NCBI GenBank assembly: GCA_012840135.1 | Contig: DUMA01000022.1 | Coordinates: 310,001-374,000 of the forward strand | Source of the DNA: Thermoanaerobacterales bacterium | GTDB lineage: Bacteria; Bacillota; Thermosediminibacteria; Thermosediminibacterales; Tepidanaerobacteraceae | DNA length: 64,000 nucleotides | Direction: 5' to 3' | Shown: one piece after another, positions 1 to 64,000 of the stretch | Layout of the letters: each line of letters starts with the position of its first letter | Numbering within the stretch: the first letter of the stretch is position 1 | Translations under genes and position numbers: made by a program | Notes under the pieces: generated by a model | The model's input: only the letters and a program-made list of their open reading frames with translations | Database searches by the model: none | What the model was told of the DNA's origin: nothing

Positions 1-100
1 TACCAGTCTATAAAAAAACTATATTCATTTTTCTTGTCCTTTATGATATATTCTAGCACCCTTCTCTTTAAAAAAATGTCAGATCATGATTTCAGGTATA

Positions 101-125
101 AAAAAAAGCGCTGATTTTGCGCTTT
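101..125 (-). terminator. Intrinsic terminator after ftsZ
   Basis: On the minus strand a 7-bp GC-rich stem (AAAGCGC / GCGCTTT) with a 7-nt loop is followed directly by a T-run. It lies 35 bases after the ftsZ stop and closes the long division operon. Confidence 0.85.
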
Positions 126-159
126 CAAAAACTTTAATTTTCCATTATTTTACTTTATT

Positions 160-1212
160 TTATTTTTTTCGGTTCCTCCTCAGAAAAGCCGGTATATCCA
201 GGTCTTCGTCGGCAAAGGGGCCTACTTCAAATTCTTCCATTTCTACGGATTTTTCTTTGAATTGTTCAAACCCTGTTGCGATGACGGTGATCCTTATTTC
301 ATCCTGCATTTTTTCATCTATAACCGCCCCGAAAATAATATTGGCTTCGGGGTCAGCCGCAGAAGAAATAAGCTCTGCCGCTTCATTCACTTCCAGCAAG
401 CCCAGGTTGGAGCCTCCGGTTATGTTCATCAGCACGCCCTTTGCACCTTCTATGGAAGTCTCCAGCAAAGGACTGGAAATGGCCTGCTTTGCGGCTTCCA
501 CAGCTCTGTTCTCGCCGGTTCCCTTTCCTATGCCCATGTGTGCCAATCCTGTACCCATCATGATGGTCCTGACGTCGGCAAAGTCGAGATTTATAAGTCC
601 GGGAACGGCAATCAAATCCGAAATACCCTGGACACCCTGCCTCAAAACATCGTCGGCCATTCTGAAGGCATCGATCATAGACGTCTTTTTTTCGGCAATT
701 GACAGCAATCTGTCATTTGGAATGGTTATCAAAGTATCCACGCTATTTTTTATATTGGCAATCCCCATCTCCGCATTGCTCATGCGCTTCTTGCCTTCAA
801 ACGAAAATGGCTTTGTAACAACTCCCACAGTCAGGATTCCAAGACTTTTTGAAATCTCGGCTATAACCGGCGCTGCCCCGGTGCCGGTTCCTCCTCCCAT
901 ACCGGCAGTGACAAAAATCATATCAGCACCTTTTAAGGCCTCTTCGATTTCATTTTTACTTTCTTCTGCAGCCTTTCTTCCGATTTCAGGATTGGCTCCG
1001 GCTCCCAAACCCTTTGTAAGCTTTTCTCCTATCTGTATCTTTTTATCCGCTTTAGATAGATACAATGCCTGAGCATCGGTATTGACCGAAATAAATTCCA
1101 CTCCCTTTAACCCGGAATCTATCATGCGGTTGATGGCATTGTTGCCTCCGCCACCTATTCCAATGACTTTTATGTTGGCAAATTGCTCTAAATCAACATC
1201 AAATTCCAGCAT
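160..1212 (-). CDS. ftsZ: Cell division protein FtsZ
   Basis: Tubulin-like GTPase that polymerises into the Z-ring at mid-cell. Seen: the N-terminal Gly-rich nucleotide loop near residues 18-23, the tubulin signature GGGTGTG at 106-112, a T7-loop NLDFADV around residue 207, and the conserved C-terminal tail peptide DIPAFLRR that binds FtsA/SepF. The reading frame is open 20 codons further upstream, but the ATG at 1212 gives the family N-terminus and has an AAGGGGG ribosome site, so a 350-residue protein is called. It lies 22 bases after ftsA and is the last gene before a terminator, as in most Firmicutes. Confidence 0.98.
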
Positions 1213-1234
1213 AAAATTTGGTAACCCCCTTGTG

Positions 1235-2452
1235 CTAAAAATATTCTTTAAGAATGCGCTTTGCTTTTTCAAAAAATCCGAATGCAGTTTTTTCTTTGGT
1301 CATTGTGCCGCTATTGAACATACCGTGCTTGAGGCCATAATACAGCAATCCCAGAGCCACGGTAAACGTCTGCTCCCGATCATAAGAGTCGATTACACCT
1401 AACCTCACCGGAAGCCCCAATACTTGATGAGCCGTCTCTGTAGAACCCTTGATATGTACCAGGCCGCCACCGGTCAAAACCACTCCGGCCGGCAGCAGCG
1501 ACCTTAAATTTGAGTTCTTTAAACAGTTCGACACATAAAAAAGTATTTCCTGTATTCTGGGTTCCACTATAGCCGTAAGTTCCTTTTGAGATATCTTTCT
1601 GCCGGAAGTCTCACCTATACTCTGTATTTCAATCTCTACCTTATCAGAAGCCAGAGCTGATCTTGCACAGGCATATTTGCGTTTAATTTCCTCAGCTCTG
1701 GAATAAGGCAATCTCAAACCTATGGCAATATCGTTAGTTATATGATCTCCTCCGAGCGGAATCAACTCGTAGTCTGCAATGCATCCTTCTTTAAAAATTG
1801 CGACTTCCGTAGTCCCTGCCCCGACATCGACCAAAACCGCACCCATGTCCATTTCGTCTTCGGTCAGGAGCATCTCTGCAGCAGCCAGGGGCTTCAAAAC
1901 CATGCCTTCAATATCAATGCCGGCTTTTTGAACGCATCTTGCAACATTTTGCACCACCGTCAAAAGACCTGTTATGATGCATGCCGATACCTCAAGCCTT
2001 GTGCCCACCATGCCTACCGGATCTCTTATCCCGTCACAGCCATCCACAATAAATTCCTTTGGGATGATATCTATCATTTCCCTGTCATAAGGTATTGCCA
2101 CGATTTTTGCCGCCTGCAAAACCCTTTCCACATCAAGCGGCGTTATTTCCCTGGCACTTCTGGGGATTGCAACAACTCCTCTGTTATTAAGCAACGAAAT
2201 ATTGCTGCCCGATAGTCCGACTATAGCCCGGCTTATTTTACTTCCTGCCATTTGACACGCCTGTTCCACTGCTTTAAACACACTCTGTACTACAGAGTCC
2301 ACATTGATGATATTGCCCTTTTTAATACCCGATGACTCGGCTATACCGTAGCCCAGTATATCCAGTTCACCGGTGCGGCTTATTTCGCCAATCATACAGC
2401 ATACCTTTGATGTCCCAAGATCCAGGCTCGCTACAATGCTGTTTTTCGCCAA
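1235..2452 (-). CDS. ftsA: Cell division protein FtsA
   Basis: Actin-like ATPase that tethers FtsZ filaments to the membrane and recruits later division proteins. Seen: N-terminal phosphate-1 motif DLGTSKVCC, phosphate-2 motif VDVGAGTT near residue 215, adenosine motif LTGGG near 330, and a C-terminal amphipathic helix ([13 protein letters not shown]) that serves as the membrane anchor. The start is TTG, 6 bases behind a strong GGGGGAGGTG site. Length (405) is normal. Immediately upstream of ftsZ. Confidence 0.97.
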
Positions 2453-2530
2453 AGCTGCACCTCCCCCGCGGGCAGGTTCTTATCTGTAATAATTCAACAA
2501 ATAAATAAATTTCCCTTTTTATTTTTTAAA

Positions 2531-2872
2531 TTATTTTTTTAAAAGCCGTTCTATGATTTCCCTGCGGATTATCGCCAGGTTCTGGAATATTCGCACTCCA
2601 AAGGCGAATATGGCAGCCAGATAAATCGGAATGCCCAGCCTGTCGCCAAAATATGCCAGAAAACCCGCCAAAAGAGCATTGCTGAAAAACCCGGTTATAA
2701 AAATATTCATATTAAAGCTATTCTCCTCTATGGCCCGGATGCCGCCAAACACTGAGTCCAGAGCCGCCAGTACAGCAATGGACATATAAGGAGCATATAT
2801 CACGGGCACATTTATAGGCATATATATACCTACAAGTATACCCAACAATAGTCCTATTAGAGGATAAATCAT
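2531..2872 (-). CDS. sbp: Small basic protein Sbp (DUF1290)
   Basis: Small hydrophobic membrane protein of 113 residues with about four predicted transmembrane helices and a basic C-terminus (RREIIERLLKK). The family lies between ftsQ and ftsA in many spore-formers, and its role is unknown. The start ATG overlaps the stop of the DUF881 gene (ATGA), so the two are translationally coupled. Family recognition rests on length, hydrophobic pattern and position. Confidence 0.9.
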   Translation of the reverse strand: MIYPLIGLLLGILVGIYMPINVPVIYAPYMSIAVLAALDSVFGGIRAIEENSFNMNIFITGFFSNALLAGFLAYFGDRLGIPIYLAAIFAFGVRIFQNLAIIRREIIERLLKK

Positions 2873-3603
2873 TGTTTTTCACCCGCCTTCACAGGTTTAA
2901 AATAATTAAACTGCACCGGGCCATTATAAGCCGGCATTTCGATATTATCCTGTTTTTTAATGCTGACCTGGATTCCGAACACCTGCAGTGATTCGATTAT
3001 CCCGCCCCTCATCTTCAAGGAGCTTTCCAGCGTGTCGGGATCACCGATGGCCTGCACTATAAAAGGCGGAGCCAACCTTACTGAGTTTACAATAATTGTC
3101 GGCCCTACGCACCTTATTTCACTGTTTGCAATAATCCTCTGACCGTTGATGGATACAGCTTCGGCTCCGGCTGCAAAAAGTTCGTTCACCACTTTCAAAA
3201 GGTCCTCATCGTGTATCAAAAACAGATTGGGGTCTTCGCCGGGCTGTCTCGGAACATTGCTATCATCAAGAGTGATGACAACTCCGGGACCCGTTCCTTC
3301 CAGTAAACCTGCTGTCATGCGGGCCTTTTCAAGTTCTTTCTTCATGGCATCCGTCAAACCGCTAACCTTCGAGGCAGAGTTTTCGTATTCGGTCAATCGC
3401 CCGCGCAGCTCCGTAATCTCTTTTTTCAACATTTCCCTTTCATCAATCACATTTTTCAACTCGGATGTCAGTTCCTGAGCTCTTTGCAGGGAAGTAATGG
3501 CTCCCCCATTTATCTGAACGCTTCTAAACTGCGCTACTAGCATCATACCCAGTATAAAGCATACTGCAGCGATCAAAAAATGTGCTTGAAACGTATTTTT
3601 CAT
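2869..3603 (-). CDS. DUF881 family protein (YlxX/YlxW-like)
   Basis: 244 residues: one N-terminal membrane segment (about residues 7-24), a coiled coil (about 40-95) with many Glu/Lys, then a compact C-terminal domain with the family features GTGPGVVITLDDS and EAVSINGQRI. Members sit beside ftsQ and sbp in Firmicutes; a role in division or the cell wall is inferred from position only. The start overlaps the ftsQ stop by four bases. Confidence 0.88.
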   Translation of the reverse strand: MKNTFQAHFLIAAVCFILGMMLVAQFRSVQINGGAITSLQRAQELTSELKNVIDEREMLKKEITELRGRLTEYENSASKVSGLTDAMKKELEKARMTAGLLEGTGPGVVITLDDSNVPRQPGEDPNLFLIHDEDLLKVVNELFAAGAEAVSINGQRIIANSEIRCVGPTIIVNSVRLAPPFIVQAIGDPDTLESSLKMRGGIIESLQVFGIQVSIKKQDNIEMPAYNGPVQFNYFKPVKAGEKQ

Positions 3604-4403
3604 GGCTTGACCTCCCTTCCTTCACCTTCCTGGGTAAAAGGCTTAAACACCGGTGTATCACCGCTTACATCCAGTTCTCCCTTTCCCCTGTTGTTTTTTC
3701 TAAGATCCTCCAGAATATGTTTTATTATGGAAATCTTTTTTTCTTCATAAGATCCCAAAAAAACCTTAAATCCGTCAAGAGTATATAAATAAAATACTGT
3801 ATCATTGCTTTCATCGACGGTCACATGTATCTCGGAAATTTCGGAAGCTATAGGCGATGCCGTTGATATTAATTCCAAAAACTTCCTAAAAGAATCCGCA
3901 TTACTCCTGATTACGGGCTGCCGGGCTACAGAGGCATGGGTTACATCAAACCCCGTAACCACAGGTATTGTAAGATAATCAAGTTTGGGTACAATTTTAA
4001 CAACTATGCCATCATTATCTATTAAAGCAAAACTGCCCAGATACGGTATGGCTGCTGTTATTTCCCTTTCCTTTATGCTTATCACAAGGGTATGAGGAAG
4101 TCTGTAGCCTATCCGAACTTCCTTTACCGGAACAGACTCTGATATGGCTTTCTGTACCTCAGCCTTTTTTATCATCAGCAGGTTTTTATTATAAAAAAAG
4201 CTGGCAGCTTTAATAACCTCGCCGGAGGATATGTTTTTATTTCCCACCACCTGGATGTTTTTTACCGCAAACAAAGGGCTGTAGATTACCGGCATTACTG
4301 CTATTATACATAAAAAGGCCATCAACAACAATAGTCTTTTAATGTTAATTTTACTTTTTTTTCTACGAGTGTAAATGTTTTCCTTGAAGTATATACCAGA
4401 CAT
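3600..4403 (-). CDS. ftsQ: Cell division protein FtsQ/DivIB
   Basis: Bitopic membrane protein of the divisome that binds FtsL/DivIC and controls septal peptidoglycan synthesis. Seen: a basic cytoplasmic N-terminus (RRKKSKINIKR), one transmembrane helix (about residues 24-46), a POTRA domain starting FAVKNIQVVGNKNISSGEV, then the FtsQ/DivIB beta domain. Length 267 is normal. Upstream murA is 74 bases away across an AT-rich gap. Confidence 0.93.
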   Translation of the reverse strand: MSGIYFKENIYTRRKKSKINIKRLLLLMAFLCIIAVMPVIYSPLFAVKNIQVVGNKNISSGEVIKAASFFYNKNLLMIKKAEVQKAISESVPVKEVRIGYRLPHTLVISIKEREITAAIPYLGSFALIDNDGIVVKIVPKLDYLTIPVVTGFDVTHASVARQPVIRSNADSFRKFLELISTASPIASEISEIHVTVDESNDTVFYLYTLDGFKVFLGSYEEKKISIIKHILEDLRKNNRGKGELDVSGDTPVFKPFTQEGEGREVKP

Positions 4404-4477
4404 TTTACCACTTGTCCTTTTTTCAATTAAAAAAATAATGATATTAAATACAAATTCTTTAAAAATATCAATTGTTT

Positions 4478-5740
4478 TTATTTTCTTTTGACAATTTCAG
4501 CACCCAATGAAGAAAGGTTATCTTCAAACCTTTCATATCCCCTCTCCACGTGACCGGAACCATATACTGTAGTTTCACCCTCCGCAGCTAGAGCTGCCAG
4601 AACCAGTGCTGCTCCTGCCCTGAGATCCTTGGCTTCCACTATGGCTCCTGTCAGCCTCCTGACACCTTTTATGATGGCAGTATTGCCATTTATACTGATA
4701 TGGGCTCCCATTCTTCTCAGTTCTTCTGCATGTTTAAAGCGGTTTTCAAATACGGTTTCCGTTAAAATAGAAGTACCGTCTACAGTGGCAAGAAGAGCCA
4801 TCATAGGCGCCTGCATATCCGTGGGAAATCCGGGGTAAGGTAAAGTCCTCAGGCTTTCAAGAGACCTCAATGTGATATCTGCCCTTAAATCTATACAATC
4901 ATCGGAGCATTCAATCTTACATCCGGTTTCCCGCAATTTCGCCAGAATGGGTTCCATATGTTCCTGCACTACATTCTTTAATGTCACCTGCCCTCTGGTA
5001 ATGGCTGCTGCTACAAGATAAGTTCCTGCCACAATGCGGTCAGGTATTACCGTATGGTCCTCTACAGGTTTTAACTCACCAGGTCTGCATCCATCTATCT
5101 TTATCGTATCGGTTCCCGCTCCTTTAATATGAGCACCCATCCTGTTCATAAAGTTCTGGAGGTCTACTATTTCCGGCTCTTTGGCAGCATTTCTGATTAT
5201 AGTCCTGCCATCGGCCATTACTCCAGCCATCATGAGATTTTCAGTCGCTCCCACGCTGGGAAAATCCAGGTGAATATCCGCTCCTTTCAATGCTGGCGTT
5301 TCTGCATAGATAAAACCATGTTTTTCTCTCAGTATGACCCCCATGAGGGAAAGACCTTTCAAATGAAGGTCAATGGGTCTTGGGCCTATTTCGCATCCGC
5401 CCGGATAGGATACCCTCACTTTTTTGAATCTTCCCAGCAAGGCTCCCATTAATACAATGGAGGAACGCATCTCCCGCATCAGGTCTTCCGGAACTTCCCA
5501 TATGTTTACGCTGCTGGAATCCACCTCTAAAACATTTCCGCTCTTTTTTACTCTGGCTCCGAGTCTCTCCAAAATATCGGTCATTACCTTTATATCCTTC
5601 AGGTCCGGCACATCTTTTATTACATTTTTACCTTCATTCAACAATGTAGCGGCTAGAATGGGAAGGCTGGAGTTTTTCGAACCCTGAACCCTTATTTGTC
5701 CGGAAAGGCTTTTGCCTCCGGTAATAACATAAACCCCCAC
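4478..5740 (-). CDS. murA: UDP-N-acetylglucosamine 1-carboxyvinyltransferase MurA
   Basis: First committed step of peptidoglycan synthesis: transfers enolpyruvate from PEP to UDP-GlcNAc in the cytosol. Seen: N-terminal GGKSLSGQIRVQGSKN with the Lys-Asn pair that binds substrate, and the catalytic Cys loop GGCEIGPRPIDLH near residue 116, which is the fosfomycin target. Length 420 is typical. It follows murC by 21 bases. Confidence 0.97.
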   Translation of the reverse strand: MGVYVITGGKSLSGQIRVQGSKNSSLPILAATLLNEGKNVIKDVPDLKDIKVMTDILERLGARVKKSGNVLEVDSSSVNIWEVPEDLMREMRSSIVLMGALLGRFKKVRVSYPGGCEIGPRPIDLHLKGLSLMGVILREKHGFIYAETPALKGADIHLDFPSVGATENLMMAGVMADGRTIIRNAAKEPEIVDLQNFMNRMGAHIKGAGTDTIKIDGCRPGELKPVEDHTVIPDRIVAGTYLVAAAITRGQVTLKNVVQEHMEPILAKLRETGCKIECSDDCIDLRADITLRSLESLRTLPYPGFPTDMQAPMMALLATVDGTSILTETVFENRFKHAEELRRMGAHISINGNTAIIKGVRRLTGAIVEAKDLRAGAALVLAALAAEGETTVYGSGHVERGYERFEDNLSSLGAEIVKRK

Positions 5741-5761
5741 TCACATTTCACCTCCAAAAAA

Positions 5762-7150
5762 TTACCGTTTCCCTCCCTCTACAGTGTCCCTCAGCTTTTC
5801 AGCAATACTGTAAGCCACAGTATATATATCACCGGCTCCTATAGTCAATACAAAGTCCCCCGGTTGAAGTTTTTCAACTATATAACCGGGTATATCTCGT
5901 TTTTCATCTACATACATTACCTGCATGCCATTTCGCCTTAACGAATCATATATAAGTTCTGACGAAACACCTGGTATCGGATTTTCACCAGCGCTGTATA
6001 TTCTGGTAATTATGACTTCATCAGCATCGGAAAACGCAGTACCGAATTCTTCGGCTAGAATCTTTGTTCTTGTATACCTGTGAGGTTGAAAGATAGCATA
6101 GATTTTTCTCGGATTACATGACCTTGCGGCTTTTAATGTGGCTTTGATTTCAGTAGGATGATGCCCGTAATCGTCTATTACCTTTATTCCGTTAACATCT
6201 CCAATAATCTGGAACCGCCGCTGGACACCCCTGAAAGTCCTCAATGCGCCGGCTATTTTATCAAAATCTATACCCAGCCTGTTTCCTACCGCTACAGCTG
6301 CCGTTGCATTAGATATATTATGCATTCCGGCAACGCGAAGTTCCACCGTTCCTAAAAAATCTCCCCTGAAATAAACGTCAAATTGTGTTCTCATGCCACC
6401 AATTCTTATATTTTTGGGCATATAATCTGCTGCCGCATTCATTCCATAAGAGTAATATTCCGTGTCAATGTCTTTGATAATATCCCTGACATTCTCATTA
6501 TCAGTTCCAAGAACGGCAAATCCACCATCCTTGATATTGCCTATAAATTTTTTAAAGGCTGCCTTCATATTATCCATGTTTTTGTAATAATCCAGATGAT
6601 CATTTTCAATGTTTGTCACCACGGCGATAAAGGGTTTCAGCTTCAAAAATGAGCCATCACTTTCATCGGCTTCGGCTACAAGATACTCGCCCATGCCCAG
6701 TGTGGCATTGCCTCCGATATCATTCAATTCTCCGCCTATTATTACCGTTGGATCTAATCCGCTTTTTTCCAGGATCAAAGATATCATGGATGTAGTAGTG
6801 GTCTTTCCATGAGCGCCCGATATGGCTATGCCTTTTTTGGGAGCCATGAGCAGGCTCAGCATATCCGCCCTGTGGACCACCGGAATCTTGGACTCTATGG
6901 CTTCAACATATTCCGGATTTGTATTGGGAATGGCCGATGACAGCACCACCAGGTCCGCACCTTCTACATTGGAAGCCCTATGCCCTATATGAACTTTTGC
7001 CCCCGTGTCCTGGAGGCGATGCAGAGCCTCCGATTCTTTAAGGTCTGAACCTGATACCTTGTATCCCATATTCATAAGAATTTTCGCTATACCGCTCATG
7101 CCGGTTCCGCCTATGCCGATAAAGTGAATTCGATTATAATTGCCCAGCAA
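5762..7150 (-). CDS. murC: UDP-N-acetylmuramate--L-alanine ligase MurC
   Basis: ATP-dependent ligase adding L-Ala to UDP-MurNAc. Seen: N-terminal Rossmann loop HFIGIGGTGMSGIA, Mur ligase P-loop GAHGKTTTT near residue 115, central-domain EADESDGSF, and the C-terminal ligase domain with DDYGHHPTEI. The start is TTG behind GAAGGAGAG. A 130-base gap separates it from murG and carries a weak candidate promoter. In Bacillus subtilis murC lies elsewhere; here it is inside the cluster. Confidence 0.96.
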   Translation of the reverse strand: MLGNYNRIHFIGIGGTGMSGIAKILMNMGYKVSGSDLKESEALHRLQDTGAKVHIGHRASNVEGADLVVLSSAIPNTNPEYVEAIESKIPVVHRADMLSLLMAPKKGIAISGAHGKTTTTSMISLILEKSGLDPTVIIGGELNDIGGNATLGMGEYLVAEADESDGSFLKLKPFIAVVTNIENDHLDYYKNMDNMKAAFKKFIGNIKDGGFAVLGTDNENVRDIIKDIDTEYYSYGMNAAADYMPKNIRIGGMRTQFDVYFRGDFLGTVELRVAGMHNISNATAAVAVGNRLGIDFDKIAGALRTFRGVQRRFQIIGDVNGIKVIDDYGHHPTEIKATLKAARSCNPRKIYAIFQPHRYTRTKILAEEFGTAFSDADEVIITRIYSAGENPIPGVSSELIYDSLRRNGMQVMYVDEKRDIPGYIVEKLQPGDFVLTIGAGDIYTVAYSIAEKLRDTVEGGKR

Positions 7151-7186
7151 ATTGTTTCTCTCCTTCCATAAGACCGATAAATGGGA

Positions 7187-7215
7187 TATATAATTATGAT
7201 ATGCAGAAAAAACAA
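7187..7215 (-). promoter_or_regulatory. Possible internal promoter before murC
   Basis: In the murG-murC gap the minus strand reads TTGTTT, 17 bases, TATATA. Only the -10 is good, so this is a weak candidate for an internal start feeding murC through ftsZ. Confidence 0.3.
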
Positions 7216-7282
7216 TGAACGTTACTTGTTGCGCTGCTTGTACAAAACAATCTTAGCATATGTAAATGACCAAGTAAACTGT

Positions 7283-8398
7283 TTACCTGATAAGTTTTTT
7301 TATTACTGTCAGTATTTTTTCCAGGGCATCCGGTTTTGAAAGTTTCCTGCTGGCTGCAGCCATACGGGAAAGCTTTTCCTTATCTCCAATAATGCCTTCT
7401 ATGGTCTTCAACAGATATTCGCCCGTCAAGTCCTTGTCTTCAATTATTAATGCAGCACCGTTTTTTACTAAAAATAGGGCATTGTAATACTGATGATGGC
7501 CTGCAGCATTTGGAAATGGCACCAGAATGGCCGGCTTTCCGCACATCGTAATCTCGGAAATAGTTATGGCTCCAGCCCGGGCTATAACAAGATCCGCCGC
7601 TGCATAGGCATCCTGCATATCATAGATATATGGTCTTAACTTAATATTCCCCGAATCATTCGTATATATTCCTTTATTTTCCAGTAATTGGTTAATGTTC
7701 ATATAATGTCTCTGCCCGGTAACCATAATTACCTGAAACATTTTTGTTTGCATGACCTTTTCAATTACATATACCATTGCTTCATTCAGCCGGGCTGCTC
7801 CCTGGCTTCCTCCAAAACACAGCACCACAGGTATATCAGATACAAGACCGTATTTTTTCAATGCCCTTGCCCGATCACCGCTGGCTATTTCGGCTCTTAC
7901 AGGATTTCCCGTCAAGACGGTTTTATTTTTGGGAAAATATTTTACGGAATCCTGAAAGCTAATGGCCACCTTGTCGGCAAAGTTTGACAGAAATCTATTA
8001 GTGATGCCGGGCCTTACATTCTGTTCATGAATTATAGTGGGGATACCCATTATCGATGCAAAAAATACTACCGGTCCCGCTACATATCCTCCTGTCCCTA
8101 TAACAAGGTCGGGCTTTATTTGCCTCAGTATTCTAATGGAATCAATCCCCCCAAGAAACATTTCTTTTATCGAAGAAAGGGTGTTTAAAGACAGCTCGCG
8201 CTTAAAACCTTTAACTCTAATCTTTTTTAAATCAAAACCGGCTTTAGGCACTAAATCCCTCTCAAGTCCTCTATCTGTTCCGACAAAAACAATGTCGGCA
8301 TCGGGAAAATCCCGCTTGAGGCCGGAAGCTATAGCAATGGCAGGATAGATATGGCCCCCCGTGCCTCCGCCAGCCAATATGAATTTTTTTTTCGGCAT
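7283..8398 (-). CDS. murG: Lipid II synthase MurG
   Basis: Membrane-associated GT-B glycosyltransferase that adds GlcNAc to lipid I to give lipid II. Seen: Gly loop 1 LAGGGTGGHIYPA at residues 8-20, the second Gly loop CFGGSQGAARLNE near 195, and the donor-binding motif ARAGAITISE near 273. Length 371 is normal. It starts 2 bases after ftsW ends, with GGAGG ten bases before the ATG. Confidence 0.97.
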   Translation of the reverse strand: MPKKKFILAGGGTGGHIYPAIAIASGLKRDFPDADIVFVGTDRGLERDLVPKAGFDLKKIRVKGFKRELSLNTLSSIKEMFLGGIDSIRILRQIKPDLVIGTGGYVAGPVVFFASIMGIPTIIHEQNVRPGITNRFLSNFADKVAISFQDSVKYFPKNKTVLTGNPVRAEIASGDRARALKKYGLVSDIPVVLCFGGSQGAARLNEAMVYVIEKVMQTKMFQVIMVTGQRHYMNINQLLENKGIYTNDSGNIKLRPYIYDMQDAYAAADLVIARAGAITISEITMCGKPAILVPFPNAAGHHQYYNALFLVKNGAALIIEDKDLTGEYLLKTIEGIIGDKEKLSRMAAASRKLSKPDALEKILTVIKKLIR

Positions 8399-8400
8399 TT

Positions 8401-9501
8401 CTATTTTGCCTCCGTATATCTTGATATATTTAACAGAATGCCCACCTGCGACATGGTTATTATCAATGAGGAGCCGCCGTAACTTATGAAAGGCAGCGGC
8501 ATACCCGTCACCGGCATCGATGCAGTAACCACAGCGATATTTATTAAAAATTGCAGTGCTATAAGTGTCGTAAGACCTGTAGCCAAAAATTTACCAAAAA
8601 GATCCGGCGCTGTCAGGGCCGTTCTGTACCCCCGCCAGATAAAAAACATGAAAAGCAAAATGACAAAACTTGCCCCTAAAAATCCCAGTTCCTCTCCTAT
8701 TATAGCAAAAATAAAATCGGTTTGAGGCTCAGGCAGATAAAAAAATTTCTGGCGGCTGTGACCCAACCCTACTCCAATCAAACCTCCGGACCCCAGGGCA
8801 TAAAGGGATTGGACTATGTGATATCCTTTGTCCTGAATGTCCTGCCATGGGTTTAAAAATGAAATAAATCTACCCATACGGTAACCTTTTGTAAAGATAA
8901 GCATTATGACTGCTGCCAGGCCCGCAGCACCCAAACCCAAAAGCTGAATAATGCTGGCTCCGGCTGCAAAAAGCATGACAAAAGCCGTCATGCCCAATAG
9001 CACTGTCGCACTCAGATGCGGTTCAATAACTATCAGGCCGCAAACAAGGCCTGTAATAATCAGAAACGGCAAAATTCCAGTAAAAAAATTCCTTATTTTT
9101 TCCTGCTTCCTTTCAAGGCCACATGCAAGATATATTACCATACTCAACTTTGCCAGCTCCGAAGGCTGAACGGTAAGGGAACCTACCCCTATCCATCTCC
9201 TGGCTCCGTTAAGCTCAATACCTATCCCCGGCACCAGCACGATTAAAAGCAGCAAAAACATAAAAAAAACTATAGTTTTTTCATGCTTTTTAATATTCCA
9301 GTAATCATAGTTCATAAAAAATATCATGGCTAAAAACCCCAGAGCTGCCCAGGCCATCTGCCGCTTTAAAAAATACAGGCTGTCCTTGTGCAGATAATAC
9401 GCCCATACGCTGCTGGAACTGAAAACCATGATAATCCCAAAAATCAAAAGCATCAGTGAAGAAAACAGTATGGCAAAATCAGGAGGCTTTTGATTTTTCA
9501 T
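8401..9501 (-). CDS. ftsW: SEDS peptidoglycan glycosyltransferase FtsW/SpoVE
   Basis: Polytopic membrane glycosyltransferase that polymerises lipid II at the septum together with the class B PBP encoded upstream. About ten hydrophobic segments are visible, with the SEDS signature IGEELGFLGA and the C-terminal FISYGGSSL. I take the ATG at 9501, placed behind AAGGGGTGAT, rather than an in-frame GTG three codons earlier. In spore-formers the cluster copy may act as SpoVE in sporulation; sequence alone does not separate the two. Confidence 0.93.
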   Translation of the reverse strand: MKNQKPPDFAILFSSLMLLIFGIIMVFSSSSVWAYYLHKDSLYFLKRQMAWAALGFLAMIFFMNYDYWNIKKHEKTIVFFMFLLLLIVLVPGIGIELNGARRWIGVGSLTVQPSELAKLSMVIYLACGLERKQEKIRNFFTGILPFLIITGLVCGLIVIEPHLSATVLLGMTAFVMLFAAGASIIQLLGLGAAGLAAVIMLIFTKGYRMGRFISFLNPWQDIQDKGYHIVQSLYALGSGGLIGVGLGHSRQKFFYLPEPQTDFIFAIIGEELGFLGASFVILLFMFFIWRGYRTALTAPDLFGKFLATGLTTLIALQFLINIAVVTASMPVTGMPLPFISYGGSSLIITMSQVGILLNISRYTEAK

Positions 9502-9506
9502 TTGTA

Positions 9507-10871
9507 TCACCCCTTTTTAACTTTTAAAGAGTGAACAGCTTCTTTAAAAATCCGCCCCCGCTCCTCAAAGTTTTCAAACATATCCCAGCTGGCACATGCG
9601 GGCGATAAAAGCACCACATCGCCTGGCCGTGCCGATCTACTGGCCAGTTCCACTGCTTCCTGCATGGAACCGGCCCTTTGGGTATCAAAAAAACCGTTTT
9701 CCCGCGCAGTTTTTTCGATAGCATCCGCCGTATCCCCGATGAGAATCACCTTTTTCACTTTGCCCTCAAAGGATTTTACAAAGCCCGTAAAATCACTCTT
9801 CTTGTCATATCCTCCGGCTATCAGCACTATGGGCTCTTCCATGGCTTCTATGGCTTTCTGAGCCGCATCGGGGTTTGTTCCCTTAGAATCGTTTATGTAC
9901 TTTACTCCATCGATGGTTGCAACATACTCCAGCCTGTGTTCCACGCCGTGAAAGTCCTTTAACGTTTCAGCCAGATTGTTCAGATTCACTCTGGTTATCC
10001 ACGCTACGCTCACAGCTGCCAGGGCATTCTCCAGATTATGAGACCCCTTTATCCCTAATTCTTTAGTTTTGAGAATAGGATATATATTCCCATTTTCTTT
10101 AATAACAATAACGCCATTTTTAACAAATATACCCCTTTCCAGTTCATGCTGCCTGCTAAAAAATACCACCCGGCTCTTTGCTCTCTTTGCGAGGGATGCA
10201 ACAACTGGATCGTCATAATTTAAAACCGCATAATCTCCCTCATCCTGGTTTTCCATGACCCTTGACTTTGCTTCAATATAGTTCTCAAAAGTCTTGTGCC
10301 TGTTAAGGTGGTCTTCAGTAATATTCAGTATTACGCTTATTTTGGGTTTAAAATGCAGGATATTCTCCAGCTGGAAACTGCTGACCTCCACTACAAGATA
10401 ATCCTTCTGGCCGTGCTCATCGATTTCCCGTATCAGAGGAATACCTATATTCCCTGCTACAGCGATATTTCTTCCATCATTCTTCAAGATCTCACCGATA
10501 AGGGTTGTGGTGGTAGTCTTGCCGTTAGTCCCCGTCACGGCAATGATCGGAGCTTTTGCAAACCAGTAACCCAGTTCCAGTTCGCTTATGACCGATATAT
10601 CTCTCTTTCTTGCCTCTTCAAGAATGGGAAGGTCGTCGGGAACTCCCGGGCTCACTACTATAAGGTCGCAGCCTTCCAGCAACTTTAAGGGATGATCACC
10701 GCACACCAGATTAATTCCAAGTGTTTCCAAAACACCGATATCTTTCAGATCCTTCCTAGGCTTTGCATCATTGCCGGTAACTTTTGCACCCATTTTTTTA
10801 AGCTCTGCAGCTGCCGCAATGCCGCTTCGGGCCAGGCCAATTACCAGCACATTTTTACCCCTAACATCCAT
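9507..10871 (-). CDS. murD: UDP-N-acetylmuramoylalanine--D-glutamate ligase MurD
   Basis: Cytosolic ATP-dependent ligase adding D-Glu to UDP-MurNAc-L-Ala. Seen: N-terminal Rossmann motif VLVIGLARSGIA, P-loop TGTNGKTTTT near residue 112, NITEDHLNRH, and the C-terminal DSKGTNPDA. The ATG at 10871 gives the usual MDxxGKxVLV start; an ATG three codons earlier abuts the AAAGGGGA site too closely. It ends 5 bases before ftsW. Confidence 0.96.
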   Translation of the reverse strand: MDVRGKNVLVIGLARSGIAAAAELKKMGAKVTGNDAKPRKDLKDIGVLETLGINLVCGDHPLKLLEGCDLIVVSPGVPDDLPILEEARKRDISVISELELGYWFAKAPIIAVTGTNGKTTTTTLIGEILKNDGRNIAVAGNIGIPLIREIDEHGQKDYLVVEVSSFQLENILHFKPKISVILNITEDHLNRHKTFENYIEAKSRVMENQDEGDYAVLNYDDPVVASLAKRAKSRVVFFSRQHELERGIFVKNGVIVIKENGNIYPILKTKELGIKGSHNLENALAAVSVAWITRVNLNNLAETLKDFHGVEHRLEYVATIDGVKYINDSKGTNPDAAQKAIEAMEEPIVLIAGGYDKKSDFTGFVKSFEGKVKKVILIGDTADAIEKTARENGFFDTQRAGSMQEAVELASRSARPGDVVLLSPACASWDMFENFEERGRIFKEAVHSLKVKKG

Positions 10872-10900
10872 AACATGCATTCCCCTTTCAGACTATCTTT

Positions 10901-11869
10901 TTATCTCAAACCGGTTGCATTAAAAAGCGCCATACCTAAAACTCCGGTAAAAAGTGTAAAAGCCCAAAAGACCAGAACCACTTTTTCTTCGCTCCATCCA
11001 ATAAGTTCGAAATGATGATGTATAGGGCTCATTTTAAAAATCCTTTTTCCTGTCGTTCTATAAAAGATCACCTGAAGGATGACCGAAATTGTTTCTATTA
11101 TAAAAATCATGCCGAATAGGATCAAATATATTTGCGTACCGGTAAGCACCGCCATGGCCGCCAGGGCACCTCCCAGGCCAAGCGAACCGGTATCGCCCAT
11201 AAAAACCCTGGCGGGATGGTGATTGTATATCAAAAATCCCAGACAACCGCCGCTTATAGCAGCTCCAAACACCGCAAGGCCATAATTGTCCAGCAAAAGT
11301 GAAATCAATGTATAAAAAAAGCTAATAATGATAACAATTCCCGACACAAGGCCATCGAGACCATCGGTCAAATTCACACTGTTGACTGTCCCGAGAATAA
11401 CAAATACGGTAAATGGGATAAAAATCAGGCCAAAATCCAAACCCGTGGAGAACCCCGGTACCGGCAATACGGTAGTGCCAGGATAAAAGCTGCGGGCATA
11501 AAAAGCCAGTATGAAAGCTATAATCAATTGAAAAAGCAATTTGTGATTTGCCCTCAAGCCCAGGGACCTTTTTTTTATTATTTTAATAAAATCATCCACA
11601 AAACCGATCATTGTAAAGGCCGCCATTGAGAATATGGCCATCTGTACATTTGCAGATCTATTAGAAAAAACCAGTGTCGAAATGGCTATAGCAGGAATAA
11701 ACATTATACCGCCCATGGTGGGTGTACCCATTTTCTTGAAATGCCTTTTGGGGCCGTCGGATCTTACAGTCTGGCCGAATTTCAATTTTGCCAGCAAGGG
11801 CACGATATATATGCCGAATAATGCCACCATCAAAAAACTGAAAATAGCTGCGTAAAACTCGATTTTCAA
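10901..11869 (-). CDS. mraY: Phospho-N-acetylmuramoyl-pentapeptide transferase MraY
   Basis: Integral membrane enzyme that moves phospho-MurNAc-pentapeptide onto undecaprenyl phosphate, forming lipid I. Seen: KKMGTPTMGG near residue 45, cytoplasmic Asp pair FVDDFIK, NLTDGLDGL near 168, FMGDTGSLGLGG, and the HHHFE motif. About ten membrane segments. The TTG start overlaps the murF stop (TTGA), which couples translation. Confidence 0.97.
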   Translation of the reverse strand: MKIEFYAAIFSFLMVALFGIYIVPLLAKLKFGQTVRSDGPKRHFKKMGTPTMGGIMFIPAIAISTLVFSNRSANVQMAIFSMAAFTMIGFVDDFIKIIKKRSLGLRANHKLLFQLIIAFILAFYARSFYPGTTVLPVPGFSTGLDFGLIFIPFTVFVILGTVNSVNLTDGLDGLVSGIVIIISFFYTLISLLLDNYGLAVFGAAISGGCLGFLIYNHHPARVFMGDTGSLGLGGALAAMAVLTGTQIYLILFGMIFIIETISVILQVIFYRTTGKRIFKMSPIHHHFELIGWSEEKVVLVFWAFTLFTGVLGMALFNATGLR

Positions 11870-13257
11870 TCTAAAACCCCCATCAATGCCTCGGTTATTT
11901 CCTCAAGCTTCATCGCCCGGGAAGCTTTTATTAAAATTATATCACAATCTTCGACAATTTTTTCTATATCTTTTACCGCACTTTTAGTAGAATTGTATTT
12001 AAATAAACATTTTGTATCGGATCGCTTTTCGCAAAAACCTTCAGCCATATCATCGGAAAAATCTCCTATAGTTACTAGAATATCGGTTTTATCAGCGGCA
12101 TAGCGACCTACATCCCTGTGGGCTGTTTTTGCGTAATCGCCGAGTTCACGCATATCTCCCAGGATCGCAGCTTTCCTTTTACCCTTCCCGCTTTCCGCCA
12201 GCATATCTAAAGCAGCCTTCATCGAGTCCGGGCTGGCATTGTAGGCATCATCAATAATTATCGCTCCGGTCCTGGACTTTTTGTATTCCATCCTCATCTT
12301 TGAAGGTTTCAGTTTGGAAAATCCCTTTTTTATTTCTTCCTGAGACAATCCCAGTTCAAAGCCAACTGTCAGGGCAGCTAGCGCATTTTTCGCATTGTGT
12401 TTTCCGGGCAGTGGCACTTCAAATACCATTTCTCCGTATTTGCCATATATTTGAAACTTTATCCCCATATTCCCGCAGGATTCTATATCCCTTACCCTGA
12501 CATCTCCCCTTTCAAGGCCAAAATAGACCGTTCTTGGAATTATGTCATCCCTCTTTTCCCACAGCTCGGGGCTGTCTGCATCCAGCACCGCCAGATCGTC
12601 CTTTTTCAAAGGTTCCAGTATTTCCATCTTTGCCCGGGCTATATTTTGTCTGCTTCCGAGTTTTTCTATGTGGGACACGCCTATGTTTGTTATCACCGAA
12701 ACACTGGGGTTGACAATTTCAGCCAGCCGGCTAATTTCCCCAAATCCGCTCATCCCCATTTCCACAACGCCTATCTGGTGGTGCTTTTCAAGGCCGAATA
12801 AAGTAAGAGGAAGGCCGATTTCATTGTTGAAATTACCTTCGGTCTTTAATACCTTAAACCTGGTCTGCAAAATTTCCGCAATCATGTTCTTGGTGGTAGT
12901 CTTTCCCACGCTCCCTGTCACGGCTACAAAAGGAATGTTAAAAAGGCCGCGGTAATATTTCGCAAGCAAGAGCAGTGCTCTTTGAGTATTATCCACGTAA
13001 ATAATCGGGCCTATTTCACCCTGCAGGTCAACTTTCCCCTTTTTTCGGATCTCGCACAAAGCTGCAGCCGCACCCTTTTTTATCGCTTCTTTTATAAATT
13101 CATGACCGTCAAAATTTTCCCCTGAAAGAGGAACAAAGAGCTCACCGCTCTTTATGTTTCTGGAGTCCGTAGATACACCTTTGATGACCCCCTTCGAAGT
13201 ACCGGAAATGAAGCCTGCGGTAGCCTTTACCACTTCTTCTATATTTAATGGTATCAT
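11866..13257 (-). CDS. murF: UDP-MurNAc-tripeptide--D-Ala-D-Ala ligase MurF
   Basis: Adds the D-Ala-D-Ala dipeptide to complete the cytoplasmic pentapeptide precursor. Seen: N-terminal substrate domain with GVSTDSRNIKSGELFVPL, P-loop TGSVGKTTTK near residue 114, NIGVSHIEKLGS, and DDAYNASPDSM near 332. Length 463 is normal. ATGA overlaps with murE before it; TTGA overlaps with mraY after it. Confidence 0.96.
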   Translation of the reverse strand: MIPLNIEEVVKATAGFISGTSKGVIKGVSTDSRNIKSGELFVPLSGENFDGHEFIKEAIKKGAAAALCEIRKKGKVDLQGEIGPIIYVDNTQRALLLLAKYYRGLFNIPFVAVTGSVGKTTTKNMIAEILQTRFKVLKTEGNFNNEIGLPLTLFGLEKHHQIGVVEMGMSGFGEISRLAEIVNPSVSVITNIGVSHIEKLGSRQNIARAKMEILEPLKKDDLAVLDADSPELWEKRDDIIPRTVYFGLERGDVRVRDIESCGNMGIKFQIYGKYGEMVFEVPLPGKHNAKNALAALTVGFELGLSQEEIKKGFSKLKPSKMRMEYKKSRTGAIIIDDAYNASPDSMKAALDMLAESGKGKRKAAILGDMRELGDYAKTAHRDVGRYAADKTDILVTIGDFSDDMAEGFCEKRSDTKCLFKYNSTKSAVKDIEKIVEDCDIILIKASRAMKLEEITEALMGVLD

Positions 13258-14705
13258 CTCATATTCACCTTCTTGAGCAATAACTCGGCAGCCACTTCCC
13301 TGTCATCAAAATGGATGATCTTATCCTTCAAAACCTGATAATCTTCATGGCCCTTTCCGGCTATCAAAACTACATCATCTTTTTCTGCCATTTCTATAGC
13401 TCTGGCAATGGCCTCTCTCCTGTCCACAATCTTTTCATAATTACTGCCGATTACGCCTTTCTCTATTTCGTCTATAATAGCCTCGGGTTCCTCGCTCCTT
13501 GGGTTGTCGGAGGTGATTATACAATAATCGGAAAACCGGGATGCTATATGCCCCATTACCGGCCTCTTTCTGCGATCCCTGTCTCCACCGCATCCAAAAA
13601 CGGTAATGATTCTTCCCGTAACAAAACTTTTTATAGTCCTTAGCACATTTTCGAGACCATCGGGAGTATGAGCATAATCGACAATTACAGCAAAATCCTG
13701 CCCCATCTTAACAGGCTCGAATCTCCCGGGAACTCCGGTGACTTTACCCAGGGCATCAATCAGGATATCCATCGGAATTCCCAGTGAAATTCCTGTTCCA
13801 AGGGCTGCCAGGGAATTGTAGACACTGAATTTTCCAGGGACGCGGTATGCGACGGAGAATCTTTTGCCTTTTACCTCTACATCATAGAACACTCCATCCA
13901 GAGATATATGGACATTGATTGCTCTCAAATCCGCATCATTGTCGATACCGTAGGAAATAGCCGGAATATCTATGTTTTGCAAAAGATTTCTTCCGCTTTC
14001 ATCATCGACATTGACCACTGCCTTTCTGGAAAGGTCAAAAAGCTTTTTCTTTGACTCGTAATAATCCTCGAAGGTTTTATGAAAATCCAGATGATCCTGG
14101 GTCAGATTTGTAAATATGCCCACCTCAAAATCAATGCCATCTACCCGGTGAAGTTTCAAAGAGTGGGAAGACACTTCCATAGCCACATAATTCACGCCCT
14201 GATGCACCATATCCAGGAACAGCCGGTTGAGTTCCAGAGATTCCGGGGTGGTCCGTTCTGCGCGCAGGACTTTATCTCCTACGAGGTTCCCGATGGTACC
14301 TATTACTCCCGTTTTGTAGCCTGCCCTATCCAGCATGGCCTTAACAAGATAAGTAGTTGTAGTCTTGCCGTTGGTGCCCGTTACTCCGATTATGCCGAGT
14401 TTTTTGGAAGGATAATCGTAAAACCATGCACAGCTTTGCGCCAGAGCTTTCCGGCTGTTCATTACCCTTATATACGTTATATTCGGCAAATCCAGATCCT
14501 GTTCGCCTATTACAGCCACAGCACCTCCGGAAATAGCCTGAGGAACAAAGTCATGTCCGTCCGCATTGAACCCCTTGATAGCTACGAAAAGACTGCCTTC
14601 CGTAACTCTTCTGGAATCATACTCTACAGAAGATATGTTCACATCAGCGGGACCTTTTACATATACAATATCTGGCAATTTTGATATGAGATTTCCTAAT
14701 TTCAC
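13254..14705 (-). CDS. murE: UDP-MurNAc-dipeptide--meso-diaminopimelate ligase MurE
   Basis: Adds the third stem-peptide residue. Seen: SSVEYDSRRV N-terminal domain, P-loop TGTNGKTTTTY near residue 110, NLTQDHLDFH, and the specificity motif DNPR (in TSDNPRSEEP) near 404, which marks meso-DAP-adding enzymes rather than Lys-adding ones. The wall chemistry is therefore inferred to be A1-gamma DAP. GTG start, six bases after AAGGGA. Confidence 0.96.
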   Translation of the reverse strand: MKLGNLISKLPDIVYVKGPADVNISSVEYDSRRVTEGSLFVAIKGFNADGHDFVPQAISGGAVAVIGEQDLDLPNITYIRVMNSRKALAQSCAWFYDYPSKKLGIIGVTGTNGKTTTTYLVKAMLDRAGYKTGVIGTIGNLVGDKVLRAERTTPESLELNRLFLDMVHQGVNYVAMEVSSHSLKLHRVDGIDFEVGIFTNLTQDHLDFHKTFEDYYESKKKLFDLSRKAVVNVDDESGRNLLQNIDIPAISYGIDNDADLRAINVHISLDGVFYDVEVKGKRFSVAYRVPGKFSVYNSLAALGTGISLGIPMDILIDALGKVTGVPGRFEPVKMGQDFAVIVDYAHTPDGLENVLRTIKSFVTGRIITVFGCGGDRDRRKRPVMGHIASRFSDYCIITSDNPRSEEPEAIIDEIEKGVIGSNYEKIVDRREAIARAIEMAEKDDVVLIAGKGHEDYQVLKDKIIHFDDREVAAELLLKKVNMR

Positions 14706-14762
14706 ATTTTATCCCTTTCTTTTATTAAGATATTATCCTCCAAATTTGCGGCGTTTATTCGA

Positions 14763-16838
14763 CTACGGTTTCTGGCCGAATTCCACTTTTACGGTGGTGC
14801 CAAGGCCCACTTCAGTACCCGGCGGGGGATTCTGTTTTTGTGCAAAGCCGCTGCCGCTTATGTCTATATACAGACCTATGGCATTCAAAATATCCGCAGA
14901 TTCCTTGACAGTCCTGCCTCTCAAATCGGGAATAACTACCGGATCCTTATTTGTTCTGGAGTTGGCGACCTTTAAGATTACCGTCGAATTTGGGCTAACT
15001 TCAACTCCGGGCATTGGCACCTGACTGGAAACCACATATCCTTCTCCTTCTACCCTGACTGTCAGACCTTCCTTTTGCAGGATCTTTTTGGCATCTTCCA
15101 CAAAAAGATTCCTCACATCCGGTACCTTAATCGATACACTGTCCTGCTTTTGAGGAATTTCAGGCTTTATCCCTAGATAATTCAATGTGTCGCTCATCAC
15201 TTTCTGAAAAACCGGTCCCGCTATTTGACCTCCATATATTATTCCTGCCGACGGTTCATCTATAATTACCAGTGCGGCCAGTTTCGGGTCATCGGCAGGG
15301 ACAAAACCCTCGTATGAGGCCACATACTTGCCTGCAGCGTACTTTTCCGCTGTACCGGTTTTCCCCGCCACCCTGTATCCTTCTATTTTTCCGCGGCCTC
15401 CGGTGCCGTTGGTAACGACACTTTCCAGTATCTTCTTCATTTCCTGAGCAGTTTCGTAAGATATGACCTGCCTTACCGGATTTACGCCAAACTCATGGAT
15501 CACCTTTCCGTTTTTATCGATTATAGCTTTTACCACATGGGGCTGTATCATTTTGCCATCATTGGCTATAGCGGAAAGGGCAGTTATGAGTTGAATGGGC
15601 GTTACCGATATGCCCTGACCGAAAGAAATGGTCGCCAGCTCTACCGGCCCTATTTTGGATGGTTCGAATAATCCGCTGGCTTCACCGGGCAGGTCTATAC
15701 CGGTGGTCTCGCCGAAGCCGAAGCCCTTAATGTATTTTACAAACCGCTCTTTGCCAAGTTTTTGAACAACACTGACAAAACCCGGGTTGCACGAGTTTTC
15801 GACCACCTGGGTGAAGGTCTGGCTACCATGACCTCCGTGTAGCCAGCAACCTATCCTCACTCCGGATACCATGATATATCCCGGGTCAAAAAACTTATCT
15901 TCCGGATGCACCACGCCCTCTTCCAGGCCCGCCGATGCAGTCACAATTTTGAAGGTGGAGCCGGGTTCGTATACATCCGATACTGCTGCATTTCGCCATA
16001 ACTTTTGAGGGTATTTTCTATAATCATTGGGATCATAATCGGGCTTGTTGGCCAGTGCCAGTATCTCTCCCGTCCTGGGGTCCATCACGATGATGGTACC
16101 CCTTTTGGCCTTATGCTCTTCAATGGCTTTTTCAAGTTCTCTCTCAGCAATATGTTGAATGACCTTATCTATGGTGAGTTGAAGATTGTACCCGTCCTCC
16201 GGTGGTATGTACCTGTCGACGCCAAAAGGCAACTTCCTGCTCATGGCATCGGTTTCAGCCACTATCCTGCCCGGAACTCCCTTCAGGTATTTGTCATATA
16301 TCAGTTCTACCCCGTCAAGTCCCTGGCTATCTATTCCAGTGAATCCCAGAATATGGGAAGCTAGGTTTCTTTCGGGGTAAAAACGTTTATTCTCTTTTGT
16401 AAAATATATGCCTTTCAGATTCAGTTTGCGGACGGCTTCAGATTCTTCATCGGTTATCTTTCGTTTAATGTAAATCGTAGCTCTCTTTTTTGCTTTTGCA
16501 TCATTTATGGTCTGAACAAGCTCTTCCTTATTCATATCAAGGGCCGAAGAAAGAAGCTCAGCAGTCTTTTCCACATCAACAATATCCGGCGGACTTGCCA
16601 TCACGGTATCTACGGTAGCGCTTATGGCCAGGGGATTGTTATTCCTATCGTATATGGTTCCCCTCTGTGGTTCTACTGGCACATCCATGGTCCACTGTTC
16701 CTGAGCCCTCGCCTTAAGTTCGTCGCTGCGGACAAGCTGTATCCAAAAAACCCTGCCCATCATAACAATACTCGCGGTTAATGAAAATAAAAGGAGCACA
16801 ATCAATCTCCTTTTAATCAGTGTCAGGGGAACTGTCAT
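14763..16838 (-). CDS. Class B penicillin-binding protein with two PASTA domains (SpoVD/Pbp2B type)
   Basis: Septal DD-transpeptidase partner of the SEDS protein. Seen: one N-terminal membrane anchor (about residues 10-30), PBP dimerisation domain (RGTIYDRNNNPLA at 59-71), catalytic Ser in STFK at 294-297, SCN motif in ENSCNPGF, KTGTAEK motif, and two C-terminal PASTA repeats (about 565-691). Bacillus SpoVD has one PASTA and Pbp2B two. The only class B PBP in this cluster may serve vegetative division, sporulation, or both. Confidence 0.94.
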   Translation of the reverse strand: MTVPLTLIKRRLIVLLLFSLTASIVMMGRVFWIQLVRSDELKARAQEQWTMDVPVEPQRGTIYDRNNNPLAISATVDTVMASPPDIVDVEKTAELLSSALDMNKEELVQTINDAKAKKRATIYIKRKITDEESEAVRKLNLKGIYFTKENKRFYPERNLASHILGFTGIDSQGLDGVELIYDKYLKGVPGRIVAETDAMSRKLPFGVDRYIPPEDGYNLQLTIDKVIQHIAERELEKAIEEHKAKRGTIIVMDPRTGEILALANKPDYDPNDYRKYPQKLWRNAAVSDVYEPGSTFKIVTASAGLEEGVVHPEDKFFDPGYIMVSGVRIGCWLHGGHGSQTFTQVVENSCNPGFVSVVQKLGKERFVKYIKGFGFGETTGIDLPGEASGLFEPSKIGPVELATISFGQGISVTPIQLITALSAIANDGKMIQPHVVKAIIDKNGKVIHEFGVNPVRQVISYETAQEMKKILESVVTNGTGGRGKIEGYRVAGKTGTAEKYAAGKYVASYEGFVPADDPKLAALVIIDEPSAGIIYGGQIAGPVFQKVMSDTLNYLGIKPEIPQKQDSVSIKVPDVRNLFVEDAKKILQKEGLTVRVEGEGYVVSSQVPMPGVEVSPNSTVILKVANSRTNKDPVVIPDLRGRTVKESADILNAIGLYIDISGSGFAQKQNPPPGTEVGLGTTVKVEFGQKP

Positions 16839-16866
16839 TTAAATCACCCGTCAAGTTAAAAATAGG

Positions 16867-17232
16867 CTAGTTTGTATTCAAATAAATTATCTGACGACTT
16901 TCGGGCGCTTTCATATTTAGCTTGTTTCTGGCGATATCTTCGATCCTGGCCACGGAACTCAAATCGGCAACTTCCACCCGGAGCCTTTCATTTTGAGCAG
17001 TCAGGTCCTTCAGTTCGGCCTTTAATTTGCTGATTCTATACTGGCTTTCCGTAATCATGGAATATCTGGAAAGGATTATTATGGCAACAACAGCTATAAT
17101 ACCCAGTGCCAGTATCAACCGCCCTTTTTTATGGGGATTCGTTTTTTTGCGGGGCTCCCGGTAATATTTATAATCATATTCATAACCTTGCCTGTTCCAC
17201 TGCCGTTTTGCAACATTTTCAGCTACTACCAC
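16867..17232 (-). CDS. ftsL: Cell division protein FtsL
   Basis: Small bitopic divisome protein: basic N-terminus (about 40 residues), one membrane helix (ILALGIIAVVAIIIL), then a leucine-zipper coiled coil (ISKLKAELKDLTAQNERLR) that pairs with DivIC/FtsB. I choose GTG at 17232, eight bases after AAAGGAG; the GTG three codons earlier overlaps that ribosome site. Position between rsmH and the PBP gene fixes the identity. Confidence 0.88.
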   Translation of the reverse strand: MVVAENVAKRQWNRQGYEYDYKYYREPRKKTNPHKKGRLILALGIIAVVAIIILSRYSMITESQYRISKLKAELKDLTAQNERLRVEVADLSSVARIEDIARNKLNMKAPESRQIIYLNTN

Positions 17233-17253
17233 TTTATTCACTCCTTTGGTCTT

Positions 17254-18198
17254 TTAGAACTTCAGCTTTTCCGCCGCCCTCAGCTTTGCACTCCGGGAAC
17301 GCGGGTTTTCGTCGACTTCCTCCGGTGAAGGACATATGGGTTTTGGCGTCAGTACCTTGATGGATTTTTTATGTCCGCAGGTACAAACGGGAGCATCCTT
17401 TGGACATACACAGCCCGCTGCCTCCTGCCTTAAAGTATTTTTTACAATCCTGTCTTCCAGAGAATGAAAAGTTATAACACAGATTCTTCCTCCCGGATTC
17501 AATACATCTACCGCATCTTTTATACTGGACTCAAGTATATCTAGTTCCCCGTTAACATATATCCGCAAAGCCTGGAATACCCTTTTGGCGGGATGTGGCC
17601 CTTTCCTTCTCGCCCTGGCCGGAATGGCATCCTTGATGATTTCAACCAGCTGGCCGGTGGTCTCTATCCTACCCCTTTTTCTTCTCTCGCAGATAAATTC
17701 TGCGATTCTGCCCGCCCATGTCTCTTCCCCGTATTCCTGAAAAATCTTTTTAAGGGATTCCCTGTCCATTTCATTTACTACTTGTTCTGCTGTAAGCGCT
17801 GATCTCCTGTCCATTCTCATGTCAAGAGGGGCGTCTTTCATGTAGGAAAAACCCCGGGATTCTTCATCCAGTTGAAAGGAAGAAACTCCCAGGTCAAACA
17901 ATATACCGTCGACACCCGGAATGTGTAAATCGCAAATTATGCGCTTTATATTTTTAAAATTGTCATGGACAAACTCTATATTCCCTGTAAACTCCGACAG
18001 CCAGTTTCGGGCATTTAATATCGCATCTTCATCCCTGTCTATGCCTATAAACCTGCCCTCCCCGCGGGTCCTTTTCAAAATTTCTCTAAAATGGCCGCCT
18101 CCTCCCAGGGTGGCATCCACATAAATGCACCCCGGCTTTGGAGAAAGCATTTCTATAGTTTCATTCAAAAGCACCGGCTTGTGATAGCTGTAATCCAT
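17254..18198 (-). CDS. rsmH: 16S rRNA (cytosine-1402-N4)-methyltransferase RsmH
   Basis: SAM-dependent methyltransferase acting on C1402 of 16S rRNA (formerly mraW). Seen: N-terminal [11 protein letters not shown] loop [23 protein letters not shown], and C-terminal [15 protein letters not shown] at 18198 lies six bases after AGGTG and gives 314 residues; a GTG three codons upstream abuts the mraZ stop and is less likely. Confidence 0.96.
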
Positions 18199-18207
18199 AT
18201 TAATCAC

Positions 18208-18636
18208 CTATAAACCCAGGTCCAGTTTTTCGGCTATTTCTTCGTAAGATGCAGAAGCTTCCCTGCTGTATGCTTCCCATTCCTCCACGCTCCATATTTC
18301 CGCTCTATTTGAAACCCCTATGATTACGATATCCTTTTCAATTCGCGCATGTTCGCGAAGTTGCGGCGGTATCAGTATCCTGCCCTGTTTGTCCATCTCT
18401 ATCTCCACGGCTCCGGAGAAGAAAAACCTTATAAATGCCCTGGCATCTTTCTGTGTGAAGGGAAGGGATTTTAATTTCTGTTCCAGCACCGCCCATTCAT
18501 CTTTAGGATATACAAACAGGCAGCGGTCTAAACCTTTTGTTAGAATAAAAGTATCTCCCAGAAGTTCTCTGAACTTTGCCGGAATAATCAATCTTCCCTT
18601 GGGGTCCAGCGAGTGCTGGAACTGTCCCATAAACAT
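18208..18636 (-). CDS. mraZ: Transcriptional regulator MraZ
   Basis: AbrB-fold, ring-forming DNA-binding protein that autoregulates dcw operons. Seen: N-terminal [21 protein letters not shown] and the internal repeat [17 protein letters not shown], the two SpoVT/AbrB-like halves. Length 142 is typical. First gene of the operon; its predicted binding boxes lie just upstream. Confidence 0.96.
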
Positions 18637-18647
18637 GTCATTTCACT

Positions 18648-18696
18648 CCACTTTTATTTCTTTTCGATCCACTTTCCTCCACTTTATTCCACTTTA
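18648..18696 (-). promoter_or_regulatory. Four MraZ boxes
   Basis: The octamer AAAGTGGA (minus strand) occurs at 18689-18696, 18679-18686 and 18669-18676, exactly 10 bp apart, and again at 18648-18655, 21 bp further. Direct repeats of AAAGTG(G/T) are the known MraZ operator form. They lie between the promoter and the mraZ start, which fits autorepression. Confidence 0.85.
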
Positions 18697-18710
18697 TCTA
18701 TTCTAGGAAT

Positions 18711-18739
18711 ATTTTAAAAATCCTTCCTTCCGGAGTAAA
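18711..18739 (-). promoter_or_regulatory. Candidate sigma-A promoter of the dcw operon
   Basis: Minus strand TTTACT, 17-base spacer, TAAAAT. The predicted transcription start falls just before the first MraZ box. Confidence 0.55.
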
Positions 18740-18744
18740 AAATT

Positions 18745-18774
18745 TAAAAAAAAAGATGGATTTTCCAATCCATC
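18745..18774 (-). terminator. Intrinsic terminator after the ymfH-like gene
   Basis: Minus strand stem GATGGATT / AATCCATC with a 4-nt loop followed by nine T. It separates the M16 pair from the dcw promoter downstream. Confidence 0.9.
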
Positions 18775-18801
18775 ATAAATCGTCTATTGTTTTATTGTTC
18801 A

Positions 18802-20073
18802 TTACTTCGGCATGACTGTCGATACAGCATGCTTTGAGAAATCAAAAAAAGTTTTGAGCCTTCCGCTCACATCTTCAAATGTGATTTCATTCAGGGCTTT
18901 CATATAGTCAAATATATCAATTTTCTTGTGGTAATAAGATACAAAAGAAGTGGCTATAAATTCTATCGAATTAAAACCCTGGATAAAATCTCCCAAAAAC
19001 TTTTTCTTTACCCTTACAAAATCTTCCTCAGCCACACCTCTTTCCCGGCTCCGGTGAATGCTCTCCAGTATCTCCTTATGTAACCTTTCCGGGTCCCGGG
19101 TCTCTCCACCTATGGTGCAAAAACCGTAGTCCTTCTGCCCTTCATAGCTGAAACTGAACCTGTCGTCAATCAGGCCTTCCTCATACAGCCTTTCATATAA
19201 CACGGAACTTTTGCCGAAAAGCACCTCCATCAAGATACCTGTGCATATTTCTTTTTTCAAGAGCTTAAAACCATCGTAACCAACGTCACCGTCCTTAAAT
19301 CCTATCAAAAACAACGGCTCGGCCACATCGAGCCTTACCGTAGAAGCAGGGTCTTTGATAGAATCTGGCTCCTCGGGATAAATCCTCTCTATAGGAGGCT
19401 GGGTGCCTGTTTCCTTCCGGCTCTCATGCTTTTCCACCAGCTCAAACACCTCAGCCGGCTCTATGCATCCCGTCACAAACAATACCATGTTGCTGGGATG
19501 GTAAAAGGTGTTGTAACATTTATAGAGAGTATCCACATCGATCTTCTGTATGGATTCCACGGTCCCGCCTATGTCTATCCTCACGGGGTGATGGTGGTAG
19601 AGGCACCTTAAGAGATTCAAAAGCACCTGCCACTCGGGTTCATCCTCGTACATCTTCAGTTCCTGGGTAATTATCCCCTTTTCCTTTTCGACGCTTTCCT
19701 CTGTAAAATATGGAGTTTCTACAAATTCCAGCAGGAGATTCAGATTCTGCTCGAAGGATGAAGTGGCAGAAAAAAGATATGTAGTATTGGTATAATTTGT
19801 AAATGCATTGGATGAAGCGCCCAATTCGGCAAATTTGTCAAAAACATTGCCGTACTCCATCTCGAACATTTTATGTTCCAAAAAATGTGCTATGCCCTCG
19901 GGAACCTTAAGGTGCTCCCCGGTGTCCGGAACGATAAACTCGCTGTCTATGGAACCGTAATGGGTCGAGTACATGGCAAAAACCTTGTTGAAGTCCTTTT
20001 TTGGAAGGACGTATGTCATGAGGCCGTTTTTTGACCTGTTGGAAAACAATTTTTCTCCGAGAAAAACATCCAT
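18802..20073 (-). CDS. M16 family zinc peptidase, YmfH-like
   Basis: 423-residue inverzincin-fold peptidase. Seen: the inverted zinc motif HFLEH near residue 69 with the downstream acidic helix (ESVEKEKGIITQELKMYEDEP), so this is the catalytic member of the pair. Related Bacillus genes ymfF/ymfH lie in a cluster tied to EF-P modification. The ATG at 20073 sits seven bases after AGGTGG; a TTG six codons earlier lies upstream of that site. It follows its inactive partner by about 20 bases. Confidence 0.88.
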   Translation of the reverse strand: MDVFLGEKLFSNRSKNGLMTYVLPKKDFNKVFAMYSTHYGSIDSEFIVPDTGEHLKVPEGIAHFLEHKMFEMEYGNVFDKFAELGASSNAFTNYTNTTYLFSATSSFEQNLNLLLEFVETPYFTEESVEKEKGIITQELKMYEDEPEWQVLLNLLRCLYHHHPVRIDIGGTVESIQKIDVDTLYKCYNTFYHPSNMVLFVTGCIEPAEVFELVEKHESRKETGTQPPIERIYPEEPDSIKDPASTVRLDVAEPLFLIGFKDGDVGYDGFKLLKKEICTGILMEVLFGKSSVLYERLYEEGLIDDRFSFSYEGQKDYGFCTIGGETRDPERLHKEILESIHRSRERGVAEEDFVRVKKKFLGDFIQGFNSIEFIATSFVSYYHKKIDIFDYMKALNEITFEDVSGRLKTFFDFSKHAVSTVMPK

Positions 20074-20092
20074 CGAATTTCCACCTTTCAAA

Positions 20093-21361
20093 TCACTTTT
20101 TATTCAGGAAAAATACGGTGTCAAGATGAATCTTTCGAGCCACTTTCTTTACATCTTCTATGGTTACATCCTGTATTTTTTTTATCATATCATCGGTCGA
20201 TTCCCTTACCCCGTTGATTATGCCGTCAAGGTACATGCTGATTATCATGGAAGGGCTGTCAGCTGTTTCTTTGAGTGTATTAATCAGGCTTTTTACGGTA
20301 CTGTCAAATTCATAGTCTGATATCTTTCCGGCCTTTATATCTTCGAGCTGCTCTTTTATTATCCCCACGGCCCGTTCAAAATTCTTAAATTCTATTCCGC
20401 AGCTGATTAACATCAATCCTTTGGTCTTTTCTAACTTTGAAAAAGCGTAATAGGCCAGGCTGGCCTTTTCCCTGACATTTTGGAATAGTTTGGAATGAGG
20501 GCCTCCTCCTAGAATTCCGTTATATACCATCAGGGCATAGTAGTCTTCATCACCGTAGCGGGTATTGGTCCTGAAACCCATGGACAGTTTGCCCTGATTG
20601 ACATCCTGTTTTTCTTCCACAATTCTTTCGCCATTTATCTCTTTTCTGACAAAAGAGGTTTTTACCAGTTTTTCTCCCCCGCGGGAAAAATTAAAAAGCT
20701 CTCCGATTTTATCTGAGATTCTGTCTGCATCTATATCTCCCAGCACAAAAAAATCTATAGGACAGTGCCGGAGGCAATCCAGATAATATTCGTACAGATT
20801 ATATTTGTTTATGGTTTCAAGGTCTTCTATATGGCCGTACTTGTATATGCTGAAAGCCTCATCCCTGCACATTTCCTGAAAACACCGCTCTATGGCATAA
20901 TTGAACTTATCATTATAAAGGGATTCTATGTTCCTTCTGAGCACATCTTTTTCCTGTTCCACATAAACCTGCTTGAAGCCGCCATCTTCTTCAACGGGGT
21001 TTAAAACCAGCTCTTTAAAGGCTTTGAGGCTGCTGTCAATTATATCTTCTCCTGCCACGTATTTCTGATTCACCGTCTCCATGAAAAACTGGAGTATTTG
21101 ACTTTCACCCCTTTTCAAAATATCCCCGCCCATATCGGCACCGTACAGGTTCTCAAGATAAAGGCTCAAATGCCTGGAAGTGGTAAAACTTTTAGTTCCT
21201 CGCTTTAAGACAAAAGGCAGAAGGGCCGTCCTGGTGGCGGTCTCTTTCCTGAGATTCTGATGGATGAAGATGCAAAAAGTGTTTGTTTTGAATTTATCGG
21301 TGGAATGAATAAATAGATTGATGCCGTTTTCCAGAGTTCTTTGTGTAAAGATATCTTTCAA
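20093..21361 (-). CDS. M16 family protein lacking the zinc motif, YmfF-like
   Basis: 422 residues with the M16 fold pattern: N-terminal domain about 1-210 and a second half containing YNGILGGGPHSKLFQNVREKASL. The HxxEH zinc motif is absent; the corresponding stretch reads LLPFVLKRGT. By analogy with two-subunit M16 peptidases this is the non-catalytic partner of the downstream gene. TTG start eight bases behind GGAGG. Confidence 0.87.
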   Translation of the reverse strand: MKDIFTQRTLENGINLFIHSTDKFKTNTFCIFIHQNLRKETATRTALLPFVLKRGTKSFTTSRHLSLYLENLYGADMGGDILKRGESQILQFFMETVNQKYVAGEDIIDSSLKAFKELVLNPVEEDGGFKQVYVEQEKDVLRRNIESLYNDKFNYAIERCFQEMCRDEAFSIYKYGHIEDLETINKYNLYEYYLDCLRHCPIDFFVLGDIDADRISDKIGELFNFSRGGEKLVKTSFVRKEINGERIVEEKQDVNQGKLSMGFRTNTRYGDEDYYALMVYNGILGGGPHSKLFQNVREKASLAYYAFSKLEKTKGLMLISCGIEFKNFERAVGIIKEQLEDIKAGKISDYEFDSTVKSLINTLKETADSPSMIISMYLDGIINGVRESTDDMIKKIQDVTIEDVKKVARKIHLDTVFFLNKK

Positions 21362-21500
21362 ATTTTTAACCTCCTTGATGGTATCTTGCCTATATTATAA
21401 TTTCCACTTTTACTTAAAAATTCCTGCTATGATATCTTATGTTTTATATTTCCCCGGAAGAAAAACAGTATGCGTGGAACAAATTTTTTAAAAAAAGCAT

Positions 21501-21529
21501 TTGAAAAAAAAAGGGATTTATAGTATAAT
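21501..21529 (+). promoter_or_regulatory. Promoter of tRNA-Pro
   Basis: TTGAAA, 17 bases, TATAAT. The predicted transcription start is within a few bases of the mature tRNA 5' end. Confidence 0.8.
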
Positions 21530-21538
21530 AACATTCGT

Positions 21539-21615
21539 CGGGGCGTAGCGCAGTTTGGTAGCGCGTTCGGTTCGGGTCCGAAAGGTCGTGGGTTCAAATC
21601 CCGCCGCCCCGACCA
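21539..21615 (+). tRNA. tRNA-Pro (anticodon CGG)
   Basis: Full cloverleaf of 77 nt: acceptor CGGGGCG / CGCCCCG, D stem GCGC/GCGC, anticodon stem TTCGG / CCGAA with loop TTCGGGT (anticodon CGG, G37), T arm GTGGG-TTCAAAT-CCCGC, and encoded CCA. A T-rich stretch follows directly and may end transcription. Confidence 0.95.
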
Positions 21616-21670
21616 TTTTTTATTTTTACCAGCTCGATACAAGCATAGCAGAGGCGGCATGCACGGATGC

Positions 21671-21709
21671 ATGCCGGCCGGCATTGAGTTAGATAGACTT
21701 TTATATAAT
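21671..21709 (+). promoter_or_regulatory. 14-bp palindrome and -10 box before the 21.7-kb gene
   Basis: A perfect palindrome ATGCCGG|CCGGCAT (21671-21684), partly overlapping an upstream hairpin (GGCATGC/GCATGCC, 21656-21675), lies 19 bases before a consensus TATAAT (21704-21709). No good -35 is seen, so this may be an activator- or repressor-controlled promoter. Confidence 0.4.
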
Positions 21710-21727
21710 ATTAAAGGACTGATCTGG

Positions 21728-22390
21728 TTGATACAGATAGATGACGCCGGCAGCGGCAGTCTCGTCGGCGGCACGTGTATAGGTCTTTATTACGATAAAA
21801 AGAATATTTTCAAGTTTGATTTTATCCCCCTGGAGTTTTATACTCCGGAAAATTTTAATAAAAAGCTGTACCAGCAGCATGTCATTGACATAGTACTGAA
21901 TTTTTTCGAACAATTTTCCCTTTCCCGGAATGAACTCGTAGAGGTATGCCAGGGATATATCTTTGACGCCGTCAGAGATTACTTCAGACAGAATGGCTTT
22001 ATCTGGAAAAACGTTAAAATACAGGGAATCCTTCAGGAAAGAGTAGAAAGAGCTTTTGCCGATTATGCCATTTCCCTGGGCCTTCCAAGAAACTACGTAT
22101 TATATACTAAATATCCCTTTCATTTCCACAAACTGCTCCGATGGGTATATGCGGATTATGAAAACAGAAAAAAGCTTTGCAAAACCGGTTGGAAAAGCTG
22201 GGAGAAATACGGTGATTTGCCTGTTGAAACCTCTTCCGGTTTTATGGATATGCCCGGTTATTTTTGCTTAAAATGCGGACAAAAAATCAGGACTAAAAGT
22301 CCTGTTAAAATCCTGAAGTTTTACAGTAACAAGCAAAATATACTTTATCTGCATGAGAATTGTTCGTCTAGAACCTGCCCGACCTCATAA
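21728..22390 (+). CDS. Conserved hypothetical protein, RNase H-like look with C-terminal Cys pair
   Basis: 220 residues from a TTG at 21728, placed nine bases after AAAGGA and downstream of a TATAAT box; in-frame ATGs at 21659 and 21671 would lie upstream of that promoter. N-terminus IQIDDAGSGSLVGGT resembles the first Asp-bearing strand of RNase H-like folds, and a later stretch (EVCQGYIFDAVRDYF) could hold further acidic residues. The C-terminus has CLKCG and a distant Cys (ENC) that could bind zinc. Function unknown; the fold is an inference. Its end overlaps the convergent UbiB-type gene by 23 bases. Confidence 0.7.
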   Translation: MIQIDDAGSGSLVGGTCIGLYYDKKNIFKFDFIPLEFYTPENFNKKLYQQHVIDIVLNFFEQFSLSRNELVEVCQGYIFDAVRDYFRQNGFIWKNVKIQGILQERVERAFADYAISLGLPRNYVLYTKYPFHFHKLLRWVYADYENRKKLCKTGWKSWEKYGDLPVETSSGFMDMPGYFCLKCGQKIRTKSPVKILKFYSNKQNILYLHENCSSRTCPTS

Positions 22391-24026
22391 TGGATATAAG
22401 CAGCCAGAAACCCATAAACCCAGCCATTATGAAACCCAATTCCGCAACAGGAACTTTCATAAAAATCCTGCGGCTCTGATCCGCCATCAAGGATGACCCC
22501 ATGATGAGGCTTGCCACGATTATGCTGAAGGCCAGACGGTTGCTGATAATATCCAGGCGGCTTATCAGCCGGTCGAGCTTTTCATGTTTTAAAACAAGTT
22601 CTATCTCTCCCCGCTCGAGCATCTCAAGGATTTTTAAAGAATGCCGCGGCAGGCTCCAGCCATAGCCCTTTATTTTGTTAAAAGAATCGTAAAGCCGTGC
22701 GGCAACTCCCCGTACGGAATAATTCTCCCATATAACTTCTTTTACATAGGGTTCAGCCATTTTAATTATGCTCATATCAGGTGCCAGGGCTGCCAGTATT
22801 CCTTCCAGCGTTATGAAGGTTTTTGCCAGTAAGGCCAACTCCGACGGCACTTTTATCCTATACTTCCGGGCCAGTTCCAGCATCTCCGTCATTACTTCCC
22901 CGATCCTTATCTCTTCGAAAGGCACATCATAGTACCGCTCCATGAGGCGTTCGATATCAATTTTTAATTCTTCCCGATCCACCTTCTTTTGGGCAATACC
23001 CATATCCAGCAGGATTTCACTTATTCTATCCGGGTCCTTTTTGACTACTGCAACCATCAGGCCGGTACCCTTCTGTTTTAATTCTTCTCTGAGGGTGCCC
23101 ACCATCCCAAAATCCAGAAATCCTATCCTTCCGCCTTTTAATATCACTATATTACCCGGGTGCGGATCAGCATGAAAAAAGCCGAATTTTGCTATTTGCT
23201 GCAGGTAGCATCCCGCAAGATTTCTGGCTACTTTTTCGGTATTTATACTGGCTTCTTTCAGTGCTTTAATATCCGATACCTTTATCCCTTCGATATATTC
23301 CTGTGTCAGCACCCGGGATGTGGTAAATTTCCAAAAAACTTCGGGAATGTACACCTCTGTGGAATTCTCAAAGTTTTTCTTAAAACGTTCGGCATTTCTT
23401 CCTTCCCTGGCAAAATCCATTTCCTTTTTCAAGGAATCGGAAAATTCTTCCACCAAATCTACAACACCGTACATCCTTGCCCATTCAAAGCGATGCTCGA
23501 GAAATCCAGCAAGATCAAAAAGTATCTCCAGGTCTTCCGATACGATCCTCTCTATATTAGGCCTCTTTACCTTTACTATCACATCTTCACCGGTAGCAAG
23601 CTTTGCTTTATATACCTGACCGATGGATGCCGAAGCTATGGGCTCTTCGGAAAAACTGCTAAAAATTTCTTCCAAAGGACTTCCCAACTCTTCAGACACA
23701 ATGCTTCTGGCTTCCTGGCTGCTAAAAGGCTTTACCTCATCCTGCAGTTTCTCCAGTTCTTTTAAAAAATCTCCGGGGATAATATCTTTGCGGGTGCTCA
23801 GCATCTGACTCAGTTTTATAAACGTGGGGCCCAGCTCTTCCAGCACCATCCTTATTCTAACCGTAGCTGGAATTTTATTTGAGTCTTCCGTATGCCTTCT
23901 TTTTTTAAGCGGTAAATATTCGAAAAGTTCGACACGATCTATCAAATATCCAAACCCGTGCTTAATGAAAACATTGGCAATTTCCCGGGCCCGTCGAATA
24001 TTTTTGTATCGCGCGTAAAATGACAT
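22368..24026 (-). CDS. UbiB/ABC1 (AarF) family atypical kinase
   Basis: 552 residues. Seen: KxGQ-like motif GPTFIKLSQMLSTR, the Ala-rich nucleotide loop PIASASIGQVYKA, VKVKRPNI with the conserved Lys, catalytic HADPHPGN and metal-binding FLDFGMVG, and two C-terminal membrane helices. In quinone-producing bacteria UbiB aids ubiquinone synthesis; in anaerobic Firmicutes the substrate is unknown, with isoprenoid lipid handling possible. The ATG at 24026 follows AGGTG by six bases. Only 9 bases from the aminotransferase stop, so co-transcribed. Confidence 0.92.
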   Translation of the reverse strand: MSFYARYKNIRRAREIANVFIKHGFGYLIDRVELFEYLPLKKRRHTEDSNKIPATVRIRMVLEELGPTFIKLSQMLSTRKDIIPGDFLKELEKLQDEVKPFSSQEARSIVSEELGSPLEEIFSSFSEEPIASASIGQVYKAKLATGEDVIVKVKRPNIERIVSEDLEILFDLAGFLEHRFEWARMYGVVDLVEEFSDSLKKEMDFAREGRNAERFKKNFENSTEVYIPEVFWKFTTSRVLTQEYIEGIKVSDIKALKEASINTEKVARNLAGCYLQQIAKFGFFHADPHPGNIVILKGGRIGFLDFGMVGTLREELKQKGTGLMVAVVKKDPDRISEILLDMGIAQKKVDREELKIDIERLMERYYDVPFEEIRIGEVMTEMLELARKYRIKVPSELALLAKTFITLEGILAALAPDMSIIKMAEPYVKEVIWENYSVRGVAARLYDSFNKIKGYGWSLPRHSLKILEMLERGEIELVLKHEKLDRLISRLDIISNRLAFSIIVASLIMGSSLMADQSRRIFMKVPVAELGFIMAGFMGFWLLISIMRSGRF

Positions 24027-24035
24027 ACTTTTCAC

Positions 24036-25415
24036 CTATCTTGAAAAAAGTGACCCGGCTACGGTTTTTACGGTCCTGAAAGTCAGCTTAAAAAGGTCGC
24101 TATTTTTTGAAAATATGTCTTCCAGCGCATTCAACAAGTAATCAATATCTTCCTTGGTTATAATAAGGGGCGGTTCCAACCTGATTACATTGGGGTTGTT
24201 GAGGGTATAAGCCGTAATGATCCGGTGACCGTTTAAAAGTTCACCGGCCACCATGGCACCCGTAAACTCTCGGTAAAACTTATTCACAGCACCACCTGTA
24301 ATCCTGTTTAACAAACCTTTCTCGGCGGTTTCGAATTCAATTCCCACCATGAGGCCCCGGCCCCGAACATCCTTTATCATACTGTAACGATCCTTCATGA
24401 CTTTCAAGCCGTCCAGCATGTACCTTCCCATTTCCCCGGCGCGCTCAGGCAGCTTGTTTTCCACAATGGCATTTATCGATGCTATGCCTGCAGCGCACGC
24501 CATGGTGTTGCCTCCGAAAGTGGAAGTGTGCAAAAGGCACTTTTCCATGCCGCCGAAGGCTTTTTCCCATACTTCCAAAGTGGTTATAAAGGCACCTGCC
24601 GGCATTATGCCACCGCCTAAGGATTTTGCCACACACATGATATCGGGAGTTATTCCTTCCGCCTCACATGCAAACATCCTGCCGGTGCGGCCAAAGCCTG
24701 TCTGAATTTCATCCACTATGAGCAGCGCTTCATACCGGCGGCAAAGTTCCCCCGCACCTTTCAAGTAGCCCTCCGGCGGTATTATTATCCCGCCTTCCCC
24801 CTGAATAGGTTCCACTATGAATGCCGCCACATCTTTTGATTTCAGCTTTCTCTCCAGATCATCGAGGTTGCCATACTCCGCTGTTTCAAAGCCCGGAACA
24901 AGGGGCGAAAAGGGGGTCTGATACTTCTTCCTGCCGGTAGCAGAAAGGGCTCCCATGGTCTTCCCGTGGAAGGAACCTTCGCAGGATATGATCTTATGCT
25001 TTCCGGTAGCAGCCCTGGCTGCCTTCAGCGCACCCTCCACCGCCTCGGCTCCGCTGTTGCAAAAAAAGCAGTGTTTTAAGCCCTGAGGAGCTACTTCAGA
25101 AAGATTGTGGCCCAAGACGGCAGCATATGTACTCAGGGAGGCCTGAAGCAAATTGGGCCTGGAGCTGACTTTATTCAGCGCCTCCCGAACCTCCCGGGGA
25201 TTGTGCCCTAGATTCAAAGCGCCGTACGCTCCCAGAAAATCTATATACTTATTGCCTTCGCTGTCCCATACATAGCAACCTTCAGCCCTTATGAAATTTT
25301 TGTCAAAATTTAACAGGCCCAGCATGGAAGCAAGCCCCGGATTGACGTATTCCGAATATAATTTCCTGATTTCACTGCGGGAGAGTTTTTCCACTTCATC
25401 TATTTGATAAAGCAT
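24036..25415 (-). CDS. Class III PLP aminotransferase (putrescine/acetylornithine type)
   Basis: Fold-type I aminotransferase of 459 residues. Seen: GALNLGHNP, cofactor loop NSGAEAVEGALKAAR, SFHGKTMGALS, IVDEIQTGFGRTG, and the PLP lysine in AKSLGGG. The long N-terminal extension (about 40 residues) and FFCNSGAEAVE are most like putrescine aminotransferases (PatA/YgjG), but ornithine or GABA substrates cannot be excluded. ATG start behind GAGGTG. Confidence 0.88.
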   Translation of the reverse strand: MLYQIDEVEKLSRSEIRKLYSEYVNPGLASMLGLLNFDKNFIRAEGCYVWDSEGNKYIDFLGAYGALNLGHNPREVREALNKVSSRPNLLQASLSTYAAVLGHNLSEVAPQGLKHCFFCNSGAEAVEGALKAARAATGKHKIISCEGSFHGKTMGALSATGRKKYQTPFSPLVPGFETAEYGNLDDLERKLKSKDVAAFIVEPIQGEGGIIIPPEGYLKGAGELCRRYEALLIVDEIQTGFGRTGRMFACEAEGITPDIMCVAKSLGGGIMPAGAFITTLEVWEKAFGGMEKCLLHTSTFGGNTMACAAGIASINAIVENKLPERAGEMGRYMLDGLKVMKDRYSMIKDVRGRGLMVGIEFETAEKGLLNRITGGAVNKFYREFTGAMVAGELLNGHRIITAYTLNNPNVIRLEPPLIITKEDIDYLLNALEDIFSKNSDLFKLTFRTVKTVAGSLFSR

Positions 25416-25483
25416 TCAAGACACCTCTCTTATTTTTAATAAAATTATATATGAGTTAACATGGCCTGTCAAAAAATGTTTTA

Positions 25484-25516
25484 AAACAAAAAGTCCCTGT
25501 TTTTACAAGGGACTTT
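25484..25516 (-). terminator. Intrinsic terminator after ferredoxin
   Basis: Minus strand stem AAAGTCCCT / AGGGACTTT followed by a T-rich tail, starting at the ferredoxin stop codon. Confidence 0.85.
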
Positions 25517-25686
25517 CACTCTTCTTGCGAAATGGCGGTTACAGGACAAACATCAGCACAGGCGCCGCATTCAATACATTTTTCAGGATCTATCCTGTAA
25601 ATTTTCCCTTCACTTATGGCATCGGTAGGGCACTCGGGCTCGCAGGAGCCGCAAGCTATGCATTCGTTGTTTATCACGTATGCCAT
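25516..25686 (-). CDS. 2x[4Fe-4S] ferredoxin
   Basis: Short gene of 56 residues. Two clusters of CxxCxxC then CP are seen: Cys 9, 12, 15 with CPTDAI at 19-24, and Cys 37, 40, 43 with CPVTAI at 47-52. This is the clostridial electron carrier type, soluble in the cytosol. The start ATG follows a GGAGGG site; a terminator directly follows the stop. Confidence 0.95.
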   Translation of the reverse strand: MAYVINNECIACGSCEPECPTDAISEGKIYRIDPEKCIECGACADVCPVTAISQEE

Positions 25687-25737
25687 CTTAAACCCTCCAT
25701 TTTTTAATTGCTCTGTTTAGTTTTCCAAAAGTGATGT

Positions 25738-25929
25738 TCAATAATTCATATGCGCTTCTACATTTTTTTGTGCCCTCTTACCCGAACAGCTGTAATACTC
25801 ATATATGAGTTTGTCCAGTTTGATACTTAAAAGATACGCTCTGCGGCTGTTCAGGGTCTTTTCAAGGTCCAGAGTCTCATAAAGCTCTATCTTAAGGCTA
25901 TTTATCTCATGGGATAAACTGCGCGTCAT
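25738..25929 (-). CDS. Spo0E-like aspartyl-phosphate phosphatase
   Basis: 63-residue helical-hairpin protein with the family signature region SIKLDKLIYEYY (SxxLD core). Members dephosphorylate Spo0A~P and delay sporulation. The ATG at 25929 fits an AGGAGaGaTGATC ribosome site; an ATG three codons earlier touches it. The 212-base stretch upstream (25930-26141) is AT-rich and shows nothing I can name. Confidence 0.85.
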   Translation of the reverse strand: MTRSLSHEINSLKIELYETLDLEKTLNSRRAYLLSIKLDKLIYEYYSCSGKRAQKNVEAHMNY

Positions 25930-26141
25930 ATAGATCATCTCTCCTACTTCTTAAAATTAACAACACGAAGAGATTCTATCATAGTGAACATGTAAATTCA
26001 AATTAAATTGCGACCAGTTTATCCCGTTATTTTGTTAAAATTCCACCATACTTTTTTTTCCGTTAAAATTTTCCATTTTATAATAATATTTAACCATTTT
26101 TTGAAATAAATGTCATATAATGTTATTTTTTGTAAGTTTTT

Positions 26142-26660
26142 TCATAATCTATTTATTCTTCCTGATTTCTTAGCTAGCTTAGGAGCAAAACCAAAAGAAT
26201 TCAGAACAGAAATCACAATCAGGGCCAGAGCGCCTCCTATCAATGCCGTAATCAGCTGCGGCAACTGAAGCGCATAAGAAATATTGGGATTCAGATGAAG
26301 GAGAAATCTTGTAGCAATATATAAAATGCCGAATTTAGAAACTGATGATACCAGAACTGCCATATATGAGTTAAGAGGCTTTAAAAATGAAAATACTATT
26401 ACCAGCAGGGCATTGCCTAGCATGATAAATGGAACTGCCGGTGCCAGAACGGGTTTTAAAATGCCAACAAGCAGCGCAATCCATGGCGTGATGGCACCGA
26501 TAAAAACACCGGCCTGCCACCCCACGGTACATGCTGATATAAAAAGGACCGCATTTACAAGTGGACCCGTAAAAAACTGGCCGAGTTTCAGGCTTTGAAA
26601 AGCTACGGTTAAAGCCAAAAGAATGGCGGTTCTCGTTAAAAACTTGATCCTGCCGCTCAA
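26142..26660 (-). CDS. ECF transporter S component-like membrane protein
   Basis: 172 residues, about five to six membrane helices, starting ARTA-like with RTAILLALTVAFQSLKLG, the usual opening of energy-coupling-factor substrate-binding subunits. No T or A component lies nearby, so it would share a general ECF module encoded elsewhere. Vitamin substrate unknown; no riboswitch is evident upstream. TTG start eight bases behind GGGGG. Confidence 0.75.
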   Translation of the reverse strand: MSGRIKFLTRTAILLALTVAFQSLKLGQFFTGPLVNAVLFISACTVGWQAGVFIGAITPWIALLVGILKPVLAPAVPFIMLGNALLVIVFSFLKPLNSYMAVLVSSVSKFGILYIATRFLLHLNPNISYALQLPQLITALIGGALALIVISVLNSFGFAPKLAKKSGRINRL

Positions 26661-26782
26661 TATTCATACCCCCTGTTTTTTTAGGCTACACTTAATTATA
26701 GCTGCAATTACAATTTAAATCAACACATTTTACCTTCAGAACCAAAACATGGTAAAGGATAGCGGAAGAATTATGGTAGAAA

Positions 26783-26815
26783 ACAAAACTCCGAAAGTCT
26801 TCGGGACTTTTGAAA
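26783..26815 (-). terminator. Probable intrinsic terminator after the DUF1232 gene
   Basis: Minus strand imperfect stem around CCGAA / TTCGG, flanked by A-rich and T-rich arms and followed by TTTTGTTTTC. It sits 25 bases after the DUF1232 stop. Confidence 0.5.
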
Positions 26816-26839
26816 AATGATTCCTATAATGGCTTGCCT

Positions 26840-27169
26840 TCACTTGTCCCCGTCATCATCATCGAGCACTTCATACTCTACATCGATGGTATCCCGGGCA
26901 TCGCCTGGCCTACTATCGGAAGTATTTTTGTTTTCATCGTATTTTTTTAATCTGGCAGCCATAAAAGATAGCATCAATAATATTACCACTATATCATCGA
27001 TAACACCTATTCCAAAAATAGGGTCGGGCATAAAATCCACAGGAGAAATAAGGTAAAGCAGAGAAGCAATAATCCATATCTTCTGATTTATGGGTACCGC
27101 AGGATCGAGCAAGTACTTTATGGCGACCCAGGCTTCCCTCAACAAACTCAGCGACTTGCCACCGCTCAT
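26840..27169 (-). CDS. DUF1232 (YkvA family) membrane protein
   Basis: 109 residues with the YkvA signature YLISPVDFMPDPIFGIGVIDD, followed by a hydrophobic helix and a charged acidic tail (EVLDDDDGDK). Role unknown in the family. ATG at 27169, eight bases after GGGGG, is preferred over a GTG three codons earlier. It follows the MFS gene by 27 bases. Confidence 0.85.
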   Translation of the reverse strand: MSGGKSLSLLREAWVAIKYLLDPAVPINQKIWIIASLLYLISPVDFMPDPIFGIGVIDDIVVILLMLSFMAARLKKYDENKNTSDSRPGDARDTIDVEYEVLDDDDGDK

Positions 27170-27196
27170 ATTTGCCACCCCCCTGGAAAAATTTAA

Positions 27197-28378
27197 TTAC
27201 ACAGTTTTTTCAACAGCTTTTATTTGCTTTACTCCGGACACCGGAATCATCAGGCTGCCAGTCAGGGAAACCGCAAGAAATACTATGGTGCTCATCAGAG
27301 CTACAAACAGATTTCCACCGAGAGCATCGGAAAGAACTCCCGTAAACAGTCCCCCGAGTCCTCCTATCCCAAAGGTAAAACCTTGCAAAAAGCCCGTAGC
27401 AATACTCGGATTTTGCGGGCACAGCCTCTGGGAAAGGAGCACTGATCCCGGAAATGCCGACTGAATCAAAGCTCCGCTAACTAGCAGGCAGGCAACGGAG
27501 ACCGGACCCTGGATACAAAAAAATGCTGCCAAAAATATTATTGAAAAAAATGCTGAATATATAAGGGTCTTTTTTACCCCGATTCTGTCAGAAACAAAGC
27601 CTCCGGCTATGCCGCCAATGCTTTGAAATAATAAAAAAAGCGAAAGTATAGCCGAACTTGCCTCTTCTGTAAGTCCTCTCGAAACATAGAAAACGGTGGT
27701 ATATATGGTAAAACTGTTTAATACCCACGTCCTGAACCCCACCACAATTACCAGGATAATAAGATTCTTTATATGGCTGCGGGAAAGGCCCAAGTTTCTG
27801 CCGGGGCTTTCTTTTAAACTGTCGGAGCCTGCCAGTTTATCTTTATAGCTCAATAATATTATACCCGCCATTATACCTGGCAGTCCGAGAAAAACAATAC
27901 TTTCAAACCCGAAGGCACTCTTGAAAAGTGTAGCTGAAACGGGAGCCAGTGTCATACCTACGGTACCGGCCGTAATATACAGAGCCATGATAAAACCCTG
28001 GTTCTTTGGTGACAGGGTAGTTACCGAAACCGAACCTATGGGATGATAAAGGGAAGAGCCGATACCTGCAAGCGTCACCACCGCCGCCAGGAATAAAAAG
28101 CTTTTTGCCACTCCCACCAGAGACATAAAAAAAGCAGAAATCATTACCGAAACCGCCAGAATAACAGGCCCTTTGAACCTGTCCCCTAAGTAACCAAAGA
28201 ATGGCTGCATCCAGGAAGAAGTGACTGAAAGCATGGTAAACAGCAGTCCCGATAAAGTCATGGACAAACTCAGATTTTTTGTTATGGCGGGCATCAGTCC
28301 GGGCAGCATATTCATGTAAAAGTCAATAAAAAAATGGCCCAGAGATATCAATACAAGCGGCAATATTATACTGTTCAT
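27197..28378 (-). CDS. MFS transporter, fosmidomycin-resistance (Fsr) type
   Basis: 393 residues, about twelve membrane helices. The N-terminus (LGHFFIDFYMNMLPGLMPAI) and GYLGDRFKGP loop match the Fsr branch of drug-efflux major facilitator proteins, and the second half carries GGFVSDRIGVKK. Substrate unknown. ATG at 28378 lies close behind GTGGAGG. The same-strand radical SAM gene lies about 100 bases upstream. Confidence 0.85.
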   Translation of the reverse strand: MNSIILPLVLISLGHFFIDFYMNMLPGLMPAITKNLSLSMTLSGLLFTMLSVTSSWMQPFFGYLGDRFKGPVILAVSVMISAFFMSLVGVAKSFLFLAAVVTLAGIGSSLYHPIGSVSVTTLSPKNQGFIMALYITAGTVGMTLAPVSATLFKSAFGFESIVFLGLPGIMAGIILLSYKDKLAGSDSLKESPGRNLGLSRSHIKNLIILVIVVGFRTWVLNSFTIYTTVFYVSRGLTEEASSAILSLFLLFQSIGGIAGGFVSDRIGVKKTLIYSAFFSIIFLAAFFCIQGPVSVACLLVSGALIQSAFPGSVLLSQRLCPQNPSIATGFLQGFTFGIGGLGGLFTGVLSDALGGNLFVALMSTIVFLAVSLTGSLMIPVSGVKQIKAVEKTV

Positions 28379-28481
28379 ATTTCCTCCACGTTTATTTCCG
28401 GTCACATAAAGTATAACATCGTGCCCCTCAAATTACAACTGGTTATGACTGATTTTCGACGGCGATAACATTACTGTGTCT

Positions 28482-29876
28482 TCAGCAAAGAGTGCTAACC
28501 TGTTTTGCGTCTTGGTCGTTGCCGACCATTCCAAGATAAATTGCAATCTCAATTCTCTTTTTCTGCAATTTACATGTCATGTCATAAGGTTTGTTCATAT
28601 CGCCGTTTATCTGGAAATTTACGGCATTGCACCCTCCGCTGCAATAGAATCTTGCCCAGCAGCCGGAACATTCAGATTTTGAAAACACGTGGGTTTCTTG
28701 AAAGCGCTCAATTATTTTTTCACTTAATTTTTTGTCAAACACATTGCCCATGTGAAACTCTGCAAGACCCACAAACTGATGGCACGGATATATATCTCCG
28801 TTCGGAGTTACCGCCAGGTATTCCCTGCCGGCGCCGCAGGCTGCAAGTCTCTTATATATGCAGGGGCCATGATATATGTTTACATTGAAGTGGTAGAATC
28901 TGAACGGATTTTTGCCGGAATTCTTCCTTTTTAAATATTCTCGGGCAATCATTTCATACTGGCGGTACACTATCTCCTCATCACCGCAGGCCAGCAGAAA
29001 GTCTCCTTCCCTGCCCACCACCGGCTCCAGAGAAATCTCTCCAAAGCCCATATCGGCCAGGTGAAATACATCTTCGGCAAAATCCAGGTTCTTGCTGGTA
29101 AAGGTGCCCCTTACATAATAATCCTTCCAGTCCTTTTTTCTCAGGGCCACCATCTTTCTTATATTTTCTACAATCTTATCGTAAGAACCGGATCCATCGA
29201 CCCTGACCCTCATATAGTCATTGACCTCTTTTCGGCCATCGAGGCTGAGGACTATATTGTCCATGTTTTTATGAAGAAAATTCATCGTTTCATCATTTAA
29301 AAGAACGGCGTTTGTAGTAACGGTAAAATGAAATTTTTTGCCGGCCTTTTCTTCAATGTTTCGGGCATATGAAACTACTTCTCTTATCGTATCCAGGGCC
29401 ATAAGCGGTTCCCCGCCAAAAAAATCTATTTCCAGGTTCTCGATATTCCCCGAATGTCCCACCAGAAAATCCACGGCATTTCGTCCCACCTCTTTTGACA
29501 TCAACTCCCTTTTGCCGTGATAATCTCCCCTTGCCGCAAAGCAATATCTGCACCGCAGATTGCAGTCGTGGGCAACATTCAGGCAAAGGGCTTTCACATA
29601 CTTTCGGCCCTGAACTTGCTTTATAGCCGAAGAAAAATCCGCTTCGGAATATAACATCTGACCGCCTTTAAGTTCGTCAATCTCCGATAAAGCATCCAGG
29701 ATTTCCGATGTTTCATATCTACCATTAAGTTTACTTACTATATCTTCTGCACTATATTTACCATAATAGTCCAGCACATCATAGACCAGGTCGTCTATCT
29801 CGAATACCGACCCGCTGTTGACATCAAGAACAATATTTTTATCAAATACTCGAAACTTATGGATCTGTCCTGTCAA
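28482..29876 (-). CDS. Radical SAM/SPASM thioether maturase, SCIFF type (ScfB-like)
   Basis: 464 residues. N-terminal RiPP-recognition-like domain (HKFRVFDKNIVLDVNSG, about 5-85), radical SAM cluster CNLRCRYC (Cys 105, 109, 112), then a SPASM domain with many Cys (CGAGREYLAV, CHQF, CSGCWARFYCSGGCNAV) for two extra [4Fe-4S] clusters. The set matches the maturases that link Cys to another residue in the Six-Cysteines-in-Forty-Five peptide. The precursor gene usually lies just upstream; none is visible here. TTG start behind GGAGGAGAGG. Confidence 0.88.
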   Translation of the reverse strand: MTGQIHKFRVFDKNIVLDVNSGSVFEIDDLVYDVLDYYGKYSAEDIVSKLNGRYETSEILDALSEIDELKGGQMLYSEADFSSAIKQVQGRKYVKALCLNVAHDCNLRCRYCFAARGDYHGKRELMSKEVGRNAVDFLVGHSGNIENLEIDFFGGEPLMALDTIREVVSYARNIEEKAGKKFHFTVTTNAVLLNDETMNFLHKNMDNIVLSLDGRKEVNDYMRVRVDGSGSYDKIVENIRKMVALRKKDWKDYYVRGTFTSKNLDFAEDVFHLADMGFGEISLEPVVGREGDFLLACGDEEIVYRQYEMIAREYLKRKNSGKNPFRFYHFNVNIYHGPCIYKRLAACGAGREYLAVTPNGDIYPCHQFVGLAEFHMGNVFDKKLSEKIIERFQETHVFSKSECSGCWARFYCSGGCNAVNFQINGDMNKPYDMTCKLQKKRIEIAIYLGMVGNDQDAKQVSTLC

Positions 29877-30054
29877 AGATACCTCTCCTCCAGTTTTTAC
29901 TTTAATCTCAGCCCGTCATGACAAACCATATTTTATCATAGAATCGATTTATGATAAATATCTTTAATGTTTAAAAGTGATTCCCAGCGGCAGTATTGCA
30001 GATGGCGTAAAATTTTATTAGGTCACAGCAAAACGGCGGAGGTACGTAGAAAAA

Positions 30055-30109
30055 AGACCTCACCATCCTCCACAGGATGAGTATAAAACTCAATAGGAAG
30101 GCGAGGTCT
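30055..30109. other. Three-way-junction fold (55 bases)
   Basis: An outer 7-bp stem (AGACCTC 30055-30061 with GAGGTCT 30103-30109) encloses two hairpins: CATCCT/AGGATG (30064-30079) and GAGT/ACTC (30079-30091). It is followed by AT-rich DNA and a short ORF. It could be an RNA leader or the end of a lost mobile element; no family is recognised. Confidence 0.4.
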
Positions 30110-30165
30110 ATATTAATATAATTCAACACATATATGAAAAATTCCTTCTAACGGGAGAGAAAATC

Positions 30166-30381
30166 ATGAAAACCCTGGATGGTGAAAATACTTTTCCTGT
30201 ATTTGTAGAACAACTAGAGGAAATGTACTGGTCCCTATTATTTAGACTTAAACGACCAACACGCCACGATTCACAGTACTTCTCAAAAATGCTTCATAAA
30301 ATGCTGAGGGTGCCATATAATTCAAGGATTCGTGTGGCCTTTCGCAAAGATAAAATTTTATATAATCATCCAGCCCTTTAA
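30166..30381 (+). CDS. Small hypothetical protein
   Basis: 71 residues, ATG seven bases behind GGGAGA. Basic, with no motif I recognise (MYWSLLFRLKRPTRH, RIRVAFRKDK). It sits between the three-way-junction fold and copy 1 of the small repeat gene family, on the same strand. It may be real or a remnant. Confidence 0.4.
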   Translation: MKTLDGENTFPVFVEQLEEMYWSLLFRLKRPTRHDSQYFSKMLHKMLRVPYNSRIRVAFRKDKILYNHPAL

Positions 30382-30524
30382 AAAATGACTTATAACTTGG
30401 AAAATCATTTATACTACCGGCACGTTGCCGGAGGAGCTTGTTTCTGCTTATCTTTCAGTTCCCTTACTTACGGGTCTTAAATTGTTCAGTAATTCCGCTG
30501 TATGGCGTGGAGATGTTTCGAAAA

Positions 30525-30811
30525 TATAACTATAGGGACGGTGTGGTGAAGTTGTATATGAAACTAATAAACAAACCTATTAAACTCATAGCGGGCTTTA
30601 ACCCTGACGGTAAAGTAACACCCACCAGTTTTATTTACGGCAGTCGCCATTACAGAGTGACACGGGTACAAGATTCATGGTCTTATCATAGCTGGGAACA
30701 CGGAAATATACAACATTTTAAGTTACAGGTTATGAGCAATAGCGGTCAGGAGATGTTATGCGAAGCGGCTTTTTTGCAGGATAAAATACAGTGGGTGCTT
30801 GTAAAAATTTA
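30525..30811 (+). repeat. Copy 1 of a dispersed gene-sized repeat
   Basis: From 30525 to 30811 the DNA is nearly identical to 37694-37990, starting at a TATAAC/TATAAT box and running through the coding region. Copy 1 lacks the LexA palindrome present in copy 3 because of a short deletion after TATAGG. Confidence 0.85.
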
Positions 30812-30812
30812 A
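30559..30812 (+). CDS. Small beta-rich protein, family copy 1 (DUF6504-like)
   Basis: 84 residues from the internal ATG at 30559; weaker in-frame starts lie upstream. The chain (KPIKLIAGFNPDGKVTPTSF, GSRHYRVTRVQDSW, LQVMSNSGQEMLCEAAF, WVLVKI) reads as a compact all-beta domain with conserved Trp and Tyr. It resembles the small DUF6504-type domains found with translesion polymerases, but this is a tentative match. It is about 97% identical to the copy at 37.7 kb. The promoter looks degraded: the -10 is kept and the operator is lost. Confidence 0.65.
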
Positions 30813-30868
30813 TTGCGGGTGGTAAAGATTTTTTTGAAGGGAAGATATCACTTTACTGCCAATACTTC

Positions 30869-31306
30869 TCAATCAGTCTTTTTTCTATAATAATAGTCTT
30901 TAACTACCTTTACCCAGTTATAGGTATTTCTCTTAAATTCCATATTCATTTTTTTGCCATTATATAGCCATGCTCCAGAATTAGAAAATATAGCCCCCAA
31001 ATGGCTTGAAAGCTGCGCACGAGTTTCGTTCATCCCGAAGTTTTCGTAAATAAATCTCCCAATACCATTTTTCTCTTCTTTCCGCCGAAGCTTAGCAACG
31101 TTATTGGCAAGAGATTTCCACTCACCGTCACTTAAGTACTCATCAAGCTTATTAAGTTGTTCAACTGAAATCTCATCTTCTAAAGGCTTTTTCATATTCT
31201 TAAATTTTCGTTTTATGTAGATATTACCCTCATCGTCGATCCTCCAGTAAAATTCTTTAGCTTTTCCGCCCAAGGTACGTTCTAACACCCAACTTTCGTT
31301 TGACAT
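30869..31306 (-). CDS. Hypothetical protein next to the DUF6884/GIY-YIG gene
   Basis: 145 residues, charged, soluble, no recognised domain. Seen: ETRAQLSSHLGAIFSNSGAWL near residue 95 and a Lys/Tyr-rich C-terminus (VKVVKDYYYRKK). ATG at 31306 lies ten bases after AAGGG. It follows the nuclease-like gene on the same strand by 131 bases and may be its accessory partner. Confidence 0.6.
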   Translation of the reverse strand: MSNESWVLERTLGGKAKEFYWRIDDEGNIYIKRKFKNMKKPLEDEISVEQLNKLDEYLSDGEWKSLANNVAKLRRKEEKNGIGRFIYENFGMNETRAQLSSHLGAIFSNSGAWLYNGKKMNMEFKRNTYNWVKVVKDYYYRKKTD

Positions 31307-31437
31307 TACTAGCACACCCTTTTATATTTGAATGAAAGAAAATAGATTTTTGCTTTCAGCTTTTAAATCTTAACATGGAAAATATATTACCGTAGGAGTT
31401 TTACTTTCTTGGTTATCATTGGCTTTGAAAAAGTCTC

Positions 31438-32850
31438 TTAAATGTCATTACCTTTGGTGGCTGGTCTTAGGTAATACCTAATCTTTATTGTCGAACTCAT
31501 GCCACTAGGTGTTGTATGGATCAACTCATCTCCTGCTTGCATTTTCTCATACATAATTCTGCATACCTGTGGCATCCTGTTTTTCATACCCATCTGCTTA
31601 TGAATATCTCCTGAAACTAAATCAATATAATCTTCACCTCTTATCTTTGCTTCCTGCAACAATTTTTCAATGTACTGCCTTACATCGTCAGCCGTTTTCC
31701 GCTCCAAATCAGGAGATTCTCTAGCCTTTCTGGAACAATTCACCGCCCTTTGCAATCCTGCCTCTCTCCCCATATTTTTTATGTAGCTATCATTTCCAAA
31801 TCTGGCAAGCCACTTAACTCGCTCTAATTCCTCATCAGATAATGGCTGCCCCTTCAAGCCCTGTTTATTCCAAAGACCGCTGCTCGAGATTTCTGAGGCA
31901 GGATTATTTAAGCCTAGCCAGTTGTTGCTCGGTCCAAACGATGGATCCCTATTGAGGGTTGCAATAATACCTTCTTCTAATCTCAACCGCTCAGCTTCTT
32001 CATCAACCGGAAAACAGACAAACGTGATGTTGTCCCTTAAATATCGGCTAATTTTTGCCTCAAGTTCAGTTTCAAACCCTTCATTTATTAAGTGCCCATA
32101 GTTTCTTTTATTTTTTGATTTGTGCATATCAATTTCCAACACTTGTAAATATGGGTCCGAAGTCATTTTCAAAAAAGCACGGCCTATGTTTTTACGGAAA
32201 ATACTGCCATCAGCATCCTCTTCTAAAAAATGGTCTCTTAATCTTTTCAACAAACGGTCTTGTCCCGAGTGAGTACCTACGCGAACTATCCTGTCCATGC
32301 CATGGTAGCTTTCGCCTTTTTCAAACATGATGTATATGCCATTTTTATAAGGAATCCGATTTATCATCGTCCAATCCAAACGCTGTAGACCATTAAAAAG
32401 CATATGAAGAACTATCACTTTGTCTGATTCTCTTTCAAGCGCAATAAGTCTCTCCAATTCTGGAATCCTTTCTCCTTGCCTCTTGCCTTTGAGAGGAAGC
32501 CAAAAATGAACCAAATAGGCCATAAGATTTTCTTGATAAACTTCGCCGGCCAAAATAATAAACTCATCGCGTTCTAAGTCGGAAACTTTTCGTAATTCGT
32601 TTAACACCATGTCTCCCCATTCTCGCCGTTCCTGGACGTTTTTATTTTTTAAGGTTTCGTTATAAGGTTCAATAATCATATCCTCCGGTACTAAGCCATA
32701 CTTTGCAGAAAGAATAAATATCTTATCTGCGACAAGCTTTGCCAAAGCATATGCCAACCGAAACCGCGGGCTTTCCGAATACAAGTCTCTTGCCGGACAT
32801 TTATATGCTTTTTTATTGCTTGTGCATGAAATCAAAGCAATCCTTGCCAT
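31438..32850 (-). CDS. DUF6884 domain fused to a GIY-YIG-like nuclease domain
   Basis: 470 residues. Residues 1-130 are DUF6884-like (ALISCTSNKKAYKCPARDLY, ILSAKYGLVPEDMIIEPY), related to YaaA/deoxyribosyltransferase folds. Residues about 165-260 look like a GIY-YIG nuclease (NGIYIMFEKGE ... RIVRVGTHSGQDRLLKRLRDHF). The C-terminal 90 residues (YIDLVSGDIHKQMGMKNRMPQVC) resemble the small domain attached to restriction endonucleases. A DNA-cutting defence role is inferred. ATG at 32850 is six bases behind GAGG. Confidence 0.7.
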   Translation of the reverse strand: MARIALISCTSNKKAYKCPARDLYSESPRFRLAYALAKLVADKIFILSAKYGLVPEDMIIEPYNETLKNKNVQERREWGDMVLNELRKVSDLERDEFIILAGEVYQENLMAYLVHFWLPLKGKRQGERIPELERLIALERESDKVIVLHMLFNGLQRLDWTMINRIPYKNGIYIMFEKGESYHGMDRIVRVGTHSGQDRLLKRLRDHFLEEDADGSIFRKNIGRAFLKMTSDPYLQVLEIDMHKSKNKRNYGHLINEGFETELEAKISRYLRDNITFVCFPVDEEAERLRLEEGIIATLNRDPSFGPSNNWLGLNNPASEISSSGLWNKQGLKGQPLSDEELERVKWLARFGNDSYIKNMGREAGLQRAVNCSRKARESPDLERKTADDVRQYIEKLLQEAKIRGEDYIDLVSGDIHKQMGMKNRMPQVCRIMYEKMQAGDELIHTTPSGMSSTIKIRYYLRPATKGNDI

Positions 32851-33078
32851 AAACATCCTCACCTTTATTTTACTTATTTGTTTATATCTAAGTATTAGAG
32901 TCTGTCTTCAACTTAAATGATATAACAAATAGTTTGCACGTACTTCAAAAGGATTTACAATGACATCTTCTATATTCTCATTAATATCTATTGGCTAAAA
33001 TTTAGAAAGAACAAGATACTTATTGCCAACGTTACAATTTATTCCATTTTATGAAATTTGCCCTTGTAGCAAAATCCT

Positions 33079-33738
33079 CTATAAAAGGCAAATATATCTT
33101 GTTAAGGGCAGCCATTCTTCAAATAATAAACGCTTATTCACTTCTATTTCCTGTTGTGTAAAACCAAATATACCTCCGAATGAAGGCAATTCGTTGCCGT
33201 TGGCGTCAGTCTGATATGATCCCTCTGTAGTGGTTCATCAACGCCGTACGATTCAAATGTCATTCTGCCTGGGGTCATGCCGCTTGACAGGTCATTCTCA
33301 TACATATAGTAGACTGCCTGGCGTTCGGTCAGGTTAAAACCGTTCTTGACGCTATTACCCCGGCCACATCACCCCGAGTGATTGGCGCATCCTTAACCTT
33401 GTCATAGCCGTATCCTTTCAGGGGAAGATCCCACCGATCAAGTTCATCGTATATGGATTGCGCCCAGTGTTTCCCTTCTTGCCTCTGATCTATTTTTGTT
33501 TTTTCCGTGTTTGCTACACACCTTGCCAGTATGGCCGCAAATTCCGCTTTGGTGACGCTTTTTGTAGGTTTGAATGTGCCGTCAGGATATCCTTTCACTA
33601 TACCCTTTTCTGCAGCCCATTTGATGGCTTCCGTCGCCCAGTAATTTCTCACACGGTATATTCATTTCCGGCGCCGTAAACTGTTACCACGAAAGCAAAG
33701 GTCAATGTTAGAATCAATGTTATAGATTTTTTAATCAT
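33079..33738 (-). pseudogene. Broken SLH-domain surface protein
   Basis: A good AAGGAGGTTGATC site and ATG (33738) begin a signal peptide (MIKKSITLILTLTFAFVV). The frame then meets TGA right after NEYTV. The next frame encodes an SLH domain (AIKWAAEKGIVKGYPDGTF, SVTKAEFAAILAR) to 33329. Two more frame changes are needed to read on through GFNLTERQAVYYMYENDL and NELPSFGGIFGFTQQE. At least three frameshifts make it a pseudogene of a secreted wall-bound protein. Confidence 0.75.
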
Positions 33739-33943
33739 GAGATCAACCTCCTTATCTTCCCTATATTCCCTTATATTTAACATACCATATAAGGCAGTAA
33801 TGCAAAAAAATAGGCTATTAACCATAACTTTTTATATTTCTTAAAGTTTTATTTTTATAAAATTTGTATTTGCTTTAAGCTGTCTATGTATTTTTTTACC
33901 TTCTCAGGAATAAAACTAATAACTTTAGCCGGAATACTCCGAG

Positions 33944-34088
33944 TACAGGATACATGGCCTCATCACAGTTGGTAACGCTAAAATATACAACAGTTTAAGT
34001 TACAGGTTATGAGCAATAGCGGTCAGGAGATGCTATGCGAAATGGCTTTTCTGCAAGATAAAATGCGGTAGGTACTTATAATATAATA
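33944..34088 (+). pseudogene. Copy 2 of the small repeat gene, 3' half, decayed
   Basis: About 145 bases match the second half of the 30.5-kb and 37.7-kb copies (shared core AGTTACAGGTTATGAGCAAT), with substitutions and an in-frame TAG where the others encode Trp. No start or promoter remains. The rest of the 33739-34263 stretch is AT-rich with no gene seen. Confidence 0.8.
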
Positions 34089-34263
34089 ACTTAGTCCTGT
34101 AAAGCCGGATTTTATGAAACTACTCTCCATTCAAGCTTTGACATGAAATAATTTATAAATTTCTACTACTCTACTGACAATTAGTCTAGAGAGCGGTAGT
34201 ATGAAAAAACTTTTATCATTAGATAGCACCTGCTCTAGTTTCATTTAGGGTTGTTCAAAGTTT

Positions 34264-34875
34264 TCACCCTAATTTACGATAAAGCTCTAGTGATGGTTTG
34301 ATAATCTTGTCGTAAAGGGTTTGACTATCATTAATGTCATATAAATTGTTCTTAATTAATTTTCCTTGAAAGCTTATGTATACATCATTATAATCAATGT
34401 TTTCGGGGTCCTTAAAGACCTTATCATCATTGTATTCAATATGTCCCATGATGTTTTCAAACTTGTTAAACCCTTTGACTTGAGGTTTTTTATTAATATT
34501 ATATAAGACACCTGAATAAATGATCGGCTCGTCGATGTGTTTATCATTGAGCATAATTCTCAGGTATAGGACTCTTAAGTCATCGCCTAACTCAGTAATT
34601 GTTTGCCCGCGTTCACCAGGCTTTGTTTTTTCTTCTGGAACGAAAAACACGGCAAACTTTTTCAAAAGCCAAAGGGGTACATTATTGGCCTCTAACCCTG
34701 TAGAACTCCGGGTGCTGATCCCATAACCTGACGGTTTGCCGATAACAAATTTTTCTTCTTCTTCCCCAAGGGTGCCTTCAATTTCCTTGATCAAGTAAGA
34801 AACTTCAAGGTATAGCTTCTGAATGAAATCAAAAGCCAAAGCTGTCTGCCGGATAATCTCCTCTTTATTTGTCAT
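34264..34875 (-). CDS. Hypothetical partner of the PD-(D/E)XK nuclease
   Basis: 203 residues from ATG 34875. No recognised domain; seen are a helical N-terminus (ALAFDFIQKLYLEVSYLIKEIEG), then FVIGKPSGYGISTRSSTG and VFFVPEEKTKPG. It overlaps the end of the nuclease gene by 11 bases, so the two form an operon and probably act together. Confidence 0.65.
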   Translation of the reverse strand: MTNKEEIIRQTALAFDFIQKLYLEVSYLIKEIEGTLGEEEEKFVIGKPSGYGISTRSSTGLEANNVPLWLLKKFAVFFVPEEKTKPGERGQTITELGDDLRVLYLRIMLNDKHIDEPIIYSGVLYNINKKPQVKGFNKFENIMGHIEYNDDKVFKDPENIDYNDVYISFQGKLIKNNLYDINDSQTLYDKIIKPSLELYRKLG

Positions 34876-35755
34876 AATTCCCACTCCCTTTCCCTTCAAA
34901 AAAGATATTATTCTTAAAAGGATCTAACTTTCCTGATTGCAACAAAGAGCTAAAATTGATATGACGGCGGGAGAAAAAGATGTTCTTTGGACAATAGTAG
35001 AGTGTTCCTGGAAGGTATAAGCTTTTTAAAAAACCGATAAATGCTCCGCGGAATTTAGCAGTTGCCGCTTCAAAAAAGATGCGGTTAAGGCATTTTTGAA
35101 ACGGGTCGAAAATATTTAGGATATTAAAACCTTTGAACCCTCGCAAACCTTTCTTGTCCAGCAGTGTGTAAAGGTCAAGAGCAAACTCGCGTTCATTCCT
35201 GGGTAAATTTAAGCTGCTATTTAGGATATCCTCTAAAAAAGAGGAGACTTGTTGCCAGTTTGTCCATTTTATATAATTCTGAAAATCTGGTGGAACGGAT
35301 TCAAATTTATACTTTTTGTAAATATGGTCAGCGGTAATGGCAATAAGTTTAAAGTATTTATTATAAGCTTTAGCCTCTGACTCACCTTCTTTAATTTCCC
35401 TTATCAACTGAGCTTCATTCTTTGTTGTTTCCTTCCCAAAGTTGGAAAAGTATTTTGCTTCTACAAGCAGATAATAATTTCCAATTAGTATCACTAGGTC
35501 CGGTTCTGTGTTATCATCATATCGCGGCCAGAATCTAAATTCTGCATCTATGGCTTCCTGATTGGTTACTTTAAAACCTAATGTTTTAAGATATTCTTTT
35601 AGAAAAATCTTTCGGTTTGCATATTTAAAAAAAGAAAAGACATTGGAAGTTAAAATGTCTTCCATTCTGTCAAGGTCTTTAGTATCTTTTTTAGTATCTT
35701 CATTATTATTAGTACTTTTTAAAGGAAGCTTTCCGTGTAATTCAGCGGCATACAA
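34865..35755 (-). CDS. PD-(D/E)XK superfamily nuclease-like protein
   Basis: 296 residues from a TTG at 35755 that follows a perfect GGAGGTGAT site; a GTG 12 codons earlier has no good site. The catalytic pattern is visible: EPDLVILIGNYYLLVEAKYF gives Asp ... Glu-x-Lys. An N-terminal helical stretch DRMEDILTSNVFSFFKY is shared with nucleases of restriction type. A defence role is inferred from the fold and the accessory neighbourhood. Confidence 0.7.
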   Translation of the reverse strand: MYAAELHGKLPLKSTNNNEDTKKDTKDLDRMEDILTSNVFSFFKYANRKIFLKEYLKTLGFKVTNQEAIDAEFRFWPRYDDNTEPDLVILIGNYYLLVEAKYFSNFGKETTKNEAQLIREIKEGESEAKAYNKYFKLIAITADHIYKKYKFESVPPDFQNYIKWTNWQQVSSFLEDILNSSLNLPRNEREFALDLYTLLDKKGLRGFKGFNILNIFDPFQKCLNRIFFEAATAKFRGAFIGFLKSLYLPGTLYYCPKNIFFSRRHINFSSLLQSGKLDPFKNNIFFEGKGSGNYDK

Positions 35756-35884
35756 CCCTATCACCTCCGGTTTTTTAAGTTTTATGAGCACTCTTTCAAC
35801 TGCTTAGATAGATTCTTCTTTAATTCGGACACACATATGAGACCTTATGTGATACATATATTAATGATAATTCCAATGATATCG

Positions 35885-36130
35885 TTATTTTAACTTTTCT
35901 GATATTGTAATCCGTTGTGCGATTGAAGTTAATTTGTCTTTAATCAATATCTTATTTTTCCATCTATCGGGAATGGCATTAGACCCGTAGTAAACCCCAG
36001 CCATTCCACCAGTTATAGCCGCAATTGTATCTGTATCTCCTCCAAGATTGGCGGCTTCACATACAGCTTCCTCAAAGGAAGAAGTGTTAATAAAACACCA
36101 TAATACACATATCAGGGTATCTACTACATA
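35885..36130 (-). pseudogene. ADP-ribosylglycohydrolase, C-terminal fragment
   Basis: About 80 codons encode the end of a DraG-type hydrolase, including the metal-binding signature NLGGDTDTIAAITGGMAG, then a normal stop. The front of the gene is missing; the IS remnant begins about 25 bases upstream, so the gene was probably cut by that insertion. Confidence 0.8.
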
Positions 36131-36155
36131 TCACTTTTTTGTGGATTCCTACCGT

Positions 36156-36936
36156 TTATTGGGATAAAATGGGCATACTTGTCCCTCGGGCCTTTGGTGC
36201 AACCTTTTTGGATTGCTCCAACATATATCTGGCAAACCGCTTAAAGTTCTGGGCCAGCACTTTGAAACCTACTGTTATACCGCATTTTGTTTGTTCATCA
36301 TATGATGCCTGTTCCGATAGGAATCTTGCAAGTATCCTTAATGTATCCGAATTCTCCATGCCGGGTAAATTTTCTATTATATTTTTTGCTTCAAGGCAGA
36401 GGTTTAAAAGCATTTCAAGCTTGCTTTCATTTTCTGAAGGCTTTGACCTGTATATGGTCTGGGTTTTAAATTCAGGCTTTAGGATTTCTTTTAGGCTCTC
36501 TGTAAGTTTATCTTCAGGTATTGACTTTACCGCCCGAAGATTAAATTTTCCTGTTCGGGGTGTTTTATAAGGTATTGATATATTCTCGACCTAAAATCAT
36601 ACAGGGTTTTTTCAGCCAGTTAAGCTCTCCCAACACTCGGATTCCCACGGCATAGTTTACAAGATAGTTAAAGTTGAAATTATCTATGAGTTCATCATCG
36701 AAGTAGTTTTTTAGATGCTTTATGTATTCCAGGGATAGAGCTATATTTACCGGAAAGTTTGGTCTTCCCGTATCGCTATATAGTACTGCAAAGTGCTTTT
36801 CATCAATTTTGCAAAAGACATATTTGTAGAATATGGGAGCCCATGATTTATCCAGTTTAGCTTTTATTCCGGGATTCATCCAGTTAGTACTTTCAAATAA
36901 ACAGCCCTGAAGATGGTCTATATTTTCTCTGAACAT
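36156..36936 (-). pseudogene. IS1182-like transposase remnant
   Basis: The N-terminal part (36936-36565) has FPVNIALSLEYIKHLKNYFDDELIDNF and YLVNYAVGIRVLGE, the usual opening of IS1182-group transposases. A frameshift after GREYIN follows, then about 40 codons in other frames, then a C-terminal piece (36413-36156, FKVLAQNFKRFARYMLEQ). The DDE core is deleted. Direct repeats TATCACTTTTT flank the unit at 36129 and 37034. Confidence 0.75.
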
Positions 36937-36949
36937 GTTTTACACCCCG

Positions 36950-37023
36950 TTTATCGTGATTATTGGTTAGTTTTAATCATATTTGACTTTGTCCTTATAT
37001 ATTTTACTATTAATCACGATAAA
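36950..37023. repeat. 13-bp inverted repeat near the IS remnant
   Basis: TTTATCGTGATTA (36950-36962) and TAATCACGATAAA (37011-37023) are perfect inverted copies 48 bases apart, upstream of the transposase start. Both are followed by a TTGGTTA sequence. They could be a terminal or regulatory repeat of the element. Confidence 0.5.
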
Positions 37024-37118
37024 TTGGTTACTTTATCACTTTTTGGGATAGTTATTATTTATTTTTCACTTTTTTGCTTTAGAAACGGGATTAAGAAGAG
37101 GGACTTTTTACACTGTAA

Positions 37119-37297
37119 TCATACATTATCTTCTCTAACCAAATTTTTATGAGTAAAGATTAAATTTATATTTACATAATAATTATTATTAAAATACTCA
37201 TAACTAAAATCCATCCAATCACCTTTTACCTTAAGAGTGTCTAAATAAAGTTGGTCTATTATATTCTCATTCAATTTATCAAATGATACTGATATGT
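37119..37297 (-). pseudogene. Unidentified coding remnant
   Basis: About 60 codons in one frame (ISVSFDKLNENIIDQLYLDTL, KGDWMDFSYEYFNNNYYVNI) end at a TGA. There is no start, and adjoining frames hold stops. It looks like the tail of a lost protein; no family recognised. The AT-rich stretch 37300-37670 shows nothing else. Confidence 0.35.
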
Positions 37298-37670
37298 TTT
37301 TATAAGTTTGCTTTCTGAATCAAAGATTTCACTTTGAAAATCCATAATGTCTACGTAAATCTTTAGAAATAAATTTCTCATAAAGAATTCATTCCTTTCC
37401 AAGACACATTACTCGACATTGTTTTGTTTAACATACGGATTATTTAGGATGATATTTTATATACCTCACATAATCACTGTTTGCGTTTTAGAATCCTGTC
37501 CCGTCTTGAACAGGTGAGTTTTTAAACCGGTATATCACTATTGTATTTTTCTATAACTTTATTAAAATTCCTGCTAAATTTTTCTATTATTTTATTACAT
37601 CGTAAGTATAAAACAATTATTCTCCAAAAATTGAAAGCAAATTTAGAGGGGTTTTTTTAATACAATCTCA

Positions 37671-37720
37671 TTGATATTTGCCTGATTCCGATATATAATT
37701 ATAGGCGAACATTAGTTCGC
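37671..37720 (+). promoter_or_regulatory. SOS promoter with perfect LexA box
   Basis: TTGATA (37671-37676), 17 bases, TATAAT (37694-37699), then the 16-bp palindrome GCGAAC-ATTA-GTTCGC (37705-37720), which contains the Gram-positive LexA core CGAAC-N4-GTTCG. The palindrome covers the predicted transcription start, the ideal place for repression. Confidence 0.85.
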
Positions 37721-37990
37721 TTGGTTGGTGAAATTGTATATGAAACTAATAAACAAACCTATTAGACTCATAGCGGGCTTTAACCCTGACGGTAAAGTAA
37801 CACCCACCAGTTTTATTTACGGCAGTCGCCATTACAGAGTGACACGGGTACAAGATTCATGGTCTTATCACAGCTGGGAGCACGGAAATATACAACATTT
37901 TAAGTTACAGGTTATGAGCAATAGCGGTCAGGAGATGTTATGCGAAGCGTCTTTTTTGCAGGATAAAATACGGTGGGTGCTTGTAAAATA
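37694..37990 (+). repeat. Copy 3 of the dispersed gene-sized repeat
   Basis: Full copy with an intact promoter and LexA box. It is nearly identical in sequence to 30525-30811; a decayed half copy lies at 33944-34088. Confidence 0.85.
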
Positions 37991-38003
37991 TAATTTCTGG
38001 TGA
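37740..38003 (+). CDS. SOS-controlled small protein, family copy 3 (DUF6504-like)
   Basis: 87 residues from the ATG at 37740; GTG 37728 is a possible longer start, and no clear Shine-Dalgarno site is seen. The compact beta-rich sequence (KPIRLIAGFNPDGKVTPTSF, YGSRHYRVTRVQDSW, SGQEMLCEASFLQDKIRW) is close to copy 1. The tight LexA control shows a DNA-damage role; a link to translesion polymerase genes is inferred from the tentative DUF6504 likeness. No polymerase or nuclease gene follows here. Confidence 0.75.
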   Translation: MKLINKPIRLIAGFNPDGKVTPTSFIYGSRHYRVTRVQDSWSYHSWEHGNIQHFKLQVMSNSGQEMLCEASFLQDKIRWVLVKYNFW

Positions 38004-38051
38004 CCATCCTGCAGCCGTAAATGAATTATCTGAAAATGTAATGAATAAAAG

Positions 38052-38079
38052 TGGTGCCGGGAACCGGAATCGAACCGAA
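38052..38079 (-). other. tRNA 3'-end fragment (probably tRNA-Leu), likely att site
   Basis: The minus strand carries a T arm core (CGGTTCGATTCCG) and an acceptor 3' strand ending CCCGGCACCA, but nothing upstream folds as a tRNA. Such 28-nt fragments are left at the far end of elements integrated into tRNA genes. An acceptor 5' strand GCCGGGA would fit tRNA-Leu; the intact gene is not in the window. Confidence 0.65.
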
Positions 38080-38179
38080 ATCATTACATTGTCTAAGAAG
38101 TAACACATGATATTAATTTGTTGCACTAAACCGTTCCCCAGTTGCCGCAGGAACAAAATGCGATAATTCCATAGTTTTA

Positions 38180-38389
38180 TTTCAAAAAATTAATCACTAC
38201 TATAGATATGAAAACTACCCTGAAGATACTTTGGGCCATAAAATCAGCAAACAAAGATTTTTAAAAGGCCTTACTGCTGCCGAACTAGGGAAGTTGTATG
38301 GTTATGTAGAGAAAAATCAGAGATTTATATCATCTATTATTTCACATATGAGTAAGCATCATCGGTATTGCATTAATATCATGTATTAG
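38180..38389 (+). pseudogene. XRE-type HTH remnant
   Basis: 70 codons without a start codon. PEDTLGHKISKQRFLKGLTA and AELGKLYGYVEKNQR follow the pattern of small helix-turn-helix proteins (TLGEHIRKRRLDLGLTQ-like). It ends at TAG 24 bases before the beta-propeller gene. Confidence 0.5.
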
Positions 38390-38413
38390 AAAATAAATGA
38401 AAGGGGGATATTT

Positions 38414-39916
38414 ATGTCAAACAACTTTGTTAAAATTACTCCAGTCAATGGTTTTGACAGTACGAATCTGGATAATGCAAAACAGAACAACTATGCTTGG
38501 TCTATGGAAGAAATGGGAGATTATATATATGTGGGTACAGGGAGGAATATAGTGTTTTCGGTTATTAAGGTGGGAACATTTCCGGGACTTCAGGTACCAC
38601 CGGAGTTTGTTCCCCAGAATGTGGATATGAATGCGGAAATCTGGAGGTATAAAAAGGACGGTTCTGAGGGGTGGCAAAGGGTGTATAAAGCGCCTCCCCA
38701 ATTGGGTATCATCGGTTTCCGTTTTATAATCCGCTACACAACACCCCGAGGCGAGACAGCCTTATATGCCGTTGGTTATACTATCCAACCTAAGATTGTT
38801 ATTCTAAAATCTCTAGATGGTGTTCAGTGGACACCTCTGGTAACTGATATTCAAGGAACGTCTACCAGGGCGATGATAGAGCATAATGGAAAGTTGTATA
38901 TGGGGGTATTAGGGGATCCCGTAGCAGGGAACGCGTTACTTTATGTCAGTGAAGACCCTGAAAAAAACGGATGGACTTTGGTCAGTGCACAAGGAGACCC
39001 CGACAGGAATCCTCGAGGCGGAATCGTCACCATGGTAAGCTTCAACGGCCATATCTATGTGGGAACGTCACCGGTGGGGGGCTTTGAAGTCTGGAGGACA
39101 GAAGGACTGGAACCACAGATGGACGGGTGGAAGTTGGTGGTAGATAAGGGGGCCGGAGACGGATTAAATGAAATTCCGTTAAGTATGGGGGTATTCCAAG
39201 ATAATATATATGTTGGTACAGCTATTACATTCGCTATTTCAAGTGTTGATTCAGCCAGAAAAATTGTTCCTCCAAAACCTTTTGACCTTATCCGGATAAA
39301 CCGTCATGACGAGTGGAAGGTTATTGTTGGAGGAGAGCCTGTTTTGCCTACAAATTCCGTCACAGGCAAAAGGAACAAAGGTAAATATGTATCCGGCTTC
39401 GGAGATATTTCCAATGGTTACTGTTGGCAGTTGAAACAGTTTGGGAACCGGTTCTACCTGGGTACCTGGGACTGGTCCGACCTGCTTCCGCCTTTAATTA
39501 CATCTCTAGTTACAGTCAATAAGGGCTTGCTGCCGGCTGTTTTAGCCTGGTTTGTAGATCCTTCCAATATCATCAACTTAATACAGGAATATAATTTAAA
39601 GCCACTGCTTCCACTGTTTAAATTATTTAAGGGTCCTCATGGCGATTTTAGCGAGAATCTAGGATTTGACCTGTATGTCTCTGAAAATGGAGAGGATTGG
39701 AAAGCTGTGACCCTGGATGGATTGGGCAACCCCTATAACTATGGCTTGAGAAATTTATTGCCCAGCGAAGATGGCAAGCTGTATCTTGGTACTGCAAACC
39801 CCTTCCAGGGATGTGAAGTGTGGGTAAAGGACATAAAGCATGCTGAAGGTGATATGGAAACAATAACGGGAGCAGAGCTGGCTCAATATGGCCTTGTGAA
39901 AATGTCACCCCAATAG
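38414..39916 (+). CDS. Beta-propeller-like protein with YVGT repeats
   Basis: 500 residues, ATG behind AAAGGGGG. The motif Y(V/L/M)G(T/V) preceded by a hydrophobic strand recurs at least six times (IYVGTG, LYMGVL, IYVGTS, IYVGTA, FYLGTW, LYLGTA), each followed by a W- or F-containing strand (EVWRTEG, EIWRYKKDG). This fits a six- or seven-bladed propeller. No signal peptide or catalytic motif is seen, so it is probably cytoplasmic and binds a ligand or partner. Acquired region; function unknown. Confidence 0.75.
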   Translation: MSNNFVKITPVNGFDSTNLDNAKQNNYAWSMEEMGDYIYVGTGRNIVFSVIKVGTFPGLQVPPEFVPQNVDMNAEIWRYKKDGSEGWQRVYKAPPQLGIIGFRFIIRYTTPRGETALYAVGYTIQPKIVILKSLDGVQWTPLVTDIQGTSTRAMIEHNGKLYMGVLGDPVAGNALLYVSEDPEKNGWTLVSAQGDPDRNPRGGIVTMVSFNGHIYVGTSPVGGFEVWRTEGLEPQMDGWKLVVDKGAGDGLNEIPLSMGVFQDNIYVGTAITFAISSVDSARKIVPPKPFDLIRINRHDEWKVIVGGEPVLPTNSVTGKRNKGKYVSGFGDISNGYCWQLKQFGNRFYLGTWDWSDLLPPLITSLVTVNKGLLPAVLAWFVDPSNIINLIQEYNLKPLLPLFKLFKGPHGDFSENLGFDLYVSENGEDWKAVTLDGLGNPYNYGLRNLLPSEDGKLYLGTANPFQGCEVWVKDIKHAEGDMETITGAELAQYGLVKMSPQ

Positions 39917-40013
39917 AGGTAGTTTTATCCTGAGAAAAAGTCACCTTTTCTTATAGCTTAACCAATATTTACCCATCTTGATGTACCTAGGGTAAAATAA
40001 ACGCTGAGCGGTC

Positions 40014-40042
40014 TTGACAATATTCGAGAAAAGTTGTATATA
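40014..40042 (+). promoter_or_regulatory. Promoter of the fmdB-like gene
   Basis: TTGACA, 17 bases, TATATA, about 60 bases before the coding start. Confidence 0.65.
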
Positions 40043-40101
40043 AAATGTTGTATAAATTTTGATATTCATTTTAACACAATATGGCAAACGGAGGGATGAA
40101 C

Positions 40102-40386
40102 ATGCCAACTTACGAATACAGATGTGAACAATGCGGTGACTTTGAACAGGAACAGTCCATAAAAGATGCCCCTCTGAACGCATGCCCCACATGTGGCAGG
40201 CCTGTAAAAAGGCTCATCAGCTCCAATGTGGGTCTTGTATTCAAAGGTTCGGGCTTCCATATTACTGATTACGTCCATAAAGATGAGAAAAAGCATTCAA
40301 AACTTGAAAGCTCCGGCGAAAAATCCGGTATATCAGAAAGTGCAAGCACTTCAACCGATGCCAAAGCCGAAAAGAAAGCAGGATGA
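40102..40386 (+). CDS. FmdB family zinc-ribbon protein
   Basis: 94 residues. N-terminal MPTYEYRCEQCG followed by CPTCGRPVKRLIS forms a one-zinc ribbon (Cys-x2-Cys pairs), typical of FmdB/YhjA proteins of unknown regulatory role. The tail is low-complexity Ser/Lys-rich. ATG at 40102, six bases behind GGAGGG, gives the family start; an ATG seven codons earlier lies upstream of that site. Confidence 0.9.
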   Translation: MPTYEYRCEQCGDFEQEQSIKDAPLNACPTCGRPVKRLISSNVGLVFKGSGFHITDYVHKDEKKHSKLESSGEKSGISESASTSTDAKAEKKAG

Positions 40387-40571
40387 TAAAAAAGGCGCAT
40401 TTTGCACATTTTGCGCCTTTCAGCTTGTAGACAAAGCCCGCATGATATTTGCTACGGACACGCTCGCACGCCGTTTGCGGCAGCAGAGCTACCGGCATCT
40501 GAGAAACAAATCCCTCCATAATACATGCGGGCTAAGTGAGTTTGTCAACGGTCTGAAAGGCGCATTTCCCC
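40387..40571. repeat. Palindromic MITE-like element
   Basis: Left: a hairpin AAAGGCGCA/TGCGCCTTT (40391-40420). Its right arm continues as TTTCAG ... GACAAAGCCCGCATG. The region 40523-40565 carries the inverse: CATGCGGGCT ... TTTGTC ... CTGAAAGGCGCA. The whole 185-base unit can fold back on itself around an 80-base centre. The left hairpin with six T on the minus strand also serves as a terminator for the receptor gene. No ORF inside. Confidence 0.65.
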
Positions 40572-42203
40572 TCAACTACCAAGTGACTGATACCTTATAT
40601 CCGACGCTAAAACTCCAACCGTCTCCTTCCTGTCATTCACTATTGGCACCGAGATGGTAATACATGTATCATCGGTCCCGACCGGTATGTACGGTTCCGA
40701 AACATAATAGTTGCCTTTAATGGCTTCACAGTACCACGGCCGGAAGGAAATGTCTTCTATATCGACCTCTCGGGTTATATAAAACAGCTTTCCTTTTGCA
40801 GCAGAATAAAGAATCTGAAACTCGGGATGAACCGCTTGAATCCTCTCAAATGCCTTCCTGTGTTCATTTTTTTCCATAGACCAGATTTCTCTTGACGCCG
40901 CCAGTTGCCGCAAGACATCAAGAAGGTTGTCTATTGCCTTTTTCTTGTCATCCGTCAGGGTAATATCATTCCCGAAACTCCTGATTATTTCGTTTAACCT
41001 CATCTGAGTGTCTTTAAGATATGATGCCATGTGCGAAAGTTCTTCCATAGCGGCTTTTTGCTGTTCACTGGCTGCCGCCACCTCCTGAGAGGCTGCTGAG
41101 GTTTCCTCGGTAACGCTTACGATGCCGTTAAAGGAATCCACAATCTTTGTGACTTCCTGGGCTTGGACGAATGCATTTTGTTCTATTTCCGCTATTCCCT
41201 TTTCCAGTTCATGGGTAGTGTTAAAAACATTTTCAAGGGAGGCACTGGTCTGCTGTGCCTGAGCTACATCTTTCTTCGACCGGTGCAAATTTTTTTCCGT
41301 ATTCTCAAGGTTTTTGTTAATGTCTTCCACCATCTCTCCGAGAATTTCTCCGATGTTCTTGGCCAGCACCTTCGATTCTTCCGCCAGTTTTCTTATCTCC
41401 CGGGCCACCACCGTAAACCCCCGGCCCTGATCTCCCGCCCGCGCCGCTTCAATGGCGGCGTTTAAAGCCAGCAAGTTCGTCTGTTCTGCCACTTTTTCCA
41501 CAGAGGCCGTTATATCGCCTATCTTTCTGCTCTTTTCAGTAAGCTCGCTCATATCTCTGGCAAAGGCTTCGTTCTGCCTGCCGCTGGCCGTTATGTTTTC
41601 TATAAGAAGCTTTACCGTTTCGGAAGAACTATTCAAAACACCCAGCAATGCCTTAAACCCTTCTCCGGCCTTCCGGGCTTTTGCCAGGGTGTCGTTGGAT
41701 TTTTCCAGCAAATCCGACAGCCTCTCTTTTGACTCGACGGAAAGTGTAGCCTGATGCTCGGCTCCGCCGGCCACGCTCTGTATGGATTCCACTATCTGCT
41801 TGTACGAACCGTCCGCATCCTTTACACTTCTGGAAAGCTGGTCGGACAAATATACGGCCTGTTCTGACACTATTTTTAATTCGCGCTTTATGACTTTAAC
41901 CCTATCTATGAATTCCTTCATGCTTTGAGCCAGTTCTTCAAGTATAAAAAAACCTCTCCTGTCTGTACCCGCATCTTCCGAAGATGTTGTCATCGATTTT
42001 CTTATGTATGAATCGAATCGCACAATGCATTTTACCAGCATGTCCTGCAAGACCAGTGTCGACGCAAGATACACGCATATAACCGCTTCAAAAAAATACT
42101 CCGGCAGTCCCGCAGCTTTTACGGCAAAAAAGGCCACCATTGAAGATAGAGCGATAAATAAAGTATAAATCCTGAATTTTGTAAAAATATTTTTCAAACT
42201 CAT
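40572..42203 (-). CDS. Methyl-accepting chemotaxis protein with C-terminal Cache-like sensor
   Basis: 543 residues. Two short membrane helices near the N-terminus (about 12-30 and 36-52) with almost no external loop, a helical stretch with a coiled coil, then the MCP hairpin tip ([24 protein letters not shown] near 240-265) that binds CheA/CheW. Residues about 415-543 form an extra domain (FEILYSAA-like [50 protein letters not shown]) resembling Cache/PDC sensors, located in the cytoplasm after the signalling hairpin rather than outside the cell. Confidence 0.88.
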
Positions 42204-42286
42204 CTCCCCTCCTCTTCAATATAAAATTAGACAAATTTTTCAAAAATCCTGCTAATAAATTTAGAATATTAAAAATGAATTGTATA

Positions 42287-45200
42287 TCACCTGCACAGAA
42301 AGGCATATTCACATTTGTAGTCACATCCATCCCTGCACCTGTAATCTTCCATATCGTCATGACTTTCAACAAAATCCATGGTGGAGCTCAAACGGCATAA
42401 AAATTCTTCCCTCTCCTCACCGCTGAAGTGAACCTGGATTGCTTTACCTGCATCGAGGAAAAATATGAACATGCCCGCAAGGCGAATTCCGCCATAAATC
42501 TGCGGATAAAGCCTTTCAAATCCGAGACTGTAGATCATGAACTGAGCTCTGTAATGGTCCATCAATCTTTCCATATCCTGCTGGTCTTTTATCCTGTTGG
42601 TCTTGTAATCGATCAGGTAGCCCTCCACTGAACTGTTGTTTTCATATATATCCAGCCTGTCTATTATGCCGTACACGGTTTTACCTCCGCCTGCAAAAAG
42701 CGGCACTGCAAAGGGTATTTCCCTTTCGGTTTTAACTCTCCTGCCGGAAATCCTTTTTTCATACTCAGCTTCAGCGATTTTAAAGTTTTGTACCAGCCTT
42801 TTTATCTCCCGCAGTTCATCCTCTGCTGCAAACCCAGCATATTGTTTTACCACTTCTTCCACATCGGCATCGCTTTCTATTATTTTTTCCAGAATACGGT
42901 GCACCATCTGCCCTTTCACCAAGCCTTCCAGTTTGCCCGATGGCATGGCAGCAAATTCATCTACATAGCCTGGAGCTTCATCCTCCATCTCAAAATGAGA
43001 GCCATCAATCCCAGCCTTATATATGTAAAAAAACTTTCTGGGGCAATAGATAAGGGTAAAATACCTGCTTATGCTGATGGAAGATTTGTTTTTATAATCC
43101 GGGGCAAAATCCAGCCTCTGAAGAAAGGCCGGAAACTGTTCACCGTCGGGAAAAATATTGCTGACATGTTCCGAGCACCGGGATTCTGCTTTATCTGTTC
43201 TCTTACCCTTTACGTCATTTTCCACAAATGATATCTGCCCGTCGCCCATCAATGCGCATTTCAACATTTTCACGAATCTGTCCAGCCTGTCATCATCTTT
43301 CAGTTCCACGTCCTCTCCTATAAAGCACAGGTACCTTTTTGCCCTGGTGGCGGCCACATATAATATCCTTTTGGATTCTTCCAGCTCCTTTTGCAAAGTC
43401 CGCTCCCTAACATAATCGTACAGTTTATTCTGTGCTCCCTTCAGCCCTGTAATTTTTTCGTCATATCTTGCAATGACGCCGTATTCATCATCCAGTAAAA
43501 AGTGAGGTTTATTTCGGACGGTATTATATGCAAGATCCCGCCCTATCTCGGGTATGAATACAGCCGTAAATTCCAGGCCCTTTGATGCATGGATGGTTAA
43601 GACTTTTACCGCATCGCTGTCTTCGGTATCCAGATCCGCTTCGGCCTCCTTTTCGGAAATTTCCCGCAGGTTCTGGATATATTCGAGAAAATCTTCAGGA
43701 GAGTAGATATCCTTGCTGTCAAACTCCCAGACGATACTCATGAACTTTTCTACATTCCTGTACATCTTAATGCCATCTTTAAGAGAAAGCAGAACCTCTT
43801 TTATATGAAAACTATCAATGATCATTTTTACTAAATCCGAGACACTGTGATATTCGGACAAACGCCTCATCTTGGCAAGATTGTTCAATGCCGATTTTAT
43901 CGCTTCAGCTTCTGTCTTATCAAGGGCCGCCATTGCTTGTTCCACTTTGCCTTCATCATCCAATTTATCAAAGATATCAAGAATTATATCATCGGGCACG
44001 CCAAAATAAGGAGCTCTCAGAGTTCCCAGCAGTGCCAATTTATCGCCGGGATCGTATATGCATTTTAATATATTCATTAAATCCACTATCTCCTGTTTAT
44101 CGAAAAGGCCGATCCCGCCTATGACACAGTAAGGAATGTTTTCCCGGTTGAACACCCTTTCATAATATGACAGATTTGTCCTGGATCTTAATAAGACGGC
44201 CATATCCCTGTACTTAAAACCTGTACCCGTAAGGTTTTTTATCTTTTCTGCAAGCCTTTCGGCTTCTATAGTCCTGATGTTGCCCACATCATCGTCAGCC
44301 TGTTTTGTTGAAAGTTCACATAGAAAATTTTTCACCTCTTCCGGACTTCCCGATTTTAAGACCACTTTGCCCCTTTTCCACAGGTCATCCTCTTTTTCCT
44401 CTTTTTTTAAAAGAGACACATCGACACGGGCCCGGCCCTGATGTCCTTCGGAAATTTTCAAGGGTTCATAGGATACAAACAAATTGCCAAATATTTTATT
44501 AATCACACCTACAATGTCCGGATGGCTGCGGTAACACGTGGAAAGCTCTAGCTTTTTACCGTTTTCATTTATCTTTTCGGTGACGGAATTGAAAACCTCA
44601 TAATCCGCTCCCCTAAAACCGTAAATGGACTGTTTTACATCCCCTACTATGAAAAGATGACCGGGCGGTATTTCGCCGTTTTCCAGAATCAAACTGTAAA
44701 GGATTTCCCTCTGTACATCGTTGGTGTCCTGAAATTCATCCACCAGAAAATATTTAAATCTTCGCCGGTAATGATTTTTGATTCTTTCATCCTTCAGGAG
44801 TTTCAGCGTAAAAATCTCCAGGTCATTAAAATCCACCAGATTTTTGTCAATCTTGTATTTCTCAAATCTCTCGCCCACTTTTTCCATCATCTCAACCATA
44901 AACAGCTCTATTTCTTCCAGCGAATCCGCATCACCAAAACATTCCAGGGCATTTTGTATATAAAATCTGGAAATATTTTTTTCGGTCTTTCGGACTATTT
45001 CATCCATGCCGATAGCCTTTTGTCTCAATCTATCAGAGAGATATTTTATATCTCTTATAAGATTTCCCATGTAATAATAATCGGTGCCGAAAAGCTCAAA
45101 GAGCTTTTCGAACTTCTCCTTGAAACTCATGTCAGCCAGCATCTTTGATACTACATCTCGAGCGATTATCGCACCTACTGTCTCCCTGTCCACTTCCTCC

Positions 45201-45601
45201 ATGACCTGGTACATGGGGTCCAGGCCTATCACATGGCAGTTTTCCCTTAGGATTCTGTCGCAAAAGCTGTGGAAGGTGCTTATGTGGGCTGCCTGAATAT
45301 CTTCCTTAATCTTATTCAATTTATGTACAGTTTCAGGATCCCTTTCCTTTAAAAGCATCTCGTTTACCAGACTTCTAATCCTTTCCTTCATCTCCAGGGC
45401 AGCCTTGTTGGTGAAAGTGATGGCCACGATGCTGTCCACATCCGCATCCCTTTCCAGCATAAGCCTCAAAAACCTTCTGGAGAGCACCCTCGTCTTGCCC
45501 GAGCCGGCCCCAGCGTGGAGGGCGATATTCTTATCTATGTCCAGGGCTCTGGCCTGTTCATCATTCACACCATATTTCTCCATGATTTTTTGAAGGTCCA
45601 T
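42287..45601 (-). CDS. addA: UvrD-type helicase-nuclease, AddA-like
   Basis: 1104 residues. Walker A GAGSGKT at 31-37, DEFQDT motif II, VGDVKQSIYGFRG, and ATRAKRYL motif VI mark an SF1A helicase. The C-terminal PD-(D/E)XK nuclease shows YLIDYKTNR. A Cys in LIYCPRKFFYIYK and a C-terminal cluster (Cys 1089, 1093, 1097, 1103) suggest an iron-sulphur-stabilised nuclease, unusual for AddA. Its role is resection of double-strand breaks with AddB, encoded just upstream. Slightly shorter than Bacillus AddA (about 1230). Confidence 0.88.
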   Translation of the reverse strand: MDLQKIMEKYGVNDEQARALDIDKNIALHAGAGSGKTRVLSRRFLRLMLERDADVDSIVAITFTNKAALEMKERIRSLVNEMLLKERDPETVHKLNKIKEDIQAAHISTFHSFCDRILRENCHVIGLDPMYQVMEEVDRETVGAIIARDVVSKMLADMSFKEKFEKLFELFGTDYYYMGNLIRDIKYLSDRLRQKAIGMDEIVRKTEKNISRFYIQNALECFGDADSLEEIELFMVEMMEKVGERFEKYKIDKNLVDFNDLEIFTLKLLKDERIKNHYRRRFKYFLVDEFQDTNDVQREILYSLILENGEIPPGHLFIVGDVKQSIYGFRGADYEVFNSVTEKINENGKKLELSTCYRSHPDIVGVINKIFGNLFVSYEPLKISEGHQGRARVDVSLLKKEEKEDDLWKRGKVVLKSGSPEEVKNFLCELSTKQADDDVGNIRTIEAERLAEKIKNLTGTGFKYRDMAVLLRSRTNLSYYERVFNRENIPYCVIGGIGLFDKQEIVDLMNILKCIYDPGDKLALLGTLRAPYFGVPDDIILDIFDKLDDEGKVEQAMAALDKTEAEAIKSALNNLAKMRRLSEYHSVSDLVKMIIDSFHIKEVLLSLKDGIKMYRNVEKFMSIVWEFDSKDIYSPEDFLEYIQNLREISEKEAEADLDTEDSDAVKVLTIHASKGLEFTAVFIPEIGRDLAYNTVRNKPHFLLDDEYGVIARYDEKITGLKGAQNKLYDYVRERTLQKELEESKRILYVAATRAKRYLCFIGEDVELKDDDRLDRFVKMLKCALMGDGQISFVENDVKGKRTDKAESRCSEHVSNIFPDGEQFPAFLQRLDFAPDYKNKSSISISRYFTLIYCPRKFFYIYKAGIDGSHFEMEDEAPGYVDEFAAMPSGKLEGLVKGQMVHRILEKIIESDADVEEVVKQYAGFAAEDELREIKRLVQNFKIAEAEYEKRISGRRVKTEREIPFAVPLFAGGGKTVYGIIDRLDIYENNSSVEGYLIDYKTNRIKDQQDMERLMDHYRAQFMIYSLGFERLYPQIYGGIRLAGMFIFFLDAGKAIQVHFSGEEREEFLCRLSSTMDFVESHDDMEDYRCRDGCDYKCEYAFLCR

Positions 45602-45669
45602 AAAATCACATCCTCTTTGTTCTCCTCTTTTGGTTCACCATTGACCATTACAGTCACGTAATCCGGATT

Positions 45670-48522
45670 TTATTCCTCATTGAACCTGCACACGCTCATG
45701 TACTTGCAACTATAGGTGGTAAAGGCATTTGTAAAAAAACATCTTTTGGGCAGCATAAAATTGCCTTCTCTTATTTCCCGGAGCATGTGCACAGCGAGAT
45801 TTTTAAAATGCTCCATCACAACTTCAAAATTGCTGCGGGAAATCGTGTCTATGTTCCCCTTTTTCCCCAGCCTTTTCTTTTCTTCCTCCACAATTATGCC
45901 CTCAGATTTTGCGTTTTCTATATCATAATAAAGAAGGGCAATGCATTCGGGAACCATGTTCAATTCCTTTGATAATTCCTTCTTTGCCAGATGGTAATAA
46001 ACAATTAGTTGAAAATCTTTATCTTCAAGGCATTTCCTGAGGTTCCGTCTGGCTTTTGATTTATAGTCGTATATCACAAATCTACCCGTAGGACGTCCGC
46101 CATCATATTCCAGATCCACCCTGTCAACCCGCGCACAGATTTTAAACCCGCTGAAAATACTTTCATCGAAAAAGGCTTTTTCCAGGTAATAGGGTTTTAG
46201 CAGCCTGCCCGTCTGCCGGAAGTATTCCGAAAGATATGAAGCATCTCTTGTTAAAAAATTTTTCAGAACGTCCGTTATCTCCTTCTTATATATAATACCA
46301 GCTATGTCATCATCTCCAAGGCCCGCATCGGCAAAGGCCTCTGCAGCTTTTCGGATGAGTCTTTGCTCATCAAATTCCAGTGCATTTTCATAACCTTCGT
46401 AATATTTTCTAAGTACGGTATGGTATAGATTCCCTTTATCCCTGGCAAATGCGGTTTCCTCGTCATCCTCGACAGTCACTCCCAGCACCCGCTCTACAAA
46501 ATACCTGAAGGGGCAAAGATTGAAACTGTTTAACTGTGAAGGGCTAAAATAATAGTTTTCATTGAATCTGAAAACCCTGCCGGGCCCTACCCTTCCGTTG
46601 TAATTGGAGGATTCGGGTGAATTTCTCTTTTCTTCAATCCCGTGCGCCATATCCACAGCAGAAAGCCACCCGGCCCGCCCTTTCAAGGCATCATATATGA
46701 GTTCGTGAGCCGGCTGTCGGGAATCATTCGCATTTAAAGGGACGTATCTTTCCAGCACCGCCATTTCTACTGCCTCTTTCAGGCTCCACACATCGCCGGC
46801 TTTTAATGCAAACCTCTGTCTCATATTCCTTGGCCCGGCAATGGATGTACTGTCACGGTCAAGATTTACAACAAAGATGAGCTCCTCCAGAAAAGGAGAT
46901 TTTATGAGATAGCCTCCATCTTCATCAGTATTCCTGTAGCTCAAGTAAAGCCCCTTTTGCGCCGAGGCGACGCTGAGAATAAACCTTATCTTTTCTCTGG
47001 AAAGTTCCCATGCGGGACTTTCGAGATTCACTCCAAGTTTAAAAAGCAGTTCTCTCTCATGGGGCGTAAAAATCCCGCCCTTTGCAGGGATCCTCGGAAA
47101 AATCCCCTCATTTAATCCCAGAAAAAACACATAGTCATAGACGGTTCCTTTTAAAAGATCGGGATCCAGTATCTTTATGCCCGCAGGGTTCCTGCCCCTT
47201 ACGGAGATGGTGGTCTCTTCTATCCTTCTTTTAACTGTGTCGAGAAAATCTTCGAAGGGGATCTCCTCATCGAACCCGGCATATTCCCGCTTTATGTCGT
47301 TCAGTATTTCCATGAATGAAATATATGCCTTCAGGTCCCTTATGAATATATAGGAAGATATCGTCTTATTCTTATACAGTTCGTTCAGCTTTTGCTTTAT
47401 ATTGAGTTTGTCTGCCATTTCCATCAATTTTGCAGCATGGTCCGAAACCTTTTGCACATCACCTTCAGCGGTGGAAAGATTTATAAAAAGGTCTCTTATT
47501 ACAGGCACCGTTGAAAGCTTTAAGTACCTTCCCTGATTCGTGGGAAGGTTCATTTCTTCAAATACTTCCGATATGCAATCCCCATAACTTTCCATATCTG
47601 CGGTGATTACCGCTATTTTTTCAGGGATGGTCTTGTTCTCAAAAAGAATGGATTTTATGATCTTTGCCACCTGCCTTACCTCATCCTCCAGACAGGGAGC
47701 ATTCAATACTTTAATATCTGAAGATAAGACAGACAGTCTATTACCGGTAAAAAGGCATGATGCCAGCTCTTTAAAAATGCCGTCCTCTGCAAAATCTTTC
47801 TTTACTACTTCCGCTCCCATTTCCTCAAAATCCTTATAAATCTCGTCCTTTATAAACCGGTCGATAAAAGGCGTATTCATCGGCACATGACCCATAATCC
47901 TTAATAAACTGCGCTTTTGCTTTATGCTCTTTAAAAGCTGCCGGTCTATCCTGTCGAGATTGATATAGCCGTCGATCACTATGAGCTCCACATCGTCAAG
48001 ATATGAAGATTTGTCCGCATTCTCCATGGCCACAAGAGCCAAATCCTCAAGGTCCAGAAATCCAAGCTCCCTTAGCTTTTCACTGTAGGCATCACATATT
48101 ACCGCTATTTCTTCTGCTTTTTTAACAAGGATTTCATCCCCGGCTTCCCGAGCCTTTTTTAAAAACTCACCCGGAGAAATGTACTGCCTTCTTATCCTTT
48201 TGATGGCTTTCACCATACTGTGCAAAAATCCGTACCTCGTATAAACTTTCAGGTAAAAGTTAATTTCTTCCCGGTGCGCCAGTTTCCCCATGACCTGCTT
48301 TAAAACCATGATGCCGAGGTCTTCCGGCAAGAGCCTTCTTTTACCCATAAACTCCCGGGCGCAGTTTTTCTCCATTTCATCTATTACTATGACATCTATG
48401 TTTATAAGCCCGCCGAACCTTTCCGCAATTTTTTGCCTCACATGTTCTATAAGTTCCCGGGAAGGTGCTATGTAAACGACCCTCTTGCCCCTTTTTAAAA
48501 CATCAATACATTCTTCAAGCAT
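45670..48522 (-). CDS. addB: AddB-like nuclease/inactive helicase subunit
   Basis: 950 residues, shorter than typical AddB (about 1150). Helicase-like front part, then a C-terminal nuclease with FVIYDYKSKARRN and the iron-sulphur Cys set (LNLCPFRYF; Cys 928, 939, 945). The Walker A loop expected at the N-terminus is missing from this frame. A one-base shift upstream would add a short stretch MISPANKNRRVIE in line with MLEECIDVL, so a frameshift or a degenerate P-loop is likely. The stop is 68 bases before addA. Confidence 0.85.
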   Translation of the reverse strand: MLEECIDVLKRGKRVVYIAPSRELIEHVRQKIAERFGGLINIDVIVIDEMEKNCAREFMGKRRLLPEDLGIMVLKQVMGKLAHREEINFYLKVYTRYGFLHSMVKAIKRIRRQYISPGEFLKKAREAGDEILVKKAEEIAVICDAYSEKLRELGFLDLEDLALVAMENADKSSYLDDVELIVIDGYINLDRIDRQLLKSIKQKRSLLRIMGHVPMNTPFIDRFIKDEIYKDFEEMGAEVVKKDFAEDGIFKELASCLFTGNRLSVLSSDIKVLNAPCLEDEVRQVAKIIKSILFENKTIPEKIAVITADMESYGDCISEVFEEMNLPTNQGRYLKLSTVPVIRDLFINLSTAEGDVQKVSDHAAKLMEMADKLNIKQKLNELYKNKTISSYIFIRDLKAYISFMEILNDIKREYAGFDEEIPFEDFLDTVKRRIEETTISVRGRNPAGIKILDPDLLKGTVYDYVFFLGLNEGIFPRIPAKGGIFTPHERELLFKLGVNLESPAWELSREKIRFILSVASAQKGLYLSYRNTDEDGGYLIKSPFLEELIFVVNLDRDSTSIAGPRNMRQRFALKAGDVWSLKEAVEMAVLERYVPLNANDSRQPAHELIYDALKGRAGWLSAVDMAHGIEEKRNSPESSNYNGRVGPGRVFRFNENYYFSPSQLNSFNLCPFRYFVERVLGVTVEDDEETAFARDKGNLYHTVLRKYYEGYENALEFDEQRLIRKAAEAFADAGLGDDDIAGIIYKKEITDVLKNFLTRDASYLSEYFRQTGRLLKPYYLEKAFFDESIFSGFKICARVDRVDLEYDGGRPTGRFVIYDYKSKARRNLRKCLEDKDFQLIVYYHLAKKELSKELNMVPECIALLYYDIENAKSEGIIVEEEKKRLGKKGNIDTISRSNFEVVMEHFKNLAVHMLREIREGNFMLPKRCFFTNAFTTYSCKYMSVCRFNEE

Positions 48523-48686
48523 TCTATCACCCGCCTGTTTTTATTTGCCGGGGATATCATAATCTCGGCCCTTGCACCTTTTCAATCACACAAGTTTAAT
48601 TTTTTATGCTCCACCCGTGAAAGAATAATGCTCGCTACTTTCGAGTATAAAATAAATGATACTCAAATGCAATGATAAGATACAGC

Positions 48687-48726
48687 GAACACCGCCTCCA
48701 TGCCTTTCGGCACGAAAGCGGTGTTC
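48687..48726. other. Hairpin in the addB/HTH divergent region
   Basis: Nine-base arms GAACACCGC (48687-48695) and GCGGTGTTC (48718-48726) pair perfectly, with an inner CTTTCG/CGAAAG pairing possible. No T-run on either side. The rest of 48523-48852 shows no gene. Confidence 0.45.
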
Positions 48727-48852
48727 ACCTCAGCATAAACCGCCTATTATGCGTTTTTTGATTGAGATCTTTTGCAAATAATAAATACATGCATATAGCA
48801 TATTCAGATGCGGTTCAAAGTAAGATAAAGTTAGAAGCGGGGAGTGAGCAAA

Positions 48853-49242
48853 ATGGAGAAGCATTCGGAGATAGATAACAGAGCCATAGGACAGAGAATT
48901 CGCCAAGAAAGAGAAAAGTTCGGGCTTTCGCGGGAAGATTTTGCGGAAATCGTGGGGCTTTCTGATTATTATGTGGGACAGCTGGAGCGGGGAGAGCGGC
49001 AGATGAGTCTTCCTGTTCTGGTTAAAGTGGCCAATTGTTTGCATGTTTCTTTAGATTACCTGATTTTCGGCAAATCAGCCGATGATGCTTGCTATATAAG
49101 TGACGGCCGCAATACATACAAAGCCGCAGATCATAGTAAAATAGCGGAACTGAGTGAATTGACCGGCAAGTGTTCGCCCAAAGAGCTGGAAATGGTCATA
49201 AAACTCATAAAAACAGTTCTTCCTTATATGGGTAAAATATAA
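48853..49242 (+). CDS. XRE family HTH transcriptional regulator
   Basis: 129 residues. N-terminal HTH: IGQRIRQEREKFGLSREDFAEIVGLSDYYVGQLERGERQMSLPVL (about 12-58), followed by a short C-terminal domain (SPKELEMVIKLIKTVLPYM) seen in small SinR/clostridial regulators. Target unknown. ATG at 48853, eight bases behind GGGAG. A terminator follows. Confidence 0.88.
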   Translation: MEKHSEIDNRAIGQRIRQEREKFGLSREDFAEIVGLSDYYVGQLERGERQMSLPVLVKVANCLHVSLDYLIFGKSADDACYISDGRNTYKAADHSKIAELSELTGKCSPKELEMVIKLIKTVLPYMGKI

Positions 49243-49252
49243 AAAAGTTTTC

Positions 49253-49293
49253 AGGCCCTGATAAATCCCGAAGATTATCAAGGCCTCATTTTT
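49253..49293 (+). terminator. Bidirectional terminator after the XRE gene
   Basis: AGGCC-C-TGATAA pairs with TTATCA-A-GGCCT, followed by CATTTTT. On the minus strand a T6 tract also follows the stem. Confidence 0.8.
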
Positions 49294-49694
49294 AAATCCT
49301 TTCATATCTTTTGCCGTATCCCAGCAGCCGCATGGCATTCAGTATCACCAGCAGAACGCTGGCTTCGTGGACCAGCATGCCGAGAGCCAGCACCACTTTC
49401 CCGACGATCATTCCCGCCAGCAGCAACACTACCAACACCGCAAATGTGACATTTTGTTCGCTCAAGGCCTGCATGATGGCCAGAGAAATCTCGGGAGCGG
49501 ACTATATACAGGTGCTCCATCCTGTCCCCCGGTATAAAAATTATATCGCCCTTCCGGTATTCCTTTTTTTTGAGGAGGCTGTCGATCATCTCAAATTCAT
49601 CGGAGCTCAAATTTCAAAATATGGGCACCGTACCAGCACACAGGTGTTTGCTTTCTCCTGCATGTTCACAAAAAACATTGCAATCCTTCGGCAT
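49292..49694 (-). pseudogene. Chimeric remnant: Crp/FNR N-terminus joined to a P-type ATPase C-terminus
   Basis: From ATG 49694 an FNR-like start (MPKDCNVFCEHAGESKHLC, GTVPIF) hits TGA, then continues in frame as NLSSDEFEMIDSLLKKKEY and GDIIFIPGDRMEHLYIVRS, the front of a cyclic-nucleotide-binding-type domain. At about 49500 the sequence switches to the tail of a heavy-metal P-type ATPase (QNVTFAVLVVLLLAG, VHEASVLLVILNAMRLL). A deletion has fused the two genes; neither is functional. Confidence 0.75.
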
Positions 49695-49730
49695 TTATCT
49701 CTTCATCCTGTTTTCTTCTTTGATAGATTT

Positions 49731-50285
49731 TTACTTGTCCCCAAAGTATCTCTTCAGCAGCCCGGCGAAAGCTGCACCGTGGCGGGCTTCATCTTTGCAC
49801 ATCTCGTGAACGGTGTCATGGATGGCATCATAACCCAGCTGTTTCGCCTTCGTCGCCAGGTCTTTCTTGCCCTGACAGGCACCGTGTTCGGCCTCTACTC
49901 TCATCTCAAGGTTTTTCTTTGTATCGGCGGCTACAACTTCTCCCAGAAGTTCGGCAAATTTGGCAGCGTGTTCCGCCTCTTCAAAAGCAATCCTCTTGTA
50001 AGCCTCGGCCACTTCCGGATAGCCTTCGCGATCCGCCTGGCGGCTCATGGCAAGATACATGCCCACTTCTGTGCACTCGCCCATGAAGTTGGCCTTCAAT
50101 CCTTCAACCACTTCAGGGTCAAGGCCCTTTGCCACACCAATCCTGTGCTCATCGGCCCAGGCCAGAGCTTTTTCCTCTTTTTTCTCCACAAACTTGTCGG
50201 CTGTGGCTCCACACTGAGGGCACCTGTCCGGAGCTCCATCCCCCGTATGTACATAACCGCATACTGTGCAAACAAATTTTTTCAT
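49731..50285 (-). CDS. Rubrerythrin, reverse type (N-terminal rubredoxin domain)
   Basis: 184 residues. Rubredoxin-like iron site first (Cys 6, 9, 22, 25: CTVCG and CPQCG), then a ferritin-like diiron domain with EAEHAAKF and DEARHG. It reduces hydrogen peroxide in anaerobes. This domain order is the reverse of classical rubrerythrin. ATG at 50285 is chosen; an ATG three codons earlier abuts the GGAGG site. Preceded by a strong, operator-bearing promoter. Confidence 0.93.
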
Positions 50286-50341
50286 ATCCTGCATACCTCC
50301 ATTTATGATAATTTGTTTTGTAACTTCGATTTACATTATTA

Positions 50342-50370
50342 ATTATAATAATCATTATTGATAATGTCAA
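50342..50370 (-). promoter_or_regulatory. Consensus promoter with PerR/Fur-like operator in the spacer
   Basis: Minus strand TTGACA, 17 bases, TATAAT: a perfect match. The spacer contains the 13-bp palindrome AATAAT-G-ATTATT (50347-50359), close to the PerR box form TTATAATnATTATAA. This fits peroxide-induced expression of the rubrerythrin. Confidence 0.75.
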
Positions 50371-50470
50371 TAGGTTTTAAAAAATTTTTTATGAAATAAG
50401 GCTCCGGGTTATCAACTGCCGAATTACCCACCCATATCTGGTGCACGAAAAATTTGATCAGCAAAATATC

Positions 50471-53182
50471 TTACTTCCATCCCTGCATCAGATGCTTCCT
50501 TTTTTCCTTACTGTCCAGCACCTTTGCACAGCTTTCCCAGTCAACTTTTCCCATTTTGTTATGATACCTCAATTCAAAGGGATGCTGTCTCGGGATGGCA
50601 TCGATCTTACGTTTTGCTTCCTCAATATCATTCAATGCCACGTGAATCCAGACATCTTCCAAAACGTCGGGAATCTGTCCGAATATGCCGTAAATATTGG
50701 CAAGCCGCTCGGAAAGGAGGGAATGCACCCTGTCTTCCACCGACCCTTTATATCTCATGTTGTAGATATAAACCCTGTCATAAACTTGACCGATGCGCTG
50801 AATGCGGCCTTTGCGCTGTTCAAGCCTTGTGGGGTTCCAGGGCAGGTCGAGGTTTATCAGTGAACCCAAAGTCTGCAAATTTAACCCTTCGCTGGCGGCA
50901 TCAGTGCCTACCAAAACCCGCAGTTCCCGCCTTCTTACCATCTGTTTGATTTCTTCCTTGCTCCGTTTTTCATAAATGCCGCCGATAAATATTCCTGACT
51001 TATCTCCGCCTGCATAAATACCGATCTTTTCATTGGGCAGGTCGTTGGATAAATTCTCTGCTACCCAGCAGGCAGAATCATAATATTGAGAGAAAATAAT
51101 ACAGCCCCGTTCGATCCAGTTGTCGTCAATGAGAAGTTTTAAAAGCAGCTTGTATTTTGGGTCTTTCTCCTTATTGGCATTAAGGGTTTCAATAAATTTT
51201 GCCAGGCAGGCTCTTTCTTCATCCGTGATGTTTTTGATTTCGCTCTGCAGGGCTTTTTCTTCTACCATCTCCTCTTCTTCAAAGTCTTCATCGTCGATAA
51301 CTTCACCCCAGTTAGAAAGCATTTTCTCTGCGGTGTTTTTGCCTGCAGTGATGGTGCTGCCAACCCTTTTCAGGAGCAAAGTTTTCAAAAACCCCCCGCC
51401 TTTTACTCTCTTTTGCAATAATGTGCAAAATTCTTCCGCATACCCGTAGGCTTCTTTCAAATACGGCGGCAGGACAATAGCCTCATCATCGCTTTCCCCC
51501 ATCAATTCCACTTCTACCTTTTGCAGATACGGCTCGCCCGTTTCGGGATTGATGGTGTTTTCCAGGAAATCCCGCGTCCTGCGTACAATATGCCTGATAA
51601 AAGGATTATGTTCGGCAATAAAATTATCGTCAATTATCCTCCCAATCCTTCTTTTGTCAGGACCGCTCAACTCTTCAATCGCCTCTGGCTTGATGACGAA
51701 TTCATCATCAGCCATGCCGAGCTGCCGCCTGATGCGTCCGAAGGTCATCTCCCCCTCATTGGCAGGTGGGAAAGGATCCCTTAGCCATTCCCAGTTTTCC
51801 TTATCAAAGCGGTCGAGGCTTTCTTTACCCATAATCAGGTTAAGGGCTCGGGCAGGATATTTTCTCCACTTGCTGAACTGACTGCCCAACACACTATCGC
51901 TGCCCTGGGCCAGAATGTTTAAAAGATCCCAGGCTTCGATGGGATACATCTGGACGGGGGTAGCGGTGGCCAGCAGCATACTTTTGGTGCGTTTTGAGAT
52001 TTCAATGAGAAACTTAAGTAAATTATTGGGATTAGGTTTTTCTTCTTCTTTGCCAGGACCTAAATTCCTTCTTCTGGCCCTGTGAGCTTCATCGACGATG
52101 ACGCATTCGTATTCCATATTCAAAAGGTGTTGTACCTGTTCCGAATTGGCGGTAATCAGCCCCTGAGAAACAATCCCCACCCGCCTGGGGCATTTTTTGA
52201 TGGCTCCATCGCCGTTAGCAGGATATTTAATGCCGTTCTCATCCACCCATTCCCTGCCGTTCCAGACTGCCGAAGGCATATCCAGAAGGTTCAATATTTC
52301 GTCCTGCCACTGCCATAACAGGGTTTTAGGGACGATTACCAGGATGGGCTTTTCACCATAAAGGGCCATGAGCTGAGCCGAAAGAGCAAGCTGTACCGTC
52401 TTGCCCAGCCCCACCATATCAGCCAGCACATATCTTGCCCCGTATTTTTTGTGATCATTAAAAGCCAGATTGACGAAATATTTTTGGTGTTCCCACAGGC
52501 CCAATTCCTGGCGGTAAACGGGAGCCTCAACAACTGCAGAAGCAGGCTCTGGGTCTTCCTTCCACTCGTCAACCGAATAGATAACCTTCCTCTCGGAGAT
52601 CCGTTTAATGTCTTCAACAATAAAGTCCGCCAAAGGCACTGCATGGGGGTTGTTCCAGAAAAAGTCAAATTCCTCCTGGACCCATTTTACCCCTTCCTCG
52701 GAATCGTCTTCCCATAGGATTTCGTAGTTCAATTTCCATCCCATGCAGGTTTCGTTTACGCTGCCGATAAAGGATGTCTTGCTCCCGTCTTTTAGGGTAA
52801 TCACTCCCGCCTTCCCGTGAATAAGGCCAAAGACATCGTTGGGAACTACTTTAATCTGTAGCTTTCCGATTCTAATCAAGGTATAAAGTTTTTTCAGCCT
52901 TTCGGGAGCGCTGCTGTATATTTCTTCTGGCTTTTTGCTGCACCATTCCCGCCGCATGGCATTGACCGCAGCGGTGGCGGTGATGACATCCTCTTTTTGC
53001 ATCTCTGCATTGCAGACAACCCTGACGCACCCCTCGATTTCTTCAATGGCTTCCCCTGCGATCTCCAGAATGGAAGAGCTGAAATAGCCTGCAATCCTGT
53101 CGTAGTTCACCGCCACTTTTAACTTATCATTCAAAAAAGTTTTATCCAATCTTTTTCTTCTTGAAGAATAGCGATATATCAT
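50471..53182 (-). CDS. PLD-domain SNF2-family helicase of the defence island
   Basis: 903 residues. N-terminal phospholipase-D-like domain with a single HxK-type site (H122, K124, then GSVNE and Asn152; half of a dimeric PLD site). SNF2 ATPase: Walker A GLGKT at 258-262, VIVDEAHRAR, and the C-terminal RecA lobe with GTDAASEGLNLQ and QRKGRIQRIGQ. Such proteins track or cut DNA in phage defence. Last gene of the island; it follows the methyltransferase gene by 27 bases. Confidence 0.85.
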   Translation of the reverse strand: MIYRYSSRRKRLDKTFLNDKLKVAVNYDRIAGYFSSSILEIAGEAIEEIEGCVRVVCNAEMQKEDVITATAAVNAMRREWCSKKPEEIYSSAPERLKKLYTLIRIGKLQIKVVPNDVFGLIHGKAGVITLKDGSKTSFIGSVNETCMGWKLNYEILWEDDSEEGVKWVQEEFDFFWNNPHAVPLADFIVEDIKRISERKVIYSVDEWKEDPEPASAVVEAPVYRQELGLWEHQKYFVNLAFNDHKKYGARYVLADMVGLGKTVQLALSAQLMALYGEKPILVIVPKTLLWQWQDEILNLLDMPSAVWNGREWVDENGIKYPANGDGAIKKCPRRVGIVSQGLITANSEQVQHLLNMEYECVIVDEAHRARRRNLGPGKEEEKPNPNNLLKFLIEISKRTKSMLLATATPVQMYPIEAWDLLNILAQGSDSVLGSQFSKWRKYPARALNLIMGKESLDRFDKENWEWLRDPFPPANEGEMTFGRIRRQLGMADDEFVIKPEAIEELSGPDKRRIGRIIDDNFIAEHNPFIRHIVRRTRDFLENTINPETGEPYLQKVEVELMGESDDEAIVLPPYLKEAYGYAEEFCTLLQKRVKGGGFLKTLLLKRVGSTITAGKNTAEKMLSNWGEVIDDEDFEEEEMVEEKALQSEIKNITDEERACLAKFIETLNANKEKDPKYKLLLKLLIDDNWIERGCIIFSQYYDSACWVAENLSNDLPNEKIGIYAGGDKSGIFIGGIYEKRSKEEIKQMVRRRELRVLVGTDAASEGLNLQTLGSLINLDLPWNPTRLEQRKGRIQRIGQVYDRVYIYNMRYKGSVEDRVHSLLSERLANIYGIFGQIPDVLEDVWIHVALNDIEEAKRKIDAIPRQHPFELRYHNKMGKVDWESCAKVLDSKEKRKHLMQGWK

Positions 53183-53209
53183 TTTTATTTCCTCGCTAAT
53201 AAAAATGCA

Positions 53210-56134
53210 TTAAACCCCATCATTTTTTACAAGCTCGGCCAGGAGCCTGGCATACTTTGCTTCATCCTGCCAGTGGGGCATGGTCTCAATGTGCTCAAGA
53301 GTGGAGATAAATTCAACGATTTCCACGATTATATTCCGCTGGTTCCAGTAGTTCGGCAGCTCGTTTTTAAGCCAGTTTCTGCCCTGCATGGTGTCTTCGG
53401 CTTTGATCGCCTGGTGGAGCGCCGCCAGCACATTGCGGAGCAGGGAGTTGCTGAAACTTTCGGCACCGCCCAAACCTTTCATGCCGAATTCCATGGCGGT
53501 CTTGAGCCTCGCCTGATTGGCGCGGGTGGAGGCAAGCAGGTCTTTGTACTCTTTCACGCCAAATCCTCTGGCCAGCTCCTGGTAGGCCCCGATCTGGTAA
53601 ACTCTCTCTTTTTCCAGGTCTAGCCCTTTGATATAAAATCTTTCTTCAGGTGTCAGCATTTTCCAGAGGTATGTATCAAAACCGCCGGGTGTGAGATAAT
53701 CGTAAGCAATTTTTACCGCTTCGTTAATGATCTTCTCTATGGGAGACTCCTCCCCTGGAGTCCTGGTCTTGGAAAGCTCGTAGTTAACGTCGATGTCTTC
53801 GATCTGCTTATAGGAAGTCAATACTTTCAGGGAAGCCGCATAGGATGCCAGCAGATAATCCGTATCGCTGAAGTTGGGGTCTTCCTTGTCATCCAGTTCC
53901 CGCATGCTGTTAATCTGCCTTTTCACTTCCAGTTCTATCTCTGGATAGAGTTCGTCAAGATAGGCCGTTTCTTCTGATGTTTGTTTGCGAAGGACTAAAA
54001 GCACAGTCCCTTTGACATAGTTACCCTGCTTCAGCCCACTGGCATCGGTTTCCGTGGCAATATTCCAGGCTGCTGTAACCCTTAATCCCGCCGCCCAGAG
54101 GATCAGGGTCAAGTCTGCCCACACGCCCACGTTCTGGTGGGTAAACATGACAATTTGCATGCCGTCCTCTGGCATATGTTCCGCCAAATTCCGATATATC
54201 TCCACCATGCTCTGGTTGAAGCTCTCACCCGTCCCCTTTACCGCTAGGGCCCTTTTGCTGTCGGCATACCACTCGGGAAAAACATCAAGCAACATCTTTT
54301 TGTCCCAGGCCAGGAAAAATTCGGACAGTTCGTGGTAGTTGATGGCGTCGGCATAGGGGGGATCAGTGAACCAGATTTCAGATACTACTTTGTTATTCCT
54401 TGCATCTATTAAAATAGGTAATGATTTAATACTTTTTGCAAAATTCATAGCTTTTAAATCTAAAGACCAAATATTGTATAAATAATTAAATCCTCTAACT
54501 GGATAGTTAAACAACGTATTAAATGCTTGATTAATAAACGTTTGTTCAATTGTCTCCCTTAATTGATGCCATGTGGATAACTTTGAATTTAAATTAAGAC
54601 ACCTATTCACCCCCAGCAGCCCCACAACTTTCTCCTTCTTCATCCTTGCATGCTTACCAATCAGCTCCATTAGCAGCCCATGTACCAGCAGTTGCCTGGG
54701 GTTAAATAAATGATGCCAATGGGTCCAGCCTCTCTCGTAAGTTAATTGATTTGTATTCCAACCAGGCTCAATTCTCATGTCAGGAATATAACCTTTTTCC
54801 TGCCATTCGTCGAATCTTTCCCTAAGTAACTCTATAACCTTTTTCTCCCTCTGTATATCCTCTTCAGTAGGAGCTGTATAATATCTTTCTGTTTTTAAAT
54901 TTCCATTTTCGTCAATATAGCTTTTTTCATATCTAATGCAATACAATCTCTCTGTAAATATATCATCTTCCAAACTACAACAGTCTTTCTTTCCCCACTT
55001 TCTCAAGTCATTGGGGATATTATATCTATAAGGCCTTTCTATGCCATCATCCCTATCCTTCCTGATGCTTGGTATGGGAGTTAGATTATTACAGTGAGGA
55101 CAATATAAATTGTAATTTTTTATGGTAGACATTGCTTCAGCCTGCTTCATTTCTTCCTTTGTTGCATTGGATTTTATTTCAATATCAAACCCTTGCTCAT
55201 TGTTTTCTTTTAATATAGCCACCGTCTTCGTCCCCTTGCCGATCACCCAAGAAGGCGCCAGGGGCACGCGCCAGCCGCATTCAGGACAGATTGTTTCGTT
55301 ACAGTAAAGATATGAGTTTGCCCTGTGCCCCTTCTCGTTGTGCTCGATCCCCCATTCGGTGATTTGTTTGTCGGCCAGTTTAAAAATCTTTTCCTGAAAC
55401 TTTCTTAACTCTTTTATTTCTTCCTTGGAACTGCCGTTGATATTGAGGGCAGCCCAGGTTAAAAGCATGGCAATTGGATTTAAATCGGAGGCGTACACAT
55501 CACAGCCCATCCTCGCTGCTTCAAAAGGGACGCTCCCGCCGCCACAAAAGCAGTCGCCTACCACTGGGATTTTGCCGAACCTTCTCCTGCCGAGTTCCTG
55601 CACCAATTCCTGGAGGTTTGAGGCGTTTGTGCCAAGATGTTCGTTGATCTTTTTCCATTCTGTTTCGGGGAGGTTGTCCACTTCTTCAGGCCTTACACAG
55701 TAAGTTAGTTTCTGGTCATAAGACAGCCTGTTGAAGACCAGCCGTTGCAGGTTCTCCTTTTCTTCCCTGGTTATATCTTTTCGGTAGGATATCTTACCGT
55801 TATTTTCTTCAAAATACCGTTTTCTTTCCCCCGGAGTGAGATTGTCATATATATCCTGTATGGAGATGGGTTTATTTTTCCTCAGCCACAACCCCTCTTC
55901 ATCCATGGTCAGGATTTTTAGGAAAATTTCCCGATCTTTTTTGGGGTTACTGCTGGCAGGCATTAAAAGCCCGAGCAGTGCCGCCCTGACGAGGATGAGG
56001 GGCTTTCTGCCCCACCACTTGCCAAGTCCCGTCAAAGTTTGACCGCTTCCCGCCTTTCTTTCCTTATAGCTTTCCTTGGATACCTTCGATACTGGAAATT
56101 GCACCTCTATAAATGATTGATCATAATAAGCCAT
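53210..56134 (-). CDS. DUF1156 DNA methyltransferase of the defence island
   Basis: 974 residues. DUF1156 N-terminus (KERKAGSGQTLTGLGKWWGRKPL) near 25-45, SAM-binding motif I DCFCGGGS at 194-201, and catalytic DPPY at 591-594, so an amino-methyltransferase (N6-adenine or N4-cytosine). Two zinc-ribbon-like Cys pairs lie between (CPECG near 283 and CPHC near 345). It probably marks host DNA as self. Seventeen bases after the DUF3780 stop; ATG behind GAGGCGGTG. Confidence 0.87.
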   Translation of the reverse strand: MAYYDQSFIEVQFPVSKVSKESYKERKAGSGQTLTGLGKWWGRKPLILVRAALLGLLMPASSNPKKDREIFLKILTMDEEGLWLRKNKPISIQDIYDNLTPGERKRYFEENNGKISYRKDITREEKENLQRLVFNRLSYDQKLTYCVRPEEVDNLPETEWKKINEHLGTNASNLQELVQELGRRRFGKIPVVGDCFCGGGSVPFEAARMGCDVYASDLNPIAMLLTWAALNINGSSKEEIKELRKFQEKIFKLADKQITEWGIEHNEKGHRANSYLYCNETICPECGWRVPLAPSWVIGKGTKTVAILKENNEQGFDIEIKSNATKEEMKQAEAMSTIKNYNLYCPHCNNLTPIPSIRKDRDDGIERPYRYNIPNDLRKWGKKDCCSLEDDIFTERLYCIRYEKSYIDENGNLKTERYYTAPTEEDIQREKKVIELLRERFDEWQEKGYIPDMRIEPGWNTNQLTYERGWTHWHHLFNPRQLLVHGLLMELIGKHARMKKEKVVGLLGVNRCLNLNSKLSTWHQLRETIEQTFINQAFNTLFNYPVRGFNYLYNIWSLDLKAMNFAKSIKSLPILIDARNNKVVSEIWFTDPPYADAINYHELSEFFLAWDKKMLLDVFPEWYADSKRALAVKGTGESFNQSMVEIYRNLAEHMPEDGMQIVMFTHQNVGVWADLTLILWAAGLRVTAAWNIATETDASGLKQGNYVKGTVLLVLRKQTSEETAYLDELYPEIELEVKRQINSMRELDDKEDPNFSDTDYLLASYAASLKVLTSYKQIEDIDVNYELSKTRTPGEESPIEKIINEAVKIAYDYLTPGGFDTYLWKMLTPEERFYIKGLDLEKERVYQIGAYQELARGFGVKEYKDLLASTRANQARLKTAMEFGMKGLGGAESFSNSLLRNVLAALHQAIKAEDTMQGRNWLKNELPNYWNQRNIIVEIVEFISTLEHIETMPHWQDEAKYARLLAELVKNDGV

Positions 56135-56150
56135 TTTTACACCGCCTCAT

Positions 56151-56720
56151 CTAGTCGTCAATTTTCCTGCCGATCAGCAGGTCGAAAAGCTCCATCTGCC
56201 TGTTGGACTCTTCCACGGGATTTTCAGTCAGGGCGTATCTTACTGCCTTGCGCCAGCCCCGTTTGTCCTTCAGCCCTCCCGTAGCCGCATTTGTCATGGT
56301 GAAAAGCCACCAGCGCTCCTCGGGGCTTAAGCCCAGCCAGTTTTTAATCGCCGTCGGGATCACCGACGGGTCGCAGTCCTCGATAGCCCAGGCCAAAAGC
56401 ACCATTTCTTTGCCGAAAAGCCGCTGGACGGGTACCTGCCCGATATGCCATTTGCCGACGGGCAGCTTTTCTTTTTTCAACCTGCTGTTGAATTCGTCCT
56501 TCAGGGCATCTTCGATGAGCTTCCATTTGTATTTGCCCAGCTCCACTTTCGGCCTGTCGATGGTATAATCAATAGCCTGAACCTCTGTCTCCTCCAGCCA
56601 CATGAAGCGCTCGTAGATGACTACCTTCCCGTCATTACCGCGGGGGATAACGACTAAAAAATGGTGCTGGGACTCGGCAGGATCAAAACCAAAACCAATT
56701 GTCCGTCTTCTTTCTGCCAT
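56151..56720 (-). CDS. DUF3780 protein of the defence island
   Basis: 189 residues with no known fold: RTIGFGFDPAESQHHFLVVIPRG at the front, then LGLSPEERWWLFTMTNAATGG. DUF3780 genes travel with DUF1156 and DUF499 genes. Its start overlaps the DUF499 stop (TAATG), so the two are coupled and probably made in fixed ratio. Role unknown. Confidence 0.8.
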   Translation of the reverse strand: MAERRRTIGFGFDPAESQHHFLVVIPRGNDGKVVIYERFMWLEETEVQAIDYTIDRPKVELGKYKWKLIEDALKDEFNSRLKKEKLPVGKWHIGQVPVQRLFGKEMVLLAWAIEDCDPSVIPTAIKNWLGLSPEERWWLFTMTNAATGGLKDKRGWRKAVRYALTENPVEESNRQMELFDLLIGRKIDD

Positions 56721-59700
56721 TATTGCACAATCTCCTGTTCCTTAAAATCTTGCAGTGATTTTTTCTTCGCGGCCACCCAGTCCAGAAAGTTCTGCCCCGT
56801 GGCAAACTTTGCAATACCGTATTCCAGACTGATGTTGACTTTACCCTCAGGCATGATATTGCTTCTGACAGCATCCATGCTGTTTTCTAGTTTTTCTATA
56901 TTCACTTTCAGAGAGGTGTCTACCGTCATTTCCAGCCAGCCCTTATCGCCGCCATTCTCATCCACTCTGTAAAAGGTTACAATCACATCGGAGATCTCTG
57001 CACCGTGCTTTTTTAAGAGGCCAAGCTCCTGGTAGGTTTCTGCCGTGTCATTGGTTTTGCATCGTTTGTAGAGTTTTAAGGGTTTGTCCTTATCGACGGC
57101 GATACCCCTTTTTTCTCTATCAATTTTAACCTGGATAGTTTCGGAACAAGTTCCCTGGGCTTCCGCTACCGCTAGCACATAGGTACAGTTGCTCGGAACA
57201 ATAATCTCTCCATCATAAATACCGCCGTATTCCCTGGGGTTTGAACCGTCGGTGGTATACCTGATGGAAACGGCAGGAGCGGACACAAGCTCCACAATCT
57301 TATCTTCACCTCTATTGTATACCCTGTATTTGAGCGTGATTTTATTCGTCCAGTCTACAGGGTCACCCGTCTCATGTTCTCCAGTGCTGTCTACACACAA
57401 AAATGACAGTTTCAATTCTCTCGTCTTGAATTCATTTAAGTTTTCCACCAGGCTGGAAGCTGTTGTAGCAGGTCCACCTATTTCGTAATGTACTCTATCC
57501 CCGTACTGGGGGATAAGTTTCAGGGTCACCTCTCCTGTTGAGTCATCCCTGCGCAGCTCTTGAACCAGCACCTTTGTTTTTTCTTTCGGGAAAGGCGGTT
57601 TTTCAATATAGCCGCCGTGTTCCCGCCAGATGCCTTTCTTCAGCATGTCGTCTTTTAAATCATCCAGAGCCCGCGGCAGATGCCACTGCCAGGCTGGATT
57701 GGTAGCTGCCCGATCTTTAACATCGCTCCAGCGCATTTCTTTCTGGGTAAACAAGCGGTCTTCGCATTTTTTCCTGAAGGTTTCGTCTGTCACATCGGTG
57801 GTAAATTTCTGCCTCTGCAAAAGGACATCCCTGATTTGTTTTTCACCGTTATAATCATTGCCCGTAAACTCCATGAAGAAGTCAGCCTTTATTAGTCCAT
57901 TTTTGGCAGGGTAGTAGAGCTGCACAAAGGTTTCTCTTGCCGCCTGCAAAAGATCCAGCTTGATTCTGTCCCGTTTATCCGATGCTTTTTGGTATTGAGG
58001 ATTATTGGCAGGCGTTTTCTCTTCTTCCATCCTGGCAATGATTTGATTAATCGCCCTGTGTTCCTTGGCAGCGTGATAAAGTTTATCCATGGTGCTTCTT
58101 GACCCCGAGAGAAACATCACTCTGTTTTTGAAGCGCTCGTTTTCGTAGAATTTCTGCAGGTCAGGGTGCAGGCCCGAGCCTCCTGCATATGGTTCAAAGA
58201 GGACAAGCAACACTTTATCTTCTGAAAGGCTTATTTCATCTACGGCAGGGAAAACCTGCACCTTCTGGTAGCAGTCACCCAGCGTCGGCTTAAACTTTTC
58301 CTCCAGAACGGTCCGCAATTCCTTTTTGGCGCTTTCGTTATCATAGGAATCCACCAGCGAATTTAATTCGGCAATGAGATTTTTGGTGTTTTTGAAAAAC
58401 AATCTGCTGTCCCTGTCGGTAAAAAGGTACCAGGCTCGCATGACAAAATCGTCCAGAGCCCGCTTCACTCGTGTGATATCCTTCTCAGGTTCACACAAGT
58501 ACCCCACAATTTCCTGTAAAGAGAGCCCTAAAAGGGCATTAGGTATATCAGCTAGAGACGAGACAAGAATGAGTTTAGCCAGCTCCTGCATGCAGGTTTC
58601 ATTCATGGCTGCATCGACAACTTCGGCAACAGATTTACCGTTGGCGGCAATATCGTGGGCAATGGCGTTGGTAAGGGAAGGCTTGATCTGAGTAATGGCG
58701 GTAAGCATTTCGGGATCGTTTAAATCAAAGTCATATACGTTAACCAGATACTTCTCCTGTGCTTTTGGCCTATCTCCCCTGTACAACTGAGAGATGATAA
58801 TCCTCATTAGTCGTATCAATCCCCGCGTCTGCTGAAAGCCGGGGTTTTCTTTAAATCGTGCATACAAATCCCTGATGGAAGGATGGAATGGGTAGGAATC
58901 TTTGATTCCCACAAACACCTGCTCTGGGGATAGGTTGGTATACCCCATCTGTTTCGCTTCCAGGACAGCCTGTTTGTATGCATTGGCAATTTCGTTTATT
59001 TCACTTTCCTCGGGCAGTTCCTTAAAAAGCCTTTTCCTTAAGATGTGGTATATTTCATCCGATGTGCTGCTTACAGGTTCAATATTCAGTGCGGAACGGT
59101 TGACCTCGTGTTCCAGTTCCTTAAAAGATGACTGCAGCAGCTCGCTTCCACTTTCATATGCAGCTTTTAAGTCGGAAATAACAAGGCATACGTTGGAAAG
59201 CTCCTCTTTGCCCAAAGCATTGAACAGATTGGCCAAAGCTATCGTAGTTACTGTAGCCAGATTTGAATCACCGATCATTTTTGATTTGGCGTTTTCCAAA
59301 TATGGAGGAAGTTCATCCAGCAAAATGAGGAGAGGTTCCCCCCTCAAAAGATTAATCCAGGCCGTCTGCCCAGGTGCCTGCAGAGGAGTATAATAGTCCT
59401 TAAAGACTTCTTTCTTACCAAGTTGCTCGGCAATGGCTCCCCAGATGCCATAAGGTGCATCGCTTTCCCTGCCCGTAAAGGCCACAACTTTGATTTTTCC
59501 CAGATGACTGTCTTTAAATCCATCGCCCATTATTTTCTGTCTGAATTCGGGATGCTTGGCCAAAAGTCCCAGGGCAATCATGTTGTGGGTTTTACCGCCA
59601 CCCATGGACTGGGTCAGTTTGATCAAGCCCGTCGCTCCCTGCCTGTGAAAACGCTTAAAAGCGGTTTCCAGTAAAACTTTCATCCCTTGGGTCATAAAAT

Positions 59701-59827
59701 TTTCTTCAAAAAAACGATAAGGATCTATTCTGTTTTCCATTAGATCCGTCAAATCCAGCACATCATCCCGTTTTGTTTCATCAAAGACACTTTCTCGTGG
59801 TTTGCATAGATCAAATAAACTCTGCAT
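56720..59827 (-). CDS. DUF499 ATPase of the defence island
   Basis: 1035 residues. P-loop SMGGGKTH (GGGKT at 76-80), Walker B LLILLDE at 166-172, then VCLVISDL and a long C-terminal region with a beta-rich part (VSIRYTTDGSNPREYGGIYDG near 875). DUF499 proteins are AAA+-like ATPases of defence operons; this one may be the sensor or motor. ATG eight bases behind AAGGGGG. It starts the DUF499-DUF3780-DUF1156-PLD helicase operon. Confidence 0.85.
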   Translation of the reverse strand: MQSLFDLCKPRESVFDETKRDDVLDLTDLMENRIDPYRFFEENFMTQGMKVLLETAFKRFHRQGATGLIKLTQSMGGGKTHNMIALGLLAKHPEFRQKIMGDGFKDSHLGKIKVVAFTGRESDAPYGIWGAIAEQLGKKEVFKDYYTPLQAPGQTAWINLLRGEPLLILLDELPPYLENAKSKMIGDSNLATVTTIALANLFNALGKEELSNVCLVISDLKAAYESGSELLQSSFKELEHEVNRSALNIEPVSSTSDEIYHILRKRLFKELPEESEINEIANAYKQAVLEAKQMGYTNLSPEQVFVGIKDSYPFHPSIRDLYARFKENPGFQQTRGLIRLMRIIISQLYRGDRPKAQEKYLVNVYDFDLNDPEMLTAITQIKPSLTNAIAHDIAANGKSVAEVVDAAMNETCMQELAKLILVSSLADIPNALLGLSLQEIVGYLCEPEKDITRVKRALDDFVMRAWYLFTDRDSRLFFKNTKNLIAELNSLVDSYDNESAKKELRTVLEEKFKPTLGDCYQKVQVFPAVDEISLSEDKVLLVLFEPYAGGSGLHPDLQKFYENERFKNRVMFLSGSRSTMDKLYHAAKEHRAINQIIARMEEEKTPANNPQYQKASDKRDRIKLDLLQAARETFVQLYYPAKNGLIKADFFMEFTGNDYNGEKQIRDVLLQRQKFTTDVTDETFRKKCEDRLFTQKEMRWSDVKDRAATNPAWQWHLPRALDDLKDDMLKKGIWREHGGYIEKPPFPKEKTKVLVQELRRDDSTGEVTLKLIPQYGDRVHYEIGGPATTASSLVENLNEFKTRELKLSFLCVDSTGEHETGDPVDWTNKITLKYRVYNRGEDKIVELVSAPAVSIRYTTDGSNPREYGGIYDGEIIVPSNCTYVLAVAEAQGTCSETIQVKIDREKRGIAVDKDKPLKLYKRCKTNDTAETYQELGLLKKHGAEISDVIVTFYRVDENGGDKGWLEMTVDTSLKVNIEKLENSMDAVRSNIMPEGKVNISLEYGIAKFATGQNFLDWVAAKKKSLQDFKEQEIVQ

Positions 59828-60005
59828 ACTGCATCCCCCTTTCCAAAATCATTCTTTTTATAATTCAAATTCCATCACTAATTTATTTAGAGAACATAAA
59901 AGTCTTAAGTTCAAAAGTCTAAAATAAATCTTACAATATTTTTCTCTATTTTTAAGGAAATTCCTTCTTAATTTTAAAATTGTTGTTTAATAAAAAAGCG
60001 CCAGT

Positions 60006-60116
60006 TCAGAAACTTCCTCTTTCATACTTTTCTTCAAGGTCTGACAGCACTACTACAACTCTCGACAGGTCGGGATTGTTTGTGGCATTGAACAAGTTAG
60101 CCAGACCGCTACTTAC
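60006..60116 (-). pseudogene. Remnant of a second DUF499 gene
   Basis: About 36 codons (GLANLFNATNNPDLSRVVVV, LSDLEEKYERGSF) line up with residues 195-230 of the intact DUF499 protein (ALANLFNALGKEELSNVCLV) but differ too much for a recent duplicate. No start, and the rest is gone. Confidence 0.75.
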
Positions 60117-60160
60117 AAAATATAAAAAATTGCTCAGAATGAGCAGGATCATGGTTCAAT

Positions 60161-60212
60161 AAAAAAGGATAAATGGCGTAAAATCTATGTTTTCGAAACT
60201 TTCCATTTATCC
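60161..60212 (-). terminator. Probable terminator between the island's two parts
   Basis: Minus strand GGATAAATGG / CCATTTATCC stem with a 26-nt loop, followed by six T. It lies about 200 bases after the 60.4-kb gene and splits the island into two transcripts. The stretch 60213-60418 shows no gene. Confidence 0.65.
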
Positions 60213-60418
60213 CTTTCTTATCGAGTAATAATGTCGTGAAGTGAGATGCTCCAGAAGATCACGAAACTACCATTTAACGTCATCTAACTTATAAGCTCAT
60301 TGAGATTCAATGGCTGCACTAACACCTGCATCCCGGCACGATCCCTGCCGGTCTCAAAAATAATTTTCCAGTATTCGTGATCCTGCTTTCCGTGAGTAAA
60401 CAGTCTTCTCTTTGAAGT

Positions 60419-61144
60419 TTACTCTTCATCATACTTTATTATCTCTTTTGGCAGATAACCCCCCGGGCAGAATGTGGTCGGCCTATCCCAAGCGCCTTCA
60501 CCTTTAACCTGGCCAGAACAATTGCTATATCTCTTACAATTAATACACATATTCCCTATTAATCTCTTTTTGGATTTATCGGATACCGTTACCTTTTGTT
60601 TCATTTCATTTTTTCTGCTATTATGGGATTTTTCGTAACTTTGAATCATGGTATCTATGAGCCCTTTCTCCTTTCGGGTCAATTTCTCAGAAGCACACGC
60701 CTTATCAGAAAAGTCAGTCTCCGCTTCCTGTAACATTGTTTCTCCCCGAATTGTTTCATGGGGCTTCTCCATAAACAGGTATTTACCGAGAGCATCCGGG
60801 AATACGAATGCTTTTAGTTCTTTTTTCCCGGGAAATTCCACATAAATGTATCCTTCCTCAACACGGACAAGAACTCCTTCTCCAAAAACATTATGATATA
60901 ATTTTGTTTCGAAAGGTACAAGCTTCCCAAACAGTCCATCTTTTGTGCTTGTTTTACATTCTTTTTCAACTACTTTAAACGAATTAGATTTTTCTTTCCT
61001 CAATTCTACAAGATGGTCTTGTTCATCTTGAAGTGATGAAAAGAGCTGTGGGAATTCGAGATCTTTTTTTCTCTTTGAAGGAAATACGCTCGATAAGATT
61101 CCCAGCATAACCAGGATTCCGATAAAAATGAGCACTGCATTCAC
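60419..61144 (-). CDS. Membrane-anchored protein with CarD/Tudor-like patch and Cys cluster
   Basis: 241 residues: one N-terminal membrane helix (VLIFIGILVMLGILSSVF), a charged linker, a stretch HNVFGEGVLVRVEEGYIYVEF that looks like the small beta barrel of CarD/UvrD C-termini, and a C-terminal zinc-like cluster (CINCKRYSNC ... FCPGGY). Function not recognised. It lies 93 bases after the DUF1998 helicase on the same strand, so it is probably an accessory of the defence system. GTG start, seven bases after AAGGGGTG. Confidence 0.65.
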   Translation of the reverse strand: MNAVLIFIGILVMLGILSSVFPSKRKKDLEFPQLFSSLQDEQDHLVELRKEKSNSFKVVEKECKTSTKDGLFGKLVPFETKLYHNVFGEGVLVRVEEGYIYVEFPGKKELKAFVFPDALGKYLFMEKPHETIRGETMLQEAETDFSDKACASEKLTRKEKGLIDTMIQSYEKSHNSRKNEMKQKVTVSDKSKKRLIGNMCINCKRYSNCSGQVKGEGAWDRPTTFCPGGYLPKEIIKYDEE

Positions 61145-61237
61145 CGTTCAGCACCCCTTTTCGGTTTTTATCACTTACAAAGTTATCAACAACCAAAAAC
61201 AGCATTCAGTATGAGGCAACGATTGTAAAACTCAAAC

Positions 61238-64000
61238 TCATTCTAATATTTTTTTAATAAATTCAATTACATATTTTCGCTTTAATCTATCATGGCAATA
61301 CTGATTCATGTAATTTCGTAAACAACTATAGCAGCTGGTATCGGCTTCCCTGCCTCCGCATTCGCACACGGAAACGATTTCTAACGTCCGGTGCAAAATA
61401 TCAATGAAGTTTTCTTTTTCAGCGATCCGTTTTACATGCCCAGCTCCGCCAGGTACATCATCGAAGAGTACCAGGGCGGGACTGTAAGGATTGCCCGCAT
61501 AAGGATAGAGAGTTCCATCAACATCCTGCCGTTCAATCTCCAGCACACTGCAAGCCCCTTCCAGAAGTCCGTAAAGTAAGGATTCCCAGAAACCCGGGCG
61601 TCTGTCATCATAATCCATAATACATAACCTTAAAATATCGGTTTTAAACTCATATCCCAACGAATATATATCAGCTTTACCGTTACAGGGTTTTCCCCAC
61701 GGGCTCTTGTGAGATGTTAGAGGTCTCCCCGTATTTACTATAGAATAACCACATTTCTGGCAGATCTTAAAGCCTTTTTTACCCGCATGATTTATTACTG
61801 CCAGTTTACCCTCGCCTGCTTGTACTTTTATAGTAAAAGCCCCAAGGTTTAATGTTATTTCTTCTTCCATTTTTTCTTCCTGAGCAAAATATTTTCTTGT
61901 GGTATAAGTTTTTTGGGGTTTCGACAGGTTTGGCATTTTTGGTTCCTCGGCGATAAAACCAAATTCAGGAGTAATAAATACTCCATGTTGGTATCTTATT
62001 TTCTGGCCGCAAATGCATGTTTCTATATCCTTCCGTTTATCAGCTATGTCACTCTGGTAATAACCGCAATAATCGCAAATGGCATACACATATTTTACAG
62101 GTTCCCGGTCGGGGAGCTTCTTTACATACCTGCTGGTCCACAGCTTTCCCCCAGCAATTAACTGACTCTCAGGCGCATATTCGGACAGTGCTACTTTGAG
62201 GTCCCTATTGAGTTCCAAACCCTTAGCTTCCTCGCCATGATGATAAATTTGTAATTCCACCACATCTACGGGAAAACCGTACTTGGGAATTACATTATGT
62301 TGAGATAAAAAGTTAAGAATATATCGCTTCTCTAAAGTATTTATGGTCTTTTTGATAATATCAGCTTTATCGTATAACCTCGCTTTTTTGTATTCCTCTT
62401 CGACGGCTCTTAATTCCCTTAGGTCAGCCATCAGCTGCGCTTCTGCCCTGCTAAGCATTCCGTCTTTTTCATCTAATAGCCCCTCCAACCAGCTCCAGTC
62501 GTCAACTCCAAGTATTCCCCATAATTTTTCGGGAATAATCCGTTTTAGACTGGTTTTTAACTCCTCAGGGCGACGTACTAAAAAATCTCTTAATGCTTGG
62601 GTAGCCGATCTTCCGGATTCCTTAAAAAAAGCATTGACCTCGCCAAAATACTCAGGCCATTTTTTCCAAAACATTGCTAGAGCCACTGCATACATATGCC
62701 TCTTTAAAATTTTTTCGTTACTAATCTCGATATGCGGAGAACGGATTTCCCCTTTAATAATCCGTACTGGTTCATTATAATGAGCAAAATCATGGGAGCG
62801 TCGCTGGCAAAATGTAAGAGCAAAGCCTGTCGCATTAATCCTCCTCCCTGCGCGGCCAGCCCGCTGTATATAATTGGCCGCAGTTGGTGGGACATTTCGC
62901 ATAAAAACTGTCTCAAGTTCCCCTACATCAACGCCCAGTTCAAAGGTGGTGGAACAACTCAAAACATTGATTCGCCCCTCGTAAAATTCTTTCTGAATTC
63001 TGCTTGCCATTTCAGTAGTAAGCTGTGCAGTGTGTTCGCTGGTATTCATGAACAAAGGCAAAAAATCGAGATATAGCTTTCTATAATGATTGCTTGCCAG
63101 TTCTTTTCCGAGATCGCATTTAACCAATTTACCATTACACCTGTAAGTAGGACAAACACCTCTAATATTGTGCAATGTAAGGGTTAAGCATTTGTTGCAT
63201 TTATACCAGGTCACAGAATCATCAATTACTGCAGGAACTATTCTCCAGTATTCTGGTTTCAAGATGTATACATCACCATGCCTAGGTTCAGGACGGCTTG
63301 AAAAATGATTTTTCCATGGTGCCCTCTCTCCTACCAGCAATTTACTCCAGATTTTTCCCAGAACTTCTTCAGCATTTTGGCGGGTAATGCTATTATCTAT
63401 GACCTTCGCTAATCTCAATAAATAATCCAGGCGGGCGTTGCTATGACTTTTATCTGTAGGATTCCAGCTGTAGATCCGTCCTGGAATTTTCATATTATCT
63501 TTAAAATAATATTGCTTATTTCTGGGTTCAAAGAAGGAATCGCTGGGTGAAACACAATCAGGGAACATAACAGCACCGTTTTTACGTACGCTGTCCAAGA
63601 GAACCATTATAAGGGTGGTTGCTTCGTCGGGAGTTAAGTTCCAGGGTTCCTGACATAAGGCCTTGGGAGGATTCCAGTTCAATGGCGGGACAGGCAAAAA
63701 TCCCAGCATTCCCTGGCCCTCCAACCCTAAGATTCGGTCTGCAGCCATAAACTCATGCAAAACCCATTTCCAGGCTTCCTGTTCTAACTGTTGAAAGCTC
63801 ATATCTGGAAAAAGATGAAGATCATAAATGACCTTCTTTACAAAGGCAGCCAAATCGCTAACTCTCCATTGATTTTCCAGAACCTGAACTTTATATTTCT
63901 CCAGAGTCATCACTATCAGCCGGCGGCGCAAAATCTGATTATAAGTAGCTTGTAGATAGCTGGCAAAATAAGCCGCATCCTGGCGGCTGTCAGAAAAAAT
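61238..64000 (-). CDS. DUF1998 SF2 helicase (5' end outside the window)
   Basis: The frame stays open to the window edge and reads FSDSRQDAAYFASYL just before it, so the gene starts beyond 64000; only the C-terminal 920 residues are here. Seen: helicase motifs V/VI (STTFELGVDVGELETVFM, YIQRAGRAGRR), several zinc-like Cys pairs (CNKC, CDYCGY, CQKCGY), and the DUF1998 end motif CECGG ... CYSCLRNYMNQYCHDRL. Similar helicases occur in DISARM (DrmA/DrmB), Druantia and repair (MrfA). First visible gene of the island. Confidence 0.85.
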   Translation of the reverse strand: MFSDSRQDAAYFASYLQATYNQILRRRLIVMTLEKYKVQVLENQWRVSDLAAFVKKVIYDLHLFPDMSFQQLEQEAWKWVLHEFMAADRILGLEGQGMLGFLPVPPLNWNPPKALCQEPWNLTPDEATTLIMVLLDSVRKNGAVMFPDCVSPSDSFFEPRNKQYYFKDNMKIPGRIYSWNPTDKSHSNARLDYLLRLAKVIDNSITRQNAEEVLGKIWSKLLVGERAPWKNHFSSRPEPRHGDVYILKPEYWRIVPAVIDDSVTWYKCNKCLTLTLHNIRGVCPTYRCNGKLVKCDLGKELASNHYRKLYLDFLPLFMNTSEHTAQLTTEMASRIQKEFYEGRINVLSCSTTFELGVDVGELETVFMRNVPPTAANYIQRAGRAGRRINATGFALTFCQRRSHDFAHYNEPVRIIKGEIRSPHIEISNEKILKRHMYAVALAMFWKKWPEYFGEVNAFFKESGRSATQALRDFLVRRPEELKTSLKRIIPEKLWGILGVDDWSWLEGLLDEKDGMLSRAEAQLMADLRELRAVEEEYKKARLYDKADIIKKTINTLEKRYILNFLSQHNVIPKYGFPVDVVELQIYHHGEEAKGLELNRDLKVALSEYAPESQLIAGGKLWTSRYVKKLPDREPVKYVYAICDYCGYYQSDIADKRKDIETCICGQKIRYQHGVFITPEFGFIAEEPKMPNLSKPQKTYTTRKYFAQEEKMEEEITLNLGAFTIKVQAGEGKLAVINHAGKKGFKICQKCGYSIVNTGRPLTSHKSPWGKPCNGKADIYSLGYEFKTDILRLCIMDYDDRRPGFWESLLYGLLEGACSVLEIERQDVDGTLYPYAGNPYSPALVLFDDVPGGAGHVKRIAEKENFIDILHRTLEIVSVCECGGREADTSCYSCLRNYMNQYCHDRLKRKYVIEFIKKILE

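Follow-up and report, generated by a model that had tools for sequence, protein, structure and literature searches.

Several described systems resemble, in part, the gene reported here. PDC-M57A/B, a phage-defence candidate in PADLOC-DB 2.0.0 that presumably entered the collection through guilt by association, is modelled as two proteins, and no mention of PDC-M57 was found in the open-access literature searched. CMoRE/PD-T4-3 combines in a single gene a GIY-YIG nuclease and a modification sensor, the latter being a C-terminal region for 5hmC/5ghmC without known homologues, according to the accessible part of PMC12923530. The type IV enzymes Ahi29725I and Apa233I join a winged helix to a GIY-YIG domain (wH-GIY-YIG; PMC11037411, in excerpt), and predicted EVE-GIY-YIG fusions, in partially available sources, offer a further precedent for pairing GIY-YIG with a sensor. 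GrwAB, as far as the available part of PMC12137116 describes it, is a type IV restriction system that stops 7-deazaguanine phages, which escape through changes in DpdA.

The DUF6884 domain is widespread and has an assigned reaction only in DpdC, which hydrolyses dPreQ0 to dADG (PMC12839542, in the part available). DUF6884 is also named as the dpdC domain in a published survey (PMC11888242, in part). The same domain or fold occurs in B. subtilis YfjM and E. coli YaaA, for which the accessible portions of the sources describe no nuclease domain.

Here, we describe a single gene in which DUF6884 precedes a GIY-YIG-like nuclease domain and a winged-helix-like tail. It lies in the window, i.e. the whole 64,000-nt stretch analysed (contig DUMA01000022.1 of assembly GCA_012840135.1, positions 310,001-374,000 of the forward strand). 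Both halves match the PDC-M57 models (PDC-M57A, 1.2e-41; PDC-M57B, 2.7e-70), but one gene here covers what PADLOC models as two proteins and adds the tail. Unlike CMoRE, the protein lacks the GIYxY motif (it reads GIYIM), and PD-T4-3 is not among the five PADLOC families matching it at E<=1. The wH-GIY-YIG enzymes differ in domain order. The winged helix of the present family has weak support and is lacking in many members; neither "DUF" nor "YaaA" appears in the available part of PMC11037411. DpdC shares a homologous DUF6884/YaaA-like domain, although most of its models span about 300 positions, its gene belongs to the dpdA-C operon, and the fused protein has no full-length DpdC match. GrwAB is of the DUF262-DUF1524 (GmrSD-like) type in the accessible text, with proteins unrelated to the fused gene. 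Each half, and the pair as a listed candidate, is already known; what is added here is the fused form in three parts, the spread of the gene on its own and a proposed DpdC-based mechanism. No paper on a DUF6884-GIY-YIG fusion was found in the open-access literature searched.

Domain architecture of the fused gene

The open frame of the fused gene spans 31438-32862 on the minus strand. Its likely start is the ATG at 32850, which is shared by most homologues in the alignment and is preceded, six bases upstream, by the ribosome-binding-like stretch AGGTGAGG. Compared with the copy at locus L031 (genome G086), differences at codon positions 1/2/3 amount to 9.8/6.0/24.1%, a pattern expected for a protein under purifying selection. 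The original prediction had read from the same ATG a DUF6884 domain, a GIY-YIG-like middle and a restriction-type tail, and both the start and the three-part arrangement are supported (Table 1). PDB sequence searches with the fused protein and with a 25-row profile gave no real match. A structure model built from 25 homologues reached a mean pLDDT of 90.1 and a pTM of 0.73, superseding a poor earlier model from 11 close homologues (pLDDT 69.0, pTM 0.44).

Table 1. Features of the fused gene and its immediate surroundings (positions in the window)
Feature	Position	Strand	Remarks
Fused gene, DUF6884 + GIY-YIG-like nuclease + winged-helix-like tail	31438..32850	-	470 aa; ORF, homologue-aligned start, codons checked
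DUF6884/YaaA-like domain	32443..32850	-	residues 1-136; Pfam PF21818, E 1.5e-36
Cys9	32824-32826	-	invariant DUF6884 residue
Lys13	32812-32814	-	invariant DUF6884 residue
GIY-YIG-like nuclease domain (predicted)	31813..32427	-	residues 142-346; hhalign to GIY_YIG_2, conserved columns, predicted b-b-a-a-b-a order
Tyr173	32332-32334	-	GIY-motif Tyr
Arg203	32242-32244	-	conserved Arg of GIY-YIG-like domain
His207	32230-32232	-	conserved His of GIY-YIG-like domain
Glu292	31975-31977	-	conserved Glu of GIY-YIG-like domain
Winged-helix-like tail domain (probable)	31459..31707	-	residues 382-464; model confidence, weak PDB fold matches
Small downstream gene	30869..31315	-	148 aa; not a conserved partner
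Direct repeat, left copy	30544..30827	+	brackets accessory stretch

The identity of the first domain, likewise as originally predicted, is firm: the PF21818 match scores 125.9 bits against a gathering cut-off of 30. CxxxK and LSAxxG have been described as DUF6884 motifs (PMC11701544, in part). Cys9 and Lys13 of the former are kept in all 17 alignment rows that have the domain, and the latter appears as LSAKYG at residues 47-52; a relative at L062 has lost the LSAxxG motif and retained both the Cys and the Lys. The domain model superposes on E. coli YaaA (5caj) with Z 10.3 and an rmsd of 2.5 over 115 residues, the next unrelated row scoring 6.0.

The middle part is supported, on profile and conservation evidence, as a divergent GIY-YIG-like nuclease domain. 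Aligned by hhalign to six GIY_YIG_2 proteins, it gave E 1.9e-5 over 124 columns with a score of 40.0, which 0 of 50 column shuffles reached (mean 14.2, maximum 21.4). The scores against Eco29kI (19.1) and UvrC (20.3) are marginal (one shuffle in 50 did as well in each case), and an HNH profile scored under the shuffle mean. An earlier hhalign comparison with Eco29kI, UvrC and YhbQ, made from few close sequences, was not significant, with the reversed self-alignment scoring higher (26.0). Pfam made no GIY-YIG-type call in the window protein itself and only weak ones across 25 members (GIY_YIG_2 in 4, best 8.2e-4; GIY-YIG in 3, best 0.029). GIY-YIG structures were absent from the match lists of whole-model searches against PDB and BFVD, which barely probed the middle domain.

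The first motif is present in all 25 relatives (24 GIY, 1 GVY), with Tyr173 and His207 kept in every one. The nuclease reading had originally been staked on a conserved Arg and Glu, and it survives, since Arg203 and Glu292 are each retained in 24/25. We take the GIY Tyr, Arg203 and Glu292 to be residues of the catalytic GIY-YIG type. The predicted order comprises strands at 171-182 and 185-192, helices at 200-208 and 217-229, short helices between 234 and 274, a strand at 275-281 and a helix at 285-301; in the model, the GIY Tyr sits on the first strand, Arg203 and His207 on the first helix, and Glu292 on the last helix. Because the second (YIG) motif lacks its Tyr (position 190 is Arg in 23/25 and never Tyr, with Gly192 kept in 25/25) and the usual terminal Asn of GIY-YIG enzymes is not fixed among the 25 relatives, the domain is named GIY-YIG-like, and these alterations could mean that catalysis is changed.

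The tail, with pLDDT block means of mostly 79-96 in the model, probably adopts a winged-helix fold, although its best PDB matches, winged-helix proteins at Z 5-6 (best 5.7), fall under the safe level of the tool; the predicted third domain is thus present with a weak fold match, and it is absent from many relatives. This domain also ends an unrelated DUF2089-type zinc-ribbon protein at L042.

Fused and separate forms, spread and neighbouring genes

Among 38 named loci, all three parts lie in one ORF in 21, and the fusion lacks the tail in that ORF in 5 (26/38 fused, 5/26 of these tail-less). DUF6884 and nuclease occupy separate ORFs in 5 loci, with L059 resembling a broken fusion; the nuclease occurs without a detected DUF6884 in 5, including L080 at a contig edge; one locus has DUF6884 only, and one is a fragment without a domain match. 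Separate ORFs are found, for example, in Azoarcus (L078) and Candidatus Methanoplasma (L084), and fusions extend to Capnocytophaga (L074). In L040, the nuclease gene overlaps a DUF6884/YaaA/DpdC-like gene by four bases. Since the two domains are fused, share a locus (31 of 36 named loci in which a nuclease was matched, fusions included) or overlap, they probably act together.

The fused gene appears patchily. A match was found in 24 of 398 genomes of the phylum, of which about 11, that of the window included, carry an intact fusion, the remainder having truncated, broken or single-domain copies. The window protein shares 79-86% identity with copies in six other families (f4, f15, f17, f50, f52 and f56), whereas MurC (named by eye) in the same genomes is 45-61% identical; within the same genus (G341), the values are 85% for the fused gene and 89% for MurC. 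Judged from this discrepancy, the gene moves horizontally between distant bacteria. A scan of viral contigs with the whole fused protein yielded no relative.

In 13/13 close relatives (two of them 5'-truncated), the nucleotide match to the window goes no further than the borders of the fused gene, and none of the 13 carries the 148-aa downstream gene. The original prediction had joined these two genes into a unit, a reading that we reject: the small gene was found at no other fetched locus of the family, and has no convincing family in Pfam and PADLOC-type profile scans, while 248 other genomes yielded 2 distant relatives of it.

Around other copies of the fused gene, restriction and defence genes recur. 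These copies have more in common among themselves: a DUF4268 candidate nuclease gene (PADLOC PDC-S11) precedes the fused gene at 5 loci, and on the downstream side there is a zinc-ribbon gene of 190 aa (identified by eye), complete in 6; the window locus has neither. Type III restriction neighbours, including a mod methyltransferase (by eye), flank the L032 copy, a helicase-PglZ-BrxA-like set (partly named by eye) lies near the L031 copy, and type I restriction subunits and NERD helicases occur elsewhere. When 96 island proteins were compared with 96 control proteins (of 100 listed control ORFs), ResIII was the commonest Pfam family among the neighbours (5/96), and several PADLOC families recurred on the island side only, namely PDC-S11 (4), mad3 (3), and PDC-S26, BrxA, RTasNERD-Hel, REase_I and C3a187 (2 each); among the control proteins, none of the PADLOC families was seen more than once. 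Some loci share neighbours (L031, L049 and L052; L057 and L058) and match totals are not given, so no enrichment statistic is claimed. As a separate observation, the DUF4268 gene lies directly upstream of the fusion in L031 (7336-8478), L032, L033, L049 and L052; the L031 copy shares 96-99% identity with its counterparts at three other loci, and the reading frame is broken in L033.

DpdC homology, proposed role and alternatives

The window protein and 10/10 further DUF6884-type proteins match DpdC models (E 7e-9 to 0.03), the fused protein aligning to positions 48-105 of 312 only; by these profile matches, DUF6884 is homologous to DpdC. A host 7-deazaguanine pathway was considered and rejected: the genome of the window has no DpdC-model match at E<=1e-5, and one match was found in 396 genomes.

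Phage relatives of DUF6884 comprise 16 records in 7 groups, with one record per group inspected. In 2/7 groups (phiFN37 and HRTV-29), DUF6884 adjoins a TGT/DpdA gene; the TGT of phiFN37 was confirmed by PHROGs (3.7e-46), DUF6884 being flanked on its opposite side by a queuosine-precursor transporter, and the DpdA of HRTV-29 rests on annotation, four scans being silent. In Fusobacterium phage phiFN37 (L046, 3715-6024), a ParB-like gene, TGT, DUF6884 and the transporter form a row that resembles a small operon for modifying DNA with 7-deazaguanine. Weak DUF6884 relatives also occur in 111 Mycobacterium phage records (e.g. Angel and Liefie), and a 906-aa protein at L043 (8544-11264) combines a carbon-nitrogen-hydrolase-like stretch (by eye) with a C-terminal DUF6884.

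A functional proposal can be built on what was observed: the domains that make up the protein, its conserved residues, the horizontal spread of the gene, its company of defence genes and the homology of DUF6884 to DpdC. By analogy with CMoRE, wH-GIY-YIG enzymes, EVE-GIY-YIG fusions and GrwAB, a type IV-like role with DUF6884 as sensor suggests itself, and we lean, with moderate confidence, towards reading the fused gene as a single-gene, mobile, modification-dependent anti-phage restriction enzyme whose sensor handles bases; that the protein senses bases, cleaves DNA and defends against phages is what we infer. The general idea of the original prediction, in which a nuclease is coupled, within an accessory region, to a domain that handles or senses modified bases, holds up, as does its domain reading. 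In the proposed mechanism, DUF6884, a relative of the base-editing DpdC and the DNA-binding YaaA, would take a non-canonical base of the invader into its Cys/Lys pocket, which would read or react with the captured base; the tail, where present, may contribute DNA binding or a second specificity; and the GIY-YIG-like domain would then cut the DNA nearby. The host would need no cognate methyltransferase, because its own DNA would be without the target base. No such methyltransferase was detected among the 4 neighbouring genes scanned with PADLOC (30.9-36.9 kb), and the nearest methyltransferase found, of the DUF1156 type at 53.2-56.1 kb, belongs to another system. Some homologues, on the other hand, do have a methyltransferase gene next to them, such as the type III mod gene (by eye) in L032.

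A bulky modified purine such as 7-deazaguanine is a tentative candidate for the preferred target. The more specific version, in which a DpdC-like Cys/Lys pocket recognises 7-deazaguanine in phage DNA, perhaps by covalent capture at the group on the 7-position, and triggers the fused nuclease, strikes us as rather doubtful; if true, phages would make or mask such bases with DUF6884 beside DpdA and bacteria would find them with the same domain. Against the restriction reading as a whole stand the altered YIG Tyr and the variable terminal Asn of the nuclease domain, the marginal or non-significant hhalign scores against Eco29kI and UvrC, the limitation of DpdA/TGT adjacency to 2/7 phage groups, the 5/38 loci with a nuclease and no detected DUF6884, and the standalone DUF6884 protein YfjM, whose association with abasic and RNA-base lesions, in the available part of its source, points to repair.

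Part of this evidence can be read differently. That both Cys and Lys are invariant is more than a bare binding pocket, and would suit an enzyme whose DUF6884 domain excises a damaged or modified base through this pocket before the GIY-YIG-like domain nicks the AP site, comparable to Brig1/Brig3 or to R.PabI with an AP endonuclease. Glycosylase-based defence exists (in partially available sources), and YfjM has been linked to lesions of the abasic and RNA-base kind and modelled as flipping a base (PMC11701544, in part). Excision is nevertheless unlikely in our judgement. Of the relatives whose reaction is known, DpdC is the closest, and it acts by hydrolysing a group carried by the base; the accessible part of its source describes no base removal. 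YaaA and DUFs go unmentioned in the accessible parts of the Brig papers.

The link of YaaA and YfjM to oxidative stress and lesion binding (PMC11701544, in part) and the GIY-YIG domain of UvrC would also fit a DNA-repair nuclease outside defence, with DUF6884 locating lesions (oxidative, ribo- or abasic) beside which the GIY-YIG-like domain would incise, as in UvrC. The patchy occurrence (24/398 genomes, about 11 intact fusions, many broken copies), the restriction genes among the neighbours and a between-family identity that greatly exceeds the one seen for the core gene MurC make this quite improbable.

Specificity might instead reside in the tail, as a 6mA-reading winged helix of the wH-GIY-YIG kind, with DUF6884 having a structural or regulatory part. 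Winged helices in GIY-YIG fusions read Gm6ATC (PMC11037411, in excerpt) and the tail fold matches winged helices; however, that match is weak (Z under 6), 5/26 fused loci are tail-less in the ORF, and DUF6884 accompanies the nuclease, fused or in the same locus, in 31/36, so that we give this arrangement very little weight. A selfish homing-type GIY-YIG element spreading as a lone gene would account for the similarity that ends at the gene borders in 13/13 close copies, the differing flanks and the many decayed copies, but it is the least probable explanation, given that no common insertion site was seen across these differing flanks and that coupling to DUF6884 across phyla and restriction-gene company recur.

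The fused-gene family ties DUF6884 to a nuclease among restriction genes, through fusion and shared loci across phyla, and to 7-deazaguanine DNA chemistry, through homology and phage neighbours. If the type IV-like restriction reading is true, the family would extend the sensor folds of modification-dependent restriction by one, and might supply a reagent with which to map 7-deazaguanines in DNA.

Surroundings of the gene in the window

Further genes of the window resemble defence components. Two overlapping genes lie at 34264-35791, the upstream one (308 aa) resembling PDC-M15A (8.6e-11) and the second matching nothing. At 50471-59827, a PLD-helicase, a DUF1156 methyltransferase, DUF3780 and DUF499 form a four-gene, Hma-related defence set (PADLOC E 2e-46 to 3e-289), followed at 61238-63931 by an SNF2-type helicase like DruE (7.5e-99) of about half the model length. 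The direct repeat listed in Table 1 recurs at 37726-38009 (96% match over 37726-38002) and, in part, at 33940-34104 (85% over 33940-34081), all copies having the same orientation; these are the only 3 places found in the genome, and the three copies bracket two halves of a low-G+C accessory stretch.

What the first reader, a model, noticed from the sequence alone, without database searches (positions are those of the whole stretch)
37671..38003. Small gene under textbook SOS control
A consensus promoter (TTGATA-17-TATAAT) is followed, over the predicted start site, by a perfect 16-bp LexA palindrome. The gene it drives encodes an 87-residue protein, not a known SOS effector. SOS-induced small proteins can be polymerase cofactors, division inhibitors or prophage triggers. 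It lies in a decaying island between two nuclease units and a tRNA fragment.
Basis: partly seen in the sequence, partly recalled or inferred. Interest (0 to 1): 0.75.

Follow-up and report, generated by a model that had tools for sequence, protein, structure and literature searches.

The report
Lone SOS-controlled mutasome-subunit gene (ImuB-C)
A small gene carrying a LexA (DNA-damage) switch encodes a stand-alone copy of ImuB-C, a beta-barrel part of error-prone DNA-repair polymerase complexes, and here it sits by itself on a mobile island, as its relatives also do in prophages.

Summary
TTGATA-17-TATAAT (37671-37699) is followed by GCGAACATTAGTTCGC (37705-37720) and an 87-codon gene (37740-38003). 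The host has a LexA, and its recA and dinB promoters carry GAAC-N4-GTTY boxes just after the -10. [quoted passage not shown] Relatives in the host's phylum lie in imuB-like/dnaE2 operons or beside dinB. LexA boxes precede them far beyond chance: 23 of 66 perfect, 0.19 expected. AlphaFold2 gives a confident six-stranded all-beta model (pLDDT 92). Here the gene is an orphan. The genome has one Y-family polymerase (dinB, another contig, itself LexA-boxed), no imuB-like gene and no recognisable dnaE2. A 95%-identical copy without the operator and a dead remnant share its island (29.9-40.0 kb, GC 37%), which the sister species lacks. Sixteen IMG/VR prophage contigs carry ImuB-C; 15 show no polymerase within about 4 kb, and 9 have LexA-like boxes. 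Likeliest role: an SOS-induced accessory subunit acting in trans on the host's DinB-RecA. It is a new member of a known kind; its spread on prophages and islands is the fresh part.

The parts
37671..37699 (+). sigma-A type promoter, TTGATA-17-TATAAT
37705..37720 (+). 16-bp perfect LexA operator palindrome GCGAACATTAGTTCGC, over the predicted transcription start
   Evidence: same layout at host recA, dinB and several other promoters
37740..38003 (+). 87-aa stand-alone ImuB-C protein (orphan)
   Evidence: profile tests, six-stranded AF2 model, alignments
30558..30812 (+). copy A: 84-aa paralog, 95% identical over 84 aa, lacking the operator (about 15 bp missing in an otherwise similar promoter)
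33931..34081 (+). copy B: dead remnant of the same gene (3 in-frame stops)
29889..40028 (.). island of about 10.1 kb absent from the sister species, GC 37.2% against 43.4/44.0% in the flanks
38052..38077 (-). short sequence resembling the 3' end of a tRNA (T-arm plus acceptor), possible att remnant; not called as a tRNA

Best explanation
The gene encodes a stand-alone ImuB-C protein, a small six-stranded beta protein that serves as accessory subunit of error-prone polymerase complexes. LexA bound at 37705-37720 blocks its promoter. RecA-driven LexA cleavage after DNA damage releases it together with dinB and recA. The protein then most likely docks on the host's only Y-family polymerase, DinB, whose C-terminus carries a RecA-like motif, and helps the DinB-RecA complex work at blocked forks. 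The gene is cargo of a decaying mobile island, so the subunit is supplied in trans to the host polymerase. Shown by sequence: family, fold model, operator, host LexA and its boxes, the island, no imuB-like partner. Inferred: LexA binding, induction, docking on DinB, effect on bypass or mutation.
For: Family: profiles built without the window copies score it 33-50 bits; the best of 5000 shuffles scores 8-15. Family profile A2 hits 167 of 398 phylum genomes; members lie beside ImuB-like/DnaE2 or DinB genes. The ImuB-like-side profile finds the C-terminus of a fused ImuB (E 6.5e-5). Fold: pLDDT 92, pTM 0.81, six strands, as reported for ImuB-C (PMC12926913). Regulation: perfect boxes within 250 bp upstream of 23 of 66 family operons, 0.19 expected; with at most 1 mismatch 42 of 66, 4.8 expected. 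Host boxes: recA AGAACGATTGTTTG, dinB AGAACATGTGTTCG, lexA AAACATATGTTT. Host DinB C-terminus KLNQVVDEIKDRFGDGAIFRA resembles RecA IEKQKALEMALSQIERQFGKGSIMKL (motif class in PMC6511836). Orphans with their own boxes: L007, L102, L104, L116, L128, L158, and prophage copies.
Against: No polymerase lies beside this copy and only one DinB exists in the genome, so a partner is assumed. The host's DinB is only about 37% identical to DinBs that have an ImuB-C neighbour. The protein is divergent (at most about 36% identical to any other member) and does not reach Pfam's DUF6504 model. Copy A without the operator and the dead copy B show that the gene can decay here. No expression or binding data.
Confidence: 0.7

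Rival explanations
1. The gene is a relic: an acquired ImuB-C copy that is still readable but no longer does anything, like its neighbours in the island.
For: Dead copy B and operator-less copy A in the same island; transposase and gene fragments around it; absent from all other members of the host's family searched.
Against: Intact reading frame, near-consensus promoter, perfect operator and plausible ribosome site all kept together in one copy; the model folds with high confidence.
Confidence: 0.17
2. The palindrome is not a LexA operator but a chance or structural element, such as a hairpin at the 5' end of the messenger; the gene is then constitutive.
For: The same bases form a 5-bp stem with a 4-base loop at the 5' end of the RNA; the genome-wide count of CGAAC-N4-GTTCG is no higher than chance.
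Against: Position right after the -10 as at host recA, dinB and several nuclease-like genes; LexA boxes are frequent upstream of this protein family, including orphans.
Confidence: 0.1
3. The protein works without a polymerase: it binds damaged DNA or another repair protein, or serves the mobile element, for example by tuning the host SOS or polymerase response during excision or lysis.
For: Orphan here and in prophages (no polymerase within about 4 kb in 15 of 16 viral contigs), some between endolysin/holin and integrase genes. PMC3765255 proposed damaged-DNA binding and notes ImuB-C beside other repair genes.
Against: Most chromosomal relatives pair with a translesion polymerase, and AlphaFold work in PMC12926913 places ImuB-C at the polymerase interface.
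Confidence: 0.2

Closest known systems
Stand-alone ImuB-C proteins beside YqjH-type DinB polymerases of Clostridia (PMC6511836; examples here L157 Sedimentibacter, L159 Clostridia with dinB-imuB-C-SRAP)
   Same: Size 80-90 aa, all-beta, MK.(I/L)..PI....A.F start and W.L.K end, LexA box often upstream of the unit
   Different: There it is coupled to dinB; here it has its own promoter and operator and no polymerase nearby; about 30% identity
Stand-alone ImuB-C of ImuB-like/ImuY - ImuB-C - DnaE2 cassettes (Pfam DUF6504 in this phylum; Deinococcus deserti Deide_1p01890, PMC8072749)
   Same: Same superfamily and SOS control; in D. deserti the operon is induced by DNA damage through RecA and LexA
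   Different: No ImuB-like or recognisable DnaE2 gene in this genome; the WW.GE motif of that clade is missing
C-terminal domain of ImuB in ImuA-ImuB-DnaE2
   Same: Domain homology at family level
   Different: Fused to an inactive polymerase there; free-standing here
YolD/YqjX and UmuD' small subunits of Y-family polymerases
   Same: Work-alike: small SOS-induced beta-rich accessory subunit, sometimes encoded apart from the polymerase or on prophages
   Different: Different fold class according to PMC12926913 (SH3-like barrel against the ImuB-C barrel); no sequence match found

Membership tests
ImuB-C superfamily | Profile similarity to known stand-alone ImuB-C / DUF6504 proteins | tested here: met
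   33-50 bits against profiles built without it, shuffles at most 15 bits; hhalign probability 97-99%; the G041 relative it matches passes the DUF6504 cut-off
[quoted passage not shown]
   Tested for the family, not for the window protein alone: the ImuB-like-side profile hits residues 430-480 of a 509-aa ImuB next to a DnaE2-like protein on a Rhizobium plasmid, E 6.5e-5, and no other ORF
ImuB-C superfamily | About 80-90 residues, all beta, barrel | tested here: met
   87 aa; AF2 model with six strands and no helix, pLDDT 92, pTM 0.81; barrel closure not measured
ImuB-C superfamily | Highly conserved C-terminal tryptophan | tested here: met
   W79, invariant in alignment A7
ImuB-C superfamily | At least two conserved positively charged residues | tested here: inconclusive
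   K83 is invariant in alignment A7; the second position of PMC3765255 could not be mapped from text alone
Pfam DUF6504 (PF20114) as modelled | Score above the gathering cut-off of 24.2 bits | tested here: not met
   No hit up to E 1; 11.8 bits for copy A. Not filed under this model
PolY-ImuB-C or ImuB-ImuB-C-DnaE2 cassette | Polymerase gene in the same operon | tested here: not met
   No polymerase beside it; the only IMS-family gene is dinB on contig C22
LexA (SOS) regulon of the host | LexA-type box overlapping the promoter, host LexA present | tested here: met
LexA (SOS) regulon of the host | Binding by LexA and induction by DNA damage | not testable with these tools
   needs gel shift and RNA measurements

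The most novel reading that the evidence does not exclude
Orphan, self-regulated imuB-C genes are a travelling class of SOS cargo on prophages and genomic islands: a single small subunit that plugs into whatever Y-family polymerase-RecA complex the host owns and changes the host's damage tolerance or mutation rate in trans.
Probability: 0.3. Interest if true: 0.7.

Novelty: new member of a known kind. Interest (0 to 1): 0.42.

Why it matters
ImuB-C is called the least characterised module of bacterial mutasomes (PMC6511836). A free-standing copy with its own LexA switch, in a genome with a single Y-family polymerase and no imuB-like gene, is a clean place to ask what the subunit does alone. 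Its presence in prophages next to lysis and integration genes suggests that mobile elements spread mutasome subunits without polymerases, which the papers read here do not describe.

Tried and rejected
Pfam, NCBIfam, PHROG and PADLOC scans of the protein itself gave nothing usable; only family profiles resolved it. Single-protein searches of viral contigs found nothing, nor did two alignment queries; a third found 16. No ImuB-C relative among PDB sequences. Foldseek and VIA-align 2 gave no convincing PDB fold (best Z 6.6 to a designed inhibitor, then cystatin-like and kinase lobes), so no known fold is claimed and absence is not proof of novelty. One viral model matched (A0A8S5PG70, TM 0.73). 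Tested and dropped: gene start at TTG 37725 (overlaps the ribosome site, not conserved); a tRNA-Pro att link (the tRNA-Pro at 21539 has a different 3' end); palindrome significance from genome counts alone (not significant). The second DnaE of the host (contig C55) was considered as a possible DnaE2; it is no closer to DnaE2 than the replicative-type DnaE is (39% each), so it is not counted as one, but no tree was built.

Full report
What was checked. The promoter (TTGATA-17-TATAAT, 37671-37699), the 16-bp palindrome GCGAACATTAGTTCGC (37705-37720) and the 87-codon gene (37740-38003) are exactly as described. CGAAC-N4-GTTCG occurs only here in the 3.18-Mb genome, but about two are expected from base composition, so the count is not evidence. 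The position is. Perfect GAAC-N4-GTTC is found at 21 places, half the reversed control, and several of those with AT-rich centres sit in promoters: dinB, four nuclease-like genes on C13 and C37, a further C13 gene, and this one.

The host's SOS system. One clear LexA with the Bacillus-type reading head is present. Its own promoter carries AAACATATGTTT. recA has TATAAT-TAGAAAA-GAACGATTGTTT-GGAGG and dinB has AGAACATGTGTTCGGAGGG just before its start.

What the protein is. Library scans fail on the 87-aa protein, but a first genome search brought a distant relative in G041 that passes the DUF6504 cut-off and follows an ImuB-like polymerase gene. A profile from nine sequences then found the family in 167 of 398 genomes of the phylum. 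Context splits it into three: between imuB-like and dnaE2, directly beside dinB, and orphans. Profiles built without the window copies score the window protein 33-50 bits; 5000 shuffles reach at most 15. The ImuB-like-side profile also hits the C-terminus of a fused ImuB next to a DnaE2-like protein on a Rhizobium plasmid. This is the ImuB-C superfamily of Aravind and co-workers (PMC3765255), later placed in PolY-ImuB-C pairs of Clostridia (PMC6511836) and modelled as a beta-barrel unlike SH3 (PMC12926913). In Deinococcus deserti an 80-residue stand-alone ImuB-C lies in a damage-induced, LexA-linked operon (PMC8072749).

Structure. AlphaFold2 on the window protein with 18 relatives gives pLDDT 92, pTM 0.81 and six strands (E2-14, 20-27, 30-45, 49-60, 65-73, 78-84), no helix. 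No solved structure matches convincingly, in line with the published remark that ImuB-C lacks close PDB relatives. The best viral model is an uncharacterised siphovirus protein (TM 0.73).

SOS control is a family trait. In 66 family operons a perfect GAAC-N4-GTTC lies within 250 bp upstream of 23, where dinucleotide shuffles give 0.19; with one mismatch allowed 42 against 4.8; the reversed motif gives 1 and 4. Orphans count too: L007, L102, L104, L116, L128 and L158, a Clostridiaceae MAG with TTGACAATGAACATATGTTCTGCTATGCT.

Mobile context. In the same-genus genome G001 the genes flanking window 29888 and 40029 are neighbours with a short gap; the 10.1 kb between is extra here and has GC 37.2% against 43.4 and 44.0%. 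The island holds the operator-bearing gene, a 95% identical copy whose promoter lacks about 15 bp that include the palindrome, a dead third copy, transposase-like fragments, a DUF6884-containing protein and a PDC-M15A-like protein. No other genome of the host's family or order that was searched has an intact copy. A scan of IMG/VR found 16 prophage contigs with ImuB-C. Only one (L170) shows dinB within about 4 kb. Nine have a box with at most one mismatch within 300 bp (L160-L167 and L175), five of them perfect (L161, L162, L165, L166, L167). In the contigs checked the neighbours are endolysins, holins and integrases. A Desulfosporosinus plasmid carries one as well.

Mechanism. Shown: family, fold model, operator, host LexA boxes, orphan state. 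The genome has one Y-family gene, dinB, PolC and two DnaE proteins, neither recognisable as DnaE2. DinB's tail resembles the RecA N-terminal helix, the mark of RecA-binding PolYs (PMC6511836). The inference is that SOS induction makes ImuB-C, DinB and RecA together, and that ImuB-C docks on DinB in trans. Docking and any mutagenic effect are not shown.

Verdict. The gene is real and very probably SOS-controlled, and it belongs to a known superfamily. What is less expected is the polymerase-free, self-regulated, mobile form.

Noticed in passing
G000:C13:139992, C13:146689, C37:6622, C13:179836 (L050, L051, L067, L054): Perfect GAAC-N4-GTTC boxes directly after a -10 in front of four genes, three of which encode DUF4351-containing proteins (resembling Rpn/PD-(D/E)XK nuclease-type proteins by eye); they look like further SOS-controlled genes of the host.
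   Followed up: partly
L160-L175, e.g. L162 2456-6686: Prophage contigs carry orphan imuB-C next to endolysin, holin or integrase genes, several with a perfect LexA box.
   Followed up: partly
window 31438-32862 (-): 474-aa protein joining regions matching PADLOC PDC-M57A and PDC-M57B (DUF6884 plus a GIY-YIG-like part by eye), a candidate defence gene.
   Followed up: no
window 34264-35791 (-): Two overlapping ORFs, the 308-aa one matching PADLOC PDC-M15A (weakly NERD-like), a second candidate defence unit in the same island.
   Followed up: no
window 38414-39916 (+): 500-aa protein with repeated segments like a beta-propeller, no clear family, inside the island.
   Followed up: no
L159 3501-4482: dinB - imuB-C followed by a SRAP (YedK-like, MCGRF start) gene in a Clostridia MAG, matching neighbourhoods described in PMC3765255.
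   Followed up: no
G000:C55:9000-19000 (L152): A second DnaE-type polymerase of about 1180 aa near a DNA methylase-like gene; class (DnaE1 or other) not settled.
   Followed up: partly
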